IMG/VR virus record: IMGVR_UViG_3300027793_000082
Coordinates: 1 to 64,000 of that record
DNA from: a virus
DNA length: 64,000 bases
Strand: one strand, 5' to 3'
The notes below the pieces were generated by a model. That model was not told the origin of the DNA, ran no database searches, and was given only the letters and a program-made list of their open reading frames with translations. Positions 1 to 64,000 of this stretch are shown here, in pieces. Both the position numbers and the translations under genes were made by a program. Numbering within the stretch: position 1 is the first letter of the stretch; every line of letters starts with the position of its first letter.

Positions 1-186
1 AAATGCGCCTTCACCACAACTGTTGTCTAGCCATGTTTTTGTTGGATCTTGCCATATTTCTGTTGGCAGTTGATCCAAGATCTCATTTACCAGTTCTGGG
101 GGAGTGAACACTTCACCAAATTGTTTCTTTTTCTCTTCTTTTGAGAGAACTGCTGTATCAAATTCCCCGCTTAAAATATCGCTCAT
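1..186 (-). CDS. N-terminus of a DNA N6-adenine methyltransferase (runs off the window)
   Basis: Only the first 62 residues are in the window. They contain a FGEVFTPPELVNEILDQLP segment, typical of the head of Eco57I/type I-like adenine methyltransferases, followed by a SAM-binding motif I variant, DNSCGEGAF. The ATG at 186 follows a purine-rich GGAGAGAG stretch. The downstream neighbour of the same operon (232-1467) has the matching segment QMLDQLPAKVW plus DPAMGGGQF, so the two are paralogs in tandem. The catalytic NPPY motif would lie beyond the window edge. Family assignment is fairly sure; target sequence and activity cannot be seen. Confidence 0.72.
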   Translation of the reverse strand, partial: MSDILSGEFDTAVLSKEEKKKQFGEVFTPPELVNEILDQLPTEIWQDPTKTWLDNSCGEGAF

Positions 187-231
187 GGAACTCTCTCCTG
201 TACTGATTATATTCATGCAAGACAACAATTG

Positions 232-1467
232 CTATGCAGTCTTTTTTTGATAATTGTTGTAGACAAACTCTTGTTCAGTTGTGGAGAGACCAAATAGCTT
301 ACACAGCTTGTCATCAGTCCAGGACTTAGATACATCCAACAAAGGCAGTTTGATAATCCCGGTATTGAACCCGCTGGTTTTTTCATTGTTGATATAAAAT
401 TGATACAGCTTGCTTGTCAAAAAACTCCAACAATTCTTTGCACTTTTTTCGTCAGGCATTGGAAGGCCTAGACTTCCTGCGCCAATAGCATACTTGTTGT
501 TGCTATCAATCAACATATATTTGTGGGGCTCTGATTCCAAGTAATAGTAGCCGCTGAGATTCAAGATAATCTTCAAACCTTGTTTTTGATTTTCTTGGGC
601 TGTGAAATATTTGTCTTTGTTGGCTGCGGTCCAAAAAACTGGAACCCGGCCTTTTCCATTTTTTTCAAACAACACTTTGGTTGTCAAATAATGCTCGAGA
701 CTTTTGCCTTGAACATCATTGTATGTAATGCTTCTGAGCCTTGGGGCATGATAGTTGTCAACTTTGCTCATGATCGCATAGGCAAGAGCTTGCTCTGGAG
801 TCAAAGCCACTTGCTGCCCTTGATATTGAACTTGTGTTTCAACCCCGTTGCTGACCAACCTTGTGGGCCTTGACGGTGCTCCATTACAATGCAGCAACCA
901 TGCTGCCACAGTTTCTCCAATGTCAAAATACTGTTTGGTGTCGGACAACACCCAAGCCAGATGATTTTGCGCAAAAATGTTCTTGGTCAGGTTGTCATAG
1001 CTTTTGCCATCAGGACGCCCCAACCAACTGGCAGGTGTTACCATAGCAATGTATCCATTTGGTGCAACAATATCAAAGGAGTTTTCAATAAAAAGTGGCC
1101 ACAGCTTTTTTTGTGCAGATTCTGTACTTTGGTAAGGCGGGTTACCAACAATCACATCAAATTTCATATCACCCCAATCATAATCCAAAAAATTGCTGAT
1201 GTGAAGATTACTGCTCACCAACTTTTTGTTGTTCTTTGCATAATTTACACAAAGTTTGTTCTTCTCACAACCATACACCCTTGCAGCAATGTTTTCATCT
1301 GTATGACCAGCAGCTTGTAGGCGGCGTTGAATTTCAACCAAAAACTGTCCACCACCCATTGCTGGGTCAAGAAAAGTGGTTTCTGAACTTTCCCATACCT
1401 TGGCTGGAAGCTGATCCAGCATTTGGCTCACAAGTGGTTGGATTTCAAATTTAAGACGGCTAAGCAT
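232..1467 (-). CDS. DNA N6-adenine methyltransferase
   Basis: A 411-residue SAM-dependent DNA methyltransferase predicted to methylate adenine N6. Motif I (FLDPAMGGGQFL) is near residue 33 and the catalytic motif IV, VGNPPYQ, is near residue 107. The C-terminal part would be the target-recognition region. The ATG at 1467 follows AAGG with a 9-nt gap. It sits 4 nt after the stop of the helicase C-half and 45 nt before the second methyltransferase, so helicase and both methyltransferases are probably one transcript from the promoter at 5445-5473. No HsdS-like specificity gene is visible. It may protect phage DNA or belong to a restriction-modification-like unit. Confidence 0.85.
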   Translation of the reverse strand: MLSRLKFEIQPLVSQMLDQLPAKVWESSETTFLDPAMGGGQFLVEIQRRLQAAGHTDENIAARVYGCEKNKLCVNYAKNNKKLVSSNLHISNFLDYDWGDMKFDVIVGNPPYQSTESAQKKLWPLFIENSFDIVAPNGYIAMVTPASWLGRPDGKSYDNLTKNIFAQNHLAWVLSDTKQYFDIGETVAAWLLHCNGAPSRPTRLVSNGVETQVQYQGQQVALTPEQALAYAIMSKVDNYHAPRLRSITYNDVQGKSLEHYLTTKVLFEKNGKGRVPVFWTAANKDKYFTAQENQKQGLKIILNLSGYYYLESEPHKYMLIDSNNKYAIGAGSLGLPMPDEKSAKNCWSFLTSKLYQFYINNEKTSGFNTGIIKLPLLDVSKSWTDDKLCKLFGLSTTEQEFVYNNYQKKTA

Positions 1468-1471
1468 ACGT

Positions 1472-2815
1472 TCATACCTTATCGTAAATCAGTTCCAGCC
1501 ATTGGCGCTTGATAATGCCTTGATCAAACAGCCTCTGAACTGTTTCCCAGCGCACACCAAACTCTTCTGCAATGCTTTCTTGTGTATCAGGATCATGCTC
1601 AATGGCTTCAAGAGCGTCTTGAAGCAGCAAGCAACCGCTGCCGTCCCGGATCACATCAATGTTTTCCACAATAGCTGTGATCCGTTCACGTGCTTTCCGC
1701 ATTTCATTCAGGGCTGTATCCTTGTCTTTGGTGGATTTGGCCTTTTTGGGCATGATTTTGGTCTTGCCTTTGGGAACGGCTGCCACAGGATTGGCACGCT
1801 GATATGCAACCACACCAGTAGCCAACTCTCGGATACAGTCTCGGTCCAGCTGCGAAAGATCAGCAGTGCTGCCAATAACACGACTGACACTTTTACGGGC
1901 AAGCACTTGTGAAAGATATGCGTCCTTGTTGACTTGCACACTGGAATGTGCACTGCCTTTCCAAATGTCTACAGTGCTGAGAACCTCGCTCAACACCTCA
2001 GCAGCACTCCGCTTGGGGTTCTGCTTTGTGATGTTGAATGTAGTTTCCAAGAGCATGCTGTCAAATTTGTCGTCTCGGTTGGGATCAAAACTGAGACTGA
2101 TGATCTTGCCAACTTTGTTGGGATCACGACCAGGCGTAAGCACTCGACTCATTTTTTGAATCGTGGCGCCCACCTCACCACTGTCGTAGGCCAGATACAG
2201 CTCAGTAATCTGTGGAATACTGAAGCTGCGTTGTGCCATCAAGCTGCTGATAATCAACACACTTTGATTGAGTTTCACAGCTTGTTCAATCTGTTCCAGC
2301 ACTTTTTGTTCTGCATTGGCATTACGTACTTTTTGACCACCCACAAGGATATTGCCACCCAGAACAATCACACGCCAAGCAGGAAGAGCACTTTGGGCAA
2401 TCACACCAATAGCAGCCAGCTGACCATCCTGCACTTTGGTACTGCCAGGCACAAACATCATGGCTGTTTTTTGCTTTTCTCGTCCAAACCAATTCTGGGT
2501 TTGAAGGTCAGTGTTGGCTTTGTCAACACCATGCTTGCCCAAGAAAACTGTTTCCAGCATACGAACAAAAAAGCCTTTGGCCTTTTGTGGGTGTGCTGCA
2601 AACTTGCTCCAGCTGGGCAACAGCTTCATGTCTTCATCATCAAACTCACCAGCAGCTACGCTCTGCATCACAGGCTCGCTCAAGTCAAGCTGATACAGTC
2701 GCATATCAGGAACAAGAGTGTCTCGAGTGGTGTCAACCACAAAATGCTTAAGCATTGCCGGTAGTCCCTTGTTGCACAGCATGCTTTTGAACCAAAAGCT
2801 CTGGGTAAGTAACAC
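1472..2815 (-). CDS. C-terminal half of a split superfamily 2 helicase
   Basis: This frame carries the second RecA-like domain of a DEAD/DEAH helicase; a motif VI-like QKMSRVLTPGRD lies near residue 223. It overlaps the N-terminal half (2748-3728) by 68 nt in the +1 frame. Nothing that looks like a ribosome-binding site precedes the GTG at 2815. An in-frame ATG at 2755 has AAGGG 10 nt upstream and lies 5 nt before the stop of the first half, so reinitiation could give a separate 427-residue chain. Alternatively a +1 shift in the overlap (for example at CTT TTG G, about 2788-2794) or a one-base assembly insertion would fuse both halves. The protein continues for about 300 residues beyond the helicase core with no domain I recognise. 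Confidence 0.68.
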   Translation of the reverse strand: MLLTQSFWFKSMLCNKGLPAMLKHFVVDTTRDTLVPDMRLYQLDLSEPVMQSVAAGEFDDEDMKLLPSWSKFAAHPQKAKGFFVRMLETVFLGKHGVDKANTDLQTQNWFGREKQKTAMMFVPGSTKVQDGQLAAIGVIAQSALPAWRVIVLGGNILVGGQKVRNANAEQKVLEQIEQAVKLNQSVLIISSLMAQRSFSIPQITELYLAYDSGEVGATIQKMSRVLTPGRDPNKVGKIISLSFDPNRDDKFDSMLLETTFNITKQNPKRSAAEVLSEVLSTVDIWKGSAHSSVQVNKDAYLSQVLARKSVSRVIGSTADLSQLDRDCIRELATGVVAYQRANPVAAVPKGKTKIMPKKAKSTKDKDTALNEMRKARERITAIVENIDVIRDGSGCLLLQDALEAIEHDPDTQESIAEEFGVRWETVQRLFDQGIIKRQWLELIYDKV

Positions 2816-3728
2816 TTAGCATGGTGTCAATTTTCCACAGCTTGCTGGCCCGATCAGCATTCGTGCCTGTCATGATCAAAACTCGGTCTCGCTTTCCAAT
2901 ATGCTTCTTCAACAGCTCAGCCTGCCCGGGGCGATAGCTACCGTAGTCTGCCTCATCAACAACCAACAGCCTCTCAACCCGTTTTTGGCACAGCCATTTG
3001 ATCCTGGCCTCACGCTGGCTACCACTGCACATGCTGAGATAGCAAATAACAGGCTTCTTGCTCTTGAGGGCTTGGGTAACTTGTTCTTGCCACCCGTCCT
3101 TCTGAGTGTCCACATGTTGATAGTGGCTCCACTGCTGGAAGCTAGTGAGGTCTTTGGCAAAGCTGGCAAAAACTGTTTTCACATAGCTGGCAACAATCAC
3201 CAATGGTGACTCCAACTCGCGGGCCACTGCACCACTGTAAATGGTTTTGCCAAAACGAGCACACAGCTCAGCCAGCACCACTTGCTTGCCCTGCTCATAG
3301 GCCTCAAGAGTTTGGAGGCACATCCTGTATTGCATGGTGCTGAGGCCAGCTGAGGGCAGTTCCTGATTCACACTTGCCAAGTGTTGATTGACCTTCAAAA
3401 TCAATTCCAGGCTGCTGATGGTGTGAATCTCACCAGTAGTGCCTTTTCGGTGACCCACAAAACCGCGCACATAATCATCCATGCGAGCATGTTGCTGACA
3501 ACGGCCAACCCTTGTAGCGTAGCTGGTTACGTCCCAGATGTGATCAATGCTGACAATACCTGTGTTGAGCAGGTCTTTTCTGACTCCAAGACTGTCTCGC
3601 ACTCGAGCACGAACAGAGTCTTCTGGAGTCTCGCTAGGCTGCACCCAGCGTTCTCCAAACTTGCACTCATGGGGATTGGTGGACTCACTCCACACATAGA
3701 GAAACATACGCCCTGGTTTTTTGGCCAT
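2748..3728 (-). CDS. N-terminal half of split helicase with GIY-YIG-like N-terminal domain
   Basis: The first ~60 residues (MFLYVWS, then KFGERW, then a conserved Arg) resemble the T5orf172/GIY-YIG nuclease fold. Next comes a RecA-like domain with Walker A ELCARFGKT near residue 165, Walker B LLVVDEADYG near 262 and motif III-like MTGTNADR. It ends before motifs IV-VI, which are supplied by the overlapping downstream frame. The ATG at 3728 shares its A with the upstream stop (TGATG), with GAGGG 9 nt before. Architecture (nuclease-like head, translocase, adjacent methyltransferases) recalls restriction or DNA-processing systems. The helicase call is firm; the nuclease-like call is tentative. 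Confidence 0.72.
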   Translation of the reverse strand: MAKKPGRMFLYVWSESTNPHECKFGERWVQPSETPEDSVRARVRDSLGVRKDLLNTGIVSIDHIWDVTSYATRVGRCQQHARMDDYVRGFVGHRKGTTGEIHTISSLELILKVNQHLASVNQELPSAGLSTMQYRMCLQTLEAYEQGKQVVLAELCARFGKTIYSGAVARELESPLVIVASYVKTVFASFAKDLTSFQQWSHYQHVDTQKDGWQEQVTQALKSKKPVICYLSMCSGSQREARIKWLCQKRVERLLVVDEADYGSYRPGQAELLKKHIGKRDRVLIMTGTNADRASKLWKIDTMLSVTYPELLVQKHAVQQGTTGNA

Positions 3729-4018
3729 CAATTAATTCCCTCTTTGAGATTGTGATAATTTTGAATTAAGTGTGGATAATCATAGAGCAGTAGGCGCAGC
3801 TTTCGCACAATGAACATTGTGAATGCAAATATGTCTACCCAGCCCATTCCCCAGAGCAAGAGCACTACGGCTATGAACACATAAGACTCCCGCAGCAGTT
3901 GTTGGATGCAGCCCTCTGGTGTGCTACTGTTCTCGATTGCTACCTGAATGCTCCATTTGGCACTCCAAAGGCCTCCGCCCACCATCAACAGTGCCAAAAT
4001 CATATCAGCTATCATCAT
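3728..4018 (-). CDS. small inner-membrane protein, unknown function
   Basis: A 96-residue protein with two predicted membrane segments: residues ~5-18 (ADMILALLMVGGGLW) and ~47-70 (VFIAVVLLLWGMGWVDIFAF). A basic Tyr-rich tail follows. The ATG at 4018 overlaps the stop of the preceding gene (ATGA) and has GGAG 7 nt upstream. Its own stop overlaps the helicase start, so the genes are translationally coupled. I do not recognise a family. Possible roles such as a holin or an exclusion protein are guesses from size and topology only. Confidence 0.6.
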   Translation of the reverse strand: MMIADMILALLMVGGGLWSAKWSIQVAIENSSTPEGCIQQLLRESYVFIAVVLLLWGMGWVDIFAFTMFIVRKLRLLLYDYPHLIQNYHNLKEGIN

Positions 4019-4509
4019 TTATGAGCTCCATACAATCTGCTTGACGGTCCAGCCATCCAGCGCAAGCTGTCTTGCATTTGGCTACCTGAAAAAACACGCT
4101 CACTAACCACAAATTCAGGCCAAGCCAAGTGCACTAGGGAGGCATCTTCCTTGGAACTGCACCACACTTGGATGCCAAGATTTCCATAGTTGTTTTCAGT
4201 TGGATGCTCCCTACTGTTGGGATCGGGCCGGTACTTGAGAAAGTAAGGTTGCAAAAGAATGTTGCCCAGTTGGCTACACCACACCAAAAGGTCAGTATCA
4301 CTCACACATTGGCTCTGCCCATACATCCACCCCAGCACCACTCTAGTCCAAGGACCTTGACCGTTGACGTTGGAAACTTCAGAGCACAGTTGGTTGAGCT
4401 CAAGGCTGCTGGGCAAACCTCCTTGGTAGTATCCTGCCCAGCGCCTAGTCCACCTGTCAGCAAACTCTTGCGGACTTTCCCTTTCCAACGAGGTTACACC
4501 TTTCCCCAA
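4015..4509 (-). CDS. hypothetical protein
   Basis: A soluble protein of up to 164 residues, rich in Trp (ten) and Ser, with no motif I recognise. Its start overlaps the end of the upstream basic protein by 16 nt. The first available codon is TTG at 4509 without a clear Shine-Dalgarno; another TTG seven codons later has AAAGG 10 nt upstream, so the N-terminus is uncertain. It belongs to the leftward early operon that begins at 5417 and its stop is coupled to the small membrane protein. Confidence 0.55.
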   Translation of the reverse strand: MGKGVTSLERESPQEFADRWTRRWAGYYQGGLPSSLELNQLCSEVSNVNGQGPWTRVVLGWMYGQSQCVSDTDLLVWCSQLGNILLQPYFLKYRPDPNSREHPTENNYGNLGIQVWCSSKEDASLVHLAWPEFVVSERVFSGSQMQDSLRWMAGPSSRLYGAHK

Positions 4510-5417
4510 AAAGCTTTCACAACGCTCTTGCCGCGTGCATTGTTGAGTCCCAGCTTCTTGATCACAATCTCCACCATCTCTGCCTCGTTGACCTTGCTCT
4601 TGTTTTCCCGGATCAGCTCGCGCACCTGAGAAGCAATGCTGAGTCCACTGCTGGGCTTGTTGGGCTTGGAAGTAAGGCTGCTGCTGGACTTCTTGGCCTT
4701 GACCTTCAGCTTCTTGCCCTTGAGAAGCACTTCCTTGTTTGGAAGCTTTTCCTTGCGAGGCTGCTTTGGAGCAAGACCGCTGCTCAGAGCCCGCACAATT
4801 GCCTTAAGTGGCTTTTCCCAGTGCCGGATCAGCTTGTCGCTCTGTGCCTCAGCAAGAGCCTCAGCGTAGTGTGCCTGCAAGCGGGGCAGCACCTTGGGTA
4901 CCCCATACTTGGATACAATCTTCGCAACTTCCTGGGGCATATCGCCCAAATCCATTTTGCCCTTCAGCACCAAGGTTTTGAGGTTGTCTATCCGAGCGTA
5001 GCAGGCCACATAAGCCTCAATGAGACGCCCTGAAGAGGTCTGAGCCAACTGGTCCATCCCGCCTTCTGTGTCCACCCGCTTGGCCTGCACCAAACCGTTG
5101 TCGATGTAGGTGTGGCTCCTGGGGCTAAGCTGAGCTCCGCGATTAAGGCAGTAAGCAATCTTGCCCATGGTCTGCTGCACCCCAAAGGGCACGTTCTTGA
5201 CCAAGCCAGCATCATGTGCACGACCAGCCTGCGTGAGATAAGCTTGCGCTTCCCGCACCAGGTCATCGGGCTCAACAGCCTGGTGTACCCAGTTCAGTGC
5301 CAGACCATACCGCACATTAAAGTCTGGTGCAGTGTAGTCCAGGGTGCTGAAATCTGGAGTGCTCTTGCTGTGCAAGATCTCTTGCAGCTTAGCGTCAGTG
5401 CGTGTCAGGCGAGCCAT
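4494..5417 (-). CDS. hypothetical protein with basic C-terminus, first gene of early operon
   Basis: A 307-residue protein. Residues ~1-210 look globular and mainly helical. Residues ~215-265 are a Lys/Ser/Pro-rich linker (KKLKVKAKKSSSS), followed by a small C-terminal helical module ending GLNNARGKSVVKAFWGKV, which could bind nucleic acid. No family is recognised. The ATG has AGGAG 8 nt upstream and lies directly behind a strong -35/-10 promoter, making this the first gene of the early leftward operon. An early DNA- or RNA-binding role is inference. Confidence 0.62.
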   Translation of the reverse strand: MARLTRTDAKLQEILHSKSTPDFSTLDYTAPDFNVRYGLALNWVHQAVEPDDLVREAQAYLTQAGRAHDAGLVKNVPFGVQQTMGKIAYCLNRGAQLSPRSHTYIDNGLVQAKRVDTEGGMDQLAQTSSGRLIEAYVACYARIDNLKTLVLKGKMDLGDMPQEVAKIVSKYGVPKVLPRLQAHYAEALAEAQSDKLIRHWEKPLKAIVRALSSGLAPKQPRKEKLPNKEVLLKGKKLKVKAKKSSSSLTSKPNKPSSGLSIASQVRELIRENKSKVNEAEMVEIVIKKLGLNNARGKSVVKAFWGKV

Positions 5418-5444
5418 TTGGGTTACTCCTGTCTCTATGCCTGC

Positions 5445-5473
5445 ATCATACAGCTACCCTTCACATGTGTCAA
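5445..5473 (-). promoter_or_regulatory. strong sigma70-type promoter of the early operon
   Basis: On the minus strand, TTGACA (5468-5473), a 17-nt spacer and TATGAT (5445-5450). It is followed by a leader with AGGAG and CCCAAATG at the start of the 5417 gene. This is the best match to the host housekeeping consensus in the window. Confidence 0.85.
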
Positions 5474-5508
5474 CCACTTGTTCTTATTTTTCTGAGTTTT
5501 TTTTGGAG

Positions 5509-5537
5509 GGTCTTGGGTTGCATTGCAACCCAAGACC
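5509..5537. terminator. perfect 13-bp hairpin between pstS end and early promoter
   Basis: The arms GGTCTTGGGTTGC and GCAACCCAAGACC surround a 3-nt loop, just downstream of the pstS stop. No T-tract follows on the minus strand (the A8 tract there is a T8 tract before the hairpin on the plus strand). It may stop transcription poorly or act as a 3'-end stabiliser for pstS mRNA. Confidence 0.55.
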
Positions 5538-5550
5538 GCTTAGACACAGC

Positions 5551-6582
5551 TTACTTCCAAACAGGAGTCCCATCAGGAGCTTTAACCTCACTTGCCCATA
5601 CTTGTCGGATCCGAGTTTTCACCTCAGCTGGCACTGGTACATAGTCCAGCCGCTCAGCTATCTCGTCCCCATGTGAGAAAGCCCAGTCAAAAAACCGCAT
5701 GGTTGTGAGGCTTGTGGCAGGATTCTTGGGATCACGTGGGAGCAAGATGAAGGTTGGACTGACGATGGGCCATGTGTCCTTTCCAGGTTGATCTATGAGG
5801 TTGACAGCAAAATTGGGCACATTCCAGTTGGCTGCGGCTGCTGTTGCCTCAAAAGCTTTGTGGTTGGGACGCACCCAATGTCCGTCCTTGTTCCGAATTT
5901 GCGTTGTCACCAATCCAGCTTGTTGGGCATATGCATTCTCCACATAGCCGATGGCGCCGCGAAGCTGACGCACACTGGCACTTACACCTTCATTCCCTCG
6001 TGCACCTGTGCCAATGGGCCACTTTACACTGGTACCGGTACCAACTCTAGAGCGCCATTCCTCGCTTACTGCTGAGAGATAGCTGGCCCACACATAGGTT
6101 GTGCCACTGCCATCTGCCCGATACACAACAGCTATCGCTAAATTGGGAAGGCGCAGCGTGGGGTTAAGCTCTACAATTCGTTGGTCATTCCATTTTACAA
6201 TCTTGCCAAGATATATGTCAGCCAAGACTTGGCCAGTTAGCCTCAGCTGATCCCTTTCCAGTCCCGGAACATGCACAGCCGCTACCAAACTGCCCATCGC
6301 AGCAGGAAATTGGAGCAGGTTGTTTTTCTCAAGGTCTTCTTGTTTCATTGGAGCATCACTTGCACCAAAGTCCACTGTGCGGTTTCTTATTTGGTTTTGA
6401 CCAGCCCCACTTCCCACACTTTGATAGTTGAGTTGAATTCCAGTTTTTTTGGCTTCTTCCCCCCATTTCTGATACAACGGATTGGGAAATGTTGCCCCAG
6501 CCCCGTTGATAGGTTGTGCCATAACTGATGCAGTAGAGCTTATTACAAGCACCGCAGCAGCCAGCAATGTTTTTAGATACAT
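5551..6582 (-). CDS. pstS: PstS phosphate-binding protein of the ABC phosphate transporter
   Basis: A 343-residue periplasmic phosphate-binding protein that would feed the host PstCAB transporter. A signal peptide (MYLKTLLAAAVLVISSTASV, then MAQ) precedes the mature start QPINGAGATFPNPLY. Typical PstS features are GSGAGQNQI, FGASDAPM, the phosphate-binding ADGSGTTYVW and GNEGVSASV. I chose the ATG at 6582 because AAGGA lies 8 nt upstream and the signal peptide begins there; longer in-frame starts add a non-secretory extension. No pstC, pstA or pstB is nearby. Phage-encoded PstS is known in aquatic phages as an aid under phosphate limitation. A Pho box lies upstream, at 6660-6677. Confidence 0.95.
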   Translation of the reverse strand: MYLKTLLAAAVLVISSTASVMAQPINGAGATFPNPLYQKWGEEAKKTGIQLNYQSVGSGAGQNQIRNRTVDFGASDAPMKQEDLEKNNLLQFPAAMGSLVAAVHVPGLERDQLRLTGQVLADIYLGKIVKWNDQRIVELNPTLRLPNLAIAVVYRADGSGTTYVWASYLSAVSEEWRSRVGTGTSVKWPIGTGARGNEGVSASVRQLRGAIGYVENAYAQQAGLVTTQIRNKDGHWVRPNHKAFEATAAAANWNVPNFAVNLIDQPGKDTWPIVSPTFILLPRDPKNPATSLTTMRFFDWAFSHGDEIAERLDYVPVPAEVKTRIRQVWASEVKAPDGTPVWK

Positions 6583-6659
6583 TATTATTCCTTTCATATC
6601 CATATTGGCACTGTAATTTTGCCTGATTTTCAAATAACGTGCAAGAGCACTAGCCACTT

Positions 6660-6677
6660 TTAACAGAAGCGTAACAG
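6660..6677 (-). promoter_or_regulatory. Pho box (PhoB-type operator) upstream of pstS
   Basis: The minus strand reads CTGTTAC-GCTT-CTGTTAA: two 7-mers in tandem with a 4-nt spacer, 11-bp periodicity as in the enterobacterial Pho box (CTGTCAT repeats). It lies 78 nt upstream of the pstS ATG. A convincing -10 is not evident; TAGTGC about 8 nt downstream of the box is a weak candidate. Confidence 0.65.
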
Positions 6678-6709
6678 TCAAAGTCTCTAGCATAAGACCC
6701 TGGTCTGAT

Positions 6710-6717
6710 CCTAAATA
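6710..6717 (+). promoter_or_regulatory. late-type promoter element CCTAAATA
   Basis: It resembles the T4 late promoter TATAAATA (6 of 8), placed 20 nt before the ATG of the neck protein gene at the head of the rightward tail-completion block. Confidence 0.5.
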
Positions 6718-6737
6718 GTACAAATGAAGGAACAGCT

Positions 6738-7832
6738 ATGCCACCGTTAACTTTTTGGAATGGCGTTGGTGCAAAGAACAAGGACTATAAGTTCTTTGAT
6801 AGAATGGCCGCGCAATACATCAATATGGGCTCAACAGAATTTTATCTCCACAAATATCTTGGCCCAACCAATCCTGATCCCAAAACAGTGACACCTGACA
6901 CGGACGAAACCAACCTGCTGAACATTTCAGACTTGGTAAACTTGGAAATCCGTGACAGAAAGTATGACAGCGATGTCTACAGTATAAAAGGACACTATTT
7001 GGTTACGGATACTGAGTTTGATCTCAAACAGTTTGGATTTTTTCTCAGCACTGACACTGTGTTCATCACATTCCACATCAACCAAATGGTAACCCAACTG
7101 GGACGACGCATCATGAGCGGTGATGTTATAGAGGTGCTGCACATGCGAGATGACACAGCACTGGATGGTCGCCCCATCAACAAGTTTTATGTTGTGCAAG
7201 AAGGCACTCGCCCAGCAGAGGGATTCAGTCCCACTTGGTGGCCACATCTCTGGCGCGTGAAATGTCAACCTTTGACTGATAGCCAGGAGTTCCAAGACAT
7301 TTTGAACAAAGAGTTGGAAGACAGAGGAGACGGTATCGTTCCAGAGCCCAATCCCGACGGGAGCATGCCAACACTTGGACAAGTAAACAGCACTTATGAC
7401 AAAGAAATAAGCATCAACGACGCAGTGTTGGAAGAGGCTACAGCCAACGTGGCTTTCAGAAACTGGCAAAGCACACATTTTTACATATTGGAAGAGGATT
7501 TGGACAAGCCCATCAGTGTTTACAACTCCGATGGCATTCCGCCAAACCAAAGCAAGCCAGTGCCGTCAGGCACCAGTTTTCCCAGCGTCTACAAGGAGGG
7601 TGACTACTTTCTCCGAATGGACTACTTGCCCCCAGTGCTATACAAACGCGAAGGAATCAAATGGAAAAGACTAGAAACCAACTATCGTGCACCCTGGCTG
7701 CCTGCCAATCGTGTTTTGACAACATTTATTAACAACAGCAATAAAACCACTTATCCCGATGGCACCACTGTTGACGAACGTCAAAACTTGCGCACTACAA
7801 TAAAACCCAAACTTGATCCAGATATTATATAA
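6738..7832 (+). CDS. neck protein, gp14-like
   Basis: A 364-residue virion protein. The central part (residues ~75-190) with LEIRDRKYDSDVYSIKG, TFHINQMVTQLGRRIMSGD and the WWPHLWRVKCQPL strand pattern resembles T4 gp14, the neck protein that joins capsid and tail. T4 gp14 is about 256 residues, so this one has extensions, including a C-terminal tail after residue ~220. The start has AAGGA 6 nt upstream. It is followed by an endolysin gene and then by a gp15-like gene, so this block encodes head completion and tail completion functions. The gp14 assignment is moderate, from pattern resemblance and position. Confidence 0.6.
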   Translation: MPPLTFWNGVGAKNKDYKFFDRMAAQYINMGSTEFYLHKYLGPTNPDPKTVTPDTDETNLLNISDLVNLEIRDRKYDSDVYSIKGHYLVTDTEFDLKQFGFFLSTDTVFITFHINQMVTQLGRRIMSGDVIEVLHMRDDTALDGRPINKFYVVQEGTRPAEGFSPTWWPHLWRVKCQPLTDSQEFQDILNKELEDRGDGIVPEPNPDGSMPTLGQVNSTYDKEISINDAVLEEATANVAFRNWQSTHFYILEEDLDKPISVYNSDGIPPNQSKPVPSGTSFPSVYKEGDYFLRMDYLPPVLYKREGIKWKRLETNYRAPWLPANRVLTTFINNSNKTTYPDGTTVDERQNLRTTIKPKLDPDII

Positions 7833-7842
7833 GGAAATTATC

Positions 7843-8286
7843 ATGAGCAAAACCACAGGTGAAAAAGGCTTATCTCTTATCAAAAGCTTTGAAGGCTTGA
7901 AGCTGGATGCTTATATCTGCCCCGCAGGTGTGCCCACTATTGGCTATGGCACAACCAAGATAAATGGCCAGGCAGTTAAGGTCCCAGCCACCATAACCGA
8001 ATCACAAGCCAATGAGTTTCTCAAAACTGACGTGAAAACCTTTGAACAAGCAGTCAACAGTGCTGTTACCGTTCCCATTACTCAAAACCAGTTTGATGCA
8101 TTGGTGAGTTTCACATACAACTTGGGGCCCGGAAACTTGCGCTCCAGCACACTTTTGAAAAAACTCAATGCCAAGGATTATGCTGGTGCTGCTGATGAGT
8201 TTCCCAAGTGGAACAAAAGCGGTGGGAAAGAACTGGCTGGCCTAACTCGCCGACGCAACGCAGAAAGGGATTTGTTTCTCAGCTAA
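7843..8286 (+). CDS. endolysin, GH24 lysozyme
   Basis: A 147-residue muramidase for host lysis. The GH24 catalytic triad is present as E-x8-C-x5-T (FEGLKLDAYICPAGVPT) followed by IGYGTT. Further landmarks are QFDALVSFTYNLGPGNL and the C-terminal LAGLTRRRNAERDLF. There is no signal or SAR segment, so it needs a holin to reach the wall. I chose the ATG at 7843, with AAGGA 7 nt upstream; the longer frame has no better start. Its stop overlaps the start of the gp15-like gene (TAATG). A lysis gene placed inside a virion block is unusual for T4-like gene order. Confidence 0.92.
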   Translation: MSKTTGEKGLSLIKSFEGLKLDAYICPAGVPTIGYGTTKINGQAVKVPATITESQANEFLKTDVKTFEQAVNSAVTVPITQNQFDALVSFTYNLGPGNLRSSTLLKKLNAKDYAGAADEFPKWNKSGGKELAGLTRRRNAERDLFLS

Positions 8287-10169
8287 TGGAATATTGGTAT
8301 AACCAACAGCTACGTCAGTATAGACTTCAGGTCATACGTGCGTTCAGTAATTTTTCTGTCAGCATCGGAGTGAATGATGACGGGTCGCCCAAGCTCAGAC
8401 GTGTGCCCTGTCGTTATGGTGATGCCTCACGCTTGGCAGAAACCATAACAAATGCCAACAGTGAAAACAAACTGCCCACAGCCCCATTCATTTCAGTGTA
8501 TATGACTGCTATGGCTTTGAGCCCAAATCGGCGGCATGCTCCCAGCTTGGTGTCAACTCAAAATGTAATTGAGCGAGAATATGACGGTGAAAATTCACGT
8601 TATTTGAGCACACAGGGTAACAGAAGCACTGTTGAACGTTACATGGGCGTTCCATTTGATTTGACCTTCAATGTGGATTTTTGGACCAGTAATTTGCAAC
8701 AAAAAGAAGAGCTCTTGGAACAAACTCAAGTGCTTTACAATGGCATGATTGATATTCAAACATCCAACAATCCTTTGGATTGGACTGCCATCACAACCTT
8801 GGAGCCCACGAACATCACTTGGAGCAGCAGAAGCATACCTGTGGGCACTGAAAATCCCATTGATGTGTGCACAGTGGAATATAAGGTTCCTATCTTCATC
8901 AATCCGCCTGCCAAAGTCAAGTTACAAAAAATCATTCAACAGATTGTCACCAATATCCAGGAAGGCGAGTATGATCCCAATACCATGGAGTGGACAGAGC
9001 AATCTTTGTTGAGCCGTGTGCTCACCACTCCTGGCGATGCATGCATCAGTCTTGCTGTTGCAGGCGAAAACACTTGGGAAGTGAGCCTCCAGAGTCCAAC
9101 TGGTGACATAATCGATCCTCAACAGTTGCCCACTAGGGTAACTGGGAGGAAAAATCCCCTATTGGTGCCTGGCACAACATTTAAATTCAATGGCCAAGCC
9201 ATAACTATTCCCAACACCAGCATTGACGACTTAGTGAGCTTGATCCGTCTGCGCACAGTGGACCCCAATTTAAATGTTGTGTTCAACTTGAATCAACAAC
9301 TGGAATTTTGGAACATGAGTGGAGGCAATGTTGTTTTGGAAAATGTTCAGGGCTCCGCAGTGGAAAATTTGGGCTTCACCCCCACTACATACAAAGGAGG
9401 CACCTTGGCTTGGTGGCGACTCTTGGACAAATATGGTGCTGTGAGGCCCTATAGCAGTTTTCAATCCAGTGCCAGCCAACTCCGACTCTTGACTAGTGAT
9501 GATTTGGACAACCGCGAGAACGACCTAGTGGGATATATTGAGCTTCACCCCACCAACCAAAATCTGCTGGTGTGGAAAGGCGAAATCAACAGTTGGCCCA
9601 CTAACCAAAGCAGCCCCATTACTGCTGTTATTGATCCACAAAAATCTTTCCCAGGATCTGGGTTGAGTGAGGAAAAATTTGGCCAACGCTATCTCTTGAC
9701 AAATGAAATCGCCTTCCAGAGTGGTGCTTGGGGCAATGTCAAAGCTTTAACTCCAGTTTCCGCACTTGTGGTGTCTGTGCAAAGCTCCACTGAACTTGTT
9801 ATAACTCCATTGAATCAAGCTCGCTTGAACCTAGAGCGAGAACTTCAACTTATCCTGGGCACAAGTATAACCCAAACCGCCAGTGTGTTGAGCCTACAAC
9901 AATTGAATGATAGCCAATACAAAGTTGTGTTGGCTATTGATGTAAATGCAGAATCAGGAAACACAGTGCAAGTTGTTGCCCCTGTTGTGGCCAACGACAT
10001 TATTGAATACGATGGTGCAGTGTGGCGTATGGTTTTTGACAGCAGCAACAGCCCACCAGTTGTGGTGAAGAATCAATACAGTCAAAAATGGTATTTTTGG
10101 ACAGGAGAACAATGGGTTGTGTTTCCAAACCAAGACTATAAACAAGGGCAATGGCGTCTCAGCCTTTAA
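8286..10169 (+). CDS. tail sheath stabiliser and completion protein, gp15-like, long form
   Basis: A 627-residue protein. Residues ~1-230 match the gp15 family, which caps the contracted or uncontracted sheath at the neck: MEYWYNQQLRQYRLQVIRAF, then PFISVYMTAMALSPNRR and VPFDLTFNVDFWTSNLQQKE. T4 gp15 is about 270 residues, so some 350 residues are an extension rich in beta-strand-like sequence, ending in a Trp-rich module (QKWYFWTGEQWVVF). The ATG at 8286 overlaps the endolysin stop; upstream in-frame codons lie inside the endolysin gene. The extension has no recognised domain. Confidence 0.75.
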   Translation: MEYWYNQQLRQYRLQVIRAFSNFSVSIGVNDDGSPKLRRVPCRYGDASRLAETITNANSENKLPTAPFISVYMTAMALSPNRRHAPSLVSTQNVIEREYDGENSRYLSTQGNRSTVERYMGVPFDLTFNVDFWTSNLQQKEELLEQTQVLYNGMIDIQTSNNPLDWTAITTLEPTNITWSSRSIPVGTENPIDVCTVEYKVPIFINPPAKVKLQKIIQQIVTNIQEGEYDPNTMEWTEQSLLSRVLTTPGDACISLAVAGENTWEVSLQSPTGDIIDPQQLPTRVTGRKNPLLVPGTTFKFNGQAITIPNTSIDDLVSLIRLRTVDPNLNVVFNLNQQLEFWNMSGGNVVLENVQGSAVENLGFTPTTYKGGTLAWWRLLDKYGAVRPYSSFQSSASQLRLLTSDDLDNRENDLVGYIELHPTNQNLLVWKGEINSWPTNQSSPITAVIDPQKSFPGSGLSEEKFGQRYLLTNEIAFQSGAWGNVKALTPVSALVVSVQSSTELVITPLNQARLNLERELQLILGTSITQTASVLSLQQLNDSQYKVVLAIDVNAESGNTVQVVAPVVANDIIEYDGAVWRMVFDSSNSPPVVVKNQYSQKWYFWTGEQWVVFPNQDYKQGQWRLSL

Positions 10170-10942
10170 ATAACTTGATGAAAAAGTATCCCACAAAGCC
10201 TGTTGCCCAAGTTGATGTGTCAGTAATGAATCAATTTATTGACCCAAACACGCGAAAAATTTTAGAGATACTTCACGATCATCATGTGCCCACCCGTATT
10301 GTTGGGGGCGCGGTGCGCGACTTGTTGCTGCATAAACCTCCACGGGATATAGACTTGGTTGTGGATGCTGATCCCAGTGAAACCTTGTTTTTATTGGATC
10401 TCTATGGCATTGAAGCTGAGACTACAGGCATCAAACATGGAACAATCAAGGCTGTATTCAGAGATAACGGGAGCAAAAACAAGGTGGAAATCACCAGTTT
10501 GGGTTACAGAATCCAAATGAAGAACAAGCGTCCGTTTCTCAAGCAAGCCAAAAATTGGGCAACTGACAGTGAAATGCGAGACTTAACTATCAACTCCATG
10601 AGCATGGACTTGCACGGCCATATTTGGGACTACCAAGGTGGATATGAAGATTTGAAGCACAGCCGCATACGTATGTTGCCTGATACCAGGACCAACATAC
10701 AAGACGATCCCAATCAAATCATGCGTTACTTCAAAGCGTTGACAATTTTTCCCAAACCTCTCATGGTCAAGAAAGACCTTGACTGGATCAAAAAGCACAT
10801 AAGCCTGTTGGCAAATCAAGAAGATGATGAACGAGTGATCCGGAATCTTTTGAGTATTCAAAAAAGCCCAAATGCAGACAAAATTCTCCAGTTGATGTGT
10901 CAACTGGGTGTGAAAAAATATATTTCATACCTTCCTTGTTAA
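10151..10942 (+). CDS. tRNA nucleotidyltransferase / poly(A) polymerase family protein
   Basis: A 263-residue class II nucleotidyltransferase. The head domain is clear: RIVGGAVRDLLL, the metal-binding PRDIDLVVDADP (DxD), then EMRDLTINSMSMD and the template-binding stretch DDPNQIMRYFKAL. CCA-adding enzymes are usually 380-450 residues, so the C-terminal body and tail are short; only ~60 residues follow the neck. It overlaps the gp15-like gene by 19 nt; an alternative ATG is at 10178. Likely roles are repair of tRNA 3' ends or RNA tailing; specificity cannot be told from sequence alone. Confidence 0.88.
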   Translation: MASQPLNNLMKKYPTKPVAQVDVSVMNQFIDPNTRKILEILHDHHVPTRIVGGAVRDLLLHKPPRDIDLVVDADPSETLFLLDLYGIEAETTGIKHGTIKAVFRDNGSKNKVEITSLGYRIQMKNKRPFLKQAKNWATDSEMRDLTINSMSMDLHGHIWDYQGGYEDLKHSRIRMLPDTRTNIQDDPNQIMRYFKALTIFPKPLMVKKDLDWIKKHISLLANQEDDERVIRNLLSIQKSPNADKILQLMCQLGVKKYISYLPC

Positions 10943-10971
10943 GCCTAAAATAGCCCACGGCAATAAGGTTC

Positions 10972-10980
10972 TGTTATACT
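10972..10980 (+). promoter_or_regulatory. extended -10 promoter before the 11015 gene
   Basis: TGTTATACT, an extended -10 (TGn-TATACT) without a recognisable -35, lies 34 nt before the ATG at 11015. It would let this gene be transcribed separately from the upstream tail block. Confidence 0.4.
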
Positions 10981-11014
10981 TGGCAAACAAACTTGTGTAA
11001 CAAAAGGAACAAGA

Positions 11015-11923
11015 ATGAAAATCAAAATGCCCAGCACCAAGGACGTGAAGAAAGCCACCTCCTCTGTCTCAAAAACAGTAACTGACACAACCAAGACAGT
11101 GGAAAAAGAAACCACTAAAGCTGTTGACACTGTAACAAAAGAGGCCACAAAGGCTGCTGACACTGTGGCAAACACAGCAACTGATGTGTACAAGGATGCA
11201 TCCAAGGCAGCCTCTGACGCCTACAATTACAGCGTGAGCTTGGCCAATAACACTGCTGCGGTAACTGCTAGTGTAGCCAACACCATTGCCAAAAACACAG
11301 AAGAAGCAGCTAAACAAGGTATTGATGTTGCCTCCACTGAGTGGAAGAATGGATGTGCCTTAGCACAGGACTTTTACAAAGACGGCGCTGAGGCTGTGGT
11401 GAAGGCTGCGGAAGATGCATATGCTTGGGTTGACGCCAATGCTTGCCGAATTGGACTGAACTATGCGCTTACTACAGGCATAGTAATGTATTTTACACCA
11501 AAGCCTGCTCCTGCTGATCCAGGCACCGTAAATTCCACAGCAGCAAGCATGACTTGGGTAGCTTACTTTGCCAGTCAAGCAGGCAAGGCAGCCACGATGG
11601 CTCAAACAATGGCATTGAGTTGCAGCATCAGCTACATCATAACTGAAGGTTTGTTTCTCATTCCAGGTGTCAAGGGCCAGGTAAACAAAACGCTGGTTTT
11701 CAATGCACTGTCAAATTGCATCAACACAACCATTACCAATGCTTATCTCTGGGGCACACCTGCTGGTGTTGGTATTGCTGTGGGATCAGCCATCAGCCCT
11801 GTTATTGCTACACTGATTTGTGAAGGCGTGTTGCCTCGTGGTGTTAGCCAAGGCCCGGATGCAAAGGCAGCTGAAGATGGCATCAAGATGGCTAAAGATG
11901 CTTTGAAGAGCTTGGGATTTTAA
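11015..11923 (+). CDS. membrane protein with LEA/apolipoprotein-like amphipathic repeats
   Basis: A 302-residue protein of unknown function. Residues ~8-100 are Thr/Ala/Lys/Val-rich with a repeated 11-residue pattern (TVTKEATKAADTVANTATD), like LEA or apolipoprotein amphipathic helices. The second half has hydrophobic segments: residues ~148-162 (IGLNYALTTGIVMYF), ~205-222 (LSCSISYIITEGLFLIPG) and ~248-272 (GVGIAVGSAISPVIATLIC). AAAGGA precedes the ATG by 6 nt and it has its own promoter and terminator. A membrane-active lysis or virion protein is possible. No family is recognised. Confidence 0.65.
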   Translation: MKIKMPSTKDVKKATSSVSKTVTDTTKTVEKETTKAVDTVTKEATKAADTVANTATDVYKDASKAASDAYNYSVSLANNTAAVTASVANTIAKNTEEAAKQGIDVASTEWKNGCALAQDFYKDGAEAVVKAAEDAYAWVDANACRIGLNYALTTGIVMYFTPKPAPADPGTVNSTAASMTWVAYFASQAGKAATMAQTMALSCSISYIITEGLFLIPGVKGQVNKTLVFNALSNCINTTITNAYLWGTPAGVGIAVGSAISPVIATLICEGVLPRGVSQGPDAKAAEDGIKMAKDALKSLGF

Positions 11924-11934
11924 GAAACTTGGAA

Positions 11935-11964
11935 AGCTGAGACTGGTGCTCAGCTCTCCTTTTA
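11935..11964 (+). terminator. intrinsic terminator after the 11015 gene
   Basis: The arms AGCTGAG (11935-11941) and CTCAGCT (11949-11955) enclose a 7-nt loop, followed by CTCCTTTT. It lies between two convergent genes and overlaps the last bases of the opposing FkbM gene. Confidence 0.65.
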
Positions 11965-13050
11965 TGAGAAGATATCACTCAAGGGGTTTTGATATTGATA
12001 AAACACTTGAAAGAACTTTTCAGTATAAACTACTGATCCTTCCATTTGAGTATAAACCTTGTTGGTTCGGCTGGGCTGTAATATTTCACCTTCGTTGGGA
12101 ATTTTGGCCAGCTTCTGTTGCTCAACATTACTGAGATGAAACCAAGGCACTTGATCTTTCCAAAAAGCCACTTTGCCGCTCTTGCTCAACTGTTGTTGAT
12201 ATACCTTATATAAGTTGATGCTGTCTACATCAGTGGGCAAGCTACTCCGGGGAACAGCAAACAAGTCATTTACACCTGCCAAGATGCTGTTGCTGGCCAA
12301 GCTGCTGGCAATAATGCTAGTTTCATCTAAAATATGATGATGGCTGCTGCTAAGCGGCACATAATCCTGCTCCAAGAACCAATTGATTACCTTACAAACT
12401 TTCTGTATTTCTTGTGGATTTGCATGGTTGCATTCAAAAAACACCCATGGTTGATCTTGCTTGATTCTCCCTTGGGCACCTTTCAAAACATCCAGCTCGT
12501 GTCCTTCCACATCCACTTTCATGAGTTTGACTTGGGGAAAATCAAAACTGTCAATACTCACAGTTTTCACTGTTCTGTTACCACCAGTGCCCACAATGTG
12601 ACTGGTGCCAGTTTGTTTGGGATTGTATTGAAAACTGATTTCTCCGTTTTGCTCACTCACTGCATTATTGAAAATCTGATAAATGTTTTCTTTGCCTTCA
12701 TAACTCCGCATGATGCATTCACAATTTTCTTGAATGGGCTCAAACATGATTGTGGAACTCACAAACCCCTGGCTCAAAAACTCCCAACTGGCTACACCAT
12801 AGTTTGCCCCAATGTCCAAGAGCAAGCCATCGCCCTCTAAGCCTTGAGCTTGCCAGCTTTTCCACCATTTTTTGAACAACCAATTGTTGTTTTGTAACCG
12901 TAGCTTGCTGCTCCAGAAGTCAGCCTTGTTCATATGCAGATTCAAGCCATTGTAAGGCAAGACTTCAGTTTGCAGATCAGGCAGTCGTTCCATAAAAATT
13001 TTCCCAGAGGCTATTGCCATGAGTTTTGTATGTTTGGGGCTGCCTGTCAA
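11962..13050 (-). CDS. FkbM family SAM-dependent methyltransferase
   Basis: A protein of up to 362 residues. The FkbM O-methyltransferase fold is clear: motif I GLLLDIGANYGVASWEF near residue 77, acidic FEPIQEN, then TVSIDSFDFPQVKLMKVDVEGHELDVLKGA. The C-terminal ~120 residues are unique. The open frame begins with a TTG at 13050; the first ATG is at 13020 and neither has a good Shine-Dalgarno. It may methylate a sugar or another small moiety on a glycan. A second FkbM protein is at 59252-59965. It has its own promoter (13115-13142). Confidence 0.82.
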   Translation of the reverse strand: MTGSPKHTKLMAIASGKIFMERLPDLQTEVLPYNGLNLHMNKADFWSSKLRLQNNNWLFKKWWKSWQAQGLEGDGLLLDIGANYGVASWEFLSQGFVSSTIMFEPIQENCECIMRSYEGKENIYQIFNNAVSEQNGEISFQYNPKQTGTSHIVGTGGNRTVKTVSIDSFDFPQVKLMKVDVEGHELDVLKGAQGRIKQDQPWVFFECNHANPQEIQKVCKVINWFLEQDYVPLSSSHHHILDETSIIASSLASNSILAGVNDLFAVPRSSLPTDVDSINLYKVYQQQLSKSGKVAFWKDQVPWFHLSNVEQQKLAKIPNEGEILQPSRTNKVYTQMEGSVVYTEKFFQVFYQYQNPLSDIFS

Positions 13051-13114
13051 TATCTAAAATACTGGAGATGCTCTTGTGTGACAAAAACTCCTTTTGGCAG
13101 TTTGTTCAAAGTGC

Positions 13115-13142
13115 ATCATAGCAGGATATATCCTATCTACAA
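13115..13142 (-). promoter_or_regulatory. sigma70-like promoter with palindrome in the spacer
   Basis: The minus strand reads TTGTAG (13137-13142), 16 nt, TATGAT (13115-13120), upstream of the FkbM gene. The spacer holds a perfect 12-bp palindrome, AGGATATATCCT (13123-13134), which could be an operator. Confidence 0.45.
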
Positions 13143-13166
13143 CAAACTCAAAAGTTGTAATATCAG

Positions 13167-13174
13167 TATAAATA
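13167..13174 (+). promoter_or_regulatory. perfect T4-type late promoter TATAAATA
   Basis: Exact match to the T4 late promoter octamer recognised by gp55-containing polymerase, 30 nt before the GTG of the homing endonuclease gene. Confidence 0.72.
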
Positions 13175-13204
13175 AATCACAATAAGGGTTACAAGGGATA
13201 CACA

Positions 13205-14899
13205 GTGTTACACAAGCTTAAAATGTTGATTGAAAAGGCAAGCCCAAAACACATTGGGCAGAGCATCAAAAAAGATCAGTTACTGGAAAATTGGCTATTG
13301 GAGCAAACTCAAAATTTAGCACCAGAGGTATCTTTGAGTGAACGTGCATACTCTGTAATCAATAATATCAGCAATCTTTGTGAATATAATGCCATCAAAA
13401 AATTCAAAAGCTTCAAAGAAGGTTACGGCTTTTGTGGAATGACCAAAAACTGCAAGTGTGCACAAGAGAGTGTTAGCGAAAAAGTTTCTGCTTCAAAAGC
13501 CAACAAAACAACAGCAGAAAAACTAGAGACCAACTCTCGGCGTGCAGCTACAAACATCGCACGATACGGAGTAACAAATTCTGGGCAAACACTAGAGGCA
13601 AAACAGCGCCACAAAGATACATACAACAACAAAGCAAAGGTAACTGAAATTGTTGCCAAACACCAAAAAACGGTGCAAGACAAATATGGTGTCAGTAACG
13701 TTGCTGCATTATCTACTGTCAAACAAAAAAAGGTGCAAACAAACTTGGTGAAGTTTGGGGTAGATAACCCTATGAAAAACAAAGAGATTAGTGCCAAAGC
13801 AACGGCTACAAAACAACAACGATATGAACCACACCACTTAGCAAAACAAAATTATCCAAGATTTATTCAAATGGTGGTGGAAAACTTTGGTGTCACTCCG
13901 CAAATAAGTGCTCAAGAGTATATTGGAGTGCAAACTCGGCCAGAGATGAAATTTGAATGTGTCCATTGTGCCACAAGCTTTGTGAAACGTTTCGATTATG
14001 CAAGCCCACCAATCTGCAAAGTGTGCTATCCTACCTCTGTTGAATACAAGAGCAAAGAAGAACTTGAGCTTTTGGCATATGTAAAATCAATCTATCCTGG
14101 CAATGTCATAAGTGGTGATCGCAGGAGCATCAATCCTTATGAGATCGATATACTCTTGCCAGAATTGAAAATTGGCATCGAATATTGTGGACTGTATTGG
14201 CACAGCGAAAATTCAGGCAAGAAAAGCTGGAATTATCATTATCGCAAATTTGACGCTGCCCGAAACAAAAATATCAGACTCATTACTATTTTCAGTGATG
14301 AATGGGCATTCAAAAAAGAAACACTGAAACAATATCTTGCCGTTACTTTGGGTCAACAATCAGCAAGCATTTGGGCTAGGAAATGTAATTTTCAAAAAAT
14401 CTCTCACACTGATGCCAAAACGTTCCTAGCAGAATATCATATGCTATCGGCTCCACAACGCATGAGTTGGACAGGAGGCTTGACCTTAAATGGTACACTG
14501 GAAGGTGTTATGTGTTTCAAAAAGCACTCTGCAGGCGAGTATGAACTCACTAGATTCGCAACTAAAACTCATGTAGTGGGGGCAGCAAGTAAATTACTGA
14601 AAACTTTCATTCAAGAAGTATCGCCCGCCGAAATTTTCAGTTTCAGTGACAATAGATTTTCACAAGGTGCTGTGTATAAAACATTGGGATTTGAACAAAC
14701 AGGTATTGTGCCTCCCATGCAAAGCTATGTTGAAAATTACAGTGCGAGGCATCATAAACGCTCGATGAAAAAAGGCAAATTATTGCGAGATTATCCCCAT
14801 CTTGACCAAAAACTCTCAGAATGGGCATTATTACAGAGCTTGGGGTATGATAGGATATGGGATTGCGGAAAAATCAAATGGACACTGAAGTTGAAGTGA
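13205..14899 (+). CDS. free-standing homing endonuclease, VSR-like (EDxHD) family
   Basis: A 564-residue protein. Residues ~1-200 are Lys-rich with repeated modules ending in a K/R-YGV motif (ARYGVTNSGQ, DKYGVSNVAAL, VKFGVDNPMK), probably DNA-binding units. A zinc-ribbon-like CVHCATSF...CKVCYP lies near residues 247-275. The VSR-like nuclease core follows: NPYEIDILLPELKIGIEYCGLYWHSE and RLITIFSDEW. A C-terminal domain (~400-564) is shared with the paralog at 35821-37542. The GTG start has AAGGG 7 nt upstream. It sits in the gap before the capsid gene, whose reading frame is intact and shows no intron, so it is a free-standing mobile gene. Confidence 0.8.
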   Translation: MLHKLKMLIEKASPKHIGQSIKKDQLLENWLLEQTQNLAPEVSLSERAYSVINNISNLCEYNAIKKFKSFKEGYGFCGMTKNCKCAQESVSEKVSASKANKTTAEKLETNSRRAATNIARYGVTNSGQTLEAKQRHKDTYNNKAKVTEIVAKHQKTVQDKYGVSNVAALSTVKQKKVQTNLVKFGVDNPMKNKEISAKATATKQQRYEPHHLAKQNYPRFIQMVVENFGVTPQISAQEYIGVQTRPEMKFECVHCATSFVKRFDYASPPICKVCYPTSVEYKSKEELELLAYVKSIYPGNVISGDRRSINPYEIDILLPELKIGIEYCGLYWHSENSGKKSWNYHYRKFDAARNKNIRLITIFSDEWAFKKETLKQYLAVTLGQQSASIWARKCNFQKISHTDAKTFLAEYHMLSAPQRMSWTGGLTLNGTLEGVMCFKKHSAGEYELTRFATKTHVVGAASKLLKTFIQEVSPAEIFSFSDNRFSQGAVYKTLGFEQTGIVPPMQSYVENYSARHHKRSMKKGKLLRDYPHLDQKLSEWALLQSLGYDRIWDCGKIKWTLKLK

Positions 14900-14903
14900 A
14901 AAA

Positions 14904-14929
14904 AAATCCCAGGATTGCTCCTGGGATTT
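14904..14929. terminator. strong bidirectional terminator after gp23 and the endonuclease
   Basis: A perfect 11-bp stem (AAATCCCAGGA / TCCTGGGATTT) with loop TTGC. On the minus strand it runs into a T8 tract, ideal for ending the capsid transcript; on the plus strand it is followed by CTCTTTT. Confidence 0.9.
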
Positions 14930-14982
14930 CTCTTTTGAATTATGAGTTTCAAAGGGCACATTATGTAACCCTTTGATATTGC

Positions 14983-16197
14983 TCACAAAAATTTCAAGTT
15001 CGCAACATTTACAGCCACACCAGCCAAGTAGTCAGCTGCATTACCAAGTGAACTTGCAACATTGCTGAGTTCCAGGTAACCATATCGTGTCATGAAAGAT
15101 ACCACTGGTTCGAAGGTGTTGGGATCAATCACAACACCACTGCTTGTCAGTGGCACATATGGGCAGTAGTAGGCTGCGGCGTCGATTTCGCCAGGGCCCT
15201 TGTAACCCACGAGCACTGGGGTGTCGTCAGCAGCATATTGGTCCACATACACACGCACAGAGTTGTTCAAAACGCCAACGAACTTGGTGTTGGTTGGAGC
15301 TTCGAAAGTGCCCTCAGTTGTGCGAGCGAAAGCCGAAGTTGTTGCGCTTTGCAGGATTGTTAGTGCTGTGGGGGAAACCACAACCCAGTTACCAGCACCA
15401 CGACGTGTGCGGGCAGCAATCAAGTTTGCACCACGGTTGATCAGCACAGCAAGAGCAGCATGCTCGTCACCCACGAATGTGGCAGTGCCGCTCACAGCGC
15501 CTTGGTCGTATGTGAGAGTGATGCCAGCGAGGTTGCGCAAGCTGTTCAAAATTTCTTGGTCAATTTCAGCTGTGATTTCTTGAGCCAAAGCAGCCATAAT
15601 CTCAGCTTCGATGTCAATGCCTTGTTGGGCTTGTGCATCTTGTGCAGCCTCGAAAGTCCAGCGAGCGCTGAGCTTGCGGGTCTTGGCTTCCACAGTTTCC
15701 TTGAGGATTTGGATGTTCAGTCTCTTGCCAGCTGTGCCTTCCAGTGTTGCAGCAGCAGCACCGCGAGGGTTGCTCACATCGCCGTTACCGCTGTAGAAGC
15801 GAGCAATGTCAAATGGGCTGAGAGCTTCTGTACCAGCAATCACGCTACCAGCTACTGCTGGGTTGGGGAAGGTATCAGCATAACGCACACGCAATGTGTG
15901 GATTTGTCCAACGGGGCCTGTCATGGGCTGCACGCCAATGATCTCGTTAGCGATCACTGTGGGCATCACTCGACGGATAACAGGAAGGATAACCTTGTTC
16001 AATGTTGCAACATTGCCTTGGCTTGTGGCGCCAGGAGTTGCATTTTCAAACAAGATACCAGCCTTGCTGCTTAGGTCACGCTTGGTATTCTCTAGAACCA
16101 CTTCCATAACTTTCTTGCGATTGCCGGTGAGGCCCTCGCAGAGAGCGTCTCTGGTGAGATTCCAGTTGGCTTCAAAAAGGTTGCCTTTCATAGTCAT
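14983..16197 (-). CDS. major capsid protein, gp23-like
   Basis: A 404-residue T4-type major head protein. Diagnostic stretches are VILPVIRRVMPTVIANEI and GVQPMTGPVGQIHTLRVRY, then ARWTFEAAQDAQAQQGIDI and AEIMAALAQEITAEIDQEI. An LFE site near residue 51 (GILFE before NATPG) fits the (L/I)-x-E cleavage rule of the gp21 protease and would remove a ~50-residue delta peptide. Two ATGs 6 nt apart (16197, 16191) share the AGGAG; the second has better spacing. T4 gp23 is 521 residues, so this is a compact version, as in many aquatic T4-like phages. It ends at a strong terminator. Confidence 0.93.
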   Translation of the reverse strand: MTMKGNLFEANWNLTRDALCEGLTGNRKKVMEVVLENTKRDLSSKAGILFENATPGATSQGNVATLNKVILPVIRRVMPTVIANEIIGVQPMTGPVGQIHTLRVRYADTFPNPAVAGSVIAGTEALSPFDIARFYSGNGDVSNPRGAAAATLEGTAGKRLNIQILKETVEAKTRKLSARWTFEAAQDAQAQQGIDIEAEIMAALAQEITAEIDQEILNSLRNLAGITLTYDQGAVSGTATFVGDEHAALAVLINRGANLIAARTRRGAGNWVVVSPTALTILQSATTSAFARTTEGTFEAPTNTKFVGVLNNSVRVYVDQYAADDTPVLVGYKGPGEIDAAAYYCPYVPLTSSGVVIDPNTFEPVVSFMTRYGYLELSNVASSLGNAADYLAGVAVNVANLKFL

Positions 16198-16204
16198 TTT
16201 CTCC

Positions 16205-17410
16205 TTATTGTGCTTTGGCTACACCGGCCAAATACAAGATATTTTGAAGATCAGGATCTTCAGTTGGGTTTTGTTGTGTTTCCACGAGACTTACTCTGTC
16301 TCCGGAATGAGCCACAGCTTTTCTGGGTGCTACTGGCGCTGCTTTTGGTGCAGAGGCAGCAGTTTGGTTCAATACTGCGGGCAAGTATCTGTGGTAGCTT
16401 TCTTTTAGATGTGAGGTTTTCACATCTTCCAGGAGGCTTTCCATGATCTTTTTCTTGTCTCTGGCCAAGGGACTCAATAGCTCATTGAGCACTTGTGCTC
16501 TTTGAAGCTGAGCTTGTGCTGCACGGCTTTGTGCACGAACGCTTTCCAGGAGATTTTCTTTCTCATGAATTGCCTTTTGTGCTTCTGCTAGTGCTGCTTG
16601 TTGCTTCTTGAGTTGATCACTGAGCTTTTTGACTTGAGTACCTTCTGCAAGGTAGCTGGTCATGAATTCAGCGGCCACAGCTTCGAAGATCTTACGACCA
16701 AAATTGTTCTCACGAGCAATCTTGATGTCGTCTCTCCATTGCACCAACTCGCGCTTGATTACCTCGTTCAAGGTTTTATCAACCACGGTGGTTGCTCTGT
16801 TGACAAATGAGCGTTGAGTCTCATCCAGCTTGCGCTTTGCTTCGCTTGCCAGTTTGATTCGTTGCTCGACCAGAGCCTTTTTGTCACGTTGAAATTCGGA
16901 AATTTCTTCTGACAATTGCTTGAGAACAAAGTTCTCCAGTTTGCCAATTTTAGCTTCGAGAGTTGCTTGAGTGCTTTTCTTGCTCTCCAGCAGTTCTTTA
17001 GCCATAGATTTGCGTTGAACAGCCAACTGTTGTCTGTCGGCTTGGAACTCAGCAATTTCCTTCCGGATCTCGCCTTGCATAAACTGTTCCATCATTTTCA
17101 CATGTTGGGCCAGCTTTTTGTTGTAAGTGGATTTTGCTTCACTGACAGCTTTGGTGAGTTGCACCTTTTTAGTTGCCACTGCTTGCTTGTCTTGAGCGAA
17201 CTCACTGAGTTCTTTTCTCACAACATCGTTCAACATCTTGTCCATGGCTTCCACAAGCAATCCGCGCTCGTGCTCGAAGCGGTGAGCATAACTTTCTTGG
17301 AGCTTTGTCTCAGCTTCTTTGAGCTTGTTTGTGAATGCTTCCTGAAGGGCAGTTTTGGCTTCGGGGCCAAGCACTTCGTTCTCCAGGAGCTCTTGTAGTT
17401 GTTTTTCCAT
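16205..17410 (-). CDS. prohead core scaffolding protein, gp22-like
   Basis: A 401-residue, highly charged, coiled-coil protein, expected to form the inner scaffold of the prohead and to be degraded by gp21. Residues ~1-230 are continuous heptad-rich helix. The family signature is NNFGRKIFEAVAAEFMTSYL near residue 235, followed by a second coil and LLSPLARDKKKIMESLLEDV near residue 315, then a Pro/Ala-rich tail. T4 gp22 is 269 residues; the extra length is mostly coiled coil. It lies between gp21 and gp23, the T4 gene order. Confidence 0.85.
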   Translation of the reverse strand: MEKQLQELLENEVLGPEAKTALQEAFTNKLKEAETKLQESYAHRFEHERGLLVEAMDKMLNDVVRKELSEFAQDKQAVATKKVQLTKAVSEAKSTYNKKLAQHVKMMEQFMQGEIRKEIAEFQADRQQLAVQRKSMAKELLESKKSTQATLEAKIGKLENFVLKQLSEEISEFQRDKKALVEQRIKLASEAKRKLDETQRSFVNRATTVVDKTLNEVIKRELVQWRDDIKIARENNFGRKIFEAVAAEFMTSYLAEGTQVKKLSDQLKKQQAALAEAQKAIHEKENLLESVRAQSRAAQAQLQRAQVLNELLSPLARDKKKIMESLLEDVKTSHLKESYHRYLPAVLNQTAASAPKAAPVAPRKAVAHSGDRVSLVETQQNPTEDPDLQNILYLAGVAKAQ

Positions 17411-17428
17411 AGGACTGGCGTCTCCTTG

Positions 17429-18061
17429 TTAAATCTTCAACTCGTTAACCCAGCGTAGCAAGGTCTTGGTGAGATGCTTTTGAGCCTTCTCATCTTGACG
17501 CACGCTTTCTGCCAAGTCTCTGATGTTGTTGCCGAGCCTTCTGTGATACATGGCCTCATACACAGGTACAGGGAATGCACTTGGGGCTGAAGGTTTGGCT
17601 ACTATGTCGACTGTCAACATTTCAAATTCTGAAACGTTCCCATAGGGATCGACATTGCCTGAGCCACGTGATGAAACGCCAAGTTTTACACCACTCTCAA
17701 GCAAGGTTTTTGCAATTTGACCGCAAGGTGTTGGCAGTACCTTCAACTTTCCGATGCCATTGGGTCCATCCATCCACATCTTGATGATGCTGTGGCTCAC
17801 ACGATCCAAATGGATCTGCAGCTCTTGTGGATGATCCAGTTCACCAGGCACGCCGTTGTCTTTGGCGATGCTTGAATTTACTAGCTCTACGGCTTTGCGA
17901 ATCTCATCTACAGGATAGACTCTTCCGTTGTGATTTTTGATTCCTCCTTGAATGAAGATGCCTTCCATGAATAGGTTCTTTGTACCACCTTCAATGGCCT
18001 CAGTAACCACCTTCATTTGGGCGTCATCAAAATGCAAGTGTTCTTGTAGAATCTTAACCAT
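17429..18061 (-). CDS. prohead core protease, gp21-like
   Basis: A 210-residue serine protease that matures the prohead. The catalytic His region (GVPGELDHPQELQIHLDRVS) and catalytic Ser region (GVKLGVSSRGSGNVD) are both intact, as is the N-terminal FMEGIFIQGGIKNHNGRVYP. Length is close to T4 gp21 (212 residues). A GTAAATA late-type element and three hairpins lie upstream. Its substrates are presumably gp22, gp67-like and gp23 in the same block. Confidence 0.93.
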   Translation of the reverse strand: MVKILQEHLHFDDAQMKVVTEAIEGGTKNLFMEGIFIQGGIKNHNGRVYPVDEIRKAVELVNSSIAKDNGVPGELDHPQELQIHLDRVSHSIIKMWMDGPNGIGKLKVLPTPCGQIAKTLLESGVKLGVSSRGSGNVDPYGNVSEFEMLTVDIVAKPSAPSAFPVPVYEAMYHRRLGNNIRDLAESVRQDEKAQKHLTKTLLRWVNELKI

Positions 18062-18091
18062 TTTTGTTTTCCTGTTTGGTTTCAGTAATGA

Positions 18092-18099
18092 TATTTACT
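18092..18099 (-). promoter_or_regulatory. late-type promoter element AGTAAATA before gp21
   Basis: The minus strand reads AGTAAATA 31 nt before the gp21 ATG (18061), matching the NNTAAATA pattern before other structural genes here. It lies just downstream of the terminator-like hairpins. Confidence 0.45.
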
Positions 18100-18184
18100 A
18101 CAAAAGTTTGTAGTGCTGGTTTTTTGGTGAAAAAACCAGTGTTTTTTCAAAGACAATACCGCAACTGTACTCAGTTGCGGTATT
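18097..18184 (-). terminator. three consecutive perfect hairpins between gp67-like gene and gp21
   Basis: Three perfect inverted repeats: ACTACAAA/TTTGTAGT (18097-18114), CTGGTTTTTT/AAAAAACCAG (18116-18139) and AATACCGCAACTG/CAGTTGCGGTATT (18155-18184). For leftward transcription the 13-bp one comes first, 15 nt after the gp67-like stop. None is followed by a long T-run on the minus strand, so partial termination or mRNA processing between scaffold genes is likely. Confidence 0.6.
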
Positions 18185-18199
18185 TCTTCACTCAAATCA

Positions 18200-19450
18200 T
18201 TACTTCTTTGGTGTAGTTCCGGTGCTGCCAAGTGGGCTGCGAACGTTGGCTGCGCCGAATCCTTCGGTGCGATCCTTGTTCAACATGGCCTTTGTGCTGC
18301 CTTCCTTGCTCACATGTCCCATGTCATCAGTGGCCTTCTTGCGACGGTTGGTGATGTTCATGCTGGCACTAGAGGGTGCTGGTTGCAGATGGTAACCATC
18401 AGCCTTTGGTCCTTTTCCAGTCTCAACAGCTTTTGCGCCAGGCACTGGGCTTGGAGAGGCCTTTGGAGTTGGGCTAGTTTTGCTCACATCAGGACGGGCA
18501 AACTTGCCGGCACCAACTTCAGCAGCTTTCTTGAGGTCAACATGAACAGTGTCAAGCTCAACAGCCTCGTCTAGATCATCATACTCTTCGTCGAGATCGT
18601 CGGTGTCGTCCATCCAGTTTTCTCTGAGGCCAGCTAAATGATCAATGACAAAGTGCCAGCACTTTTCCTGATCACCACTGAATAGGATGTTCTCTTCGTC
18701 GTCTTCTTCCCAAACTTCACAATCAGCGGGAGTTCCACCAATATTTAGGTCGCCTACTAATATTTCAACAGACCCATACCCAGATGCACTTTGCACTTTA
18801 TGACGTCTTCCATTAACAACGAGAGTTGTGCCATCACTGCTAAATTTGTAGTGTGTGCCCGCTGGTGTAGTGCCCGAATCAGCCATTTCTTTCAAAGGCT
18901 CTTTGTCCTCCTCCGTGTCCCCATGTTCGCCATGCAGCTCAGCCTTCATAGCTTCAAACTCAGCAGTCAACTCATCAATTGCTTGCTCAATGTCACGGAA
19001 GCGCTCATCTGCACCTTCTTCCTCATGCTCTTCGCCTTCCATGTCTGCATCCATGTCCATGTCGGCATCGGCGTCCATTTCAGCGTCCATGTCCATGTCG
19101 TCGTCGTCCATGTCCATGTCTTCTTCTTCGTCTTCAACGTCCACGTCTACTTCAACGTCTTCGTCGTCAGCTGTGTCAGTGAGGTCTTCAACAGCATCGT
19201 CGAGGTCCACATCTTCCATGGTGCCGTCACCATAGTGTTCCTCGCTTTCGATCTCTTCCTTATGCACTTCCACGTCGCGGCCGAGGTCTTCACCTTCGTC
19301 TCCGCCCATTTCGTGCTCGTCGTCTGACAGCATTTCCTCGTGTATTGCGCGGGCCTTCTCAATGAAGATTTGATGCAATAGGTCACGAGCTTTGTCTTCT
19401 TGCTCGTTGATAAGGTAATCCATTACCTTCAACAGCTTGCTATTAGCCAT
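18200..19450 (-). CDS. acidic prohead core protein, gp67-like, with extra domain
   Basis: A 416-residue protein in the T4 gene 67/68 position. The N-terminal helix (KLLKVMDYLINEQEDKARDL) and extreme Asp/Glu/Met block (residues ~42-150, EEEDMDMDDDDMDMDAEMD) resemble the small acidic gp67 core protein. Unlike the ~80-residue T4 protein, it continues with a compact segment at ~200-270 (THYKFSSDGTTLVVNGRRH) that looks like a folded beta domain, a second acidic patch and a Lys/Pro/Ser-rich tail. The function as prohead core filler is inferred from position and composition; the extra domain is unexplained. Confidence 0.65.
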   Translation of the reverse strand: MANSKLLKVMDYLINEQEDKARDLLHQIFIEKARAIHEEMLSDDEHEMGGDEGEDLGRDVEVHKEEIESEEHYGDGTMEDVDLDDAVEDLTDTADDEDVEVDVDVEDEEEDMDMDDDDMDMDAEMDADADMDMDADMEGEEHEEEGADERFRDIEQAIDELTAEFEAMKAELHGEHGDTEEDKEPLKEMADSGTTPAGTHYKFSSDGTTLVVNGRRHKVQSASGYGSVEILVGDLNIGGTPADCEVWEEDDEENILFSGDQEKCWHFVIDHLAGLRENWMDDTDDLDEEYDDLDEAVELDTVHVDLKKAAEVGAGKFARPDVSKTSPTPKASPSPVPGAKAVETGKGPKADGYHLQPAPSSASMNITNRRKKATDDMGHVSKEGSTKAMLNKDRTEGFGAANVRSPLGSTGTTPKK

Positions 19451-19488
19451 AGTTTGTCTCCTTTGGTAAAGTTGATAGACTCTGTGTT

Positions 19489-19496
19489 TATTTAGA
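19489..19496 (-). promoter_or_regulatory. late-type promoter element TCTAAATA before the gp67-like gene
   Basis: The minus strand reads TCTAAATA 38 nt upstream of the ATG at 19450, in the 95-nt gap after the small 19546 gene. Another weak inverted repeat (ACCCT...AGGGT, about 19512-19537) lies in the same gap. Confidence 0.5.
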
Positions 19497-19545
19497 AGGA
19501 GTTGCAGAATAACCCTGATTTATTGCAGAAATAGGGTGATTTTTG

Positions 19546-19773
19546 TTACATTCCTGGCATTCCGCCAGCACCAGCCTCTGGAGCTCCATACAACAAGCCC
19601 AACAAATCTCGGCGCACAAGGTTTTCCAGTTTCTTGGCACTGCGCATTCTTTTCATTTGGTTCAAATGCGCAATTGTGATCTTGGGACGCCGTGGATCAT
19701 ACTGATTTTGCATTGTGTAGTGGTCTTGGTCAGGGCTGTAATAGCCTGCGCTGTCTAAATCCATTGCTCTCAT
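19546..19773 (-). CDS. small conserved head-region protein
   Basis: About 72-82 residues depending on start, located between the adhesin block and the gp67-like gene, on the head-gene strand. The core, DPRRPKITIAHLNQMKRMR, then SAKKLENLVRRDLLGLLYG, resembles small proteins I recall near gene 67 in aquatic T4-like phages. The start is unclear: ATG at 19773 has AGGA only 2 nt upstream, ATG at 19764 has it 11 nt upstream. A role in the prohead is inferred only from its place. Confidence 0.55.
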   Translation of the reverse strand: MRAMDLDSAGYYSPDQDHYTMQNQYDPRRPKITIAHLNQMKRMRSAKKLENLVRRDLLGLLYGAPEAGAGGMPGM

Positions 19774-19834
19774 GTTCCTATTTATTGCAGACAATCACTG
19801 TGCGTTGTATAGTTCAATTCAAAGGAGTGCTCAA

Positions 19835-20443
19835 ATGTCAGTGTATCAATTTTTACCAAGTCCCAGTTTTGGTGCTGGTGAAGCCAATGTTGCCACTTGG
19901 AAGGATGGATTTTCAGGAGAGGACATCAAAAAAATAATTCAATTGGGCCAAGCCAGGCAACCTGGCAAAGCAATAATAGGTGGCTACGATCCTGCACAAA
20001 ATTATGAACAAATACGCAAGAGCAAAACCAGTTGGATTGAAGCTGGTCCAGACACCGACTGGATTTACCAAAGGCTGGGAAATATTGCCCGCAATTTGAA
20101 CGGTCAGCATTTTCGTTTTGATTTATGGGGCTTTGGGGAGCATCTGCAATACACTGAATACCACGGTGAGGACGAAGGTCATTACACTTGGCACATTGAC
20201 AGCGGAGTTTCATCCACCAATTATGGTCCACGCAAACTCAGTGTAGTGCTACAATTGAGTGATCCCAGTGAGTACGATGGTGGCAATCTTCAAGTAAACT
20301 TGGGTTCCGAACCCCAAACCATTTCCAAAGATCTGGGATTGATAGCTGTATTCCCCAGCTTTGTTTTACACAGAGTTACCCCTGTTACACAAGGGACCCG
20401 TCGTACCTTAGTGGCTTGGCTCACAGGACCTGCCTTTCGCTAA
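19835..20443 (+). CDS. 2-oxoglutarate/Fe(II)-dependent oxygenase, prolyl-hydroxylase-like
   Basis: A 202-residue enzyme of the P4H/PKHD class. Iron ligands are visible as the HxD in YTWHIDSG (near residue 125) and the distal His in FPSFVLHRVTPV; the 2-oxoglutarate-binding Arg is in the following GTRRTLVAWLTGP. Fold landmarks such as LSVVLQLSDPSEYDGGNLQV are intact, so it should be active. The ATG has AAAGGAG 7 nt upstream. It is the only rightward gene in this block and its stop interlocks (CTAA) with that of a collagen-like fibre gene. Hydroxylation of Pro in the neighbouring Gly-X-Y repeats is an attractive but unproven role. Confidence 0.88.
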   Translation: MSVYQFLPSPSFGAGEANVATWKDGFSGEDIKKIIQLGQARQPGKAIIGGYDPAQNYEQIRKSKTSWIEAGPDTDWIYQRLGNIARNLNGQHFRFDLWGFGEHLQYTEYHGEDEGHYTWHIDSGVSSTNYGPRKLSVVLQLSDPSEYDGGNLQVNLGSEPQTISKDLGLIAVFPSFVLHRVTPVTQGTRRTLVAWLTGPAFR

Positions 20444-21414
20444 GGTTGATTGGCTATCCACTCAATAATAACACCTCCAGGTGTGCCTCCTGCCCCATAG
20501 CCTTCAGTACCTGTACCACCTAACCCCACTCTCAGCGAGTCAGCATTTATTTTTACAAATGGTCCGTTGCTAGTGGGTTCTCCTCTTGCACCTGGCTGTC
20601 CAGGTTGACCGGCAGGAGAGGGCGGACCAGGAAGCTGTCCACCACCACCTCCAGGACTTGTAGCCATTGGCAACCCAACTGGATCAAGAATCTCACTGGG
20701 ATTGCCAGAGTTGCCTGGAGCAGATATGTTGGATGCCCCGCCGCCGCCCACAATAACAATGATTGTTGAGCCGCTTGTTACTGGCAGCCAGGTTTCCATT
20801 GCTCCGCCAGGGCCTCCAGGCCCACCAGGCAAAATTACATTGTTGTAGGATATCTCTGTACCAGCGCCGCCACCACCGTCGCCACCGCCCCCTCCATATG
20901 TTTGATTGCTATAGGAGTAAAGGACACCAGGTGCACTTGCACCTCCGCCACCAACAATTGTTGCCTTGATCTCTGTGGTTTCAACAGGAACTGGCCATGG
21001 AAAAACACCCGCTGAAACAAAACTAGCTACAGCAAAAGTTTGTCCTTTGCCTGCAGGTCCTATTTGCCCAGGTGGTCCAGGTGGTCCAGGACCACCTGCA
21101 GGGCCTGGACCACCCGCTGGGCCTGTAATCCCAGTGGGGCCTGGCGGTCCCAACAACCCACCTGGAGCCCCAGGTGCGCCTGTGGCTCCTTTTTCTCCAG
21201 GAGGAGCCGGAATACCCGCCAATCCAGGAGCCCCGCCAGGGCCTGTTGCACCTCTGGGTCCTTGAAATCCTGGAAATCTGCTGGCTGGTCCCAATATCAA
21301 AGCTGTTGAGTCACTGTTAACAATCAATGGCATACCAGCAGGTGCCTTATACACTGTGGTATTGGAGATATCAGCTGAATCTCCTAAAAGTCTCTTGTCT
21401 AGCAATCTTGGCAT
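20440..21414 (-). CDS. collagen-like tail fibre/adhesin protein (paralog 1)
   Basis: A 324-residue protein with three parts. The N-terminal ~45 residues (MPRLLDKRLLGDSADISNTT) are shared with two paralogs downstream in coordinates and probably attach to the virion. Residues ~48-123 are Gly-X-Y triplets, many with Pro in Y (GPPGPPGQIGPAGKG), which should form a trimeric collagen-like stalk. The rest is a Gly-rich beta domain (TIVGGGGASAPG to GGVIIEWIANQP) of the kind found at phage fibre tips. It is followed after 5 nt by paralog 2. Target receptor unknown. Confidence 0.8.
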   Translation of the reverse strand: MPRLLDKRLLGDSADISNTTVYKAPAGMPLIVNSDSTALILGPASRFPGFQGPRGATGPGGAPGLAGIPAPPGEKGATGAPGAPGGLLGPPGPTGITGPAGGPGPAGGPGPPGPPGQIGPAGKGQTFAVASFVSAGVFPWPVPVETTEIKATIVGGGGASAPGVLYSYSNQTYGGGGGDGGGGAGTEISYNNVILPGGPGGPGGAMETWLPVTSGSTIIVIVGGGGASNISAPGNSGNPSEILDPVGLPMATSPGGGGGQLPGPPSPAGQPGQPGARGEPTSNGPFVKINADSLRVGLGGTGTEGYGAGGTPGGVIIEWIANQP

Positions 21415-21419
21415 CTATT

Positions 21420-22361
21420 TCATATCCATTCTATAAGTGCAGCGCCAGGTAATCCTGCGCCATCCGAACCACCAGAAGAACCATAGCTAAATGCTTTTTG
21501 TTGCAAGAGTCCTTGTGTTGCAGGAATTGAGGACCCTGGCGTTCCCATATTTGCGCCATTTGCTGCCGTACCACCAGATGCGGTCACTGTGGGCGATCCA
21601 GGCCCACTCCAAACTGACGGTGTGCCTGGTAATCCAGGAACTCCTGTAGTTGCTGGATAAAATACTGGGTTGCCATTTATATCTGGATAGTTTGTACCCG
21701 TGCTTATGGTTTGTGCTCGGCCTCCTACTCCTATTGTCACAGAGTAGCTAGCTCCGCCCGATATAGGTATCCATTGCTGCGCTATACCACCACTTCCCCC
21801 AGGAGCTCCTGCAACAGTCCAACCTGGAGTAACATTGGTAATCTGTTCTGTATCTTGAACAAATGGCGGTGAGTTCACTGTTACACCGCCACCCCCACCA
21901 GCACCTATTAAAGTCAATCTTACGGATGAGGCATCAGCAGGGGCTACCCAGTTACCTGGACTGGTCAAAATCACAGCACGAATATCTTGATTTCCGCCTG
22001 GCGGACCTGGAGGCCCAGTTACCCCTAAGCCTCCAGCTGGCCCTGCAGGAGCTCCGCCTTGTCCAGTAGGTCCTGTGGGTCCTGGGATGCCTGGAGATCC
22101 ACTGGATGGTCCAGGAGGTCCTGGAGGGCCAGTGTCACCTATTAAGGCGCTACTGGCACCTGGGGGCCCAATCAACCCTGGTTCTCCACCTGGGCCTGGT
22201 GGACCAGGAGGTCCTGGAGGACCGCCAGGAATAGTAACCACCAAAGTGTCGCCTGTTGGTGCCACACGCAATACGAACCCAGCTGGTGCACCATACAACA
22301 CTGTGTTCAAAACGTCACGGTTTGGTCCTACAATTCGGTTATCTAAAAGTTTGACCATCAA
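21420..22361 (-). CDS. collagen-like tail fibre/adhesin protein (paralog 2)
   Basis: A 313-residue protein with the same layout as paralog 1: N-terminal anchor ([19 protein letters not shown]), Gly-X-Y stalk at residues ~47-120 ([17 protein letters not shown]), and a Gly-rich tip ending GAALIEWI. The tip sequence differs strongly between paralogs while the anchor is conserved, as expected for adhesins under receptor selection. Its start overlaps the end of the 22358 gene by 4 nt. Confidence 0.8.
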
Positions 22362-22732
22362 TCAACCCATTCAATTACTATCAAACCTGAACCACCCGGA
22401 CCTCCTGATGGATTGGAAGCCACAGGATCTCCCCCGCTACCTCCCAAACCATAAAGATAAAATCCTTGCGGTATTCCCCAAACAGCTGGCGGTGTAGTTG
22501 TTGGAAAGCCGAGCGACAATTGCCCCCCTCCTGCTGAATAATTGGCTCCTCCCGCCCCACTAAATGTTGTGGCTTGCCCACTTGTTGCAGAGGAGGTTGT
22601 GGTTTGTCCTGCCCCACCTGCACCAACCACCAATGAGTATGTAGCACCAGGCACAACCTCTACCCATAATTGTAAAACAGCACCAGAGCTGCCCGCCAAT
22701 CCCGGAAAATAACCACCTATACTACCGCTCAT
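22358..22732 (-). CDS. Gly-rich adhesin tip, detached from its collagen stalk
   Basis: A 124-residue Gly/Ser-rich protein that aligns with the C-terminal tip half of the two full-length collagen-like paralogs, ending [12 protein letters not shown]. It begins with an ATG overlapping the stalk gene's stop (ATGA), with AGGAG 7 nt upstream, so it can be translated separately. In the paralogs stalk and tip are one chain. Either a natural fission with coupled translation or a recent frame disruption; the intact ribosome-binding site favours the first, although AGGAG also falls in Pro-Gly-Val codons. Confidence 0.62.
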
Positions 22733-23322
22733 GTCTCAACTCCTGGTCCGCCGCCACCGCCTCCAATGCCCCCGCCCGGAGTACCTCCGCCTTCTCCTCC
22801 ACCTGGTGGCGGTGCTCCAGGTGGCACATAAATGCCCTGTCCGCCACCAGCGCCACCGCCAACAAGTGTGAGTTTGACCCTGCGCACATTTGGTGGTACC
22901 GTCCATGTAATGGAGCCAGCTGTGCTAAAAACTTCACCATGCCATTGTTGGCCTGATCCTGGTTGTCCAGTTTCCCCTGCTGGTCCGGCTGGGCCTGCTG
23001 GTCCAGGCGGGCCACCGTTGGGACCCGGTGGTCCCACAGATCCAGGAGGTCCAACAGGTCCACCACCAGGTCCAGGCGGACCTGGTGGTCCAGGCGGACC
23101 AACAATGAAAATGTCATCCCCAGGAGGTCCTTGCGGACCAGGACTTCCTGCATTGCCCACTGGTCCTGGGGGTCCAGGTGGACCAATTTCTTGACCAAAA
23201 AACAGTTGTTCTCCGTTTGGTGTGACCTTGAGCACAAGTCCAGCTGGAACACCAGCTAGTTGTGTATCAACTAGATCAGCAGACCCAACAACACGGTTAT
23301 CTAGCAGTTTTGGCATGATCAC
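22729..23322 (-). CDS. collagen-like adhesin stalk (paralog 3, lacks tip)
   Basis: A 197-residue protein: anchor ([20 protein letters not shown]), Gly-X-Y stalk at residues ~55-130, then the first strands of the Gly-rich domain ([19 protein letters not shown]) ending abruptly after a poly-Gly run at GGGPGVET. The missing tip is encoded in the overlapping next frame (22358-22732). Start is ATG ATG-like at 23322/23316; the paralogs begin at the equivalent of MPKLL. Confidence 0.72.
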
Positions 23323-23325
23323 ATA

Positions 23326-23796
23326 TTACGTAGCTGTGGCATTTGCAATTTCCAGCAAGCTGACAATAACATCAACACAATTATCAGTAGATGTATTTGT
23401 TGTTTCAGCAGGTGGATTACTTACCTGAACAACCAAACTGTCCCCACTACTCATGATCAAATTACCATTCAGGGGGTCAAAGGCGTTATTGGGAATAAGT
23501 GTGTAGTTGTTCACAAGATATCGTCTTGCAACTGGAGAGTATAAGGGATCTGGCGGATTATCCACCCAAACACTGAGATTGATTGTTTTTCTTTGAGTAG
23601 GACTGCTGGGGCTGCCTGTAATATTGCTGCATTGTACAGTCAACAACACGATGCTTACTTCTGTGGGATCAACACCAGGAGGCAAGGTATTATTGGGTAT
23701 ATTGGAGTCAAAACTAGATACTTTGTAGATGGTTGTGGCTTGATCATTTGCCACTCGAACTTTGACATTACGAAAGTTAAAAATAGGTGCGGGCAT
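23326..23796 (-). CDS. hypothetical virion-associated protein
   Basis: A 156-residue protein, beta-strand-like and Thr/Asn/Val-rich (VSIVLLTVQCSNITGSP, then TINLSVWVDNPP), with no charged motifs. It lies 3 nt from the collagen-like gene and 4 nt from the beta-helix fibre gene, in one transcript, so it may be a small fibre or fibre-attachment protein. GGAC precedes its ATG. No family recognised. Confidence 0.55.
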   Translation of the reverse strand: MPAPIFNFRNVKVRVANDQATTIYKVSSFDSNIPNNTLPPGVDPTEVSIVLLTVQCSNITGSPSSPTQRKTINLSVWVDNPPDPLYSPVARRYLVNNYTLIPNNAFDPLNGNLIMSSGDSLVVQVSNPPAETTNTSTDNCVDVIVSLLEIANATAT

Positions 23797-23799
23797 ATG

Positions 23800-25776
23800 T
23801 TAAGGTCCTTTGCGTGATAATGCAAGTATAAAGGGAGTCATAAATCCAAAAATGCTTTGATAAAAGCTGCGTCCGTCAATAGCACCACGTCGCTGATTTA
23901 TACGAAAACTGGGTCGAGCCGGGGGCTTTTCCCAAACAAAATTGAAAGTTGCAGCTGAACCACCGCCGCTTGTGCTGGTGGCTGTAATGGGATTGGTGGG
24001 CAAGCTTCCAGGGGTTGTGCTATTTGGAGCTGATAGCAGATAATATCCAGGAATCTGTATAGCTACACTTGTAATTGCACCGCCGCTTGTGCTCAACACC
24101 TTGAGAGTTGTGGGCACTGCATATGTGCTGTTGATGTTGGCAGGTGTACTGAATGTCAAGGTATCCCCCACACTATAGCTGCCTCCGCCATTGGCAATAG
24201 TCAATCCACCAACTTGAAAAGCCGGATTGGGGGCCACAGCACCCACATAAAAGTCTCCGCTTTCATCAGTGGTTGTGTGAAACACACGTCCCCCATTGAG
24301 TGCAATGGTATATTTGTTAGGGTCTGCAAACCCGGAACCATCTTGACTGGGGCTTAGTTTGGCATAGTCCAAGCCTGCGCCAGCGTAACTCATGGTATAT
24401 CCACTGGCTTCAATCAAACTACCAAATTTTATACGTGCTCGTAACTGACGTCCAGCTACTGGCAATGACTTCAAGGTTATTACTGAACACGGCAGCCCGC
24501 CAGTGGTAACGCCTTTGGATATTGTATAATCCACTGTGGGCAACAATGGTGTTGCTGAGTCTAAAAATTGCACTTCCAAATCACTGAATTGATTTGGCAG
24601 CACATATGTTCCCCCGGTTGTAACAAAATCTGTGGAGACGCCGTTGGTGGCCCAAATTTGATTTACTGCTACAGGACTGTCAGTGGATTCAAGATATCTG
24701 TGTCCTTGACTCCAAAGCGCATAATTGCCAAAACTACAATTGCTGTTCAATGCAGTAACATGACCACCATCTATGCACAGCAATCCAAACTGGCAAAAGT
24801 TAACGAAGAAGCTCACCAGCTGCATGTAGCCTTTGCCTAGGACTTTTACACCAATGCCGCCAAGATTGATTTGGGTAAATGCATCTACCACAATGCTGTG
24901 AATTCTGTTATTGGGCCCCAGCACACTGGGATCAATCAATACTCCGCCACCACCTGGGTAAATGCCTGACCCAGTATCAGGATCACCACTTATACTGGAA
25001 CAGTTTTGAATATAGGGACTGACCAAAATGTCTGCACCAGGCGCAAAGCCAAATGCGAATCCAGTTTGTCGTGTAGTGGAAATCAAGGCTGAAGTGTTGA
25101 CGCCACTTGCGTTGGCATAGCCCACAGGGGTGATATCCAATGCTGATGGGCTTAGTCGGTGGTCTCTTACAGTAATGCCATACACATAACACTTGCTGTT
25201 CAAGTAAAACACATCACTAGTGGGCACTCTTGGGCGTATGGTTACAGACCGCAGATTGTCACCAATAATGCTCACACCTGGTGGAATTTCCAACGGACAG
25301 TCTTCAGTATAGTCGCCAGCTGCTACCAAAATGGCCACATGATCAGGCCGGAATGCCCCTGTAGCCAGTTGTTGAGCTGCTGTAGCACAAGCTGCTTTCA
25401 CTGTTCTTTTGGCACTATACCAACTTTGCCCGCTGTTGCTGTCGTTGCCGCTCTCACTCACATAAATCCGGTTTTTGACAATTGCATCAGCAATTTGTTG
25501 CAGGCTTTCTGCATTCAATAGTTTCCACGCAACACCATCCCAAACATACATTTGTTTGTCAGTGGTTTTGTACCAAAGCTGTCCTTGAGTGGGGCTTTGT
25601 GGCGGACTTTGATCGGCAAAATTTTCCATGAGATGAACAAGATTCTCATTCAGATAAGTGCCATAGTTGGCAAAGTTCTTGCCAAACAAGATCAAACTGC
25701 TGACTGTGCTGTTATACTGCCCGGGAGGAATACTTGCCAGCGTAGTGCCGTTGGTTTTTGTGATATTTGTATTCAT
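23800..25776 (-). CDS. tail fibre protein with beta-helix (pectate-lyase-like) domain
   Basis: A 658-residue structural protein. The first ~85 residues (LILFGKNFANYGTYLNENLV, QGQLWYKTTDKQMYVWDG) form a baseplate/fibre attachment module common in aquatic T4-like phages. Residues ~105-330 have the RIYVSESGNDSNSGQSW and GVSIIGDNLRSVTIRP patterns of a right-handed parallel beta-helix, often a receptor-binding or glycan-cleaving fold; I see no certain catalytic residues. The C-terminal part carries short Gly/Ser/Thr-rich strands. It starts 9 nt after the portal stop; that short gap contains a GTAAATA that includes the portal stop codon. Confidence 0.7.
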   Translation of the reverse strand: MNTNITKTNGTTLASIPPGQYNSTVSSLILFGKNFANYGTYLNENLVHLMENFADQSPPQSPTQGQLWYKTTDKQMYVWDGVAWKLLNAESLQQIADAIVKNRIYVSESGNDSNSGQSWYSAKRTVKAACATAAQQLATGAFRPDHVAILVAAGDYTEDCPLEIPPGVSIIGDNLRSVTIRPRVPTSDVFYLNSKCYVYGITVRDHRLSPSALDITPVGYANASGVNTSALISTTRQTGFAFGFAPGADILVSPYIQNCSSISGDPDTGSGIYPGGGGVLIDPSVLGPNNRIHSIVVDAFTQINLGGIGVKVLGKGYMQLVSFFVNFCQFGLLCIDGGHVTALNSNCSFGNYALWSQGHRYLESTDSPVAVNQIWATNGVSTDFVTTGGTYVLPNQFSDLEVQFLDSATPLLPTVDYTISKGVTTGGLPCSVITLKSLPVAGRQLRARIKFGSLIEASGYTMSYAGAGLDYAKLSPSQDGSGFADPNKYTIALNGGRVFHTTTDESGDFYVGAVAPNPAFQVGGLTIANGGGSYSVGDTLTFSTPANINSTYAVPTTLKVLSTSGGAITSVAIQIPGYYLLSAPNSTTPGSLPTNPITATSTSGGGSAATFNFVWEKPPARPSFRINQRRGAIDGRSFYQSIFGFMTPFILALSRKGP

Positions 25777-25784
25777 TTTGATAT

Positions 25785-27542
25785 TTACGGTGTTTCAGTT
25801 GGGGGTGTTTCACCACCTGGGGCAGGCGCAGGTGCTTCAGCTGGCGGCGCTTCTAGAGGCGCTTCAGGTCCTGCTTCTGGACCTCCCAAGCCAAATTCAG
25901 GTTCTGGACTGGGTCGTATGCCTATTGATCCGAGACCCACGCTTTGGTCTTCAACTGGGCTGGTTCCAGTTTTGTCCTTGACTTTGGCACTGTTTTCTTC
26001 TTTCCACATACGTTCATTTTCCAGGATGTCTTCTTCAGTCCATCCCATATAGCGTTTCAAAGCATAACGCTTGCTCATGTAAGCTCTAGCATCGCTGTTC
26101 ATAGCTGAACTGAACAGGTTCACACGCTCTGTATCCAAGCTCATGTTTCGATACTGACTGAAACTTTGAGGAACATTGAATGCCAATTCAAACAAGCTGC
26201 TGTGAACCTCAATACCTCGGAATTTCAAAAACAATTTAAATTCCATATCCAGTGTTGGCGCAATACTGTTTTGCAGTCTTTGACAATATTTGTTGAATCG
26301 ATACTCTTGGATAAATGCTGTACCAACTTTGCCGTCGTTGAACACTGCTGTTCCATCATCTGGCCCTGTGGGCAAGTAGCTGCTGGGAATGCCCAATCCA
26401 CGCATCAGCTTGTTGTTGAAGTATTTGAGGTCGTCAATAGTACCAAGATTTTCGCCAGCGTTCAAAGTATCAATTGTTGTTCCGCGCTGCTCGCTGTTGG
26501 TAGCAAGAAAGAAATCTTCTGTTATGCTGATGGGATTGTATGCACTGTCAATAATACTTGTGCCCCCACCTGTGCGGTTGGGCAACCTTCTTTGATAGAT
26601 TTCGTTTTTGACTCTTTCCACATATTGCATAGCACGTTGGCCTTGAAGCTGACCCACGTCAATTTTGAACACTCTGCGCTCAGGTGCTCTCACAATACGA
26701 TAGATGAGAATACAATCTTCCAAGAGATCTTTTTGTTTGTAGGTTTTATACACAGCTTCAATAATGCTGATGCCAAAAGGCCAGTATTGATCCATGCCTT
26801 CACTCAAACTCAAGTGCACAACGTGATTTGCATCAATAGCAAGGCTGTTGGCTGGGTTGTAAAAACGGCTTGTGCGGCCACCTGGGGTGGTGGGCTGGCC
26901 ATAATTTATGTTTCCTGCACCGGCTGCTGGGTTGGAACTTCTGGGATAGCCACCTGGAAAACTGTATTGATCGTGTACCAGTGGGTTGGTTGCCACCAAG
27001 CTTTGTAAGTTGAAGTCTAGATCACGAATCACATATTGCTCAATTTTCTTACCTTGTGCCTCATTTACAATGATTTTTTCCACTTTGGCAGCATCAACCC
27101 ACAAAAGTTCATAGGTTTCAGGATCACGGATGAAAAATTGATCTCCATATTTCACAGTGTTTCTGAATATTTTGAAGATACGTTGGTTCAACCGATTTAT
27201 GCTGCACCATTGTTGAAGCGCATTGTTCAACAGTTCTGTTTCGGTTTCAGTAACATCTCCTTTCCAAATAAATCGGAAGGGAATGGGATCGTCATCACTT
27301 TGGTTTTGTGTGCAGAATTCAGCTATTGTGTCCAAACTACGATTGATTTCACTGTCTAAATCAGCTTGCTCGTAAGCCACATAGCGTTCCACACGGTTGG
27401 GCGCGCCAGCATAAACTTCTGGCAAATAACTGCTGAATTTGGTAGTGGTTGCACCTTGACTGTTGTCTTTGTTGATTTCTGCTAGTCGTGCAGTGAGTCT
27501 AGCTTGACTCGGTACTGTTGTGAAATATTTTTTCCAAGCCAT
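25785..27542 (-). CDS. portal vertex protein, gp20-like
   Basis: A 585-residue T4-type portal. Landmarks are YVAYEQADLDSEINRSLDTI, IFRNTVKYGDQFFIRDPETY, the APERRVFKIDVGQL stretch, RGLGIPSSYLP and MSKRYALKRYMGWTEEDILE, typical of gp20. The C-terminal ~60 residues are Pro/Glu/Ala-rich and probably disordered. Length is near T4 gp20 (524) plus this tail. A CATAAATA late element lies upstream. It opens the leftward head block; in T4 gene 67 would follow directly, but here the adhesin genes are in between. Confidence 0.93.
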   Translation of the reverse strand: MAWKKYFTTVPSQARLTARLAEINKDNSQGATTTKFSSYLPEVYAGAPNRVERYVAYEQADLDSEINRSLDTIAEFCTQNQSDDDPIPFRFIWKGDVTETETELLNNALQQWCSINRLNQRIFKIFRNTVKYGDQFFIRDPETYELLWVDAAKVEKIIVNEAQGKKIEQYVIRDLDFNLQSLVATNPLVHDQYSFPGGYPRSSNPAAGAGNINYGQPTTPGGRTSRFYNPANSLAIDANHVVHLSLSEGMDQYWPFGISIIEAVYKTYKQKDLLEDCILIYRIVRAPERRVFKIDVGQLQGQRAMQYVERVKNEIYQRRLPNRTGGGTSIIDSAYNPISITEDFFLATNSEQRGTTIDTLNAGENLGTIDDLKYFNNKLMRGLGIPSSYLPTGPDDGTAVFNDGKVGTAFIQEYRFNKYCQRLQNSIAPTLDMEFKLFLKFRGIEVHSSLFELAFNVPQSFSQYRNMSLDTERVNLFSSAMNSDARAYMSKRYALKRYMGWTEEDILENERMWKEENSAKVKDKTGTSPVEDQSVGLGSIGIRPSPEPEFGLGGPEAGPEAPLEAPPAEAPAPAPGGETPPTETP

Positions 27543-27569
27543 CAGGGTTCTGTTTCTCTAGGTTTTTGA

Positions 27570-27577
27570 TATTTATG
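27570..27577 (-). promoter_or_regulatory. late promoter element CATAAATA before the portal gene
   Basis: The minus strand reads CATAAATA (7 of 8 to TATAAATA) 28 nt upstream of the portal ATG at 27542. Confidence 0.6.
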
Positions 27578-27607
27578 TGCGAAAAATACCCAGAAAAAAG
27601 ATTACAC

Positions 27608-29899
27608 TTAGCTAAAGTCACCAATTATTCCGGCTGTGATACGCGATTGTCTTGCTATCTCTTGTTGTACTGGGGTCTGTTGTGCAACAGTTTCTGTCAA
27701 GGTGTGGACAGCTCCTATTAAGGCATCATTTTGCGGTATTACTGGCGGCGCAAGACTAGTCATAGTTGCTTGGGCTGCTACTCTACTTACAAGTGCAGCC
27801 ATAGCGGAAACAAATGACGTGCTGCTTGCTTGCATTTCAACAAGTGCAGTTGAATCTTGTAATACGCTGTTGGCATCGCCAGTTTGATCACCTGTCCTTG
27901 CTTCTGCTGCACTGGCTGAACTTGTCCCATAGCTTGTGACACCCCCGACTAATCCGCCAAGTATTGCTCCTGCCAAGATACCACCAGGGCCTGCCCCTAT
28001 GCCTGCAAGAGCCCCTGTTGCTGCACCGCCCAATGCACCGCCCAACCAACCAGGCGCACCAACTTGGTTAGCCGCATAGCTCCCCCCTATGCCACCCATT
28101 ATCCCTAGCGCGCCAGCGCCTAGCAACCTGCCCTTCCCTAGTCCGCCCATACTCGATGCTCCTCGCATCATACCAGCACCTACACCTGTAGAGCCCAGCA
28201 TTGAAGTCAAACCCAAACCTCCTCCGCCCAGAAACCGTGGTATTGCAGCTCTTAAGGCTGTACTTGCCAGTAATTTAGGCATCAATGCAACAGCAGCTCC
28301 TGTGGCCAAGGCCGAGGCTGCTCCTGAAATACCACTAGCAGCCATTCCATAAAATGAGTTGGCTGCTCCTGCGCCTACGCCAGTTGCTGCTGCCAATGGT
28401 TCAAGAACTGCTGTAAACAAGCCCAACTGTTGTGTAGCTGCATAGAGCGCTGCCTTGAAATCACCTGTTATGCGAGCAGTGTCCATAGTCACTTTCTGCA
28501 TTGCAGTTGTGGCTCTATCAAGATTGCCACCCCTGCCTGTGAAGATATTTAAAATACGGTCTAACCCGCCAGGTCTGGCAGCAGCAGCTTGCCCACGCTC
28601 AGCTTCTGGTAGCATCTTAGCAAACATTTCTGCGCTACCAGCGTATGCACCACCCACTTGTGCTTGTAGTTGTAGTGTGTCTAGGCCGCGACTTTCAGTT
28701 AAGGCCCGCTGGAATTCCAGAACTGACCGCATAGTCTCTTCCGGTGTTCCAGTGGCCAACCCTCTTGACAAGGCCGTCATAGAAGGCATCAAATCACCGA
28801 TGCTCATCATAGCTCGCATTTGGGGATCACTAGGCATGATCCCCATTTGCATGCCCACAATAGCTCGAGCCATTTGCGGGCCTACCTGACGTGCAATTAC
28901 GTCTTGATTTGCTCTCAGACGCTCAGCTGCTGCTGGATCAGTTCTGGCCAACTGCCGTATACGCAACATTATAGCCGCATCTTCAGCAGCAGCCTTGCTC
29001 CTGGCTTGCAGTTCCTTTCTGTCTTTCCCGGTTAACTCAGTAAGTGCAGCAAGTTCCCGCACATATTTGACTGCACCTTCTCTCTGCATTTCAGTGCTCA
29101 TACCATATGCAAGACCGCCTTGGGCAAGCATATCAAGAAATGAAGCCACTGTTTCTCCCTGTTGGGCCATTGTCTGGCCATACATACCAAATCCACGAGT
29201 AGTGGTTTGAACACCTCTCAACAAAGTGGCGAAATTTTGTTCACCAACACCACCTATTGTACTACCAAATTGGCCAACTATGCCTTGAAACTCGTCCAGT
29301 TTCAAACCAGTCCTGCCAACCATTTCTTGCATTTTTTCCAGACTGCCGCCAAATGTAACACCAGTACTAAGCATGGATTGAAAAGCTGGCATGCCAGCTG
29401 CGAAAATTCCCACAGTAGCAGCAACCGCTGCTACACTTTTGTTCAAAACTGAGAAAGCAGTAGCGAGGCTGGAAGCTTTGCCTCCTGCGTCTCGAGCCTT
29501 CATCTCCAGAAAGCTCAACCCGCTTGTTACGCCGTCATACAATCTTGTGCTGTCAAACTTGCTCATCCGATCCAAACTGGATCGCAAATCGTCCACACTG
29601 CGTTTGTAACTGCCTTGAATCTCCTTGTCGTAGTCTTTCATCCGTTGCTCATAACGCAAGTTATTGACTTGAGCACGTTTGGCTTTTTCAGCCTCTATTT
29701 GCATTTGACTCAAGCCATCTTTGGCCTCATCAAGCGCATCGTTAAATTCTTTTATGCTTTTGACATCAATGTCTTTGGCTTTGGCAATGGCAGCCAAAAT
29801 GCTGTTGTTTGATGCCATTTTGTCACGCAACTCTGAGAGAGTGCGCTCTTGGGCCCAATCTTTACTGATCTGCTTTAGTTCGCTAGCTGTAAAACTCAT
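27608..29899 (-). CDS. large tape-measure-like virion protein
   Basis: A 763-residue protein. Residues ~1-130 are charged and coiled-coil-like. Residues ~140-185 are hydrophobic (VAAVAATVGIFAAGMPAF). The middle is Ala/Met/Gln-rich helix, and residues ~500-670 are very Gly/Ala-rich with repeated small-residue hydrophobic helices (GALGGAATGALAGIGAGPGG, ILAGAILGGLVGG), as in tape measure proteins that insert into membranes. It is divergent from the gp26-like gene, a typical neighbour of tail-assembly genes. Tape measure or internal virion protein are the likely options; confident family assignment is not possible by eye. Confidence 0.5.
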   Translation of the reverse strand: MSFTASELKQISKDWAQERTLSELRDKMASNNSILAAIAKAKDIDVKSIKEFNDALDEAKDGLSQMQIEAEKAKRAQVNNLRYEQRMKDYDKEIQGSYKRSVDDLRSSLDRMSKFDSTRLYDGVTSGLSFLEMKARDAGGKASSLATAFSVLNKSVAAVAATVGIFAAGMPAFQSMLSTGVTFGGSLEKMQEMVGRTGLKLDEFQGIVGQFGSTIGGVGEQNFATLLRGVQTTTRGFGMYGQTMAQQGETVASFLDMLAQGGLAYGMSTEMQREGAVKYVRELAALTELTGKDRKELQARSKAAAEDAAIMLRIRQLARTDPAAAERLRANQDVIARQVGPQMARAIVGMQMGIMPSDPQMRAMMSIGDLMPSMTALSRGLATGTPEETMRSVLEFQRALTESRGLDTLQLQAQVGGAYAGSAEMFAKMLPEAERGQAAAARPGGLDRILNIFTGRGGNLDRATTAMQKVTMDTARITGDFKAALYAATQQLGLFTAVLEPLAAATGVGAGAANSFYGMAASGISGAASALATGAAVALMPKLLASTALRAAIPRFLGGGGLGLTSMLGSTGVGAGMMRGASSMGGLGKGRLLGAGALGIMGGIGGSYAANQVGAPGWLGGALGGAATGALAGIGAGPGGILAGAILGGLVGGVTSYGTSSASAAEARTGDQTGDANSVLQDSTALVEMQASSTSFVSAMAALVSRVAAQATMTSLAPPVIPQNDALIGAVHTLTETVAQQTPVQQEIARQSRITAGIIGDFS

Positions 29900-29924
29900 A
29901 CAAAATTTCTCGCAACAGGAGATT

Positions 29925-29953
29925 ACCAGTATTTAAGCCCCTTAAATACTGGT
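29925..29953. promoter_or_regulatory. palindromic divergent late-type promoters
   Basis: A perfect 13-bp inverted repeat (ACCAGTATTTAAG / CTTAAATACTGGT, 3-nt centre). Each arm carries CTTAAATA reading outward, 30 nt from the ATG of the tape-measure-like gene on one side and 36 nt from the gp26-like ATG on the other. It may be a pair of mirror-image late promoters, an operator, or both. Confidence 0.5.
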
Positions 29954-29984
29954 GAATAACATACTATGATAATAGGGCACACAA

Positions 29985-30818
29985 ATGAGTAATCCGTTAA
30001 GTCAATACTTTCACACTCCCAAAGCTTATGTACAATTGCCAACACAAGGAAGATTTTACCCTCCTGACTTTGTTGAAACATCCGCCAATGGTGAAGTGGC
30101 TGTGTATCCATTGACAGCAATTGACCAAATAATGCTGAAAACTCCAGATGCTTTGCTGAACGGTGATGCTTTGTTGAGCGTGTTCAAAAATTGTGTTCCA
30201 GGGGTGAAAGATCCCAAGCAGCTGGTGGAACCTGACATCAACACATTGTTGGTAGCCATAAGGATAGCCAGTGCTGGTTCCACAATGGAAGTGGAAACCA
30301 CATGCCCCAATTGTGGAAAAGAGCACAATTTTGGAATTGATCTCAGTGGATTTATTGAAACCCAAAGCACTGTGGAAGGTCCCACGTATGTGGAAATTGA
30401 CGGCGCACTGCAAGTTTTCCTACGCCCTTATAATTTTCAACAGAGAAACCTGCAACTATTGAATGAAGTTGAACAAGCCAGATCCATAAAAGTGTTGGAA
30501 GAAACAGAAACCACTGATGCTGAAAAAATCAGCAGTGTAACCAAGCAAATCAATCAAATGGCTCAGCGAACTCTAGACATCATGAGCATGAGCATTACTG
30601 CAATCAAAATAATCAGCACCGGTGAAACAGTAACAAACCCGGGATACATTCAAGAGTTTGTGAAAGGTATTCCCACAACCAGTGCCAATGCCATTATCGA
30701 CAAACTCAAAGAGTTGAATTCCATTGGTGTTGATACAGAAACCAGTTTTCAATGCGACGCTTGCAGCCACTCTTGGAGTCAAAGAATCGACTTCGATCCC
30801 ACAAGTTTTTTCGAATAA
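29985..30818 (+). CDS. baseplate hub protein gp26-like (zero-frame product)
   Basis: A 277-residue protein. It begins NPLSQYFHTPKAYVQLPTQG, RFYPP, the start pattern of gp26-type hub/tail-assembly proteins with zinc-ribbon motifs. Two Cys pairs are present: CPNCG near residue 107 and CDAC near residue 259. T4 gp26 is 208 residues and helps build the central hub. The last sense codons AGT TTT TTC GAA precede TAA and include a -1 frameshift heptamer, so a fraction of ribosomes should continue into the next frame. It lacks a strong Shine-Dalgarno. Confidence 0.7.
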   Translation: MSNPLSQYFHTPKAYVQLPTQGRFYPPDFVETSANGEVAVYPLTAIDQIMLKTPDALLNGDALLSVFKNCVPGVKDPKQLVEPDINTLLVAIRIASAGSTMEVETTCPNCGKEHNFGIDLSGFIETQSTVEGPTYVEIDGALQVFLRPYNFQQRNLQLLNEVEQARSIKVLEETETTDAEKISSVTKQINQMAQRTLDIMSMSITAIKIISTGETVTNPGYIQEFVKGIPTTSANAIIDKLKELNSIGVDTETSFQCDACSHSWSQRIDFDPTSFFE

Positions 30819-30866
30819 AGCTTCTCAGAGGTGATCCCCAGGAGATCACCAAAACACTGAGAAGCT
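30806..30866 (+). other. programmed -1 ribosomal frameshift signal
   Basis: The slippery heptamer T TTT TTC is in the right register at 30806-30812. A 6-nt spacer (30813-30818, containing the zero-frame stop) is followed by a long stem: outer 10 bp AGCTTCTCAG (30819-30828) with CTGAGAAGCT (30857-30866), inner 7 bp GGTGATC (30830-30836) with GATCACC (30844-30850). All three elements have textbook geometry. Confidence 0.88.
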
Positions 30867-31054
30867 GTGAAAAAGAAGTGGAAATGATTGAAAGCGATAT
30901 TGCAAACCTAGTGTATTACATGAACGGTGGTTTGACCTACAGTGAAGCTTGGCATCTTTCGACAACACAGATGCAAGCCTTGTCTGGAACTATTTCAAAA
31001 CACTATGAAATGCAAGCAGAAGCCTATCGTAGAGCACAAACCAAGAAGGTATAA
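30812..31054 (+). CDS. -1 frame extension of gp26-like gene (gp51-like hub assembly/chaperone)
   Basis: Eighty codons open in the -1 frame after the slippery site, beginning RIKLLRGDPQEITKTLRSCE and containing ANLVYYMNGGLTYSEAWHLS, a helical charged sequence like small tail-assembly proteins. The same frame is open back to 30752 inside the gp26-like gene, but I see no Shine-Dalgarno for a separate start. The fusion would be 356 residues (276 + 80). In T4, gene 51 (a hub assembly factor) follows gene 26, so this segment may be the counterpart of gp51, made as a frameshift fusion. The gp51 link is by position only. Confidence 0.65.
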   Translation, partial: RIKLLRGDPQEITKTLRSCEKEVEMIESDIANLVYYMNGGLTYSEAWHLSTTQMQALSGTISKHYEMQAEAYRRAQTKKV

Positions 31055-31077
31055 TTGAATATTTGATACTTGGGTAT

Positions 31078-31470
31078 TTCGTTAGGGAGGAAGTCACACT
31101 TCTCCCCACCGGGAGGAGAAGTTTGAAAAAGGCTTTCGTATAGGGCTTCGGCCTGCCTGTCTCGTCTTGGGATTGTATCCAGCTGGCGGAGAACCTATTT
31201 CCAGCATTCCTGACTCTCTTCTCGGACTTATGCTCATGGAGCTGCCTTCTCGGTTATGTGCTCATCACACACGCAGGGAACCCAGTCAGACAGGCTGTTG
31301 ACTGAACCCCTTCCAGCTTCACGGGACAGTGAGAGGCTGGATCCTTTTTGTTCACTTTCGTGGCGAGGGCATAGAACAGTAAACCCTCATGCGTAATTTT
31401 CCCCTGCCTTCGCGCCTGGTAGATACGGATGGACACTACACCATCATACTAAGCCACTATTTTGAAAAAC
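31078..31470. ncRNA. candidate structured non-coding RNA in a 422-nt gene-free gap
   Basis: Between two convergent genes (ends 31054 and 31477), in a genome where convergent genes usually share stop codons. It is GC-richer than its flanks and dense in inverted repeats: ACTTCTCC/GGAGAAGT (31098-31122), a C(UUCG)G tetraloop hairpin (31143-31154), CAGTCA/TGACTG (31283-31304), TCCAGC/GCTGGA (31312-31341), GAGGG/CCCTC (31365-31387). A 20-nt near-direct repeat occurs at 31218-31237 and 31246-31265. GGGAGGAAGT (31085-31094) could pair with 31098-31106 instead, giving exclusive alternatives. A TATGAT at 31443-31448 on the minus strand could be a -10. It does not match RNase P, tmRNA or group I/II cores by eye. 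Strand is undecided. Confidence 0.5.
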
Positions 31471-31476
31471 CGTATA

Positions 31477-32286
31477 TTATGCGTAGTTGCTGATTCTAAA
31501 ATTGCCTGGTGTACGTGCTGTGCTGTCTAGGTATTTCAAAAGATAATTGTTGTTTGTGTTCTTGAAATCAATTACCCAAGGAGTGTTGTATTCAACATAC
31601 CGACCACTCTCTTGCTTGATAATTGCTGTTGTCCATCTATTGTATTCGTTGAGATTGAATTGAGGAATAATTATGGGTTTTGTGGTTAACGGGGTCCAAA
31701 TTTCTGTGTGTTCTTCAGTATTGTTGTATTTGTATTTGATTTCATTACGAGGTATTTGTGCATGACGCTTGTTACTGAACTCCAGTTCGCTCAAACTGCT
31801 GGGTGGAGTCTTGTATGCGACTTCAATTATATCACTTGTTTGTGGATGAGCCAAAATGTCTGCTTGTTCTTTGTAAAAATCAATCACTGCCCTAGCCATT
31901 TGTTTCTTGGCTTCTGGAATCATGATCCAGCGATTGGCACCAGCTGATTCAAACATCATGATTTGAGCTTCACTCAAAACAGTTTTGTTCGTGAGACGGT
32001 CAAACACAACATGAAAATAACTCTTCAATGAGTCTGGCCATTCAGCTGGCTTTTTCACAAGGTCACGAATGTTGAGATTGTGTTTGGCTAGTTCACAAAA
32101 GAGTGAGGCTTGTTCATTGGAAATATTGAGGATGCTTTGAGGAAAAGCTCTTACTCGGCTACCAAACGCTCCAACCAGTGTATTGTAAAATCCCAGTTCT
32201 TGACGGAAAAAGCTGTTCAAGCGATTTTGATCAATGGGATCAACTACAATAAAAATGCTGCGTTGTTGTGGCTTATTGTATTTCAT
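31477..32286 (-). CDS. hypothetical protein
   Basis: A 269-residue protein from the ATG at 32286 (MKYNKPQQRSIFIVVDPIDQ). An upstream ATG at 32331 has no ribosome-binding site and would overlap the divergent nuclease region. The N-terminus (SIFIVVDPIDQNRLNSFF) suggests an alpha/beta fold; the rest is mixed and rich in Asn, Tyr and Thr. I recognise no motif. It is next to the PD-(D/E)XK nuclease gene (divergent) and its end borders the candidate RNA region. Confidence 0.5.
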   Translation of the reverse strand: MKYNKPQQRSIFIVVDPIDQNRLNSFFRQELGFYNTLVGAFGSRVRAFPQSILNISNEQASLFCELAKHNLNIRDLVKKPAEWPDSLKSYFHVVFDRLTNKTVLSEAQIMMFESAGANRWIMIPEAKKQMARAVIDFYKEQADILAHPQTSDIIEVAYKTPPSSLSELEFSNKRHAQIPRNEIKYKYNNTEEHTEIWTPLTTKPIIIPQFNLNEYNRWTTAIIKQESGRYVEYNTPWVIDFKNTNNNYLLKYLDSTARTPGNFRISNYA

Positions 32287-32380
32287 TCTCAATACTCTTT
32301 TGTTGATTTGATTATAAGTAGTGAGAATCATAAAATCAAAAGGTTACAGAACTTTTTCTGGACAACAAGGAACAGAATAT

Positions 32381-32896
32381 ATGGCAGCGTCAAAAGGCAA
32401 AGCAAAAGGCAACGCAGGTGAGCTGCGTATCGCTAAATTTCTTACGGACCTCTATGAGGCTAAATTTATTCGTGTGCCCAATAGTGGTGCATTTATTGGG
32501 GGAGCTAACACAAAAAGAAAAGAAACCATGGATGCTACCCAAATCAGCTATTTCAAAAGCGATCTTATTCCACCCTCACATATGAAAAAACTGGTGATTG
32601 AAAGTAAATTTTATCAAGACTTTCCTTGGCACAAGCTTATGTGCAAGGGCGATGTCAAGCAGTTGGACAGTTGGATTGAACAAACATTGGATGTGTGTGA
32701 TCCCGAGGACTTGTGGTTTGTAGTAATCAGAATCAACCACAAAGGCAGTTACGCTTGTTTTGACCAAAAACATTTGCCTGTCTTTGTTGTGGAAAATCAT
32801 GTTCGTTACAAAACATTTGTGTTAACTGAGTTTGAGCCATTTTTTGAACAAAACAAGCTGAAGATTCAAGAACTGTGCTATACAGCAGGAGTGTAG
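32381..32896 (+). CDS. PD-(D/E)XK nuclease, Holliday-junction-resolvase-like
   Basis: A 171-residue nuclease. The core is visible: N-terminal basic KGKAKGNAGELRIAKFLTD with the helix-1 Glu, then SGAFIGGANTKRK, the Asp in YFKSDLIPP, and the ExK catalytic pair in KLVIESKFYQDF. This arrangement (Glu, Asp, ExK) is that of archaeal Hjc-like resolvases and related phage nucleases. The ATG at 32381 has AAGGA 9 nt upstream. It lies tail to tail with gp46 and overlaps it by 19 nt, in keeping with a role in recombination or branch resolution. Confidence 0.78.
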   Translation: MAASKGKAKGNAGELRIAKFLTDLYEAKFIRVPNSGAFIGGANTKRKETMDATQISYFKSDLIPPSHMKKLVIESKFYQDFPWHKLMCKGDVKQLDSWIEQTLDVCDPEDLWFVVIRINHKGSYACFDQKHLPVFVVENHVRYKTFVLTEFEPFFEQNKLKIQELCYTAGV

Positions 32897-34665
32897 TCCC
32901 ATTCAAATCTGGAAAAATTGTCTTCCTTGATAACCGACAGCACTTGAGAACACCTGCTCTGCAACTCTTCTCGATGTGAGATCAGCAAAATATTTTTGTT
33001 ACGATCTCTACTCATGGCTTTCAAAGTTTCCAAAGACCTTTCCAAGCCTGTGCTGTCCAAGCCCACATCAAGAATTTCATCCACTGCCATGAAGTTGATG
33101 CTGGTGTTCATGTGCTCAAAAATGTCACGGAACGCCCAGCTCAACGCCAAACATACTCGAGTTCGCTCTCCTCTACTCAAGCTGTCAAAGTCAAAGTCCA
33201 CGCCCAGATGCATGATCTCCACTCCCAAATCATTGCTGAATTTCACTTGATGTGGCAGCATCAAACCAGTGAGATACTCACCCAGTCGATAGTTCAAGTA
33301 ACTGAGATTTTGATCAATAATCCTTTTTCTGATAAAACTGTCTTTGTTTGTCAGCAGTTTCAAAAGAAACTCTTGATGATCCTTGAGTTGGCTTAGTTCA
33401 TTTAAGGAGTCATAAGAAACTTCTTGTAGAGTGGAGTTCAAGGAACCCACTTGTGCTTGATAAGGATTGGTTTCCAGCTGGAGTTTGTCTAGTTCAGCAC
33501 TTAGCAATGTGAGACTGTTTCTGTGTTCATAGGCTTCATCAATGCTTTTGTAAAACGTGGGATTCAAGCTCACTGCACCACTCAGCTCCTGAAGCTCACT
33601 TAGTTCTTGAGTCAGCACCTGGCACTCTTGTTCCAATGTTTGGATACTTTTGTCCAGCCGGGTTATCTTGTGTTCAAGGTCATCCAGCAAACTGGTTTGT
33701 TTTTCGTCATGAATTTTTTGTCCACACATGGCGCAATTGTGTTCTTGAATTTGTGAATACTGTGTAAGCCAGCCAGTTTGTTGTGCCTTCAGCTGTGATA
33801 AATGCTGTGCTTTGGTTTGGTTTTGGCTTTGAGTGTTTTTCAATGCTGTTTGAAGCTCGCGATACACAAGATTGTCTTTGTGGGATTGAATTTCTTTTTC
33901 AACATCAAGATGGCTGAGTGCCACCAATGCATTTTCCAGTTCTTGTATTTTGTTTTGATGTTGAATGTTCCATTGAAGAGTTTTTTGATTCAAACTTTCA
34001 ATAGTGCTTAAAATACGTGCATTGCTGTTTTTCACAGTGTGGATTTTGAACTCTTCTTGCTCAATGCTTGCCTTTGTTGTTTGTATGAGCTTTTTGAGGT
34101 TTTCTGCCTTTTGAGAAAGCAATGTGATGCCCAAAAGTTCTTCAATAATTTCCCGTTGTTTACCTGCGCCCATACTCAAGAATGGTTCAGTATAGGTGTT
34201 CAATGCCACAATGTGTTTGAACATTGTGTGGCTGATGCCCAATACCTTTTCAATGTCTTTTTGAGTGTCTTTGTTCTCTCCTTGAGCCTCATCAGCACTT
34301 TTGTTTTCATTTACTGACTCATCGTTGATAATATAACGGAAAAAGCTGGGGGCACGCCCGCGTTCAATTTTGTAGCTGTTGCCGTTGGCCTCAAACTCAA
34401 TGCTCACAGCCATGTTCTTTTTGTTGATGCTGTTGATGAGGTTGTTTTTCTTGATGTTGGTAAGAGCTTGGCCATACAGCCCATAACAGATGGCAGAGAT
34501 CAATGTGCTTTTGCCAACACCGTTACGGTTGCCGTTTCCACCCAAGTCCAAATTTTCACCCAACACAAGTGTCAAACCAGGCTGTGTGAGATTTATGGAT
34601 TGTGAGACTGCACCCACACTCATGAAGTTTTTGATTGTTACGTTTTTGAGTGTAATCAAGGTCAA
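32878..34665 (-). CDS. recombination endonuclease subunit gp46 (Rad50/SbcC-like ATPase)
   Basis: A 595-residue SMC-family ATPase. Walker A GNRNGVGKST is at residues ~45-54, two coiled-coil arms flank a zinc hook CAMCGQ near residue 310, then the ABC signature LSRGERTRVCLALSWAF and Walker B INFMAVDEILDVGLDS. T4 gp46 is 560 residues. Together with gp47 it resects DNA ends for recombination-dependent replication. The two genes overlap by 4 nt in the order 47-46, as in T4, and share a -35/-10 promoter upstream of gp47. Confidence 0.95.
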   Translation of the reverse strand: MTLITLKNVTIKNFMSVGAVSQSINLTQPGLTLVLGENLDLGGNGNRNGVGKSTLISAICYGLYGQALTNIKKNNLINSINKKNMAVSIEFEANGNSYKIERGRAPSFFRYIINDESVNENKSADEAQGENKDTQKDIEKVLGISHTMFKHIVALNTYTEPFLSMGAGKQREIIEELLGITLLSQKAENLKKLIQTTKASIEQEEFKIHTVKNSNARILSTIESLNQKTLQWNIQHQNKIQELENALVALSHLDVEKEIQSHKDNLVYRELQTALKNTQSQNQTKAQHLSQLKAQQTGWLTQYSQIQEHNCAMCGQKIHDEKQTSLLDDLEHKITRLDKSIQTLEQECQVLTQELSELQELSGAVSLNPTFYKSIDEAYEHRNSLTLLSAELDKLQLETNPYQAQVGSLNSTLQEVSYDSLNELSQLKDHQEFLLKLLTNKDSFIRKRIIDQNLSYLNYRLGEYLTGLMLPHQVKFSNDLGVEIMHLGVDFDFDSLSRGERTRVCLALSWAFRDIFEHMNTSINFMAVDEILDVGLDSTGLERSLETLKAMSRDRNKNILLISHREELQSRCSQVLSVIKEDNFSRFEWDYTPAV

Positions 34666-35693
34666 ATACTCTGATAAATTTCAATCAAGCGTTGGTTGTT
34701 CATTGTTGTGCTTTCAATACTATTCAAGTGTGAAATCACAATTGAGTCAACGCTTTCAAAGTTGATCTCACTGTCATCAAGAACAGTGTCGTCTCCGTCA
34801 CTTCTGCCATGGATGAAACTCACATCCAACGCATTGAGTTGTGTTTCAAACAGTTCTCTGATAAATGCACTGTCTTCATAGGTTAAATCACAATCCACTG
34901 TGATGCGAACAAACGTTTTGTTATCAATCAAAGAGGTGGGATCTTGAAGAGCCTCAGTAAGGTTATAGACCCTATACTTGGGCGCCCCAGGCCATTTTTC
35001 AAAAATGGGTTCCTCTCCTGGACTCCAAATCATCAACCCTCGATCATCATCAAAAACATCAGCATAATTGTGTGGAAAGGCGTTTCCAATATAACAAATG
35101 TTGCCTTTGCGTTGCCTTTTGTGAAAGTGACCACTGAATACCAGTTTTTGATGCTGAAAGTGCTCAGCATTCAAACCACCATGATCAGGCATTTCCACAT
35201 GAGCATTCATGCGGAACTTAGCAATTTCAGCATGACAAAACAAATAAGGCTGTTTGATGGTTTGAATTTTTTTGTAGTCGTCACCAACCAACCAAGGAAC
35301 AAAACAAAAGTCTTTTACAGTGGTAATTTTGTCAATGAGATGAATATTGGGAAAGTCTTGTGCATAAGGAATACTATGCAGTTCCAGCGTGTCACGAAAA
35401 TAGAGATCATGATTTCCCAATAGCATAATCACATTATCAAAACTGTTGTTGAGCAGCTTCATTCCATTGTGACTATAGTTGAGAGTGCTGATGTTCACAT
35501 TGTTTCTGTTGTGACTCCAGTCACCCAAAAACAAAAGTGTTCGGATATTCAACTCTTTTGCTCTAGCCACCACAAACTCCAAAAACTCAGTGCACCAAGT
35601 GTTGTGCTGTTTGGAGTTGTTGCGCATGCCATAATGCAAATCTGTGATGACAATTGTTTTGGAAAAATCAACAGTGTCTAAATTGATAGTCAT
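34662..35693 (-). CDS. recombination endonuclease subunit gp47 (Mre11/SbcD-like nuclease)
   Basis: A 343-residue calcineurin-type phosphoesterase. Metal-binding motifs are complete: ITDLHYGMRN, LFLGDWSHNR, MLLGNHDLYF, CHAEIAKF and VFSGHFHKRQ. T4 gp47 is 339 residues. It is the nuclease partner of gp46. The ATG at 35693 is followed in 4-nt overlap by gp46, and a TTGAAC/TATACT promoter lies 25-53 nt upstream. Confidence 0.95.
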   Translation of the reverse strand: MTINLDTVDFSKTIVITDLHYGMRNNSKQHNTWCTEFLEFVVARAKELNIRTLLFLGDWSHNRNNVNISTLNYSHNGMKLLNNSFDNVIMLLGNHDLYFRDTLELHSIPYAQDFPNIHLIDKITTVKDFCFVPWLVGDDYKKIQTIKQPYLFCHAEIAKFRMNAHVEMPDHGGLNAEHFQHQKLVFSGHFHKRQRKGNICYIGNAFPHNYADVFDDDRGLMIWSPGEEPIFEKWPGAPKYRVYNLTEALQDPTSLIDNKTFVRITVDCDLTYEDSAFIRELFETQLNALDVSFIHGRSDGDDTVLDDSEINFESVDSIVISHLNSIESTTMNNQRLIEIYQSI

Positions 35694-35717
35694 GACTCAA
35701 AAGTCTCCTTGACCTTG

Positions 35718-35746
35718 AGTATAGCCTACAAAACTGTTTAGTTCAA
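35718..35746 (-). promoter_or_regulatory. sigma70-like promoter for gp47-gp46
   Basis: The minus strand reads TTGAAC (35741-35746), a 17-nt spacer and TATACT (35718-35723). Early or middle transcription of the recombination genes is expected in T4-like phages. Confidence 0.72.
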
Positions 35747-35786
35747 CAGGTGGGCAGGACCTAGATTTGTGCTATTCATTATGATA

Positions 35787-35794
35787 TATAAATA
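35787..35794 (+). promoter_or_regulatory. perfect T4-type late promoter TATAAATA
   Basis: Exact octamer, 26 nt before the GTG of the second homing endonuclease gene; same arrangement as at 13167-13174. Confidence 0.72.
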
Positions 35795-35820
35795 ATATGC
35801 AATAGGGTTGGAGAAAAATT

Positions 35821-37542
35821 GTGATTTTGGCAGAATTGAAAGAACGTTGGTTGAACAAGGAGATTACACCTAATAGGTTGACAAAGTTGTTGCCTATACA
35901 CAAAGAAGAGCTAGACAAATTATTTCCTTATGAAGGTCCAATTGCAGCTAAATTTTATGCATACGTTCATAACGGTAATGCAGAAAACAGTTGGTGTGAA
36001 CAGAGTGGTAAGTTCAGGACATTCAATAATATGGTTCGAGGGTTCAGAAAATTCTGTGGTAATCAATCTCAATGCTCCTGTAATCGTGAATATCAGGAAA
36101 GCGTTCGACACAGCCGCACTAGAGATGAAATAAATCATATTCACGAAAAACGTAAAAATACCAACCTTCAAAAGTATGGTTTTGAGTATGCAAGTCAACA
36201 TGACAAGGTCAAAGCCAAAGCTGAGACCACATGTTTTGAAAAGTATGGTGCAAAAGCTCCAACCTTAAATCCTGTTGTTTTAGACAAAGCACAAAAAACG
36301 ATTCAGGAAAATTGGGGAGTAAGCTTCCCTCAGCAACATCCTGATATAAGAACCAAAACTATAGAGGTGTTTCAAAACACTTATGGAACACCGGTTCCTG
36401 CTCAAAACCTGGAGGTGTTAGTTAAAACCAAAAAAACCAACCTCTCAAAATATGGTGTTGTGGCCCCGTTTTTGACAACAGAGCATAGGGAGACCAATAG
36501 GAAAACTTTTCGGCAAAAATCTTGGGATTCCTATATTGCAAATAGGACTGATTACATTCCGTTATTCACTCAAAAAGAATTTTTGGACTCACATCGTTAT
36601 TCTGAACATTTGTTTGTTTGCCAAAAATGCCATAACCAATTCAGTGTTGCCTTGAAAAGAGAATCTGATTTGCGTTGTTTTGATTGTTATCCAAGAAAAG
36701 AAAGTTGGGGAGAAACAAAGATCAAACAATGGTTGTGGGATAATAACATATCTTTTGATCAATGGAATAGGGAAGTTATCAAGCCATTGGAGATTGACTT
36801 TTATCTCCCAGATTTAAATGTGGGTATTGAGTTCAATGGCATTTTTTATCATTCAGATTGCCAAATAGGAGACAAAAAATATCATCAAAATAAATGGAAA
36901 CAAGCTCTTGAAAAAGGTGTCAGGCTTGTTCAAATTTGGGAACATGAGATGGTGCAAAAACCCAATATCATATTTGATAGATTGTCACACGTAGTGGGAT
37001 TGAAAAAAACAATTGTTGGTGCACGTAAATGTAACATTACAGTTGTGGATTTTGGGACAGCTAAAACATTTATTCAGAACTCACATTTGCAGGGCAACAT
37101 ACCAACCAAACATATTTGGGGGTTGGAACACAACGGGTTGCTTGTTGCACTTGCTAGCTTTGTCAAAACTAGGTATAGCAAAGGGAGTGATTATGAGCTG
37201 GCCCGATATTGTATTTTGCCTGGGTATCATGTCCCAGGGGGGCTTAGCAAACTTTTGAATCATGCACATCAGGAGTTGGGATTCAAAAGCTTGGTGTCCT
37301 ACAGTAACTTGAACTGGGGACTGGGAAATGGTTACGAGAAAACAGGCTTTGAGTTAAGTCATATCAGTCCACCCAATTATTGGTATTGGAAAAATATAAA
37401 TGACGTTCAGAGTCGACTTAAATTTCAAAAACACAAAATACAAGGCTTAGCTGCGGGCAATACAGAGCAGGAAATTGCCAAAAATTTGGGCTACAATCGT
37501 TTTTATGATGCAGGCAACGCAGTGTGGATCAAAAAATACTAG
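35821..37542 (+). CDS. free-standing homing endonuclease, VSR-like (EDxHD) family, paralog of the 13205 gene
   Basis: A 573-residue protein with the same order of parts as the protein at 13205-14899. Repeated YG(F/A/T/V) modules (LQKYGFEYASQ, EKYGAKAPTL, QNTYGTPVPAQ, SKYGVVAPFL) occupy residues ~110-225. A zinc-ribbon-like CQKCHNQF...CFDCYP follows at ~263-290. The nuclease core is LEIDFYLPDLNVGIEFNGIF with RLVQIWEHEM, then a C-terminal domain with GARKCNITVVDF. GGAG lies 7 nt before the GTG. It is inserted between gp47-46 and gp55 and its stop interlocks with that of gp55 (CTAG). Both flanking genes are intact, so no intron is apparent. Confidence 0.8.
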   Translation: MILAELKERWLNKEITPNRLTKLLPIHKEELDKLFPYEGPIAAKFYAYVHNGNAENSWCEQSGKFRTFNNMVRGFRKFCGNQSQCSCNREYQESVRHSRTRDEINHIHEKRKNTNLQKYGFEYASQHDKVKAKAETTCFEKYGAKAPTLNPVVLDKAQKTIQENWGVSFPQQHPDIRTKTIEVFQNTYGTPVPAQNLEVLVKTKKTNLSKYGVVAPFLTTEHRETNRKTFRQKSWDSYIANRTDYIPLFTQKEFLDSHRYSEHLFVCQKCHNQFSVALKRESDLRCFDCYPRKESWGETKIKQWLWDNNISFDQWNREVIKPLEIDFYLPDLNVGIEFNGIFYHSDCQIGDKKYHQNKWKQALEKGVRLVQIWEHEMVQKPNIIFDRLSHVVGLKKTIVGARKCNITVVDFGTAKTFIQNSHLQGNIPTKHIWGLEHNGLLVALASFVKTRYSKGSDYELARYCILPGYHVPGGLSKLLNHAHQELGFKSLVSYSNLNWGLGNGYEKTGFELSHISPPNYWYWKNINDVQSRLKFQKHKIQGLAAGNTEQEIAKNLGYNRFYDAGNAVWIKKY

Positions 37543-38384
37543 ATGGGTCCAGTTGGGCTCATTTGAGGCACAACAAGTGGGGCCGCTGCTTCTGCATTGT
37601 CAAATCCCAGTTGTTGTGCTAACTGATCCTCTGTCTGGCGGGTGTGACTAGGTGTTGCACCATGCATGATCAAAAGATCATCTCTTATGTGTTGACTTCT
37701 CTTTTCCAGTTGCAATATCTTGAGAAAACTTGTACTACTTACGGTAGTATAATAAGCGAATGGGTTTGCGCTTTTGGCTTCATCAAATTGGAGTCCCACC
37801 TGTGCCAGCTGCACCAATGCTTGGGCCTTCATTTCATCCAGATAAGTATAACCTCGCCAATTTCCTCGATGACCATAACGGTCCACTAGTTTGATCCACA
37901 TTGCTGCCAATCGGTCCGTTATTTTGCCGCCAGTTAAGGTGAACTCACCATTCTTGTAATGACTCTTGCCCACACATTTCCACGTGTTGTTTTCAAAAAT
38001 CCAGTGTTGAAAGGGAGGAAAATTACACCTAATGTGTTTCTCAGCTTGATTTTTGGCTTTGTCAGCTTTGGCAGGGTTCAACGGAATGTGCTCAAATGTC
38101 ATGAGTCGCACAACAATTTCCTCCAAAGGCACATCATCTAGCGTAAGAGAAGATTCAAAAGTCTTGCTGCCACTGGCTTTCTTTTCTTCAGCTATTTTGT
38201 TAGCCAGCTTTTTGTGCCGGGCAGCGTCCAACACTTCTGGAGTTGCTGCCACAAGATCATATACAATGACATCAAAATCAGAGTATTTTTTGTCAACAAA
38301 TTCACAAAACGTAATCTTGCTTTCATGTATTGCAGACAATAAATCTTTGTTTGTTAGATATTTGATCTTGGGAACCAATGCCAT
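37539..38384 (-). CDS. late-transcription sigma factor, gp55-like
   Basis: A 281-residue divergent sigma factor. The sigma2-like core is recognisable: KITDRLAAMWIKLVDRYGHR, YTYLDEMKAQALVQLAQVGL and NPFAYYTTVSSTSFLKILQL, then EKRSQHIRDDLL. T4 gp55 is 185 residues; here ~130 N-terminal residues are extra. It directs host RNA polymerase to TATAAATA-type late promoters, which are present across this window. The ATG at 38384 has AAAGGA 5 nt upstream; the frame is open further up without a ribosome-binding site. Promoter at 38412-38440. Confidence 0.85.
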   Translation of the reverse strand: MALVPKIKYLTNKDLLSAIHESKITFCEFVDKKYSDFDVIVYDLVAATPEVLDAARHKKLANKIAEEKKASGSKTFESSLTLDDVPLEEIVVRLMTFEHIPLNPAKADKAKNQAEKHIRCNFPPFQHWIFENNTWKCVGKSHYKNGEFTLTGGKITDRLAAMWIKLVDRYGHRGNWRGYTYLDEMKAQALVQLAQVGLQFDEAKSANPFAYYTTVSSTSFLKILQLEKRSQHIRDDLLIMHGATPSHTRQTEDQLAQQLGFDNAEAAAPLVVPQMSPTGPI

Positions 38385-38411
38385 TCGAGTCCTTTGTGTT
38401 TGAAACCCTAA

Positions 38412-38440
38412 ATTTTGCAATTGGTTGCAGGAGATGTCAA
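38412..38440 (-). promoter_or_regulatory. sigma70-like promoter for gp55
   Basis: The minus strand reads TTGACA (38435-38440), 17 nt, CAAAAT (38412-38417). A good -35 and a weak -10 suit a middle gene needed before late transcription. Confidence 0.5.
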
Positions 38441-38457
38441 AATGGACAACAAAGTCT

Positions 38458-38465
38458 GTTAAATA
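38458..38465 (+). promoter_or_regulatory. late-type element GTTAAATA before the 38505 fusion gene
   Basis: Six of eight positions match TATAAATA, 39 nt before the ATG at 38505 and divergent from the gp55 promoter. Confidence 0.4.
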
Positions 38466-38504
38466 ATTCAATAGATTGCTAAAAGATTATGTTGGGGCCT
38501 TGCA

Positions 38505-40724
38505 ATGAAGCTGTTTAACCTACTACCACAAGTGAATCTCTCTTTAACTGAGGCCAAAGCCCGTATTGAGCATCCAGAGGACATGATATTTGATGATGGG
38601 TTGGACGGTGCCAAAAGAGCTTTTCATATACTGAGTGCAACTGCCCACAAGCCAGAATATGTTTCCATCAAGTTTGATGGAACTCCGGCCTTGATCTTTG
38701 GCTGGAAAGATCACAAATTCGTGCTCACTGACAAAGCTGGGTTCAGCAGCAAGAAGTATGATGGGCTGACCACAAGCCCTGAGGCTATTGTGAACATGCT
38801 CATGAGCAGGAAAATGAAAGACACTAGCCCCAGTGCAAAAAGTGCTCGACTGGCATATGCCAACAAAATAGCCAGTCTCTACCCATTGTTGAAAAAAGTT
38901 ACCCCAAAAGGATTTATCGGTTACGTTCAATCGGATTTGTTGTGGACTGGTGTTCCGCCCATAGTTGATGGCGCTTATGAATTCACTCCCAACAAAATAA
39001 CCTACCGCGTTCCCCTCAACAGTCAGTATGGTGAAATGATCGGCAACAGCAGTGCAGGAGTAGTTATCCACAGTGTTTATCAAAGCCCCTCTGATCAAGA
39101 ACCCGAAGCATTGAGAAATGTTGCAGATTATGGTTTCAGGAGTGATCTTGGCCTGGCTATCTTGCCTCATGAAGCCACCATGCTCACCAGTTTGAAGTTG
39201 GATAAATCCTTGGTTGACAAACTGTCACACTTGTTTAGAGTGCACGCAGTGAGTGTGAAATCATTCTTGGATAGAGGTCAGCTAGAGACGCAGAAAATTG
39301 CTAGTCTTCCAGGCTACATGAAAAGCTTTTTGGCCAAAAAGGCAGAAAAAGGCAGCTCAAATTTTTCACATGTTGCAAGAGAGTTTTTGGATTGGTTTAC
39401 AGGGATCAACAGTCCTGCAAGCCCAGGCATGCAGGAAAAGTGTTTGAAATGGATACAGAGCCACATGCATGGTTACAACAGTGTGTGGCGCATTGTGAGT
39501 TTGTTGAACAGCTTGAAGCTGGACCTCAAAAGCCAGATGGACAATCAAGCTGGCTCAACGGTGGGTGCCAGTTTGGGAGGCCAGCCTGGCCATGAAGGCT
39601 TTGTGGCAGTAACCCCAACTGGTATTGTTAAGTTTGTGAATCGTGCACAATTTATGAGAAAAGCGCAACCTGAGTCACTTATGGAACAAAGCACAAAAAG
39701 CGTTGTCTGGACCTTTGGCCGAATGAACCCTCCCACTTTGGGTCATCAGCATCTGGTGAACTTGATGGCCAAACATGCTGGTGACGATGACTATTGGATC
39801 TTTTTGAGTCATAGTCAAGACGGCAAAAAGAACCCTTTGCCTTGGGAAGAAAAGGTGGAGTTTTTCCAGCGCATTATGCCTGATCATGCAGAACATTTGG
39901 TGCAAGACCCAGATGTGAAAACACCACTACAAGCTGCTGAATGGCTCTACAACAAAGGCTATCGAGATTTTGTGTTTGTGGCTGGTGAAGATCGGGTCAA
40001 GGGCATGAGAGAGCTCTTGGACAGTTGGAACAGTCCTGAAATACGTGAGAAACATCAGCGTGAACCCATTCACATCAAAGTGGTTTCAGCTGGGGAAAGA
40101 AATCCCGATCACAACGGTGTCAAGGGCGTAAGCGGCACCAAGGCTCGTGAAGCTGTATTGAACAAAGACAAAGAAGCTTTTCAACAAGCTGTGGGTTTGG
40201 ACCTTGAACTCAGCAACCAACTGTTTCAAGCTGTACGACGTTACCTCAAGCATCCACGGAACAAAGTAATGGAATCCAGTTTGCATCCTGCAGGCACAAT
40301 TGTGACCTTGACCATGAGTCCACCACATGCTGCTCAATTGAAAGAATGGTGTGACAAAAATGGTGTTCCTTGCATGAACACTGATGAACTTCACATGACT
40401 GTTCTCTATAGTCAAAAGCCAGCCTCTCATCTCATGAGCATGCACGGTAATACAGTTGTTGTGCCAGCTAAAATTCAGGGATGGACCAAGCTGGGGGACA
40501 AAGCCCTATGCTTGGATCTTGATTGCGAAATTGCACACAAGTTTCATCACCACTTGAAAAGCAAGGGTGGGACTCATGATTTTCCTGATTTCATACCACA
40601 CAGCAGCGTGAACTACAGTTGGATGGACCGAACTGATTTGCCGCAAGTTTTGCCTGATTTCCCTTTGTTGTTTGATCGCATTCAGGTCAAGCCACTGGAC
40701 CCTAATTGGGGTCTCAAAACTTAA
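38505..40724 (+). CDS. three-domain fusion: ligase-like adenylyltransferase, NMNAT-like nucleotidyltransferase, 2H phosphoesterase
   Basis: A 739-residue protein. Residues ~1-385 carry the covalent nucleotidyltransferase (RNA/DNA ligase) motifs: motif I YVSIKFDGTPALIF near residue 57, motif III-like GFIGYVQSDLLW, motif IV HEGFV near 363 and motif V GIVKFVNR. Residues ~395-590 form a Rossmann nucleotidyltransferase of the NMNAT/cytidylyltransferase class: VVWTFGRMNPPTLGHQHLV and the SGTKAR version of the ISSTxxR motif. Residues ~605-739 have the two HxT/S motifs of 2H phosphoesterases: ELHMTVLY and PHSSVNYSW. The combination suggests RNA repair or NAD/cap metabolism; 2H enzymes can also cleave cyclic oligonucleotides. 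The function of the fusion is not established. Confidence 0.78.
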   Translation: MKLFNLLPQVNLSLTEAKARIEHPEDMIFDDGLDGAKRAFHILSATAHKPEYVSIKFDGTPALIFGWKDHKFVLTDKAGFSSKKYDGLTTSPEAIVNMLMSRKMKDTSPSAKSARLAYANKIASLYPLLKKVTPKGFIGYVQSDLLWTGVPPIVDGAYEFTPNKITYRVPLNSQYGEMIGNSSAGVVIHSVYQSPSDQEPEALRNVADYGFRSDLGLAILPHEATMLTSLKLDKSLVDKLSHLFRVHAVSVKSFLDRGQLETQKIASLPGYMKSFLAKKAEKGSSNFSHVAREFLDWFTGINSPASPGMQEKCLKWIQSHMHGYNSVWRIVSLLNSLKLDLKSQMDNQAGSTVGASLGGQPGHEGFVAVTPTGIVKFVNRAQFMRKAQPESLMEQSTKSVVWTFGRMNPPTLGHQHLVNLMAKHAGDDDYWIFLSHSQDGKKNPLPWEEKVEFFQRIMPDHAEHLVQDPDVKTPLQAAEWLYNKGYRDFVFVAGEDRVKGMRELLDSWNSPEIREKHQREPIHIKVVSAGERNPDHNGVKGVSGTKAREAVLNKDKEAFQQAVGLDLELSNQLFQAVRRYLKHPRNKVMESSLHPAGTIVTLTMSPPHAAQLKEWCDKNGVPCMNTDELHMTVLYSQKPASHLMSMHGNTVVVPAKIQGWTKLGDKALCLDLDCEIAHKFHHHLKSKGGTHDFPDFIPHSSVNYSWMDRTDLPQVLPDFPLLFDRIQVKPLDPNWGLKT

Positions 40725-41554
40725 AGGGAAACCCCTGTGAGTTTGATTATACGCTGAGCTTCTTCCTGATCTTTGCGTTGATCACTGGGGCTTTTTTGTT
40801 TGTGCTTTCCAGTTTTCACATCCATTGTGGGTTTCCCAGTGGGACCCAATTTGTCTGTGCTTTGCAGCGTGTGAATCAACCCCTGCAATCCCTGCTCTAT
40901 GCGTTTGTTGCCTTTTATAGCTCGCTGAATTGATTCCACACTGTCAAAACTGCTGGCTGTAAAGCGGGGTCCCAGCAGTGTTTGGGCTATGGTATCTGGA
41001 TCTTTGGAGATAACACTTTCATCTTCACGATTCAACAAGCCACGTTGCCAACTGTATTTCAATCCCAAGGCTTTGGCAATGCTGCTCATGAGTTGGTTTC
41101 TTTCGGCACCACTGTAGTTGCTGGCATCCCCTGGACTTTGCATGCTGAATTTCATCCAAGATGGATCTTCATGAAAAAAGAAATCAGTTTGCACGAACCC
41201 GTTCTGGGCATCTCCAGCTATGGGTGTAAGTAAGTGAACTTCACCTGCAATTTTAACATGGTCTTTGGGATTTAAACCTTGACCAATTGCCCAGTTTTCC
41301 AAACTTTGGCCAAATGCTTTCTTGGAAATTTTGTTGCTGTCCACAACAATGTCTATATCACCACTGCTGGCCTTCTTGCCCACACTGCCCAAGGTCATGC
41401 CATGCATGGGCAAGCCAGTGACTTTTTCCAGCCAGTCCAACGTGGGGCTGATTTGTGCAAGAAGGATACGGGAGGTCTTGGGTTTGCCATCTGCGGTTTT
41501 GAACACATTGCCGCCTTCAAACAAATTTTGTTGGGAAAGTTCAAATAATTTCAT
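40721..41554 (-). CDS. Pol-beta-superfamily nucleotidyltransferase-like protein
   Basis: A 277-residue protein. The nucleotidyltransferase signature is visible as TLGSVGKKASSGDIDIVVDS near residue 57 (GS followed by DxD), and a possible third acidic residue lies in NGFVQTDFFFHEDP. The C-terminus is Lys/Gln-rich. It begins MKLFELSQQNLFEGG, an N-terminal style shared with the facing fusion protein (MKLFNLLPQVNL). Its stop interlocks with that gene (TTAA). Substrate unknown; RNA tailing, tRNA modification or a toxin-like NTase are possible. Confidence 0.66.
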   Translation of the reverse strand: MKLFELSQQNLFEGGNVFKTADGKPKTSRILLAQISPTLDWLEKVTGLPMHGMTLGSVGKKASSGDIDIVVDSNKISKKAFGQSLENWAIGQGLNPKDHVKIAGEVHLLTPIAGDAQNGFVQTDFFFHEDPSWMKFSMQSPGDASNYSGAERNQLMSSIAKALGLKYSWQRGLLNREDESVISKDPDTIAQTLLGPRFTASSFDSVESIQRAIKGNKRIEQGLQGLIHTLQSTDKLGPTGKPTMDVKTGKHKQKSPSDQRKDQEEAQRIIKLTGVSL

Positions 41555-41588
41555 GATCCATTATTTAAGTTTCCGCTGGTTTTTTACC

Positions 41589-41596
41589 CATAAATA
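41589..41596 (+). promoter_or_regulatory. late promoter element CATAAATA before the baseplate block
   Basis: Seven of eight positions match TATAAATA, 31 nt before the ATG at 41628 that opens the rightward baseplate operon. Confidence 0.6.
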
Positions 41597-41627
41597 TTCA
41601 ACAAAGATTACAAGAGGACAACGTTCC

Positions 41628-42593
41628 ATGCCTAGGTTTGGTGGATTTGGTATCAATACAGGCTCGCTCGTGGGTGGCCTTGTCAACAATGTAGTGGGAA
41701 GTGCAGCATCAGCTATTTTTCCTCGTGGCTTGTTTGGTGGATTTGGTGTAGGTGATGGTGTTAACTTGTTGGGCACACTCAACAATCAAGATCCCACCAA
41801 CCGGCGTGTGAGCTTGCGTCCCCGGCCAGCTGCTGCCAACAGAGTATTGGGCAAGGGCTTGCTGGATCCATTGCGTGAAACCAACAATGGCATGGTTTGG
41901 CCTTATACGCCCACAATCAATTATCAACAAGACATTGATTACCAAACCATTTCCACAGTGCACACAAACCAAGACTTTCATGTATTTGCACGAACACCTG
42001 CAACCTCTTTCAGTGTTGATGGGCAATTCACAGTGCAGAATCAAAAAGAGGGCCGGTATGCGCTGGCTTGCATTCACTTTTTGAGAACCATGAGCAAGAT
42101 GCATTTTGGCGAAAACGACAAAGATGCCGGCACGCCACCTCCTATTCTCTTGTTCAATGCATATGGACCTTTTGTGTTCAACAATTTGCCAGTGATAGTC
42201 AAGAGCTACATCATAGGATTTCCTGATGATGTTGATTATGTTCAAGTAGCAAGTGGATTACCTGCCAATAATCAACCCACTATTCCAGTGCGTCCAACAC
42301 CAATAATTCGAACTCCCCAACAGCTTGAAGAAGCAGGCGAACCTGGACTAGCCTTGCAAGGCTTACCTGGTGTTACCCAGCCTGCCAACCGGAATTGGGA
42401 CGATCCATTGAACAACCCACCAGGTGCAAGTGTTCAACAACCTACGCCGTCAGCCACAAAAGGTGTTTGGCTCCCTAGTTTGTTTAAAATTTCTGTTACA
42501 TTGATTGTGCAACATACTCCTACTACATTGCGTAAGAGATTCGAGTTGCCCAAATATATAAATGGCGACAGCAGTCAAAGTGATTTCATCTAA
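41628..42593 (+). CDS. baseplate tail-tube cap/initiator protein, gp48/gp54-like
   Basis: A 321-residue structural protein. The segment WPYTPTINYQQDIDYQTIST, SFSVDGQFTVQNQKEGRYAL, ACIHFLRTMSKMHFG, then GTPPPILLFNAYGPFVFNNL and PVIVKSYIIGFPDDVDYVQV is a tail-tube-like domain found in gp48/gp54, which cap the baseplate and start tube assembly. An N-terminal Gly/Phe-rich region and a Pro-rich loop (~215-290) are extra. I chose the ATG at 41628, with AGAGG upstream and a late promoter; the longer frame runs through the opposing gene. Its stop overlaps the gp53-like start. Confidence 0.75.
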   Translation: MPRFGGFGINTGSLVGGLVNNVVGSAASAIFPRGLFGGFGVGDGVNLLGTLNNQDPTNRRVSLRPRPAAANRVLGKGLLDPLRETNNGMVWPYTPTINYQQDIDYQTISTVHTNQDFHVFARTPATSFSVDGQFTVQNQKEGRYALACIHFLRTMSKMHFGENDKDAGTPPPILLFNAYGPFVFNNLPVIVKSYIIGFPDDVDYVQVASGLPANNQPTIPVRPTPIIRTPQQLEEAGEPGLALQGLPGVTQPANRNWDDPLNNPPGASVQQPTPSATKGVWLPSLFKISVTLIVQHTPTTLRKRFELPKYINGDSSQSDFI

Positions 42594-42892
42594 TGACAAC
42601 AGTAACTTATCTTCGTAGCAGTCCGTATTATCGGACTCCACAAAATACCACATATTTGGGATTTTGGGTACCTCCATTACTTGCACGAACAAGTGATGAT
42701 CTTGTTGTTACATTGGCACAACGCCATTTACATCGCCCTGACTTATTGAGTTTTGAATTATATCAAAATCCACGAGCCTGGTGGGTGTTTGCGATGTTAA
42801 ATCCAGATCAAATTGTTGACCCAATATATGATTTTGTGCCCGGCATAACCATATATGCTCCTAGCCAACTAAGTCTTGAAAGCCGAATATAA
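42593..42892 (+). CDS. baseplate wedge protein, gp53/LysM-like
   Basis: A 99-residue protein with the compact pattern of LysM-type baseplate wedge proteins: DLLSFELYQNPRAWWVFAML, NPDQIVDPIYDFVPGITIYA. T4 gp53 is 196 residues; this is a short form containing only the core. Start and stop overlap the neighbours by one base each, so it is translationally coupled within the baseplate operon. Confidence 0.7.
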   Translation: MTTVTYLRSSPYYRTPQNTTYLGFWVPPLLARTSDDLVVTLAQRHLHRPDLLSFELYQNPRAWWVFAMLNPDQIVDPIYDFVPGITIYAPSQLSLESRI

Positions 42893-45219
42893 TGCCTACA
42901 CCTCTTGTTACTAATCATTACCTTCGACAGATCTTGCGTGACTTAGCCCTGAAAGGGTTAAATTTTAGCCCTGAAGACAATGTCTTGAATTATCACGACA
43001 GATACACGTATCATTTACAATTAGTCTTGGTTAACGATAGAGAAGCCGAGGAAGATGATATTGATACAAAGTTGTTGAATAACGACGTTCGGTATATTGT
43101 AATTGCAGAAAGTGGGGTTACTGCTGGTTTCAACATCGTGGAATGTGAAATCAAGGATGCTGTAAGTCACAATTTTAAAACCAAAAATGCTGCCTCAGTA
43201 GAGGTTGATATGGTAATAGCTGAGCCTTATAACATGAGCCTTCCTGATAAAATGTTTGAAAGTAGCCGTCAAATTGGAGTTTTGAATTGGAGGTTAGCTC
43301 CTATATTTCTGATTTTGTGGTTTGACTTCTATGATGCTGATGGCAATCTAGTACCTTCATCACAAAATACATTTTATAAGGTTTACAAACTTAATATAGT
43401 TGACTTAACAAACACGCTTACAGCCGCAGGAACAATTTATCGTTTGAAAGCGGCTGTTAACAATAACATGGGTTTTAAAAACACCTTTTATGTCTTACCA
43501 CAAACTTACACAATAACCCTGGGTGGTGGTAGTCAAGTAAGAACTGTCCAAAACATTGGTGGAGTTCAATTACCTGGGCAAGGCATAATTAATTTTGATA
43601 AAACTGTTGGTGAATTTTTTCAAAAATTGGAGAATGAACTTAACGACTTTTATATTGGCTTACGGAGAAGCCAACAACCACAAGATCAACAAACGCAAGT
43701 TGTGGTTTATCAGTTTTTTATTGCTGATGAATTGAAAAATCAAAAAATCAAATTCAATCCAAGAATAAACAATCGTAGGGCAAGTTTCCGGCAAGTGGGT
43801 GACAAAATTGAGATCATTGCTGGTCGAGGTATAAGCATTGGTGCCTTGGTAGATGATGTATGCGCATCTATTGAAGATGTACGCTTTTTTATACCTGATG
43901 ATCAGTCTGGTATTGTGAGAGTGCCGTGGATTGAATGCGTGGTGAAAAATATTGGATGGGATTATTTGCGAAATGATTATATTAGGAATTTACAATTTTT
44001 CATAAATGTTAAAGAAACTCGTCGCGCTGTGCCTAGTCAAGATTTTGGAAGGATTTTCCAACTTATAAATGCATTTCACGATGCTAGACTAGCAAGTATC
44101 AATACAGATACAAGTAAGCTTCTAAAGAAAGCTTATTTGTATTTTTACACTGGCAATAATACAGAAATTATAAATTTAGATGTTCAATTTAATACACTTC
44201 ATTGGATCCCAACGGCACTGACACAAAACACAGTTTTACCAAGCTCATTCAGTTCAGCACGAGCCTCTTTGAGTGAATTGCAGCAGGCGTTGAATATACG
44301 GCAACAAGCTCAGCAGCAATGGGATGCTGTACAGCAACAATTATTGGCATTACGAGGACAACGGGCAGGGGCATCTTTAGCTGACATTCCCGCCTTAGAT
44401 CAACAAATTATTGCACTACAGCAACAACTTGCTCAGATAGAACAACAGGATGCTGCGGCACAACGAGTTCTTGCACAAGGATCATTAGTAGTGTTTGACC
44501 CTGTGATGGCGGAATCATTAGAAAATTTATATCAGCCTTTTGGGCAACTTGTTGCGCCTGTTACTGATTTAAGAGCTCAGCTTGAAAGAGAACGAACCGC
44601 AGCTCAAAGACGCAGAGCTCCTATTGAATTCACTGAAGATGAATTCAGCGTGAATAACAGGTCCATGCCAGCTCAGCTCACATATATTTCTGATCCCCGA
44701 GACCTAGTTAACACAGTGCGTCCACAAAACACTTCAGACTCTGATGTGCGACAAATGTATTCAAGTGTAACTCAACAAATTTATGCTAGAATGCAAGATA
44801 TGGTTAACATCACTATGGAAATACGAGGGGACCCATATTGGTTAGGAGCGTCAAACTTAGAGCGAGATAGGCAGCTTTTATCCGGAATACCAGGATATAG
44901 GGGAGCAGCAGGCACACCTGGTACACCTGCTACACCTGTTAATGATGAGTTTGCAGTTTACCAACCGTACGATGCATTTTTTCTGCTAGCTTTCCGTGCT
45001 GGTACTATTCCTGACGAAACTACAGGATTTATGAATCTGCGTGATGACGTTGATTTTTTCAATGCACTCTATATGATGGTACAAGTAACACATATATTCA
45101 AAGAAGGCAAATTTACCCAAAGATGTGAAGCAACGCGAGATCCATTGAGTAATTTGGGAGACTCAAGAACAGAAATTGGTACTGTGCCACCAGTTTTGAG
45201 AACAGGTATAAATCAATAA
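42892..45219 (+). CDS. baseplate hub protein, gp27-like, with coiled-coil insertion
   Basis: A 775-residue structural protein directly before gp5, the position of the hub protein that seats the gp5 spike. The C-terminal part (VNITMEIRGDPYWLGASNL and FNALYMMVQVTHIFKEGKFT) is the typical end of gp27/gpD-type hub proteins. The N-terminal part includes IVECEIKDAVSHNFKTKNAA. Residues ~450-545 are Gln/Ala-rich coiled coil (QQAQQQWDAVQQQLLALRGQ), not seen in T4 gp27 (391 residues). A short GTPGTPATP repeat lies near residue 680. The gp27 label is from context and C-terminal resemblance. Confidence 0.65.
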   Translation: MPTPLVTNHYLRQILRDLALKGLNFSPEDNVLNYHDRYTYHLQLVLVNDREAEEDDIDTKLLNNDVRYIVIAESGVTAGFNIVECEIKDAVSHNFKTKNAASVEVDMVIAEPYNMSLPDKMFESSRQIGVLNWRLAPIFLILWFDFYDADGNLVPSSQNTFYKVYKLNIVDLTNTLTAAGTIYRLKAAVNNNMGFKNTFYVLPQTYTITLGGGSQVRTVQNIGGVQLPGQGIINFDKTVGEFFQKLENELNDFYIGLRRSQQPQDQQTQVVVYQFFIADELKNQKIKFNPRINNRRASFRQVGDKIEIIAGRGISIGALVDDVCASIEDVRFFIPDDQSGIVRVPWIECVVKNIGWDYLRNDYIRNLQFFINVKETRRAVPSQDFGRIFQLINAFHDARLASINTDTSKLLKKAYLYFYTGNNTEIINLDVQFNTLHWIPTALTQNTVLPSSFSSARASLSELQQALNIRQQAQQQWDAVQQQLLALRGQRAGASLADIPALDQQIIALQQQLAQIEQQDAAAQRVLAQGSLVVFDPVMAESLENLYQPFGQLVAPVTDLRAQLERERTAAQRRRAPIEFTEDEFSVNNRSMPAQLTYISDPRDLVNTVRPQNTSDSDVRQMYSSVTQQIYARMQDMVNITMEIRGDPYWLGASNLERDRQLLSGIPGYRGAAGTPGTPATPVNDEFAVYQPYDAFFLLAFRAGTIPDETTGFMNLRDDVDFFNALYMMVQVTHIFKEGKFTQRCEATRDPLSNLGDSRTEIGTVPPVLRTGINQ

Positions 45220-45234
45220 TTTGAGCATCTATAA

Positions 45235-48000
45235 ATGGCAACATTAAGACAGACAGTAAATTTACCTGGTGCATATGAATTAGAGCCTGGGGGTTTACGT
45301 GCTACCTGGGATAAAATTTATCTTGGCTTGGTACGCGATGTAAATGATGCTCGCAATATGGGACGCATTCGCGTTTGGATTCCAGAACTAGGTGGGGCTA
45401 TTGACAACGAAGCAACTTGGATAATTTGTGATTATGCTAGCCCATTTGCCGGCGCATCAAACATTGCTGATATTAACCTGAATCCCACAAGTTCACAAAC
45501 AGACTATGGTATGACATTTATACCACCTGATCTCAATAATCAAGTGCTAGTGTGTTTTATAAATGGTGATCCCAGTCGCGGCGTTTGGTTTGGATGTTTG
45601 TTCCAAGTTGACCGCAACTTTATGACACCCAGCACGCCTGCTCAAAGTCCATCAAAACAAGACAGGAATCCTCTGACTGGAGGGCAACCTATATTTCAAG
45701 CCAGTTTTGAAGCTGCTCAAGAAGCTGGTGTTCCAGAACTTCCTGTAAGTCAAGGTGGCCCAGCACCCAGAGGGATGCAGCAAGGCATTCGCACAATGGG
45801 TATTCGCACGCCTTATGGCCATAGCTTGGTAATGGACGACACGCCCACTGATGCATTTGTTCGCCTCCAAACTCGTGGTTTGGCACAAATTGTTATCCAT
45901 GACACCCAGGACAGGATCATTATCAACACCGGGCCCAATAGAGCCCGCATTGAGATGGACAAAGAAGGCAACATTGATATTTTTGGACAAAAAAGTGTCA
46001 GTGTAAGTGCCGGCCAAGACATCAACTTGCATGCAGACAGAGATGTGAATATTGAAGCTGGTGGCAGCATCAAAATGCGCAGCATTGACGAAACAAGGAT
46101 GTATAGCAAGAAGCCTTTCAACATCAGCAGCGGTGGTGATGTTTTGGTTTTCAGCCAAGGCAATGCACACATTGTGAGCAACAGCAACATCTACAACACG
46201 GCTGTGGGCAGCTTGCAATACAGAAGCAACTATGGTATTTTTCTCACTAGTCAAGAAAACAACATTGACATCAAAAACTTAACTGGCAATATTCGCTTGT
46301 TTGCTGGAGGCAATGTTGATGCCAGTAGTGCTAGTGACATAAGGCTGCGAAGCATAAACGGAGCCTTGAGTTTGTTTGGTGAGGCCGATGTTAAAGTCAA
46401 GAGCAACAGCACTTTGAATTTAGTTGGAGGAGCTGATGTCAAAGTTCAAGGCAACGGATCGGTAAACCTGCGCTCAGGAGCAGGCAACGTTAACACAGGA
46501 CCAAAAACTGAACTCAATGTGGCCAATTTACCTGATGCAGCCAGTCCCACAAGTCCAGATAGGCCTTTGACTGCTGTTCCAGGTGTAGTTGCGTTGGCAC
46601 CTGACATCAGAACCGAAGAACGGATGCAACTTCAAAACGTTGTGAGTCCTGGACGCAGTGTGCAGATTGTTCAAACCATTGTGAGTAGACTGCCTGGTGC
46701 AGATCCTTGGAGACAGCGCAGTGTTGCAGGGCCTGGATACTCCAATACTGGGTTGGTACAGAGAAAAGACGCTCCTCCTGAAAGCACTTACAGAGTTGGG
46801 CAAGTGAGTCCTGCACAAGACAAACCTTTGCAAGTGTATGGTGTATTGAATGGCCAAACTGGATTGCACATTGGAGAAAGCTGGGATGAAAGTGGACAAC
46901 CACAATACACTTTCAAACAGTTGGGGCCAAGAGTGTTGCTGCCTTCCACAGAATGGACAGTTAACAACCGAGGTATTCAACAAATAATTGATCACGAAGG
47001 ATTGGGCGGTAACTTGATTGGCAAACCCTTTGACGACGCTTGTAAAAGTGGTCAGAAACTCATAGGCTATGGCCACTTGCTTACAAGTCAAGAACTACAA
47101 AACAATACTGTGACTTTGAACGCCACAGATGATTCAGGAACACAAATCAGCACCACATTGAACGTTAGTGAAGGCATCAGTGAAAGCAATATGAAAACAT
47201 TGCTGAAAACTGACATCAAAAAAGTTGAAGGCAAAATTCACAGCAGCATTGGAAGCAACTTACTAACACAAGATCAGTTCAATAGCCTTGCTGACTTCAT
47301 TTACAACGTTGGCTTGGACAATTTTGACAAAAGCGGTATAGCAGGCCTTATAGGTGGCGGAAATTACAACAAAGTGCCAAACGAGATGATACGTTGGATT
47401 TTGGCGTGCAACAACGAAGAAAAGTTTGAACTCAAGACTCGCCGACTCAACAATGCATTTTTGTTCAGTGGCCAAGCTCGTCCAGACGCTGATTTCAGTG
47501 CCACAGCCAGTGGCGCAGGCAAAAGTTTTGATCCCAATCAAGCCAAGAAAGCTTGGTGCTATTTGATCAGAAAAGGATATCAGCCCGAGCATGTGGCTGG
47601 TTTGTTGGGCAATTTCACTATTGAAAGTGCATTGAATCCTCGAGTAGATAGTAATCCCACTTTCAAAGGTTTGGCTCAATGGAATTCAGACAGGTTTAAA
47701 AACATGCCGCAAGCAATTGGTTTGAGTTGGCCGCAACTGAAAACGCTGTCAAATGAAACAGCTTTGGAAAAAAGCTTGGATTTTGTGGATTGGGAATTCA
47801 AGAACACTCATCGTTCAGCCTATTCAAAAATGCTTGCAACAAATAGTCCAGAATCAGCCGCTAGAGCAGTGAATGAATATTATGAAATCAGTTCATCAGG
47901 ACTGCTGGGGCGTCAAGGCACTATCACACCAGAAGCACAAAGCCGATTCAACACTGCCAAAACCATTTATGATCAGTTGAATGGAACCCAGTGCGGCTAA
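45235..48000 (+). CDS. baseplate spike gp5-like protein with two peptidoglycan-degrading domains
   Basis: A 921-residue cell-puncturing protein. Residues ~20-140: OB-fold (YLGLVRDVNDARNMGRIRVW, QVLVCFINGDPSRGVWFGCL). Residues ~230-410: repeats of a triple-stranded beta-helix (INLHADRDVNIEAGGSIKMR). Residues ~580-750: GH24 lysozyme-like domain with HEGLGG, IGYGHLLT and ADFIYNVGL; the Glu is present but the Asp/Thr spacing differs from T4 lysozyme. Residues ~765-921: a second, phage_lysozyme2-like domain (HVAGLLGNFTIESALNP, FKGLAQWNSDRF). In T4 gp5 (575 residues) the lysozyme sits before the needle; here the order is OB, helix, lysozyme, second hydrolase. Confidence 0.88.
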   Translation: MATLRQTVNLPGAYELEPGGLRATWDKIYLGLVRDVNDARNMGRIRVWIPELGGAIDNEATWIICDYASPFAGASNIADINLNPTSSQTDYGMTFIPPDLNNQVLVCFINGDPSRGVWFGCLFQVDRNFMTPSTPAQSPSKQDRNPLTGGQPIFQASFEAAQEAGVPELPVSQGGPAPRGMQQGIRTMGIRTPYGHSLVMDDTPTDAFVRLQTRGLAQIVIHDTQDRIIINTGPNRARIEMDKEGNIDIFGQKSVSVSAGQDINLHADRDVNIEAGGSIKMRSIDETRMYSKKPFNISSGGDVLVFSQGNAHIVSNSNIYNTAVGSLQYRSNYGIFLTSQENNIDIKNLTGNIRLFAGGNVDASSASDIRLRSINGALSLFGEADVKVKSNSTLNLVGGADVKVQGNGSVNLRSGAGNVNTGPKTELNVANLPDAASPTSPDRPLTAVPGVVALAPDIRTEERMQLQNVVSPGRSVQIVQTIVSRLPGADPWRQRSVAGPGYSNTGLVQRKDAPPESTYRVGQVSPAQDKPLQVYGVLNGQTGLHIGESWDESGQPQYTFKQLGPRVLLPSTEWTVNNRGIQQIIDHEGLGGNLIGKPFDDACKSGQKLIGYGHLLTSQELQNNTVTLNATDDSGTQISTTLNVSEGISESNMKTLLKTDIKKVEGKIHSSIGSNLLTQDQFNSLADFIYNVGLDNFDKSGIAGLIGGGNYNKVPNEMIRWILACNNEEKFELKTRRLNNAFLFSGQARPDADFSATASGAGKSFDPNQAKKAWCYLIRKGYQPEHVAGLLGNFTIESALNPRVDSNPTFKGLAQWNSDRFKNMPQAIGLSWPQLKTLSNETALEKSLDFVDWEFKNTHRSAYSKMLATNSPESAARAVNEYYEISSSGLLGRQGTITPEAQSRFNTAKTIYDQLNGTQCG

Positions 48001-49220
48001 GTTTGTTGCACTGAGATACCAGGCGGAATCAAGTTACTCACAGCACTTCCCAAGCCCAAAATAGGGCTGAATGCCAACCCAATAAATGTGCAAAATGTGA
48101 AGGGAATATATTTCAACAACTCTTTCAACAGAGGAACAAATTTCAAAATAGCTTGAAAAAACCCCCTTACCAGCTTCATCCACAGTTCCAATATCAGCGT
48201 GGGAATTTGTTCAAACAATTCTTTAACAGCTTGCATTATGCTGTTGAATCTGGTTTCCTTGCTCACAAGATTCTTTTCTTGAGGATTATCAGAGATTTTC
48301 AAAAGTTGTTTGACTTTTGTGGGAAAAGGCCAAGCTATGAATTTCAACAAAGGACCAAATGTTTTGTCCAGGAAGTTTTTGATATCAAACTCCAGGAAAA
48401 AGTCAATCATTTTTTGCATTTTTTCATTGGCACTGATGGCTAGGTCTTTTATGGGTTGCCAAACGCTATTGAAAATTTCTTCGAAGTTCAAGGACACCAA
48501 ATTGGGAATATCAGGCAAACGAAGTGCTTGCCAAATTTTCCTTATGGGTTCAGTCAAGGCGCGCAACAACCGGAAACCTCTTTGAATTACGCTCAATAAT
48601 CCTTTGTGAAACTCACTCCAAACTCTGCTGATGATGCTTTGTTTCTGCATCTCTTCGCTTTTCAAACCCAGTGTGCCATCAAAAGTGTCTTTCCACGGGC
48701 TGCCCAAGGCTCGGGCAATTTGATCTTTCCGTGCACCAATAGCAGCTCTGATCTTGGCTCTGCCTTCAGCACTCAACAAATCCCTTACAGTGAGATTGGG
48801 CAAAAATGGCAAAGGGATGTTCAAAAAGTTGAGATTGGGAATAATTTTTCCCAAAATGTCCAATATTTTCAGTTCCAGATACAGTTTGAAGTCATTGAAC
48901 AATGCACGGAGTCGCACACCCATTTCCTGCTCTGGTACTTTGAGTTTGGGTCCATACACAGGATTGTCAACACTGCCCAAGGATGTACCAAATGTTTTGT
49001 CAAACAGTTTCAGTAAATTGTCAATGGCGTCAGAAATTTGTTTGGCAGTGGCAGTGACCTTGCATTGTGCTATTTGTGCCAGTTGACCAGGCAAGCTGCC
49101 CAATCCCCTACCAAATTCGTCCAAGTTGCTGAAGTTGGGCAACACACTGTCTGTGCATTCAAATCGGGGGAATTTAACAACAGGCGTCACGCCTTCACAC
49201 GGGTCTATTGGAGGGGTCAT
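47997..49220 (-). CDS. hypothetical helical virion-region protein
   Basis: A 407-residue protein with alternating helical hydrophobic and charged stretches, Phe/Leu/Pro-rich (NLNFLNIPLPFLPNLTVRDL), and a hydrophobic C-terminal segment (IPFTFCTFIGLAFSPILGLG). Its stop interlocks with gp5 (CTAA). TTTAAATA lies 8 nt before the ATG, giving almost no leader if used as a late promoter. The amphipathic and hydrophobic pattern would suit a membrane-interacting or internal virion protein. No family recognised. Confidence 0.55.
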   Translation of the reverse strand: MTPPIDPCEGVTPVVKFPRFECTDSVLPNFSNLDEFGRGLGSLPGQLAQIAQCKVTATAKQISDAIDNLLKLFDKTFGTSLGSVDNPVYGPKLKVPEQEMGVRLRALFNDFKLYLELKILDILGKIIPNLNFLNIPLPFLPNLTVRDLLSAEGRAKIRAAIGARKDQIARALGSPWKDTFDGTLGLKSEEMQKQSIISRVWSEFHKGLLSVIQRGFRLLRALTEPIRKIWQALRLPDIPNLVSLNFEEIFNSVWQPIKDLAISANEKMQKMIDFFLEFDIKNFLDKTFGPLLKFIAWPFPTKVKQLLKISDNPQEKNLVSKETRFNSIMQAVKELFEQIPTLILELWMKLVRGFFQAILKFVPLLKELLKYIPFTFCTFIGLAFSPILGLGSAVSNLIPPGISVQQT

Positions 49221-49268
49221 AAAACTATTTAAATTGACAAGAGGAGGGAGATAAAATTAAAAAACGGT

Positions 49269-49952
49269 ATGAATTTCAACACATGGCTAGTAACCAGCAC
49301 AATCAATACCAAATTCTCTGTTTGGTCACCAAAACAACGACTGGATCAAACAGTCAACACCCTTAAAAGCATCAAGGACAAGGACCCTACCTCCAAAATA
49401 ATTTTTGTAGATAACAGTATTGATCCCTTGGACACTACCCAACGCAATCAGTTACAACCTTTTGTAACCCTCTTTCATCAATGCAAACATAATGTATTTT
49501 CAATTGTGTGTAATACAACTGATTTCAACAAAGGAGCAGGCGAAATTTTGATGACTGAAGTGGGTCTTGATCTTGCACAAACAAACAATCTCATGGGTAA
49601 ACGACTGTTCAAAATGTGCGGCCGGTATATCTTATCTTATAAATTTGATGTAAGTGTGTATGAGACTCCTCTTTGGCACGAAAAATATGTTTATAAAAAC
49701 ACTTATTGGGAGTATGAAAGCCAAAATGAAAAAACAGTGAAACAATTTCTTGAAACCAAATTATGGAGCATGTGCAACACTCTTGTTCCTGAATACAAAT
49801 CATTGTTGCCTGCAATTTTGGAATATATGCTCCGCAACAAGGAAAATATTGAAGTGGCCACAAATGCCCTGTTGCCAATGGAAAAAAGGGCTATTGTGGA
49901 TTCATTACATGTGTATGGCTGGTATGCCACGGGGCTATATGTTGAGGCCTAA
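49269..49952 (+). CDS. glycosyltransferase-like protein
   Basis: A 227-residue protein. The N-terminal half has a GT-A-like layout: WSPKQRLDQTVNTLKSIKDK, then SKIIFVDNSIDPLD (strand followed by acidic DNS), and GKRLFKMCGRYILSYKFDV, a pattern seen in viral WcaA/GT-like proteins that act on nucleotide sugars. A canonical DxD is not clear. It is next to a facing glycosyltransferase gene (49954-50625), 1 nt apart, so the pair may modify a shared glycan. Confidence 0.52.
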   Translation: MNFNTWLVTSTINTKFSVWSPKQRLDQTVNTLKSIKDKDPTSKIIFVDNSIDPLDTTQRNQLQPFVTLFHQCKHNVFSIVCNTTDFNKGAGEILMTEVGLDLAQTNNLMGKRLFKMCGRYILSYKFDVSVYETPLWHEKYVYKNTYWEYESQNEKTVKQFLETKLWSMCNTLVPEYKSLLPAILEYMLRNKENIEVATNALLPMEKRAIVDSLHVYGWYATGLYVEA

Positions 49953-49953
49953 G

Positions 49954-50625
49954 CTAGAAGTCACAAATTTTTTTCACCTGGTTCAGATAAAAATACTTGC
50001 ATAGCCAAGTTTGAACATAACTGTGTTCCTTGCAGGTCAAAAACTCACAAGGTTGACTGGGCCCCCAATCCCTAGGAACACAAGTGTTAGGCAATCTCTG
50101 ATACATCTCAGTGGGATTTTCACTGTTGGGCCAACCAACCCATTTTTCATGAAAGTAGCTGACCCCTGGATATTGCCCAGTGGGTGCCCAACTGCTGGGC
50201 GCCCAATGGTGCTCCGCCTCCTGGGTGATGTAGCATGCCAGATTTGACCCCACTAAGCGCAAGACAAAGTCATCGTCCTCAAAGCCACCTGGAAACTTTT
50301 CATCCAAGCAGCCAATCCTACGAAACAGTTCCTTTTTGAAGCCAAAGAACCGGAAATCATACAGGGCAACAAAAGCATACCCCTTATCCAGCTTTTGAAG
50401 CATTAATTCAATATTTTGATCTGTAGGCGCAACTTTGTTACAAAGCACTATAGTGGTCTCTGTGGGGCTTTGGTGCACACAGTCATTCACAAGCCGGGAA
50501 AAGCTGGGATAATTGGCTCCGTTGAACCAGTGCACTGTATTGTGCTTCAGCTTGCTGAGGGCAAGCTCCATGTCGCTTTCTCGATGAGAAATCAACCAAA
50601 TGCTATAACTGGAATTCATACCCAA
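49954..50625 (-). CDS. glycosyltransferase family 2-like protein
   Basis: A 223-residue protein with a GT-A fold pattern: YSIWLISHRESDMELALSKL at the N-terminus and FFGFKKELFRRIGCLDEKFP, GGFEDDDFVLRL near residue 100, the GT2-type acceptor/base region. The usual donor DxD seems replaced by VALYDFRFFG. The C-terminal ~80 residues are Trp/His/Pro-rich. The first ATG (50625) follows TTGGGT; a second ATG is two codons later. Substrate unknown. Confidence 0.62.
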   Translation of the reverse strand: MGMNSSYSIWLISHRESDMELALSKLKHNTVHWFNGANYPSFSRLVNDCVHQSPTETTIVLCNKVAPTDQNIELMLQKLDKGYAFVALYDFRFFGFKKELFRRIGCLDEKFPGGFEDDDFVLRLVGSNLACYITQEAEHHWAPSSWAPTGQYPGVSYFHEKWVGWPNSENPTEMYQRLPNTCVPRDWGPSQPCEFLTCKEHSYVQTWLCKYFYLNQVKKICDF

Positions 50626-50661
50626 AATTATTACAAAACCAGGAGGCTGTCAATATGCCCG

Positions 50662-50913
50662 TCAATCACCCCACACTAAGGAAAACAAAGCTGCGTCCTC
50701 CTCACGCTCAAAAATCAGCTGGAATCTAGAGGGCTCTTGGCGGCTGCTCCACCGGACCCAGTATAGCCCGCCAGGAGTGGATTTCAACCAACACCAACGA
50801 CGTTCTCCCAGTATGTCTAGCAAGCTGGGGCGAGCAACAGGGTTGTGGGCCAAGATTCTGATCACGTGCCATGTAGTGTAGTCCACTCCCCAGGAGGGGT
50901 TAACCCGCTGCAC
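50662..50913 (-). CDS. small hypothetical protein
   Basis: An 83-residue Trp/Arg-rich protein starting at a GTG that overlaps the end of the SNF2 helicase gene by 14 nt. Ends FEREEDAALFSLVWGD. No motif recognised. It is the last gene of the leftward transcript from the promoter at 52532-52559. Confidence 0.5.
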   Translation of the reverse strand: MQRVNPSWGVDYTTWHVIRILAHNPVARPSLLDILGERRWCWLKSTPGGLYWVRWSSRQEPSRFQLIFEREEDAALFSLVWGD

Positions 50914-52507
50914 GCAGGTCTACCGTGTTCACTACAGCCCCACCATCCAGCCCTGCATCCAGCACTTGCCCCTTGCTGAACAGCATGTCTGCCATCAGCT
51001 CCTCGATGGTGTTTTCCGCCACCAGGTTGTAAATCGTGACCTGATCTGCATCCTGGCCGATCCGGTGCACTCGGTCGGCCGCCTGATGCAGCTCTCCTGG
51101 GCTCCACGGGGTCTGCACAAACGCCACAGCACGTGCCGCCGTAAGGGTAAGCCCAAAACCACCAGCTGTGATGCCCACCAGGATCACCCGAGTGTTGGGG
51201 TCCTTCTGAAACCTCTCCACAGCCTCAACACGCTCCTCGTTGCTGACGCCACCAAAGATCACACCAACCTTTCCGCCCCACTCCTGGTCCGCTTCCAGCG
51301 CACCCCGGATGTGGTCAATAACCGCCCGGTTGTGTGCGAACACCACCAGCTTCTCACCGTTCTCCGTGTAGTCTCGAATCCACTCCACCGTGCTGGCGAG
51401 CTTGCTCAGTGCAGCCACCTCACGCAGCTTCTGGATGGCAACAATGCGCTCATCGCTCTTGGGAGCGTTGGCGCCCATCTGGATCATAGCCTCAAGCCCG
51501 CCCTTCCAGTCCAGCCCCTGGAACGCCCGCTCCACACGGTCGTACTCCGCACGCTCAAACTCTAGTGGGATCACCCGATACACCTTGGGCGGCAGCTCCT
51601 TCAGCACGTCCTGCTTGAGGCGGCGCAGCATGAGGTGCTGGGTCAGGAGCTGGTGCAGCTCGCTCATGTTCGAGCTACCAGAGAAGTTCCAACCATGTCC
51701 GTTGTTCACCGGATTGCAGAAGCGCCACGCAAACTTGGTCCAAGTGCTGAACTGGGGCACATAGCTGGCCAAGCTCCGCACCGTAGTCCACAGCTCTGCG
51801 GGACGGTTCACCATCGGCGTGCCGCTCATCAGCACCACACGAGGCACGGGCTTGCCAACCTTCCTAGTGACTCGCTTGCCGCCCGGCAGCTTCTCCTCCA
51901 CCTCACCAGTGGCCAACCTCAGGAACGCCTGAGTGCGGCGTGCATCGGGATTCTTGATCTTGTGGCTCTCGTCCAGCACCAGGAGCTTGAGCCCCAGCTC
52001 CTCCATTGCCTCAACGTTGGCAGAGAGAATGTCGTAGTTCACAAGGTAGATGTCGCAGCCCGGAGTGGGCGTCTTGCTGTAGATGACGTTGGGATGACGC
52101 TGCGCCCTAAGCGCCGTCTGCCTCTTGCCGTAGCTGTGGCCCACCACGTTCACACGATACTGGGAACCAGTCATTGCGATGATCTCGTTCCGCCAGTTCA
52201 GCTTAAGGGTGTTTGGCAGTGTGACACACATCGGGAACAGCTGGTTCTTGTGGGCATAGGCCGTAATCTGAACCGTCTTTCCTGTCCCTTGCTCGTCAGC
52301 CAGCAGGCCCGTTCCCAGCTGGCTCTCCAACCACGCAACACCCTCCGCCTGATACGGCTTAAGCGTGAAGTTGAACCCAGGCAGCCAAGTCTCCCGAGGA
52401 ATGGCGTCAAACAGCTGGCTTACCCTAGGATCAATCTTGAGGTTGTGCTTCACGCTCAAGCGGGTCAGCTTGCGAGCCATCTCAACAGTAGCGGGCACAG
52501 TCAGCAC
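50900..52507 (-). CDS. SNF2-family helicase/translocase
   Basis: A 535-residue SF2 ATPase with all motifs: Q-like KPYQAEGVAWL, I ADEQGTGKT, II LLVLDESHKIKN, III LMSGTPMVN, then IV-VI including KLVVFAHNRAVIDHI, LVGITAGGFGLTLTAA and HQAADRVHRIGQ. It resembles SMARCAL1/HepA-like enzymes that remodel DNA forks or strip proteins. I favour the GTG at 52507 (GGAG 7 nt upstream); a TTG at 52528 is too close to the transcription start. A HARP-like protein is encoded 1.1 kb upstream in the neighbouring operon (53651-54373). It has its own promoter. Confidence 0.92.
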   Translation of the reverse strand: MLTVPATVEMARKLTRLSVKHNLKIDPRVSQLFDAIPRETWLPGFNFTLKPYQAEGVAWLESQLGTGLLADEQGTGKTVQITAYAHKNQLFPMCVTLPNTLKLNWRNEIIAMTGSQYRVNVVGHSYGKRQTALRAQRHPNVIYSKTPTPGCDIYLVNYDILSANVEAMEELGLKLLVLDESHKIKNPDARRTQAFLRLATGEVEEKLPGGKRVTRKVGKPVPRVVLMSGTPMVNRPAELWTTVRSLASYVPQFSTWTKFAWRFCNPVNNGHGWNFSGSSNMSELHQLLTQHLMLRRLKQDVLKELPPKVYRVIPLEFERAEYDRVERAFQGLDWKGGLEAMIQMGANAPKSDERIVAIQKLREVAALSKLASTVEWIRDYTENGEKLVVFAHNRAVIDHIRGALEADQEWGGKVGVIFGGVSNEERVEAVERFQKDPNTRVILVGITAGGFGLTLTAARAVAFVQTPWSPGELHQAADRVHRIGQDADQVTIYNLVAENTIEELMADMLFSKGQVLDAGLDGGAVVNTVDLRAAG

Positions 52508-52531
52508 ATCAGCTCTCCTACCTACCAACGC

Positions 52532-52559
52532 AATTTAGCAGGTTTGATAGGATGGTCAA
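52532..52559 (-). promoter_or_regulatory. sigma70-like promoter for the SNF2 helicase gene
   Basis: The minus strand reads TTGACC (52554-52559), 16 nt, TAAATT (52532-52537). Confidence 0.6.
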
Positions 52560-52568
52560 GCCCTAAAT

Positions 52569-52766
52569 CTACAGATGCACATGATGTGTGAACAAAATCT
52601 GCTCTCGCTGATGTGGGTTGAGGTAGAGTTGGGCAAAGTAAGTGGCCTTGTGCCCACGTTGCGTCATCATCTCCACCAGTCGCCTGCTCTCGTGCTCAGA
52701 AAGCTTATCAGCCAGCACAGTGCATACTCCGTTGTCATCCTGACGGATAACCATATACAGGCTCAT
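52569..52766 (-). CDS. small hypothetical protein
   Basis: A 65-residue protein (MSLYMVIRQDDNGVCTVLAD) whose start overlaps the stop of the DUF7448-like gene by 4 nt. It resembles small phage accessory proteins with a short alpha/beta fold, but no family is recognised. It ends just before the SNF2 promoter. Confidence 0.55.
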   Translation of the reverse strand: MSLYMVIRQDDNGVCTVLADKLSEHESRRLVEMMTQRGHKATYFAQLYLNPHQREQILFTHHVHL

Positions 52767-53134
52767 GACTTCAGCGTCTCCTCAACTGATCGCAGCTCTT
52801 CGAAGTCCACCTTTTCGCTGTAGTAGCCATTGCTCTCACCCAGCCACCGGAGAGTGACAGAGCCCTTGATGGTGGCCAACTCATAAAAGGTCACCGTCTC
52901 GTGCCCCCAATCGCTGTTGCCTTCCAGTTGGCGTTCTTCAGCCACAAGGATTGGAGAGCTAACAAGATCATCAAGGTCACCGATAATCTCCTCGATGCGC
53001 ACATGCTCACAGCAGTCCTGCCAGTGATACATACGCCACCGCCGACCGCACTCGCTGTGGAAAATCAGTTGGTCTGGTTCGCGCTCCATCTCGATATGCA
53101 GCAGGGTGATGCCCTTAAGATCTTCAACACTCAT
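52763..53134 (-). CDS. DUF7448-like phage protein
   Basis: A 123-residue protein with the pattern ITLLHIEMEREPDQLIFHSE, WRMYHWQDCCEHVRIEEIIG, DLDDLVSSPILVAEE, which I recognise as the DUF7448 family of phage accessory proteins. The conserved CC-x-V and H residues suggest a metal or redox site, but no function is known to me. Part of the five-gene operon from 54373. Confidence 0.7.
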   Translation of the reverse strand: MSVEDLKGITLLHIEMEREPDQLIFHSECGRRWRMYHWQDCCEHVRIEEIIGDLDDLVSSPILVAEERQLEGNSDWGHETVTFYELATIKGSVTLRWLGESNGYYSEKVDFEELRSVEETLKS

Positions 53135-53137
53135 GCT

Positions 53138-53395
53138 CTACCTTTCCATTACCAGTAAGAAGTGAGTCATATCATCAATAGACTGAAACCAAATTCTCAC
53201 GTCCACACGTTCTGAGTTGGTACACACCGAAGTGTAAGTCCAGCGAGTGCGCCACCAATCATCTGCACCGGGAGTTCCAAAAAGCCTCAGTCCTAATGCA
53301 GCATTCTTCCGCCAGGTGGCTAAGGGCAAGTCAAACAGCTCCACCATATGTGGCCACCTATCAGGATCCTCATTCCAACACTGAATATTGGTCAA
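53138..53395 (-). CDS. small hypothetical protein
   Basis: An 85-residue Trp-rich protein (seven Trp), ending DVRIWFQSIDDMTHFLLVMER. It overlaps the zinc-binding protein gene by 4 nt. No family recognised. Confidence 0.52.
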   Translation of the reverse strand: MTNIQCWNEDPDRWPHMVELFDLPLATWRKNAALGLRLFGTPGADDWWRTRWTYTSVCTNSERVDVRIWFQSIDDMTHFLLVMER

Positions 53396-53673
53396 TGCAC
53401 CGTCTCTGGAAACAGATCATCGTCCTCATCCTGCATCAACAGGTGTAGCTGGTAGAGGTCGCTGAACTCTGGCCAAATGCTGGTGCAACGCTGGCAGATC
53501 TTGTCAGCCCAAGGATTCCCCTCCACGGCTTCGCAAGTCAGCACCGGCGTCTCACACCGGCCACACCAGCGACGGTTATCATCAAACCATACACCGTGTG
53601 GAGTAGGCATATCGGCAAATGCCTCAGCCAACAGGTCTCGATCCAACCAATCAGTGGTTAGAGTTGAGCTCAT
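53392..53673 (-). CDS. small zinc-ribbon-like protein
   Basis: A 93-residue acidic protein with two Cys pairs, CGRC and CQRC, separated by about 22 residues that include a further Cys, which could bind zinc. The ATG at 53673 has AAGGAG 7 nt upstream; the coding start overlaps the HARP-like gene end by 23 nt. A regulatory or protein-binding role is possible; no family recognised. Confidence 0.6.
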   Translation of the reverse strand: MSSTLTTDWLDRDLLAEAFADMPTPHGVWFDDNRRWCGRCETPVLTCEAVEGNPWADKICQRCTSIWPEFSDLYQLHLLMQDEDDDLFPETVH

Positions 53674-54373
53674 CTTCGATCTCCTTGAGAATGGCAGCAT
53701 TGTCTACAGACACGATCAGCGTGTCGCCTGCAAGTGTCACATGCTGCCCGTCATTGAGCAACAGATGCATCCGGCTCTCTTCCGTCTTGGCTCGCACACG
53801 CTCCAAATACGTGGTGAAACGTGCCTCAACCTCAAACCCAAACCTCTCAGCCACATCCATGATCTGAAAGATGCTTGCCTCGTTCACAGGCACCAGCCAA
53901 ACCTTACGAGTGGGTTCCCACTGTGCCCGATAACGATCACCCTTGTGCTCGCCCCGGATCTGCTTCAGATCAGCAACCACTTCCGGGCTGTAGGGAAACT
54001 CAAACACCGCAGTTTTGTCTTGGCTTGTGAGCCTACGGGAGGGCTTGCTGCACCCGCCCGCAACCTGGACAGGAGCGTTGGGATCCAGCGGTGCCAGCTT
54101 GAACACTGGCTGTTCCAGGAACGTCTTCACAAAGTCCGTCCCGCCAATTTGGCGCCGGTATTTGTTCACAAGCTTGAGTGCAGCCTGTGCCTGCTTCAGC
54201 GTGAAGGGCCTACCCTGCTGAGCACGATTGGCCAAGCTGTGACCAAACTCCGTATCAGCACCGCTGAAGCCCTGCTGATCATGCTGCCTAGCACCGTCGC
54301 ACACACCTGCCAGCGAGCAGATCATGCCTTCCACCGTGTGGGGCGCTGCGGGATCGACCTTCCAGTTGCTCAT
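53651..54373 (-). CDS. HARP-like protein, possible partner of the SNF2 helicase
   Basis: A 240-residue protein. Residues ~110-190 (AVFEFPYSPEVVADLKQIRG, YRAQWEPTRKVWLVPVNEAS) have the Arg-Gly...Trp...Trp pattern of the HARP/RecA-like annealing domain that is normally fused to the N-terminus of SMARCAL1-type SNF2 helicases. Residues ~1-105 contain a helical LTLKQAQAALKLVNKYRRQI-like module. Here it is a separate gene 1.1 kb upstream of the SNF2 gene. First gene of its operon, with promoter at 54399-54426 and a leader ending CCCAAATG. Confidence 0.6.
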   Translation of the reverse strand: MSNWKVDPAAPHTVEGMICSLAGVCDGARQHDQQGFSGADTEFGHSLANRAQQGRPFTLKQAQAALKLVNKYRRQIGGTDFVKTFLEQPVFKLAPLDPNAPVQVAGGCSKPSRRLTSQDKTAVFEFPYSPEVVADLKQIRGEHKGDRYRAQWEPTRKVWLVPVNEASIFQIMDVAERFGFEVEARFTTYLERVRAKTEESRMHLLLNDGQHVTLAGDTLIVSVDNAAILKEIEDELNSNH

Positions 54374-54398
54374 TTGGGCTCTCCGTCTCTACCCCGCC

Positions 54399-54426
54399 AA
54401 TATAGCGGATTTAGCAGGAGTGTCAA
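54399..54426 (-). promoter_or_regulatory. sigma70-type promoter of the 54373 operon
   Basis: The minus strand reads TTGACA (54421-54426), 16 nt, TATATT (54399-54404). The spacer and -10 are nearly repeated at 54630-54658. Confidence 0.78.
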
Positions 54427-54447
54427 CCTATATTTTGTGGTTTGTTT

Positions 54448-54609
54448 TCACGAGTGTTGGCAGTTTTTCACGTGGGAAATCCAACGTTGCAGCTCGGCTG
54501 AGGTCATTTTGCCCAGGTTCAATGGCAGTGATTGCGCAGACACAAGAGAGGCATCTGCAGGCCTGGCAGTTTCTGTAATCAGCTTGCGGAGTTGTTCACG
54601 ATCCATCAT
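54448..54609 (-). CDS. 53-residue hypothetical protein
   Basis: Small open frame starting MMDREQLRKLITETARPADA and ending SHVKNCQHS. Amino-acid use is protein-like (two amphipathic helices), and it lies directly behind its own promoter (54630-54658). No strong Shine-Dalgarno is visible before the tandem ATGs. No family recognised. Confidence 0.5.
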   Translation of the reverse strand: MMDREQLRKLITETARPADASLVSAQSLPLNLGKMTSAELQRWISHVKNCQHS

Positions 54610-54629
54610 GTGATATTTACCTTACCCGA

Positions 54630-54658
54630 GATATAGCGGATTTTTGCGGGAGTGTCAC
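54630..54658 (-). promoter_or_regulatory. sigma70-like promoter for the 53-residue gene
   Basis: The minus strand reads GTGACA (54653-54658), 17 nt, TATATC (54630-54635). Sequence between the boxes closely repeats that of the promoter at 54399-54426 (ATCCGCTATAT shared), suggesting duplication of a promoter cassette. Confidence 0.62.
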
Positions 54659-54662
54659 CCAG

Positions 54663-54839
54663 TTATTGGTAGCCCATTATCCAAAGGCTGTAGACGCAGG
54701 CCGCACCGTAGATATAGAGCCCCACACGCTTCCAGCTCCACTTTCCAATGGTGGTGAACAAAGTGTAACAAGTGTAGAGGCCAGCACCCAAAAGAACCAA
54801 TTCGGGCAGGAAAAAACTCAACTCGATCAACTGGTTCAT
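54663..54839 (-). CDS. 58-residue small membrane protein
   Basis: Begins MNQLIELSFFLPELVLLGAG and ends AACVYSLWIMGYQ, with two hydrophobic segments (residues ~8-28 and ~41-56). The ATG overlaps the stop of the upstream gene (ATGA). This frame is preferred over a 90-residue Cys/Arg-rich frame on the same strand, because of the coupling and membrane-protein composition. Function unknown. Confidence 0.55.
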   Translation of the reverse strand: MNQLIELSFFLPELVLLGAGLYTCYTLFTTIGKWSWKRVGLYIYGAACVYSLWIMGYQ

Positions 54840-55174
54840 TTAAGGTTCTCCGGATAGCTTTCCCACAACCACTCCTCCAACTTTTCCTTGCTGTGTTCAG
54901 GCAGCTCGCGTAGCTGTCGCACCTCATTCATCAGCTTCAGGATCCGCTCTGAGGCCACCTTGTCCAATGCGCCAAACCGCATGAGGAAACTGGATGGCAC
55001 AGTGGCTCCCCTATGCTGCTCGTGCCAGCGTTGCACCCACCGGTCCCGAAAACGGAGCCGGGCAAAGATTTCAAGGTCACTTTTTTCCCTCAGCTTCTCT
55101 ACAATCTCTTCATAGCTGAGATCGCGTGCTGTGGGCTTGCTTTCCTTAAACCAACTTTTGATGCCACTAAACAT
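54836..55174 (-). CDS. hypothetical charged helical protein
   Basis: A 112-residue, Glu/Arg/Lys-rich, mostly helical protein (YEEIVEKLREKSDLEIFARL). A very strong Shine-Dalgarno-like AGGAGGTG lies 16 nt before the ATG and a second GGAG lies 9 nt before it. First gene after the promoter at 55200-55227. No family recognised. Confidence 0.6.
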   Translation of the reverse strand: MFSGIKSWFKESKPTARDLSYEEIVEKLREKSDLEIFARLRFRDRWVQRWHEQHRGATVPSSFLMRFGALDKVASERILKLMNEVRQLRELPEHSKEKLEEWLWESYPENLK

Positions 55175-55199
55175 AGATGCTTCTCCAGGTTCACCTCCT

Positions 55200-55227
55200 A
55201 CTATATGGGATTCTTACCTAAGGTCAA
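55200..55227 (-). promoter_or_regulatory. sigma70-like promoter for the 55174 gene
   Basis: The minus strand reads TTGACC (55222-55227), 16 nt, TATAGT (55200-55205), placed directly after the pyrB stop. Confidence 0.65.
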
Positions 55228-55228
55228 C

Positions 55229-56131
55229 CTAAAACTTCCAGGGCACACTGTTGCTGAAAAGATGAAGGAAGATGGCTTGGCGCACATACAGCCCATACCG
55301 CATCTGCTTGAAATACACAGCCCTGGGATCACTGTCCAAACTGCTTGGCAGCTCATCAACACGCGGTAATGGGTGCATGATGATGGAGGTGCCCCGAGCT
55401 TTAATCATATGCTCGGGTGTGAGCTGATACTTGCCTAGAGTGTTTTGTAGGTTGGGTGCAATCCGTTCCTTCTGCACCCTTGTGACATAGATCACATCCA
55501 CTTGGCTCACGCACTCATCAAGGCTGGTGTAGACCTTGTCAGTTTTGTGGGTGAGCTCGGCAGGCATTTCCAATCCCGGAGGGCTTACCATATGCAGTCG
55601 CACATCGTAGAGGCGAAGCAGCCGGCTGAGGCTGTGCACCGTGCGTCCATGACGCAAGTCTCCCATGAGGCATACATCAATCTTTCTGGATAGCCCCACA
55701 TGACGCTGGATGGTGTAGAGGTCTAAAAGAGCTTGGGTGGGGTGTTCGCCTACACCATCACCTGCATTGATGATGGGCACTGGGCTCACAGCAGCAGCCC
55801 ATTGAGCAGCACCCTTTTCTGGATGGCGAAGCACGATGCAGTCAGAGTAGCTGGCCAAAGTTCGAATTGTGTCCTCAAGGTTCTCGCCCTTGCTTACTGA
55901 GCTGAAGCTGACATCGTTGATGGGGATAACTGAGCCGCCCAATCTCACCATAGCCGAGTAAAAGCTGCTGCTGGTGCGTGTGCTGGGCTCGTAGAAGAGA
56001 TTTGTGCTGACCTTACCTTGTGCAGCCGGTTGGCACAAGCCGATCTCGATGTTTCTTACAGTTTTGAAGAGGGATTGGATGCTGGGCACATCAAATTGGC
56101 TAATGCTCAGCAGATGTGGAACGGGAGTCAT
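55229..56131 (-). CDS. pyrB: aspartate carbamoyltransferase catalytic chain
   Basis: A 300-residue enzyme for the first committed step of pyrimidine synthesis (carbamoyl phosphate + aspartate). Active-site motifs are complete: FYEPSTRTSSSF (carbamoyl-phosphate loop), SVSKGENLEDTIR (the 80s loop Ser/Lys), GEHPTQALLDL, MGDLRHGRTVHSL and MHPLPRVDE. Length matches bacterial PyrB (~310). No regulatory pyrI nearby. I use the ATG at 56131; a GTG ten codons earlier is possible. It follows purM and a small frame in one transcript. PyrB is rarely seen in phages, to my knowledge. Confidence 0.93.
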   Translation of the reverse strand: MTPVPHLLSISQFDVPSIQSLFKTVRNIEIGLCQPAAQGKVSTNLFYEPSTRTSSSFYSAMVRLGGSVIPINDVSFSSVSKGENLEDTIRTLASYSDCIVLRHPEKGAAQWAAAVSPVPIINAGDGVGEHPTQALLDLYTIQRHVGLSRKIDVCLMGDLRHGRTVHSLSRLLRLYDVRLHMVSPPGLEMPAELTHKTDKVYTSLDECVSQVDVIYVTRVQKERIAPNLQNTLGKYQLTPEHMIKARGTSIIMHPLPRVDELPSSLDSDPRAVYFKQMRYGLYVRQAIFLHLFSNSVPWKF

Positions 56132-56360
56132 CTGGGTTCTTTCTTTCAATTGGGCCCACACAAAAGCTGAACCAGCTGGGCGCCCGGGGCAATGTGTTTT
56201 CGCTTGTGCTTTGACGTTTGTACAGGCGTGCCTCAGCTTCTGTGGAGAACAGTTGGCGGCGGATCAGGGTGCGGCCAACTCCACGGCTGCTTTCCCAAAT
56301 TTCCAACTCCCATTGGTTACTCAAAAATGATGGGCTCCGTGCCTGTAGTGATCTCGCCAA
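56100..56360 (-). CDS. small hypothetical protein between purM and pyrB
   Basis: An 86-residue frame overlapping purM by 44 nt and pyrB by 32 nt. The central part (WELEIWESSRGVGRTLIRRQ, STEAEARLYKRQ) looks protein-like. The ATG at 56360 lies inside purM; a TTG at 56324 with GGAG 9 nt upstream would shorten it to ~74 residues and reduce overlap. It may be a small accessory protein; no family recognised. Confidence 0.45.
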   Translation of the reverse strand: MARSLQARSPSFLSNQWELEIWESSRGVGRTLIRRQLFSTEAEARLYKRQSTSENTLPRAPSWFSFCVGPIERKNPDDSRSTSAEH

Positions 56361-57333
56361 TCACTTGTGCATCCTCTCCCATTTGGCTGAGGATTGAGAT
56401 GGTGTTGTGTGGATCATTGGTGACGATGCACATGCCCACACCCATGTTGAACACCTGGCGCATCTCGTCTGGGGCGATGGTTCCTAACTTTTGCAGGTAG
56501 GTGAAAACTGGTGGTGGTGGCATGAGGTTGGTGATGCGTGCTGTGAAACCTGCAGGCAACACCCTAGGCAAGTTTCCTAGTAAGCCACCACCTGTGATGT
56601 GAGCTGCTGCTCGGCACAAACGCAACTGGTGAAGTGCCAAAATTGGTTTGACATACAACCTGGTGGGTGTCATCAAACTCTCTCCCAGGGTTTTGTCTGA
56701 GTCCCAAGGTGAGGACTGCATAAGGTCCAGCTGGTGGTCCTGGATAAGCTTCCGAACCAAACTGAAGCCATTGCTGTGGATGCCTGAACTGGCTATGCCC
56801 ACGATGCTGTCGCCAGCAGCCACGTTCTGAGGCAAGAGTGTGTCACGTTCAACAGCCCCAACAGAGAACCCAGCTACGTCAAAATCCTTTGGTTGATACA
56901 CCCCTGGCATTTCAGCAGTTTCGCCGCCCACTAGGGCGCAGTCCACAGCACTGCAAGCCTCTGCTACGCCCTGTAGCAGTGTGGTGTAAAGCTCCACGTC
57001 CAACTGTCCAACACTGAGATAGTCCAGGAACCAAAGTGGCGTAGCGCCCATGCACACCAAATCGTTCACACACATGGCCACAAGGTCCTGTCCCAGTGTG
57101 TATAAGGATCCTGGCACTTGTTTAGCCAATTCTAGCTTTGTACCTACCCCATCTGTGGTACTTACAAATAGCGGGTCACGCATGCCTGTTTGCTTGGGAT
57201 CAAAAACAGCCCCAAATCCGCCCAAACTCCCTATTACTCCTGGACGTGTGGTGCGTTGTGCTAGTGGCTTGATGCGTTCTACAAACTCATTCCCATTGCT
57301 GATGCTTACTCCAGCCTCTTGGTAGCTGCTCAC
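56317..57333 (-). CDS. purM: phosphoribosylformylglycinamidine cyclo-ligase (AIR synthetase)
   Basis: A 338-residue purine-synthesis enzyme that closes the imidazole ring of AIR using ATP. Key motifs: SYQEAGVSISNGNEF at the start, STTDGVGTKLELA, YTLGQDLVAMCVNDLVCMGA, VGGETAEMPGVY, GIASSGIHSNGFSLVRK and HITGGGLLGNLPR. Homologs begin MSxxYxxAGV, which favours the GTG at 57333; this GTG overlaps the TGA of a 22-codon upstream frame (GTGA). The frame is open up to 57369. Together with purN and pyrB it points to de novo nucleotide supply during infection. Confidence 0.93.
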   Translation of the reverse strand: MSSYQEAGVSISNGNEFVERIKPLAQRTTRPGVIGSLGGFGAVFDPKQTGMRDPLFVSTTDGVGTKLELAKQVPGSLYTLGQDLVAMCVNDLVCMGATPLWFLDYLSVGQLDVELYTTLLQGVAEACSAVDCALVGGETAEMPGVYQPKDFDVAGFSVGAVERDTLLPQNVAAGDSIVGIASSGIHSNGFSLVRKLIQDHQLDLMQSSPWDSDKTLGESLMTPTRLYVKPILALHQLRLCRAAAHITGGGLLGNLPRVLPAGFTARITNLMPPPPVFTYLQKLGTIAPDEMRQVFNMGVGMCIVTNDPHNTISILSQMGEDAQVIGEITTGTEPIIFE

Positions 57334-57398
57334 ACCACCACCCAAAAAGCTGCGATAATGAGGCACCAAAGCACTGCCCCAAATGCAATCCCATTCAT
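57330..57398 (-). CDS. 22-residue hydrophobic leader peptide before purM
   Basis: MNGIAFGAVLWCLIIAAFWV plus VV, one membrane-spanning stretch. Its stop overlaps the purM GTG. AAGG lies 5 nt before the ATG. It could couple translation to purM or be a small membrane peptide; it may also be chance. Confidence 0.4.
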   Translation of the reverse strand: MNGIAFGAVLWCLIIAAFWVVV

Positions 57399-57422
57399 GA
57401 TGCCTTGAGCTGGGCCCAAGTC

Positions 57423-57428
57423 ATTATA
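57423..57428 (-). promoter_or_regulatory. possible -10 TATAAT for the purM-pyrB transcript
   Basis: A consensus TATAAT on the minus strand, 25 nt before the 22-codon leader. No matching -35 is found at 16-18 nt, so it is a weak call. Confidence 0.35.
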
Positions 57429-57491
57429 TCTATATCGTGTTTTCATTATGCAATTGTGTGGTTGCATCCTTGTGTTGTCAAATCCCAAAGG

Positions 57492-57893
57492 TCAAGCTGC
57501 ATTAGCCATGGGCACATAAGCCAAAATTTTCACTTCTGCTTCTCTTGCAGCTTGTGCTCTGTGGTTGCCGTCTATTATGCTGCCATTGGGCCCAAGGATG
57601 ATGGGCTCCACTTGCTCGCCACGTTCCAACCGGGCACTGTACCAGCGCACGCGATCCTCATCTATGTCTATGGTTCGCTCAAAAGGATCATCAGGGATCG
57701 TGTTGTCCATTTGGCTGTGCAGTTGGTTTGGATCCACCATGTGAATGCCCCAGTTTTGGGTGGCCATCCACTTAAGCATCGTGGGGTTCCTGGGATCCTC
57801 ATGATGATGGTGGCGGAACAACGTCAGCATCTCTTCCCCGGTGATGCTTTCGCGTATTATGGTGGCGCGTGCGGTAAAGTCTCGAGCTCTCAT
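57492..57893 (-). CDS. ParB/sulfiredoxin-like domain protein
   Basis: A 133-residue protein with the ParB-type nuclease/NTPase core: QVEPIILGPNGSIIDGNHRA, QAAREAEVKILAYVP, the GNHR box of the ParB/Srx fold. An N-terminal His-rich helix (LFRHHHHEDPRN) is unusual. Short proteins of this type in phages often lack the DNA-binding HTH; none is seen here. A CTAAATA sequence lies 20 nt before the ATG. Role unknown; CTP-binding or nuclease activity is possible from the family. Confidence 0.75.
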   Translation of the reverse strand: MRARDFTARATIIRESITGEEMLTLFRHHHHEDPRNPTMLKWMATQNWGIHMVDPNQLHSQMDNTIPDDPFERTIDIDEDRVRWYSARLERGEQVEPIILGPNGSIIDGNHRAQAAREAEVKILAYVPMANAA

Positions 57894-57937
57894 GATGTTT
57901 TCCTCTATGTGCTGATATTTAGAGGGTGTTGTTCTTA

Positions 57938-58582
57938 AATATGACTATGGAAAGCTCAAACAACAACCGTGACTTTGTGGAAAGTTGGCTCATGGAGATG
58001 CCAGAAGGCCTTGGTGAAGTTGGGGGGTTATGGGAACGACTGGACAGAACAATTGAGCACTACCGTATGGTTGGTTGGAAGCCAGAAAAGGTGAAACCAG
58101 GCTTATACAAAATAATCGATGGCCAAACAAGACTATATTGGTATGGCACTCCCACAAGAGTTGATTTAGCTATCTGGTTGCAACGCAAACCACAGAGCTT
58201 GGTGGTGCATATGAGTGGGAAAAATCCCGAATTGCGGGGCAAAGCACCTTATGCCAGTGACCTCTATGCAGCAGTGTTGGATGATAATGATGCGTCAGTT
58301 TTGTTGAGCGACACTCAGTTAAGTACCCAAGGCTTGCGGCTGTGGAAGCGAATGACTGAGATGGGCTATGCGGTCACTGTGTATGATGAATACAACCCAG
58401 GCAGGACCAGAAAAACCTTCACCAAGCCTCAGCAGCTGATGCGTTATTTTCAAGATGAAGACCAAGAGTTTGGGAGATACCGATATGTGCTAAGCAAGCC
58501 CGGCCAGAACCTTGAAGAGTGCATCAGCTTTTTCAATCTCCGCCGCTATAGAGAACTGGCAGGATTGGATTCAATAGGCTAG
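57938..58582 (+). CDS. hypothetical phage protein
   Basis: A 214-residue protein starting MTMESSNNNRDFVESWLMEM, with KPGLYKIIDGQTRLYWYGTP in the middle and RYRYVLSKPGQNLEECISFF near the end. I recall similar uncharacterised proteins in T4-like phages (DFVESWL...MPEG; KIID...YYWYGT) but no function. The start is ambiguous (ATGs at 57938 and 57944); GAGGG is 14 nt away and a TTAAAT overlaps the start. It is divergent from the ParB-like gene and is followed by tandem hairpins. Confidence 0.55.
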   Translation, partial: NMTMESSNNNRDFVESWLMEMPEGLGEVGGLWERLDRTIEHYRMVGWKPEKVKPGLYKIIDGQTRLYWYGTPTRVDLAIWLQRKPQSLVVHMSGKNPELRGKAPYASDLYAAVLDDNDASVLLSDTQLSTQGLRLWKRMTEMGYAVTVYDEYNPGRTRKTFTKPQQLMRYFQDEDQEFGRYRYVLSKPGQNLEECISFFNLRRYRELAGLDSIG

Positions 58583-58594
58583 CCACAAATGGCG

Positions 58595-58677
58595 AAAGCT
58601 GGGTTTACGGGTTCATCACCCCACCAGCTTTCCGTCCTCACTCAAACCGGGTTTACAGGTTCATCACCCTACCGGTT
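58595..58677. repeat. two tandem structured hairpins with covarying stems and a conserved 21-nt loop
   Basis: Hairpin 1: AAAGCTGG (58595-58602) / CCAGCTTT (58624-58631). Hairpin 2: AACCGG (58645-58650) / CCGGTT (58672-58677). The outer stems differ in sequence but stay paired. Both 21-nt loops read GTTTACRGGTTCATCACCCYA; the two differences are the R and Y positions, which pair (G-C in one, A-T in the other) next to two constant G-C pairs. They lie between two convergent genes, 13 nt and 15 nt from the stops. No T-tract follows on either strand. Confidence 0.65.
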
Positions 58678-58691
58678 CCCTATTTTGGAGC

Positions 58692-59156
58692 TTACTCTCC
58701 CGCAAGCTCGCGCTCCACATCTACCCCGAACTCCTGGTCCACCGCCTCCATCAGCTGGTTGACCCCGGCCTGCTTGGCAGCCTCGCGAGCAGCACGCTCC
58801 GCAGCCCGCTTCTCCCGCTTCCGGGCAGCGTCCCGGGCCCGCTTGGCAGCCAGCTTGTCCACAGGAGCAGCCTGCCTCTCAGCAGCTTCCTGGGCAGCAC
58901 GCTCAGCAGCCAGGATAGTCTCAATCTTCTTCCTGAGGTTCTTGGCCGGCACCACAGCATCAACGCCCTGGTTGCGCATCCACGCAACAGCGTCAGCCTT
59001 GGTCATGGGCTGAGGCAGCGTCTTGAACTGCACATCAGTATGCCCTTCACGTGCCAGCACAGTTTCACGGTGCTTGATGCTGCCGTTGCTAACCCGGAAA
59101 GTCAGCACACCCTGGAAGCGGCTGATACCAATGATGTTGAAGAGCTTGGTGTTCAT
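58692..59156 (-). CDS. hypothetical protein with Ala/Arg-rich helical tail
   Basis: A 154-residue protein. Residues ~1-65 look globular (MNTKLFNIIGISRFQGVLTF). Residues ~75-135 are an Ala/Arg/Lys/Glu-rich helix (RARDAARKREKRAAERAARE) likely to bind RNA or DNA or form a coil. GC-rich codons are typical of this region. GAGG lies 10 nt before the ATG and a promoter at 59192-59219 precedes it. No family recognised. Confidence 0.62.
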   Translation of the reverse strand: MNTKLFNIIGISRFQGVLTFRVSNGSIKHRETVLAREGHTDVQFKTLPQPMTKADAVAWMRNQGVDAVVPAKNLRKKIETILAAERAAQEAAERQAAPVDKLAAKRARDAARKREKRAAERAAREAAKQAGVNQLMEAVDQEFGVDVERELAGE

Positions 59157-59191
59157 TGTGTAGCATCCTCTGTTTCGTTGCCTACAACCGC

Positions 59192-59219
59192 ATAATAGCA
59201 TCACCATCTCAGCTGTCTA
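59192..59219 (-). promoter_or_regulatory. sigma70-like promoter for the 59156 gene
   Basis: The minus strand reads TAGACA (59214-59219), 16 nt, TATTAT (59192-59197). Confidence 0.62.
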
Positions 59220-59237
59220 CCGGTTTTTTCCAGAAAA

Positions 59238-59265
59238 GATGGATTTTTTCCCTAAAAAATCCATC
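59238..59265 (-). terminator. intrinsic terminator overlapping the FkbM stop codon
   Basis: A perfect 12-bp repeat GATGGATTTTTT / AAAAAATCCATC with a 4-nt loop, followed on the minus strand by TTTTCTGG. The TAG stop of the 59252 gene lies in the loop and first arm. Confidence 0.7.
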
Positions 59266-59965
59266 CAGGCGGAAACGTAGTTTGGTTTGGAGGAAGATTC
59301 CACTGGCGCAAAACAGCATCCAGCTTCATACCAGCATAAGGACCCAAGAGTCCCAACGCTTGTGGCGTTTTGGTGAAAATAGCATCAAATTCCACAATAT
59401 GCCCATCCCAGTGATCTACATGTGCAAGGCTTTTACACATGAACCCAAACTTATGTAACAGTTCCACGATATCATGTAGTAGTTTTTGTTTTTCGTATAT
59501 GGGGTGCAAGTGTGCCCCAAGCTCAATAGCCACAACATTGTGTAATAGCTCTTCAAAACCCTGCAACACTTGGTATTCATATCCTTGAACATCAATTTTC
59601 AAAACATCTGGCAACGGCACCTTGCCTTGATTATATAAGGTTTTGTATCGTGTTACAGACACTTGCTCTATGTCAGTTATTTCAAAAGCTGGTTTTATAC
59701 TGAAACTATTCAAGAATGGAAAATTGGGCTTTAACAGACTACAGCATCCTTGGCTTTTGGTAATATACAGCACACCAGTGTGTTCTGCGACGCCCAAGGC
59801 TTCTATCATAATTTGGCAGTTGGCTTGCGTAGGAACACTTGCTGGATTTGGCTCAAACAAAATTTTATGTACTTTTGGGTATAGACTGAAATCATATTTC
59901 AATCCACCTAATCCACCGACATCAACATAGACAAGATATTCAGGAGGCAATACTTGCATTTTCAA
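59252..59965 (-). CDS. FkbM family SAM-dependent methyltransferase
   Basis: A 237-residue protein with the FkbM fold: VYVDVGGLGGLKYDF (motif I), ILFEPNPASVP, then VPLPDVLKIDVQGYEYQVLQ and VVAIELGAHLHPIYEK. The end is compact and Trp/Pro-rich (FPPGWIF). It is the last gene of a three-gene cassette (UDP-xylose synthase, glycosyltransferase, FkbM) with 4-nt overlaps, so it probably methylates a sugar transferred by the cassette. It is only distantly similar to the FkbM protein at 11962-13050. Confidence 0.85.
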   Translation of the reverse strand: MKMQVLPPEYLVYVDVGGLGGLKYDFSLYPKVHKILFEPNPASVPTQANCQIMIEALGVAEHTGVLYITKSQGCCSLLKPNFPFLNSFSIKPAFEITDIEQVSVTRYKTLYNQGKVPLPDVLKIDVQGYEYQVLQGFEELLHNVVAIELGAHLHPIYEKQKLLHDIVELLHKFGFMCKSLAHVDHWDGHIVEFDAIFTKTPQALGLLGPYAGMKLDAVLRQWNLPPNQTTFPPGWIF

Positions 59966-60798
59966 ACTCCAGTTTTTTTGAAAAAATCAGGTAAGATTTT
60001 CAAAGGTTGTGCAATATCAATTCTCCCATCATTTGTAGGCATGTTCTTGCAGTGGTGTATTTCTTGTGAAAAATCCCACTGGTGCAATATAGGTTTGTCA
60101 AAAAAGCTTTGGTAGTTTGTGTGAAACAAGTCCTTAATAGAGTATCTCCAGTGAGCGTCTAGGCCTTGCGCCACTTCTTCTGGAACAAACTGTAGTTGTT
60201 GACTCAGTAACAGTTTGTGACAAGCATACTCAAAATCAACCAGTTTTAGGTGGCAATTGTATAATTGCGGATGCGGACTAGGTGCTTGCTGAGTCAGGTG
60301 TAAATGGTGTGCCCAATTCCAAGGAACTTTTGTGATTTGACTCTTACAGTAGGTTGTGGAGAATCTGCCATATTGTCGTTGAGAAAAAATTGGCTTGCTC
60401 CAGTCTATTGAAGATTCTTGATTGATGTGGTGCACAATTTCCAATCCCACAGTGGTGTAAACCTGTTGATCGTTCTGCTCAAAAAAGTCATGTAACCCGT
60501 TATAAGTGTCGCGGCAAGGAACCATTATCTCATCAACATCGGTAAAAATCACAATGTCATATCCCAAGCTGAACAACAATGACTGCATGCCATTGGCCAA
60601 AATAAAGGGCCGGAAGGCACTAAATGTTTCAGGTCGGGGAACCCGCAACGCATTGGCAAAAATGTTTTGAACAGGAACGTCACTGCCATCATCAATCACA
60701 TATAAATTTTCCGCTCCCAGTTCTTGGCCATAATAACGCAACCAGATGGGCAAGAATTTGTCTTCATTATAAGAGCATGTAATTGCTGCAATTTTCAT
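59962..60798 (-). CDS. glycosyltransferase (GT2/GT92-like)
   Basis: A 278-residue GT-A enzyme. N-terminal [20 protein letters not shown] and [11 protein letters not shown] bind the nucleotide; the metal-binding DVD lies in [12 protein letters not shown] near residue 97. Later His/Trp-rich segments resemble GT92/DUF23-type transferases. The ATG at 60798 overlaps the TGA of the upstream gene (ATGA), with AAGGA 5 nt upstream. It likely uses the UDP-sugar made by the preceding enzyme. Confidence 0.82.
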
Positions 60799-61748
60799 AA
60801 GTGTCCTTTTTGATTTATCAAGGCTTGTTGAAAGTAAGAAATGGTTTTTTGCAATCCTTGCGTTAGTGGAACCTTGGGTTCCCATCCCAAAGTTTGAACA
60901 GCCCTTGTGATGTTAGCTCTGCGCTGCTGTGGATCATCCACAGGCAACGGCAAACTTTCCATAATACTGGATGAATTGGTTAAGTGCAAGATCTGTTCTG
61001 CAAGACTTCTCACTGTGGTTTCTGTGGGATTGCCAAGATTCACAGGCTGCGGACCCACAACTGATGAACTCATAAGGGCCAATATACCATCCACTAAGTC
61101 ATCCACATAACAAAAACTACGAGTTTGATTTCCTGTGCCATAAATGCTTAAGTGTTGGCCTTGCAGGGCTTGAACAATGAAATTGCTTACCACTCTACCA
61201 TCATCAACTCCCATTCTCGGCCCATAGGTGTTGAATATCCTCGCTATTCTGATATCAACGTTGTGTTGACGATAGTAATCCATGAACAATGTTTCAGCAG
61301 CTCGTTTGCCTTCATCATAGCAGGCACGTGGACCCACCGGGTTGACATTTCCCCAGTAGGATTCGTGTTGGGGATGAACCAAAGGATCTCCATAAATTTC
61401 ACTTGTGCTGGCTTGTAAAATTCTGGCTTTGGTTCTTTTGGCCAAGCCCAGTAAATTGTAGGCACCCAGCACGCTGGTTTTTATTGTTTGAATTGGATCG
61501 CTTTGATAACTTTTGGGACTGGCAGGACAGGCCAGATTGTAGATTTCATCAACTTCCACATACAAAGGAAAACACACATCTTGGCGTATGATCTCAAAGT
61601 TTGGATGGCTCAATAAATGTTGAATGTTTGATTTTGAGCCAGTAAAATAATTATCTACGCAAAGCACATGATGCCCTTGAGCTACCAGTCGGTCGCATAA
61701 ATGACTACCTAAAAACCCTGCCCCACCTGTCACAAGTATTTTTTTCAT
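60795..61748 (-). CDS. UDP-glucuronate decarboxylase (UDP-xylose synthase)-like epimerase
   Basis: A 317-residue short-chain dehydrogenase/reductase of the extended type. NAD-binding [14 protein letters not shown] is at residue ~8, [12 protein letters not shown] and [15 protein letters not shown] are hallmarks of UDP-xylose synthases, the catalytic YDEGKRAAE is near 145, and [10 protein letters not shown] and [18 protein letters not shown] follow. It would give UDP-xylose from UDP-glucuronate. No UDP-glucose dehydrogenase is in the window, so UDP-glucuronate must come from the host or elsewhere. First gene of the glycan cassette. Confidence 0.9.
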
Positions 61749-61749
61749 T

Positions 61750-61785
61750 ATTAAATCTCCTGCTGGAATTATAACGGGAGATTTT
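61750..61785 (-). promoter_or_regulatory. leader of the glycan cassette: TATAAT and a hairpin that hides the ribosome-binding site
   Basis: The minus strand has AAATCTCC (5' arm, 61778-61785 region) able to pair with GGAGATTT, which contains the Shine-Dalgarno of the 61748 gene (AGGAGA, 9 nt before ATG). A TATAAT (61768-61773) in the loop could instead be a -10 without a clear -35. The two readings exclude each other. Confidence 0.4.
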
Positions 61786-61799
61786 CACAATACCTAAAA

Positions 61800-62252
61800 T
61801 CAATCCAGGGTGGGTTTCCAAACAGGACGCAAGTCAGCGCCATCCGGAATAGTGTAGCTTTGGCTCAAGATGTGGATCATACCCAACACCTTCCTGCTGT
61901 CTTTTTTGATACGCTGGCGATGTGCCACATTGACTCGGCATTTTTCGGGATCGTTCTCAAAAAAGATCCACTGCACAGGGGCGTCATAATCTTCTCGCAT
62001 TCTCTGTTCCACCAACAGTCTGGTGCTGGCTCGGCAGAAATGTGGGTCGGTGATGATGAGATGTTCAAGAGTTTCCGCAGTTTGACGGCTGGGCAACTGA
62101 CTCTGTTCCTCGATGTCATCAATCCACCACACATAATTCCATCTTGGCTCTGGATAACTGAGCCAAAGCTGCTCAGCCAGGTAGCTTTTGCCGCTGCCAG
62201 GTAGTCCAGCAATGCAGGTGATCAGCACTTCCATACCTCTCGGCACAGCCAC
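61800..62252 (-). CDS. P-loop kinase-like protein
   Basis: A 150-residue NTPase with Walker A AGLPGSGKSYLAEQL at residue ~15 and an acidic WWIDDIEEQ that could be the second metal-binding strand. An FENDPEKCRVNVAHR segment follows, like the LID/arginine region of small nucleoside or polynucleotide kinases. The GTG at 62252 has AAGGA 9 nt upstream; an ATG at 62234 has poor spacing. Substrate unknown. Confidence 0.72.
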   Translation of the reverse strand: MAVPRGMEVLITCIAGLPGSGKSYLAEQLWLSYPEPRWNYVWWIDDIEEQSQLPSRQTAETLEHLIITDPHFCRASTRLLVEQRMREDYDAPVQWIFFENDPEKCRVNVAHRQRIKKDSRKVLGMIHILSQSYTIPDGADLRPVWKPTLD

Positions 62253-62620
62253 TCATAAAGATCCTTGAACATCACCACCTTCTTGCCGTGTTCGGTATAG
62301 TTACCATAATATTCGTAGTGGCTGTAGGTGTCTCGGTAGGGCACTTCAGCCAACAGCTTACGATACTGACGTGCCGCGAGATCTGGGCACGCCTCATCAA
62401 GGAACTGATCCAGGAGGTCAAGGGTTGGTTCTGGCTCTGCGCCAACTGGGTAGTCAGCACTGTCACCCCAGCAGTTGCCACCGCACATGCCGCCAGTGAT
62501 CCATGTGACTTCGTAGTAACCTTCAGTGCCATGTGGCCACCAAATGTGGTCTTCACCACGCCAATGGTTCATGCTGCTGAACACCAGCCGAATGTAGCCG
62601 TCGAACTCTTCACGGGTCAT
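62222..62620 (-). CDS. hypothetical protein
   Basis: A 132-residue Trp/Tyr/Gly-rich protein (WWPHGTEGYYEVTWITGGMC, GGNCWGD) with an MFKDLYEWLCREVWKC end. Similar small proteins occur in phage accessory regions, but I recognise no family. It overlaps purN by 4 nt and the kinase-like gene by 31 nt. Confidence 0.55.
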   Translation of the reverse strand: MTREEFDGYIRLVFSSMNHWRGEDHIWWPHGTEGYYEVTWITGGMCGGNCWGDSADYPVGAEPEPTLDLLDQFLDEACPDLAARQYRKLLAEVPYRDTYSHYEYYGNYTEHGKKVVMFKDLYEWLCREVWKC

Positions 62621-63210
62621 AGTTTGTCTCCCTGGTTCAAGAAAGCTTGAGCAACTTGTGCCAGCGCCCTTGGATAGATACGGTGTTCCTGCTCCAGCAC
62701 ACGTTGTGCCAGCGTGTGCTCAGTGTCTCCGGCTAGAATGGGCACTCGAGCTTGGGTGATGGGTTCACCAGCGTCCAGCTCTGGGATAACCCAATGTACG
62801 GTGCAACCGTGCTCGCTATCACCAGCCTCCAGTGCTCGCCTATGTGTGTCAAGCCCAGGATAGAGAGGCAGCAGGCTGGGATGGATGTTGATGATCCTAC
62901 CCTCCCATTGGCTGACGAATTCGGCGCTGAGCACACGCATATAGCCCGCCAGTGCAATCAGCTCTATGCCTGCACCTACAAGAGCTGCGTGAAACCCCGC
63001 CTCAAGCTCACTGCGACGTTTGTGAGCTGAGGCTACCGTGGGAATGCCACAAGCCTCTGCCACACGCAATCCTTCTGCCTCTGGATTGTTGCTGAGCACC
63101 AGCACGATCTCGGCCGGGTAGGTGGGATCGGCTCGGGCAACATCCAGCAGTCTCGTCATGTTGCTGCCCCTCCCGCTGATGAACACAGCGGTTCGAATTC
63201 GGCGTGTCAA
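62617..63210 (-). CDS. purN: phosphoribosylglycinamide formyltransferase (GAR transformylase)
   Basis: A 197-residue purine-synthesis enzyme that transfers a formyl group from 10-formyl-THF to GAR. The family motifs are intact: VFISGRGSNMTRLLD (phosphate-binding), LIALAGYMRVLS, IINIHPSLLPLYPGLDTHRR with catalytic Asn and His, and HWVIPELDAGEPITQ with the catalytic Asp. Length is normal (E. coli 212). Together with purM (6 kb away) it suggests phage control of the middle purine steps, as in known aquatic T4-like phages. Confidence 0.95.
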   Translation of the reverse strand: MTRRIRTAVFISGRGSNMTRLLDVARADPTYPAEIVLVLSNNPEAEGLRVAEACGIPTVASAHKRRSELEAGFHAALVGAGIELIALAGYMRVLSAEFVSQWEGRIINIHPSLLPLYPGLDTHRRALEAGDSEHGCTVHWVIPELDAGEPITQARVPILAGDTEHTLAQRVLEQEHRIYPRALAQVAQAFLNQGDKL

Positions 63211-63219
63211 AGCGTGCTC

Positions 63220-63450
63220 CTATACCACACAGATGAATTCGCCGCCTGCCAAGCTTACGGCGCTGTAGACTGATGCGCCTGTAGGATATCGCTCTGCGTA
63301 GGCATCTCGCATTACCAACACCTGCCTACTCACCTCACGCTGAGCTCCCCAATGGGTTCGAGCCATAATTGAGAACTCGCTTGTTCCCAACTCTTTCTGC
63401 TCTGCATCTCGGAAGCTGAGCTTCACCAACCACATTCGCTTTTTAAACAT
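63220..63450 (-). CDS. small hypothetical protein
   Basis: A 76-residue protein starting MFKKRMWLVKLSFRDAEQKE, beta-rich and basic. It overlaps the end of the LPD29-like gene by 8 nt and ends 9 nt before purN. No family recognised. Confidence 0.52.
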   Translation of the reverse strand: MFKKRMWLVKLSFRDAEQKELGTSEFSIMARTHWGAQREVSRQVLVMRDAYAERYPTGASVYSAVSLAGGEFICVV

Positions 63451-63874
63451 GCTTGCCAATCTTCTCAAAAATGTAGGGCTTGTTCCACTTGCCAATCTGT
63501 ATTGAAACCCACCACCCCACATCCCAATAATCCGACTGGATGTCGCTGCGATCCCAGTTGCCCTGGTTCATCGCAGCCAGGATCTCCTTGAGGCACTGCC
63601 GAGCACGACCGGAAAAGTGAGTGTGGATGTGATACACATTCACATCAATGTGATCAGGAACCTTGCTCACCTGGTGCGCAGTGGGATCGTTGTTGTAGTT
63701 GGTGGGAAAGGTATCAGCCCAATTTTGGCAGAAATTGATCTTCCCGGACTTGATAGTGAGGGTCAGGGTGCTGCGGTTGCGCACACTCAGTGTGCCCTTG
63801 ACGCCATACTTGGCGAGCACACGCTTCACCAGCGGGGCAAACTTCTGCTTGCGTTCCGGGGTCATGTAAGCCAT
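63443..63874 (-). CDS. LPD29-type phage protein
   Basis: A 143-residue protein. The pattern MTPERKQKFAPLVKRVLAKY, GVKGTLSVRNRSTLTLTIKS, VNVYHIHTHFSGRARQCLKE and ILAAMNQGNWDRSDIQSDYW matches the large polyvalent-protein-associated domain 29, found in phages and mobile elements with unknown function. The ATG has AGGAG upstream and the leader ends CCCAAATG, like two other early operons here. Promoter at 63902-63929. Confidence 0.75.
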   Translation of the reverse strand: MAYMTPERKQKFAPLVKRVLAKYGVKGTLSVRNRSTLTLTIKSGKINFCQNWADTFPTNYNNDPTAHQVSKVPDHIDVNVYHIHTHFSGRARQCLKEILAAMNQGNWDRSDIQSDYWDVGWWVSIQIGKWNKPYIFEKIGKHV

Positions 63875-63901
63875 TTGGGCTGCTCCTCGTTGCGTAGGCT
63901 C

Positions 63902-63929
63902 AGTATAGCAGGTTATTGGAGTTCGTCAA
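63902..63929 (-). promoter_or_regulatory. sigma70-type promoter of the 63874 operon
   Basis: The minus strand reads TTGACG (63924-63929), 16 nt, TATACT (63902-63907). Confidence 0.72.
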
Positions 63930-63939
63930 CCACAAAACT

Positions 63940-64000
63940 TCACTGAGTTTCCTTTTCATACTCCACAGGAATGCAGGTGATGAGCTTGATGTCGATGCCG
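63940..64000 (-). CDS. C-terminal end of a gene running off the window
   Basis: Nineteen codons (GIDIKLITCIPVEYEKETQ) end in TGA at 63940-63942 on the minus strand. The amino-acid pattern is protein-like, but too little is present to name it. Confidence 0.4.
   Translation of the reverse strand, partial: GIDIKLITCIPVEYEKETQ

What the first reader, a model, noticed from the sequence alone, without database searches (positions are those of the whole stretch)
6582..6677. Phage pstS carries a host-type Pho box
CTGTTAC-GCTT-CTGTTAA in tandem, 78 nt before the pstS start, has the 7+4+7 geometry of the proteobacterial PhoB site. It would let the host phosphate sensor switch on the phage gene during infection of starved cells. 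Regulation of this kind is known for cyanophage pstS, where the site is the cyanobacterial form; the form here points to a proteobacterial host.
Basis: partly seen in the sequence, partly recalled or inferred. Interest (0 to 1): 0.75.

Follow-up and report, generated by a model that had tools for sequence, protein, structure and literature searches.

The report
Phosphate-starvation switch before phage pstS
A very large phage of uncultivated, probably alphaproteobacterial, hosts carries a phosphate-scavenging gene (pstS) behind a conserved DNA element that looks like the host's phosphate-starvation switch, and unrelated phages outside the cyanobacteria carry the same kind of switch, so phages may read the host's own hunger signal more widely than known.

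Summary
The element is real. CTGTTAC-GCTT-CTGTTAA lies at 6677..6660 on the minus strand, 77 nt before the pstS ATG, and nowhere else in the 69-kb contig. The contig is a fragment of a jumbo T4-like phage whose nearest cultured kin infect Sinorhizobium and Agrobacterium.

By position-weight matrix the box is only fair: rank 13 of 127,966 with an E. coli half-site matrix, rank 240 or worse with stricter ones. The stronger evidence is comparative. Five divergent pstS+ relatives keep a 7+4+7 box (N-TRTTAC-RNTY-STRTKAA) while the flanks diverged (0 of 1000 shuffles as good). Eighteen relatives without pstS lack it. A TTG (-35-like) follows 14-15 nt downstream.

A wider survey supports the PhoB reading. 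Among 36 non-redundant viral, non-cyanobacterial pstS promoters, 16 have TGTNA pairs exactly 11 nt apart (shuffle mean 0.24, maximum 3). Some use the same TGTTAC form. Viral pstS of proteobacterial type entered phages at least five times.

Best reading: a PhoB-type activator site upstream of a weak sigma-70 promoter, activated by host PhoR-PhoB. Binding and induction are untested. The TTA core differs from the TCA of sampled host promoters, so "host-type" is only partly supported.

The parts
5551..6582 (-). pstS, periplasmic phosphate-binding protein (343 aa, Sec-type signal peptide ending AMA-like VMA/QP)
   Evidence: NCBIfam NF008171 and TIGR00975 above cut-off; Pfam PBP_like_2 1.4e-33; PDB PstS hits at 1e-100 or better; all Pi-binding residues kept; signal peptide read by eye
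6660..6677 (-). Pho-box-like element CTGTTAC-GCTT-CTGTTAA
   Evidence: conserved as N-TRTTAC-RNTY-STRTKAA in five divergent variants
6671..6677 (-). half-site 1, CTGTTAC
6660..6666 (-). half-site 2, CTGTTAA
6639..6644 (-). -35-like TTGCAC, 15 nt downstream of the box
   Evidence: read: TTG at 15 nt in four variants and 14 nt in the fifth; inference that it is a -35
6616..6621 (-). -10-like CAAAAT, 17 nt after the -35-like hexamer
   Evidence: CAAAAT, CAGTAT, CAAACT, CACAAT at the same place in four variants; inference
6589..6595 (-). ribosome-binding site GAAAGGA of pstS
   Evidence: GAAAGGA(A) kept in four of five variants
6712..6717 (+). TAAATA core of a T4-type late promoter for the divergent structural gene
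   Evidence: present before the orthologous gene in all 18 pstS-less relatives tested
6738..7832 (+). divergent virion structural protein
   Evidence: phrog_11591 6.4e-95; 44.7% to Agrobacterium phage Atu_ph07, 42.9% to Sinorhizobium phage Phosso
5510..5536 (-). 12-bp perfect hairpin after pstS, followed by an A-run (no U-run on the pstS strand)
   Evidence: role unknown, possibly separates pstS from the next gene
5445..5473 (-). TTGACA-N17-TATGAT, strong sigma-70-type promoter of the next gene (4494-5417)
   Evidence: suggests that pstS is its own transcription unit

Best explanation
The element is the binding site of a phosphate-starvation response regulator of the PhoB kind, encoded by the host. 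In a phosphate-starved cell, phosphorylated PhoB would bind the two 11-nt repeats side by side, about 60 bp upstream of the transcription start, and recruit the host's sigma-70 RNA polymerase to a weak core promoter (TTGCAC-N17-CAAAAT). The phage PstS would then be made, exported to the periplasm, and feed phosphate to the host's own PstCAB channel while the phage makes DNA. Shown here: the site, its conservation, its occurrence with pstS and absence without it, and an intact phosphate-binding protein. Inferred: that PhoB is the protein that binds, that binding activates, the start site, and the benefit to the phage.
For: Conserved 18-mer in five divergent pstS+ variants against diverged flanks: 0.783 against a shuffle maximum of 0.606; anchored identity outside the box is 0.32. 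Box to ATG distance 72-78 nt in all five. Eighteen relatives with the same divergent gene but no pstS keep that gene's late promoter; 17 have no sense-strand box-like pair and one has a lone match that looks like chance inside coding sequence. The box occurs once in the window, and the looser TTAM-N7-TTAA pattern also only here. Across 36 non-redundant viral pstS promoters of proteobacterial type, TGTNA pairs stand at exactly 11 nt in 16; shuffle mean 0.24, maximum 3; every other spacing tested up to 35 nt gives 3 or fewer. The same TGTTAC form, in two to four repeats of 11 nt, precedes pstS in phages with a different PstS lineage: L249, L267, L242 and L248. E. coli phnC has C-to-T at the same place in both halves (CTGTTAGTCACTTTTAAT). 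Pho boxes are defined as two 11-nt direct repeats of 7+4, with a consensus that varies between species (PMC4415409), and in S. meliloti most lie upstream of the promoter (PMC3131613).
Against: No binding or expression data. Full-length matrices score the box poorly, and some orthologous variants (GTATTACAGTCGTATTAA) very poorly. None of the five variants has the C of TGTCA in either half. The host is unknown, so its own pst promoter could not be compared; no sampled bacterial pst promoter has the T/T form. The box lies 14-15 nt upstream of the -35-like element, not over it as in E. coli. The window's relatives share ancestry, so the five variants are not five independent gains.
Confidence: 0.74

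Rival explanations
1. The element binds another host regulator of the same OmpR/PhoB fold with an 11-nt repeat, most obviously the alphaproteobacterial cell-cycle regulator CtrA (TTAA-N7-TTAA, known to me, not tested), so that pstS would follow the cell cycle rather than phosphate.
For: The invariant core is TTAC-N7-TTAA in four of five variants, and the phage's likely hosts are alphaproteobacteria.
Against: TTAM-N7-TTAA occurs only once in the 64-kb window, against 3.8 expected, so there is no CtrA-like set of sites. The conserved letters include T-R before each TTA, which a CtrA site does not ask for. One variant reads TGAA in the second half. The site travels with a phosphate gene.
Confidence: 0.1
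2. The element is a phage-specific promoter part, for example the site of a phage-encoded middle-gene activator, and has nothing to do with the host's phosphate sensor.
For: T4-like phages do have activator-dependent middle promoters (established knowledge of MotA). The conserved -35-like and -10-like elements would fit an activated promoter.
Against: The box is unique in the window, and in the 328-kb relative only the pstS site matches exactly; the two further one-mismatch hits are no more than the pattern read backwards gives. A phage regulator should have several targets. Similar boxes stand before pstS in phages with other PstS lineages.
Confidence: 0.1
3. Chance or a non-functional relic carried in with pstS from the bacterial donor.
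For: Poor full-length matrix score. The nearest bacterial pstS genes do have Pho boxes, in another form.
Against: The box is kept while neighbouring bases have turned over; 0 of 1000 shuffles reach the observed conservation. A relic of the Acetobacteraceae box would keep TGTCAT-N5-CTTCAT, which it does not.
Confidence: 0.05

Closest known systems
PhoB control of pstS in cyanophages (P-SSM2; S-PM2d genes shown by gel shift, PMC10976474)
   Same: A phage auxiliary gene for phosphate uptake with a host Pho box in front, in a T4-like phage.
   Different: Cyanobacterial box form (PyTTAAPyPyT/A) and cyanobacterial PstS (about 36% to the window's). Here: jumbo phage, PstS of alphaproteobacterial type, TRTTAC/STRTTAA repeats with 7+4+7 spacing. 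Binding is shown for the cyanophage, not here.
Proteobacterial Pho box (E. coli phoA, phoB, pstS, phnC; Acetobacteraceae pstS)
   Same: Two 7-nt direct repeats separated by 4 nt, on the coding strand, shortly before pstS.
   Different: TTA instead of TCA in both halves; box ends 14-15 nt before a -35-like hexamer instead of replacing it.
Pho-box promoters of other uncultivated phages found here (L231, L266, L273, L269, L249, L267 groups)
   Same: Non-cyanobacterial phages, pstS of proteobacterial type without pstCAB beside it, 11-nt repeats before pstS.
   Different: Mostly TGTAAY or TGTCAY; box followed after 10 nt by TTAAATA; often with a phosphate porin or a metallophosphoesterase-glycosyltransferase pair nearby, none of which the window has.

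Membership tests
Pho box (PhoB-type operator) | Two direct repeats of 11 nt (7 conserved + 4 less conserved) | tested here: met
   CTGTTAC-GCTT-CTGTTAA; 7+4+7 kept in five variants
Pho box (PhoB-type operator) | Match to the CTGTCAT consensus / score of known sites | tested here: inconclusive
   Half-site matrix rank 13 of 127,966, full matrices rank 240 and 590; consensus is known to vary between species
Pho box (PhoB-type operator) | Located in the promoter of a phosphate-regulated gene, coding-strand orientation | tested here: met
   77 nt before pstS, sense strand; lost where pstS is absent
Pho box (PhoB-type operator) | Overlaps or replaces the -35 element, about 10 nt before the -10 | tested here: not met
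   Box lies 14-15 nt before a TTG -35-like element. This is the E. coli layout; in S. meliloti most Pho boxes lie upstream of the promoter, so it is not a defining feature of all PhoB sites
Pho box (PhoB-type operator) | Binds phosphorylated PhoB | not testable with these tools
   needs gel shift or footprint
PstS (phosphate ABC transporter substrate-binding protein) | Family model above curated cut-off and Pi-binding residues | tested here: met
   NF008171, TIGR00975; T10 F11 S38 D56 R135 S139 G140 T141 all kept
CtrA site | TTAA-N7-TTAA, several per genome region under CtrA control | tested here: not met
   one TTAM-N7-TTAA in 64 kb against 3.8 expected, and it reads TTAC in the first half
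Jumbo T4-like phage (Phosso / Atu_ph07 neighbourhood) | gp23-type major capsid protein closest to that group | tested here: met
   77% to Phosso; Pfam Gp23 7.1e-97; relative on a 328-kb contig

The most novel reading that the evidence does not exclude
Outside the cyanobacteria, phages repeatedly took pstS from different proteobacteria and placed it under Pho boxes whose letters follow the host group, and some built small phage-borne Pho regulons: pstS plus a phosphate-selective porin plus a metallophosphoesterase-glycosyltransferase pair that resembles the plcP-agt lipid-remodelling pair, with a composite promoter of Pho box, 10 nt and a late-type TTAAATA. The window is a divergent, TTA-core member in jumbo phages of alphaproteobacteria.
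Probability: 0.5. Interest if true: 0.78.

Novelty: new variant of a known kind. Interest (0 to 1): 0.62.

Why it matters
Phage capture of a host nutrient switch is demonstrated only for cyanophages in the literature I could search. Here the same logic appears in phages of heterotrophic bacteria, in several PstS lineages, with box letters that differ between groups. If PhoB binds, phages of heterotrophs adjust phosphate uptake to the state of the cell, and the box becomes a sequence clue to the regulator, and perhaps the host, of uncultivated phages. It also gives a direct test of how far PhoB specificity can drift (TCA, TAA, TTA, TGA cores).

Tried and rejected
Position-weight matrices alone: too weak and too dependent on the training set to decide. 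Comparison with the nearest bacterial pstS promoters: strong TGTCAT boxes there, but no T/T form, so they do not identify the host. A chain from the box to genes downstream of pstS: rejected, since the next gene has its own TTGACA-N17-TATGAT promoter and a hairpin lies between. A second target in the window before the FkbM gene: a one-mismatch site exists in the 328-kb relative, but the window has no 11-nt pair there. CtrA: see rivals. tRNAs for host inference: none. A first composite-promoter search used a wrong spacing and found nothing; repeated with the right one. Contigs L224 and L225 have pstCAB beside pstS and were left out as possibly bacterial. L017-L020 and L021 pstS loci have no clear box in 220-250 nt upstream, so not every viral pstS has one.

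Full report
What is there. The window is most of a 68,958-base IMG/VR virus record. Its major capsid protein is a Gp23 with 77% identity to that of Sinorhizobium phage Phosso (469 kb). The gene divergent from pstS is a virion structural protein nearest to Agrobacterium phage Atu_ph07 and Phosso. A close relative lies on a 328-kb contig that also has gp23. The window is thus a fragment of a jumbo T4-like phage. pstS is at 5551-6582 on the minus strand. The box CTGTTAC-GCTT-CTGTTAA is at 6677..6660 on the same strand, 77 nt before the ATG, and occurs once in the contig.

Is PstS functional? It passes two NCBIfam PstS equivalogs, matches solved PstS structures at E 1e-100 or better, keeps the eight Pi-binding residues (residue list from my own knowledge of E. 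coli PstS), and is under purifying selection, with dN/dS 0.03-0.09 where dS is measurable.

Is the box more than chance? By matrix, barely. By comparison, yes. Five distinct pstS+ variants carry CTGTTACGCTTCTGTTAA, GTATTACGGTTCTGTTAA, GTATTACAGTCGTATTAA, TTGTTACAGTTGTATTAA and ATGTTACAATTCTGTGAA. The PstS proteins range from 63 to 90% identity with the window's. The box is the best conserved 18-mer between the genes, and 0 of 1000 dinucleotide shuffles come near it. In 18 relatives with the same divergent gene but no pstS, that gene's TAAATA late promoter is present in all, and a sense-strand pair of box halves in only one, which looks like chance. The closest of these, L078-L080, have a different gene in the place of pstS. 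These variants share a common phage ancestor, so they show retention, not repeated gain.

The promoter. A TTG hexamer starts 33 nt after the start of the box in four variants and 32 in the fifth; 17 nt further comes CAAAAT, CAGTAT, CAAACT or CACAAT. I read these as -35 and -10 of a weak sigma-70 promoter; this is inference. The next gene downstream has its own strong TTGACA-N17-TATGAT and a hairpin separates it from pstS, so the box probably serves pstS alone.

Is it PhoB's site? Pho boxes are defined as two 11-nt direct repeats of 7+4 whose consensus varies between species (PMC4415409). The geometry, orientation and gene fit. The letters fit less well: every half-site in the window family lacks the C of TGTCA. 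Among sampled bacterial pst promoters with a strict pair, 17 are C/C, 2 A/A, 2 C/T, 1 C/G, 1 A/C and none T/T. To see whether viral Pho boxes vary at this letter, I collected 80 viral pstS relatives. After removing close duplicates, the window family and contigs with pstCAB, 36 promoters remained; 16 have TGTNA pairs exactly 11 nt apart, shuffle mean 0.24, maximum 3, and no other spacing exceeds 3. Their fifth letter is A, C, T or G. L249 and L267 have TGTTAC-type repeats, four units of 11 nt each; L242 and L248 have TGTTACAGTTCTATTT, close to the window family's TGTTACAGTTGTATTA. With the T form alone, 7 of 41 promoters match at period 11 against a shuffle mean of 0.17, maximum 2; four of the seven are the window's family.

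Where did pstS come from? In a tree of 81 PstS sequences, viral copies fall in several places; starred branches force at least five changes for the other phages. The window family lies in a well-supported set with Acetobacteraceae and other alphaproteobacteria (99*), its nearest bacterial row being a Rhodospirillales MAG (66% identity). L085, the fifth variant, is not firmly placed with the other four. The tree used the quick method without bootstrap, and no named host follows from it.

Known before? [quoted passage not shown] In 2010 pstS was among genes found in cyanophages and absent from the non-cyanobacterial T4-like genomes compared (PMC3037559). A survey of terrestrial phages lists pstS, mostly from marine and freshwater viruses, and cites PhoB control for cyanophages only (PMC10987575). 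I found no report of a proteobacterial-type Pho box before a phage pstS in the held library; subscription papers are not held, so this is not proof of novelty.

Verdict.

A side result deserves its own study. In several of the other viral contigs the same composite (Pho box, 10 nt, TTAAATA) also stands directly before a metallophosphoesterase followed by a glycosyltransferase. Nine of twelve best bacterial homologues of the former have the latter next to them on the same strand, as expected of the plcP-agt pair that replaces phospholipids under phosphate limitation (PMC9804370; PMC4796936 listed). A phosphate-selective porin (PF07396) follows pstS in many of them. Four of the thirteen larger records searched, besides the window's relative, have gp23; for the others phage origin rests on IMG/VR.

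Noticed in passing
L231, L266, L236, L230, L268 (G305:72041, G307:43712, G313:28339, G315:129697, G308:69489): Composite promoter TGTNAY-N5-TGTNAY-N10-TTAAATA directly before a metallophosphoesterase (LpxH/PlcP-like) gene, usually followed by a glycosyltransferase: a possible phage-borne plcP-agt lipid-remodelling pair under a Pho box. The G308 site has one mismatch.
   Followed up: partly
L228:3536-4942, L231:3594-5009 and about 20 further contigs: Phosphate-selective porin O/P (PF07396, 1e-40 to 1e-54) directly downstream of viral pstS.
   Followed up: partly
L300 and L301 (G315:132399, G313:30272): One-mismatch composite sites before a 215-aa repetitive protein of unknown function, next to pstS.
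   Followed up: no
window 64000 bases: TAAATA occurs 20 times on both strands and mostly stands within 60 nt before large ORFs: the likely late promoter core of this phage.
   Followed up: partly
window 5510-5536: Perfect 12-bp hairpin after pstS followed by an A-run rather than a T-run on the pstS strand; not a standard terminator.
   Followed up: no
phage records MG065691, MG065686 (Campylobacter phages A11a, A18a): Carry a PstS 49-52% identical to the queries and close to no other cultured phage; unannotated, could be host DNA in the assembly.
   Followed up: no
L249 and L267 upstream of pstS: Four consecutive 11-nt repeats (TTGTTAC/CTGTTTC), longer arrays than in the window.
   Followed up: partly
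window 11962-13050 and 232-1467: FkbM-type methyltransferase and Eco57I-like adenine methyltransferase genes near pstS.
   Followed up: no
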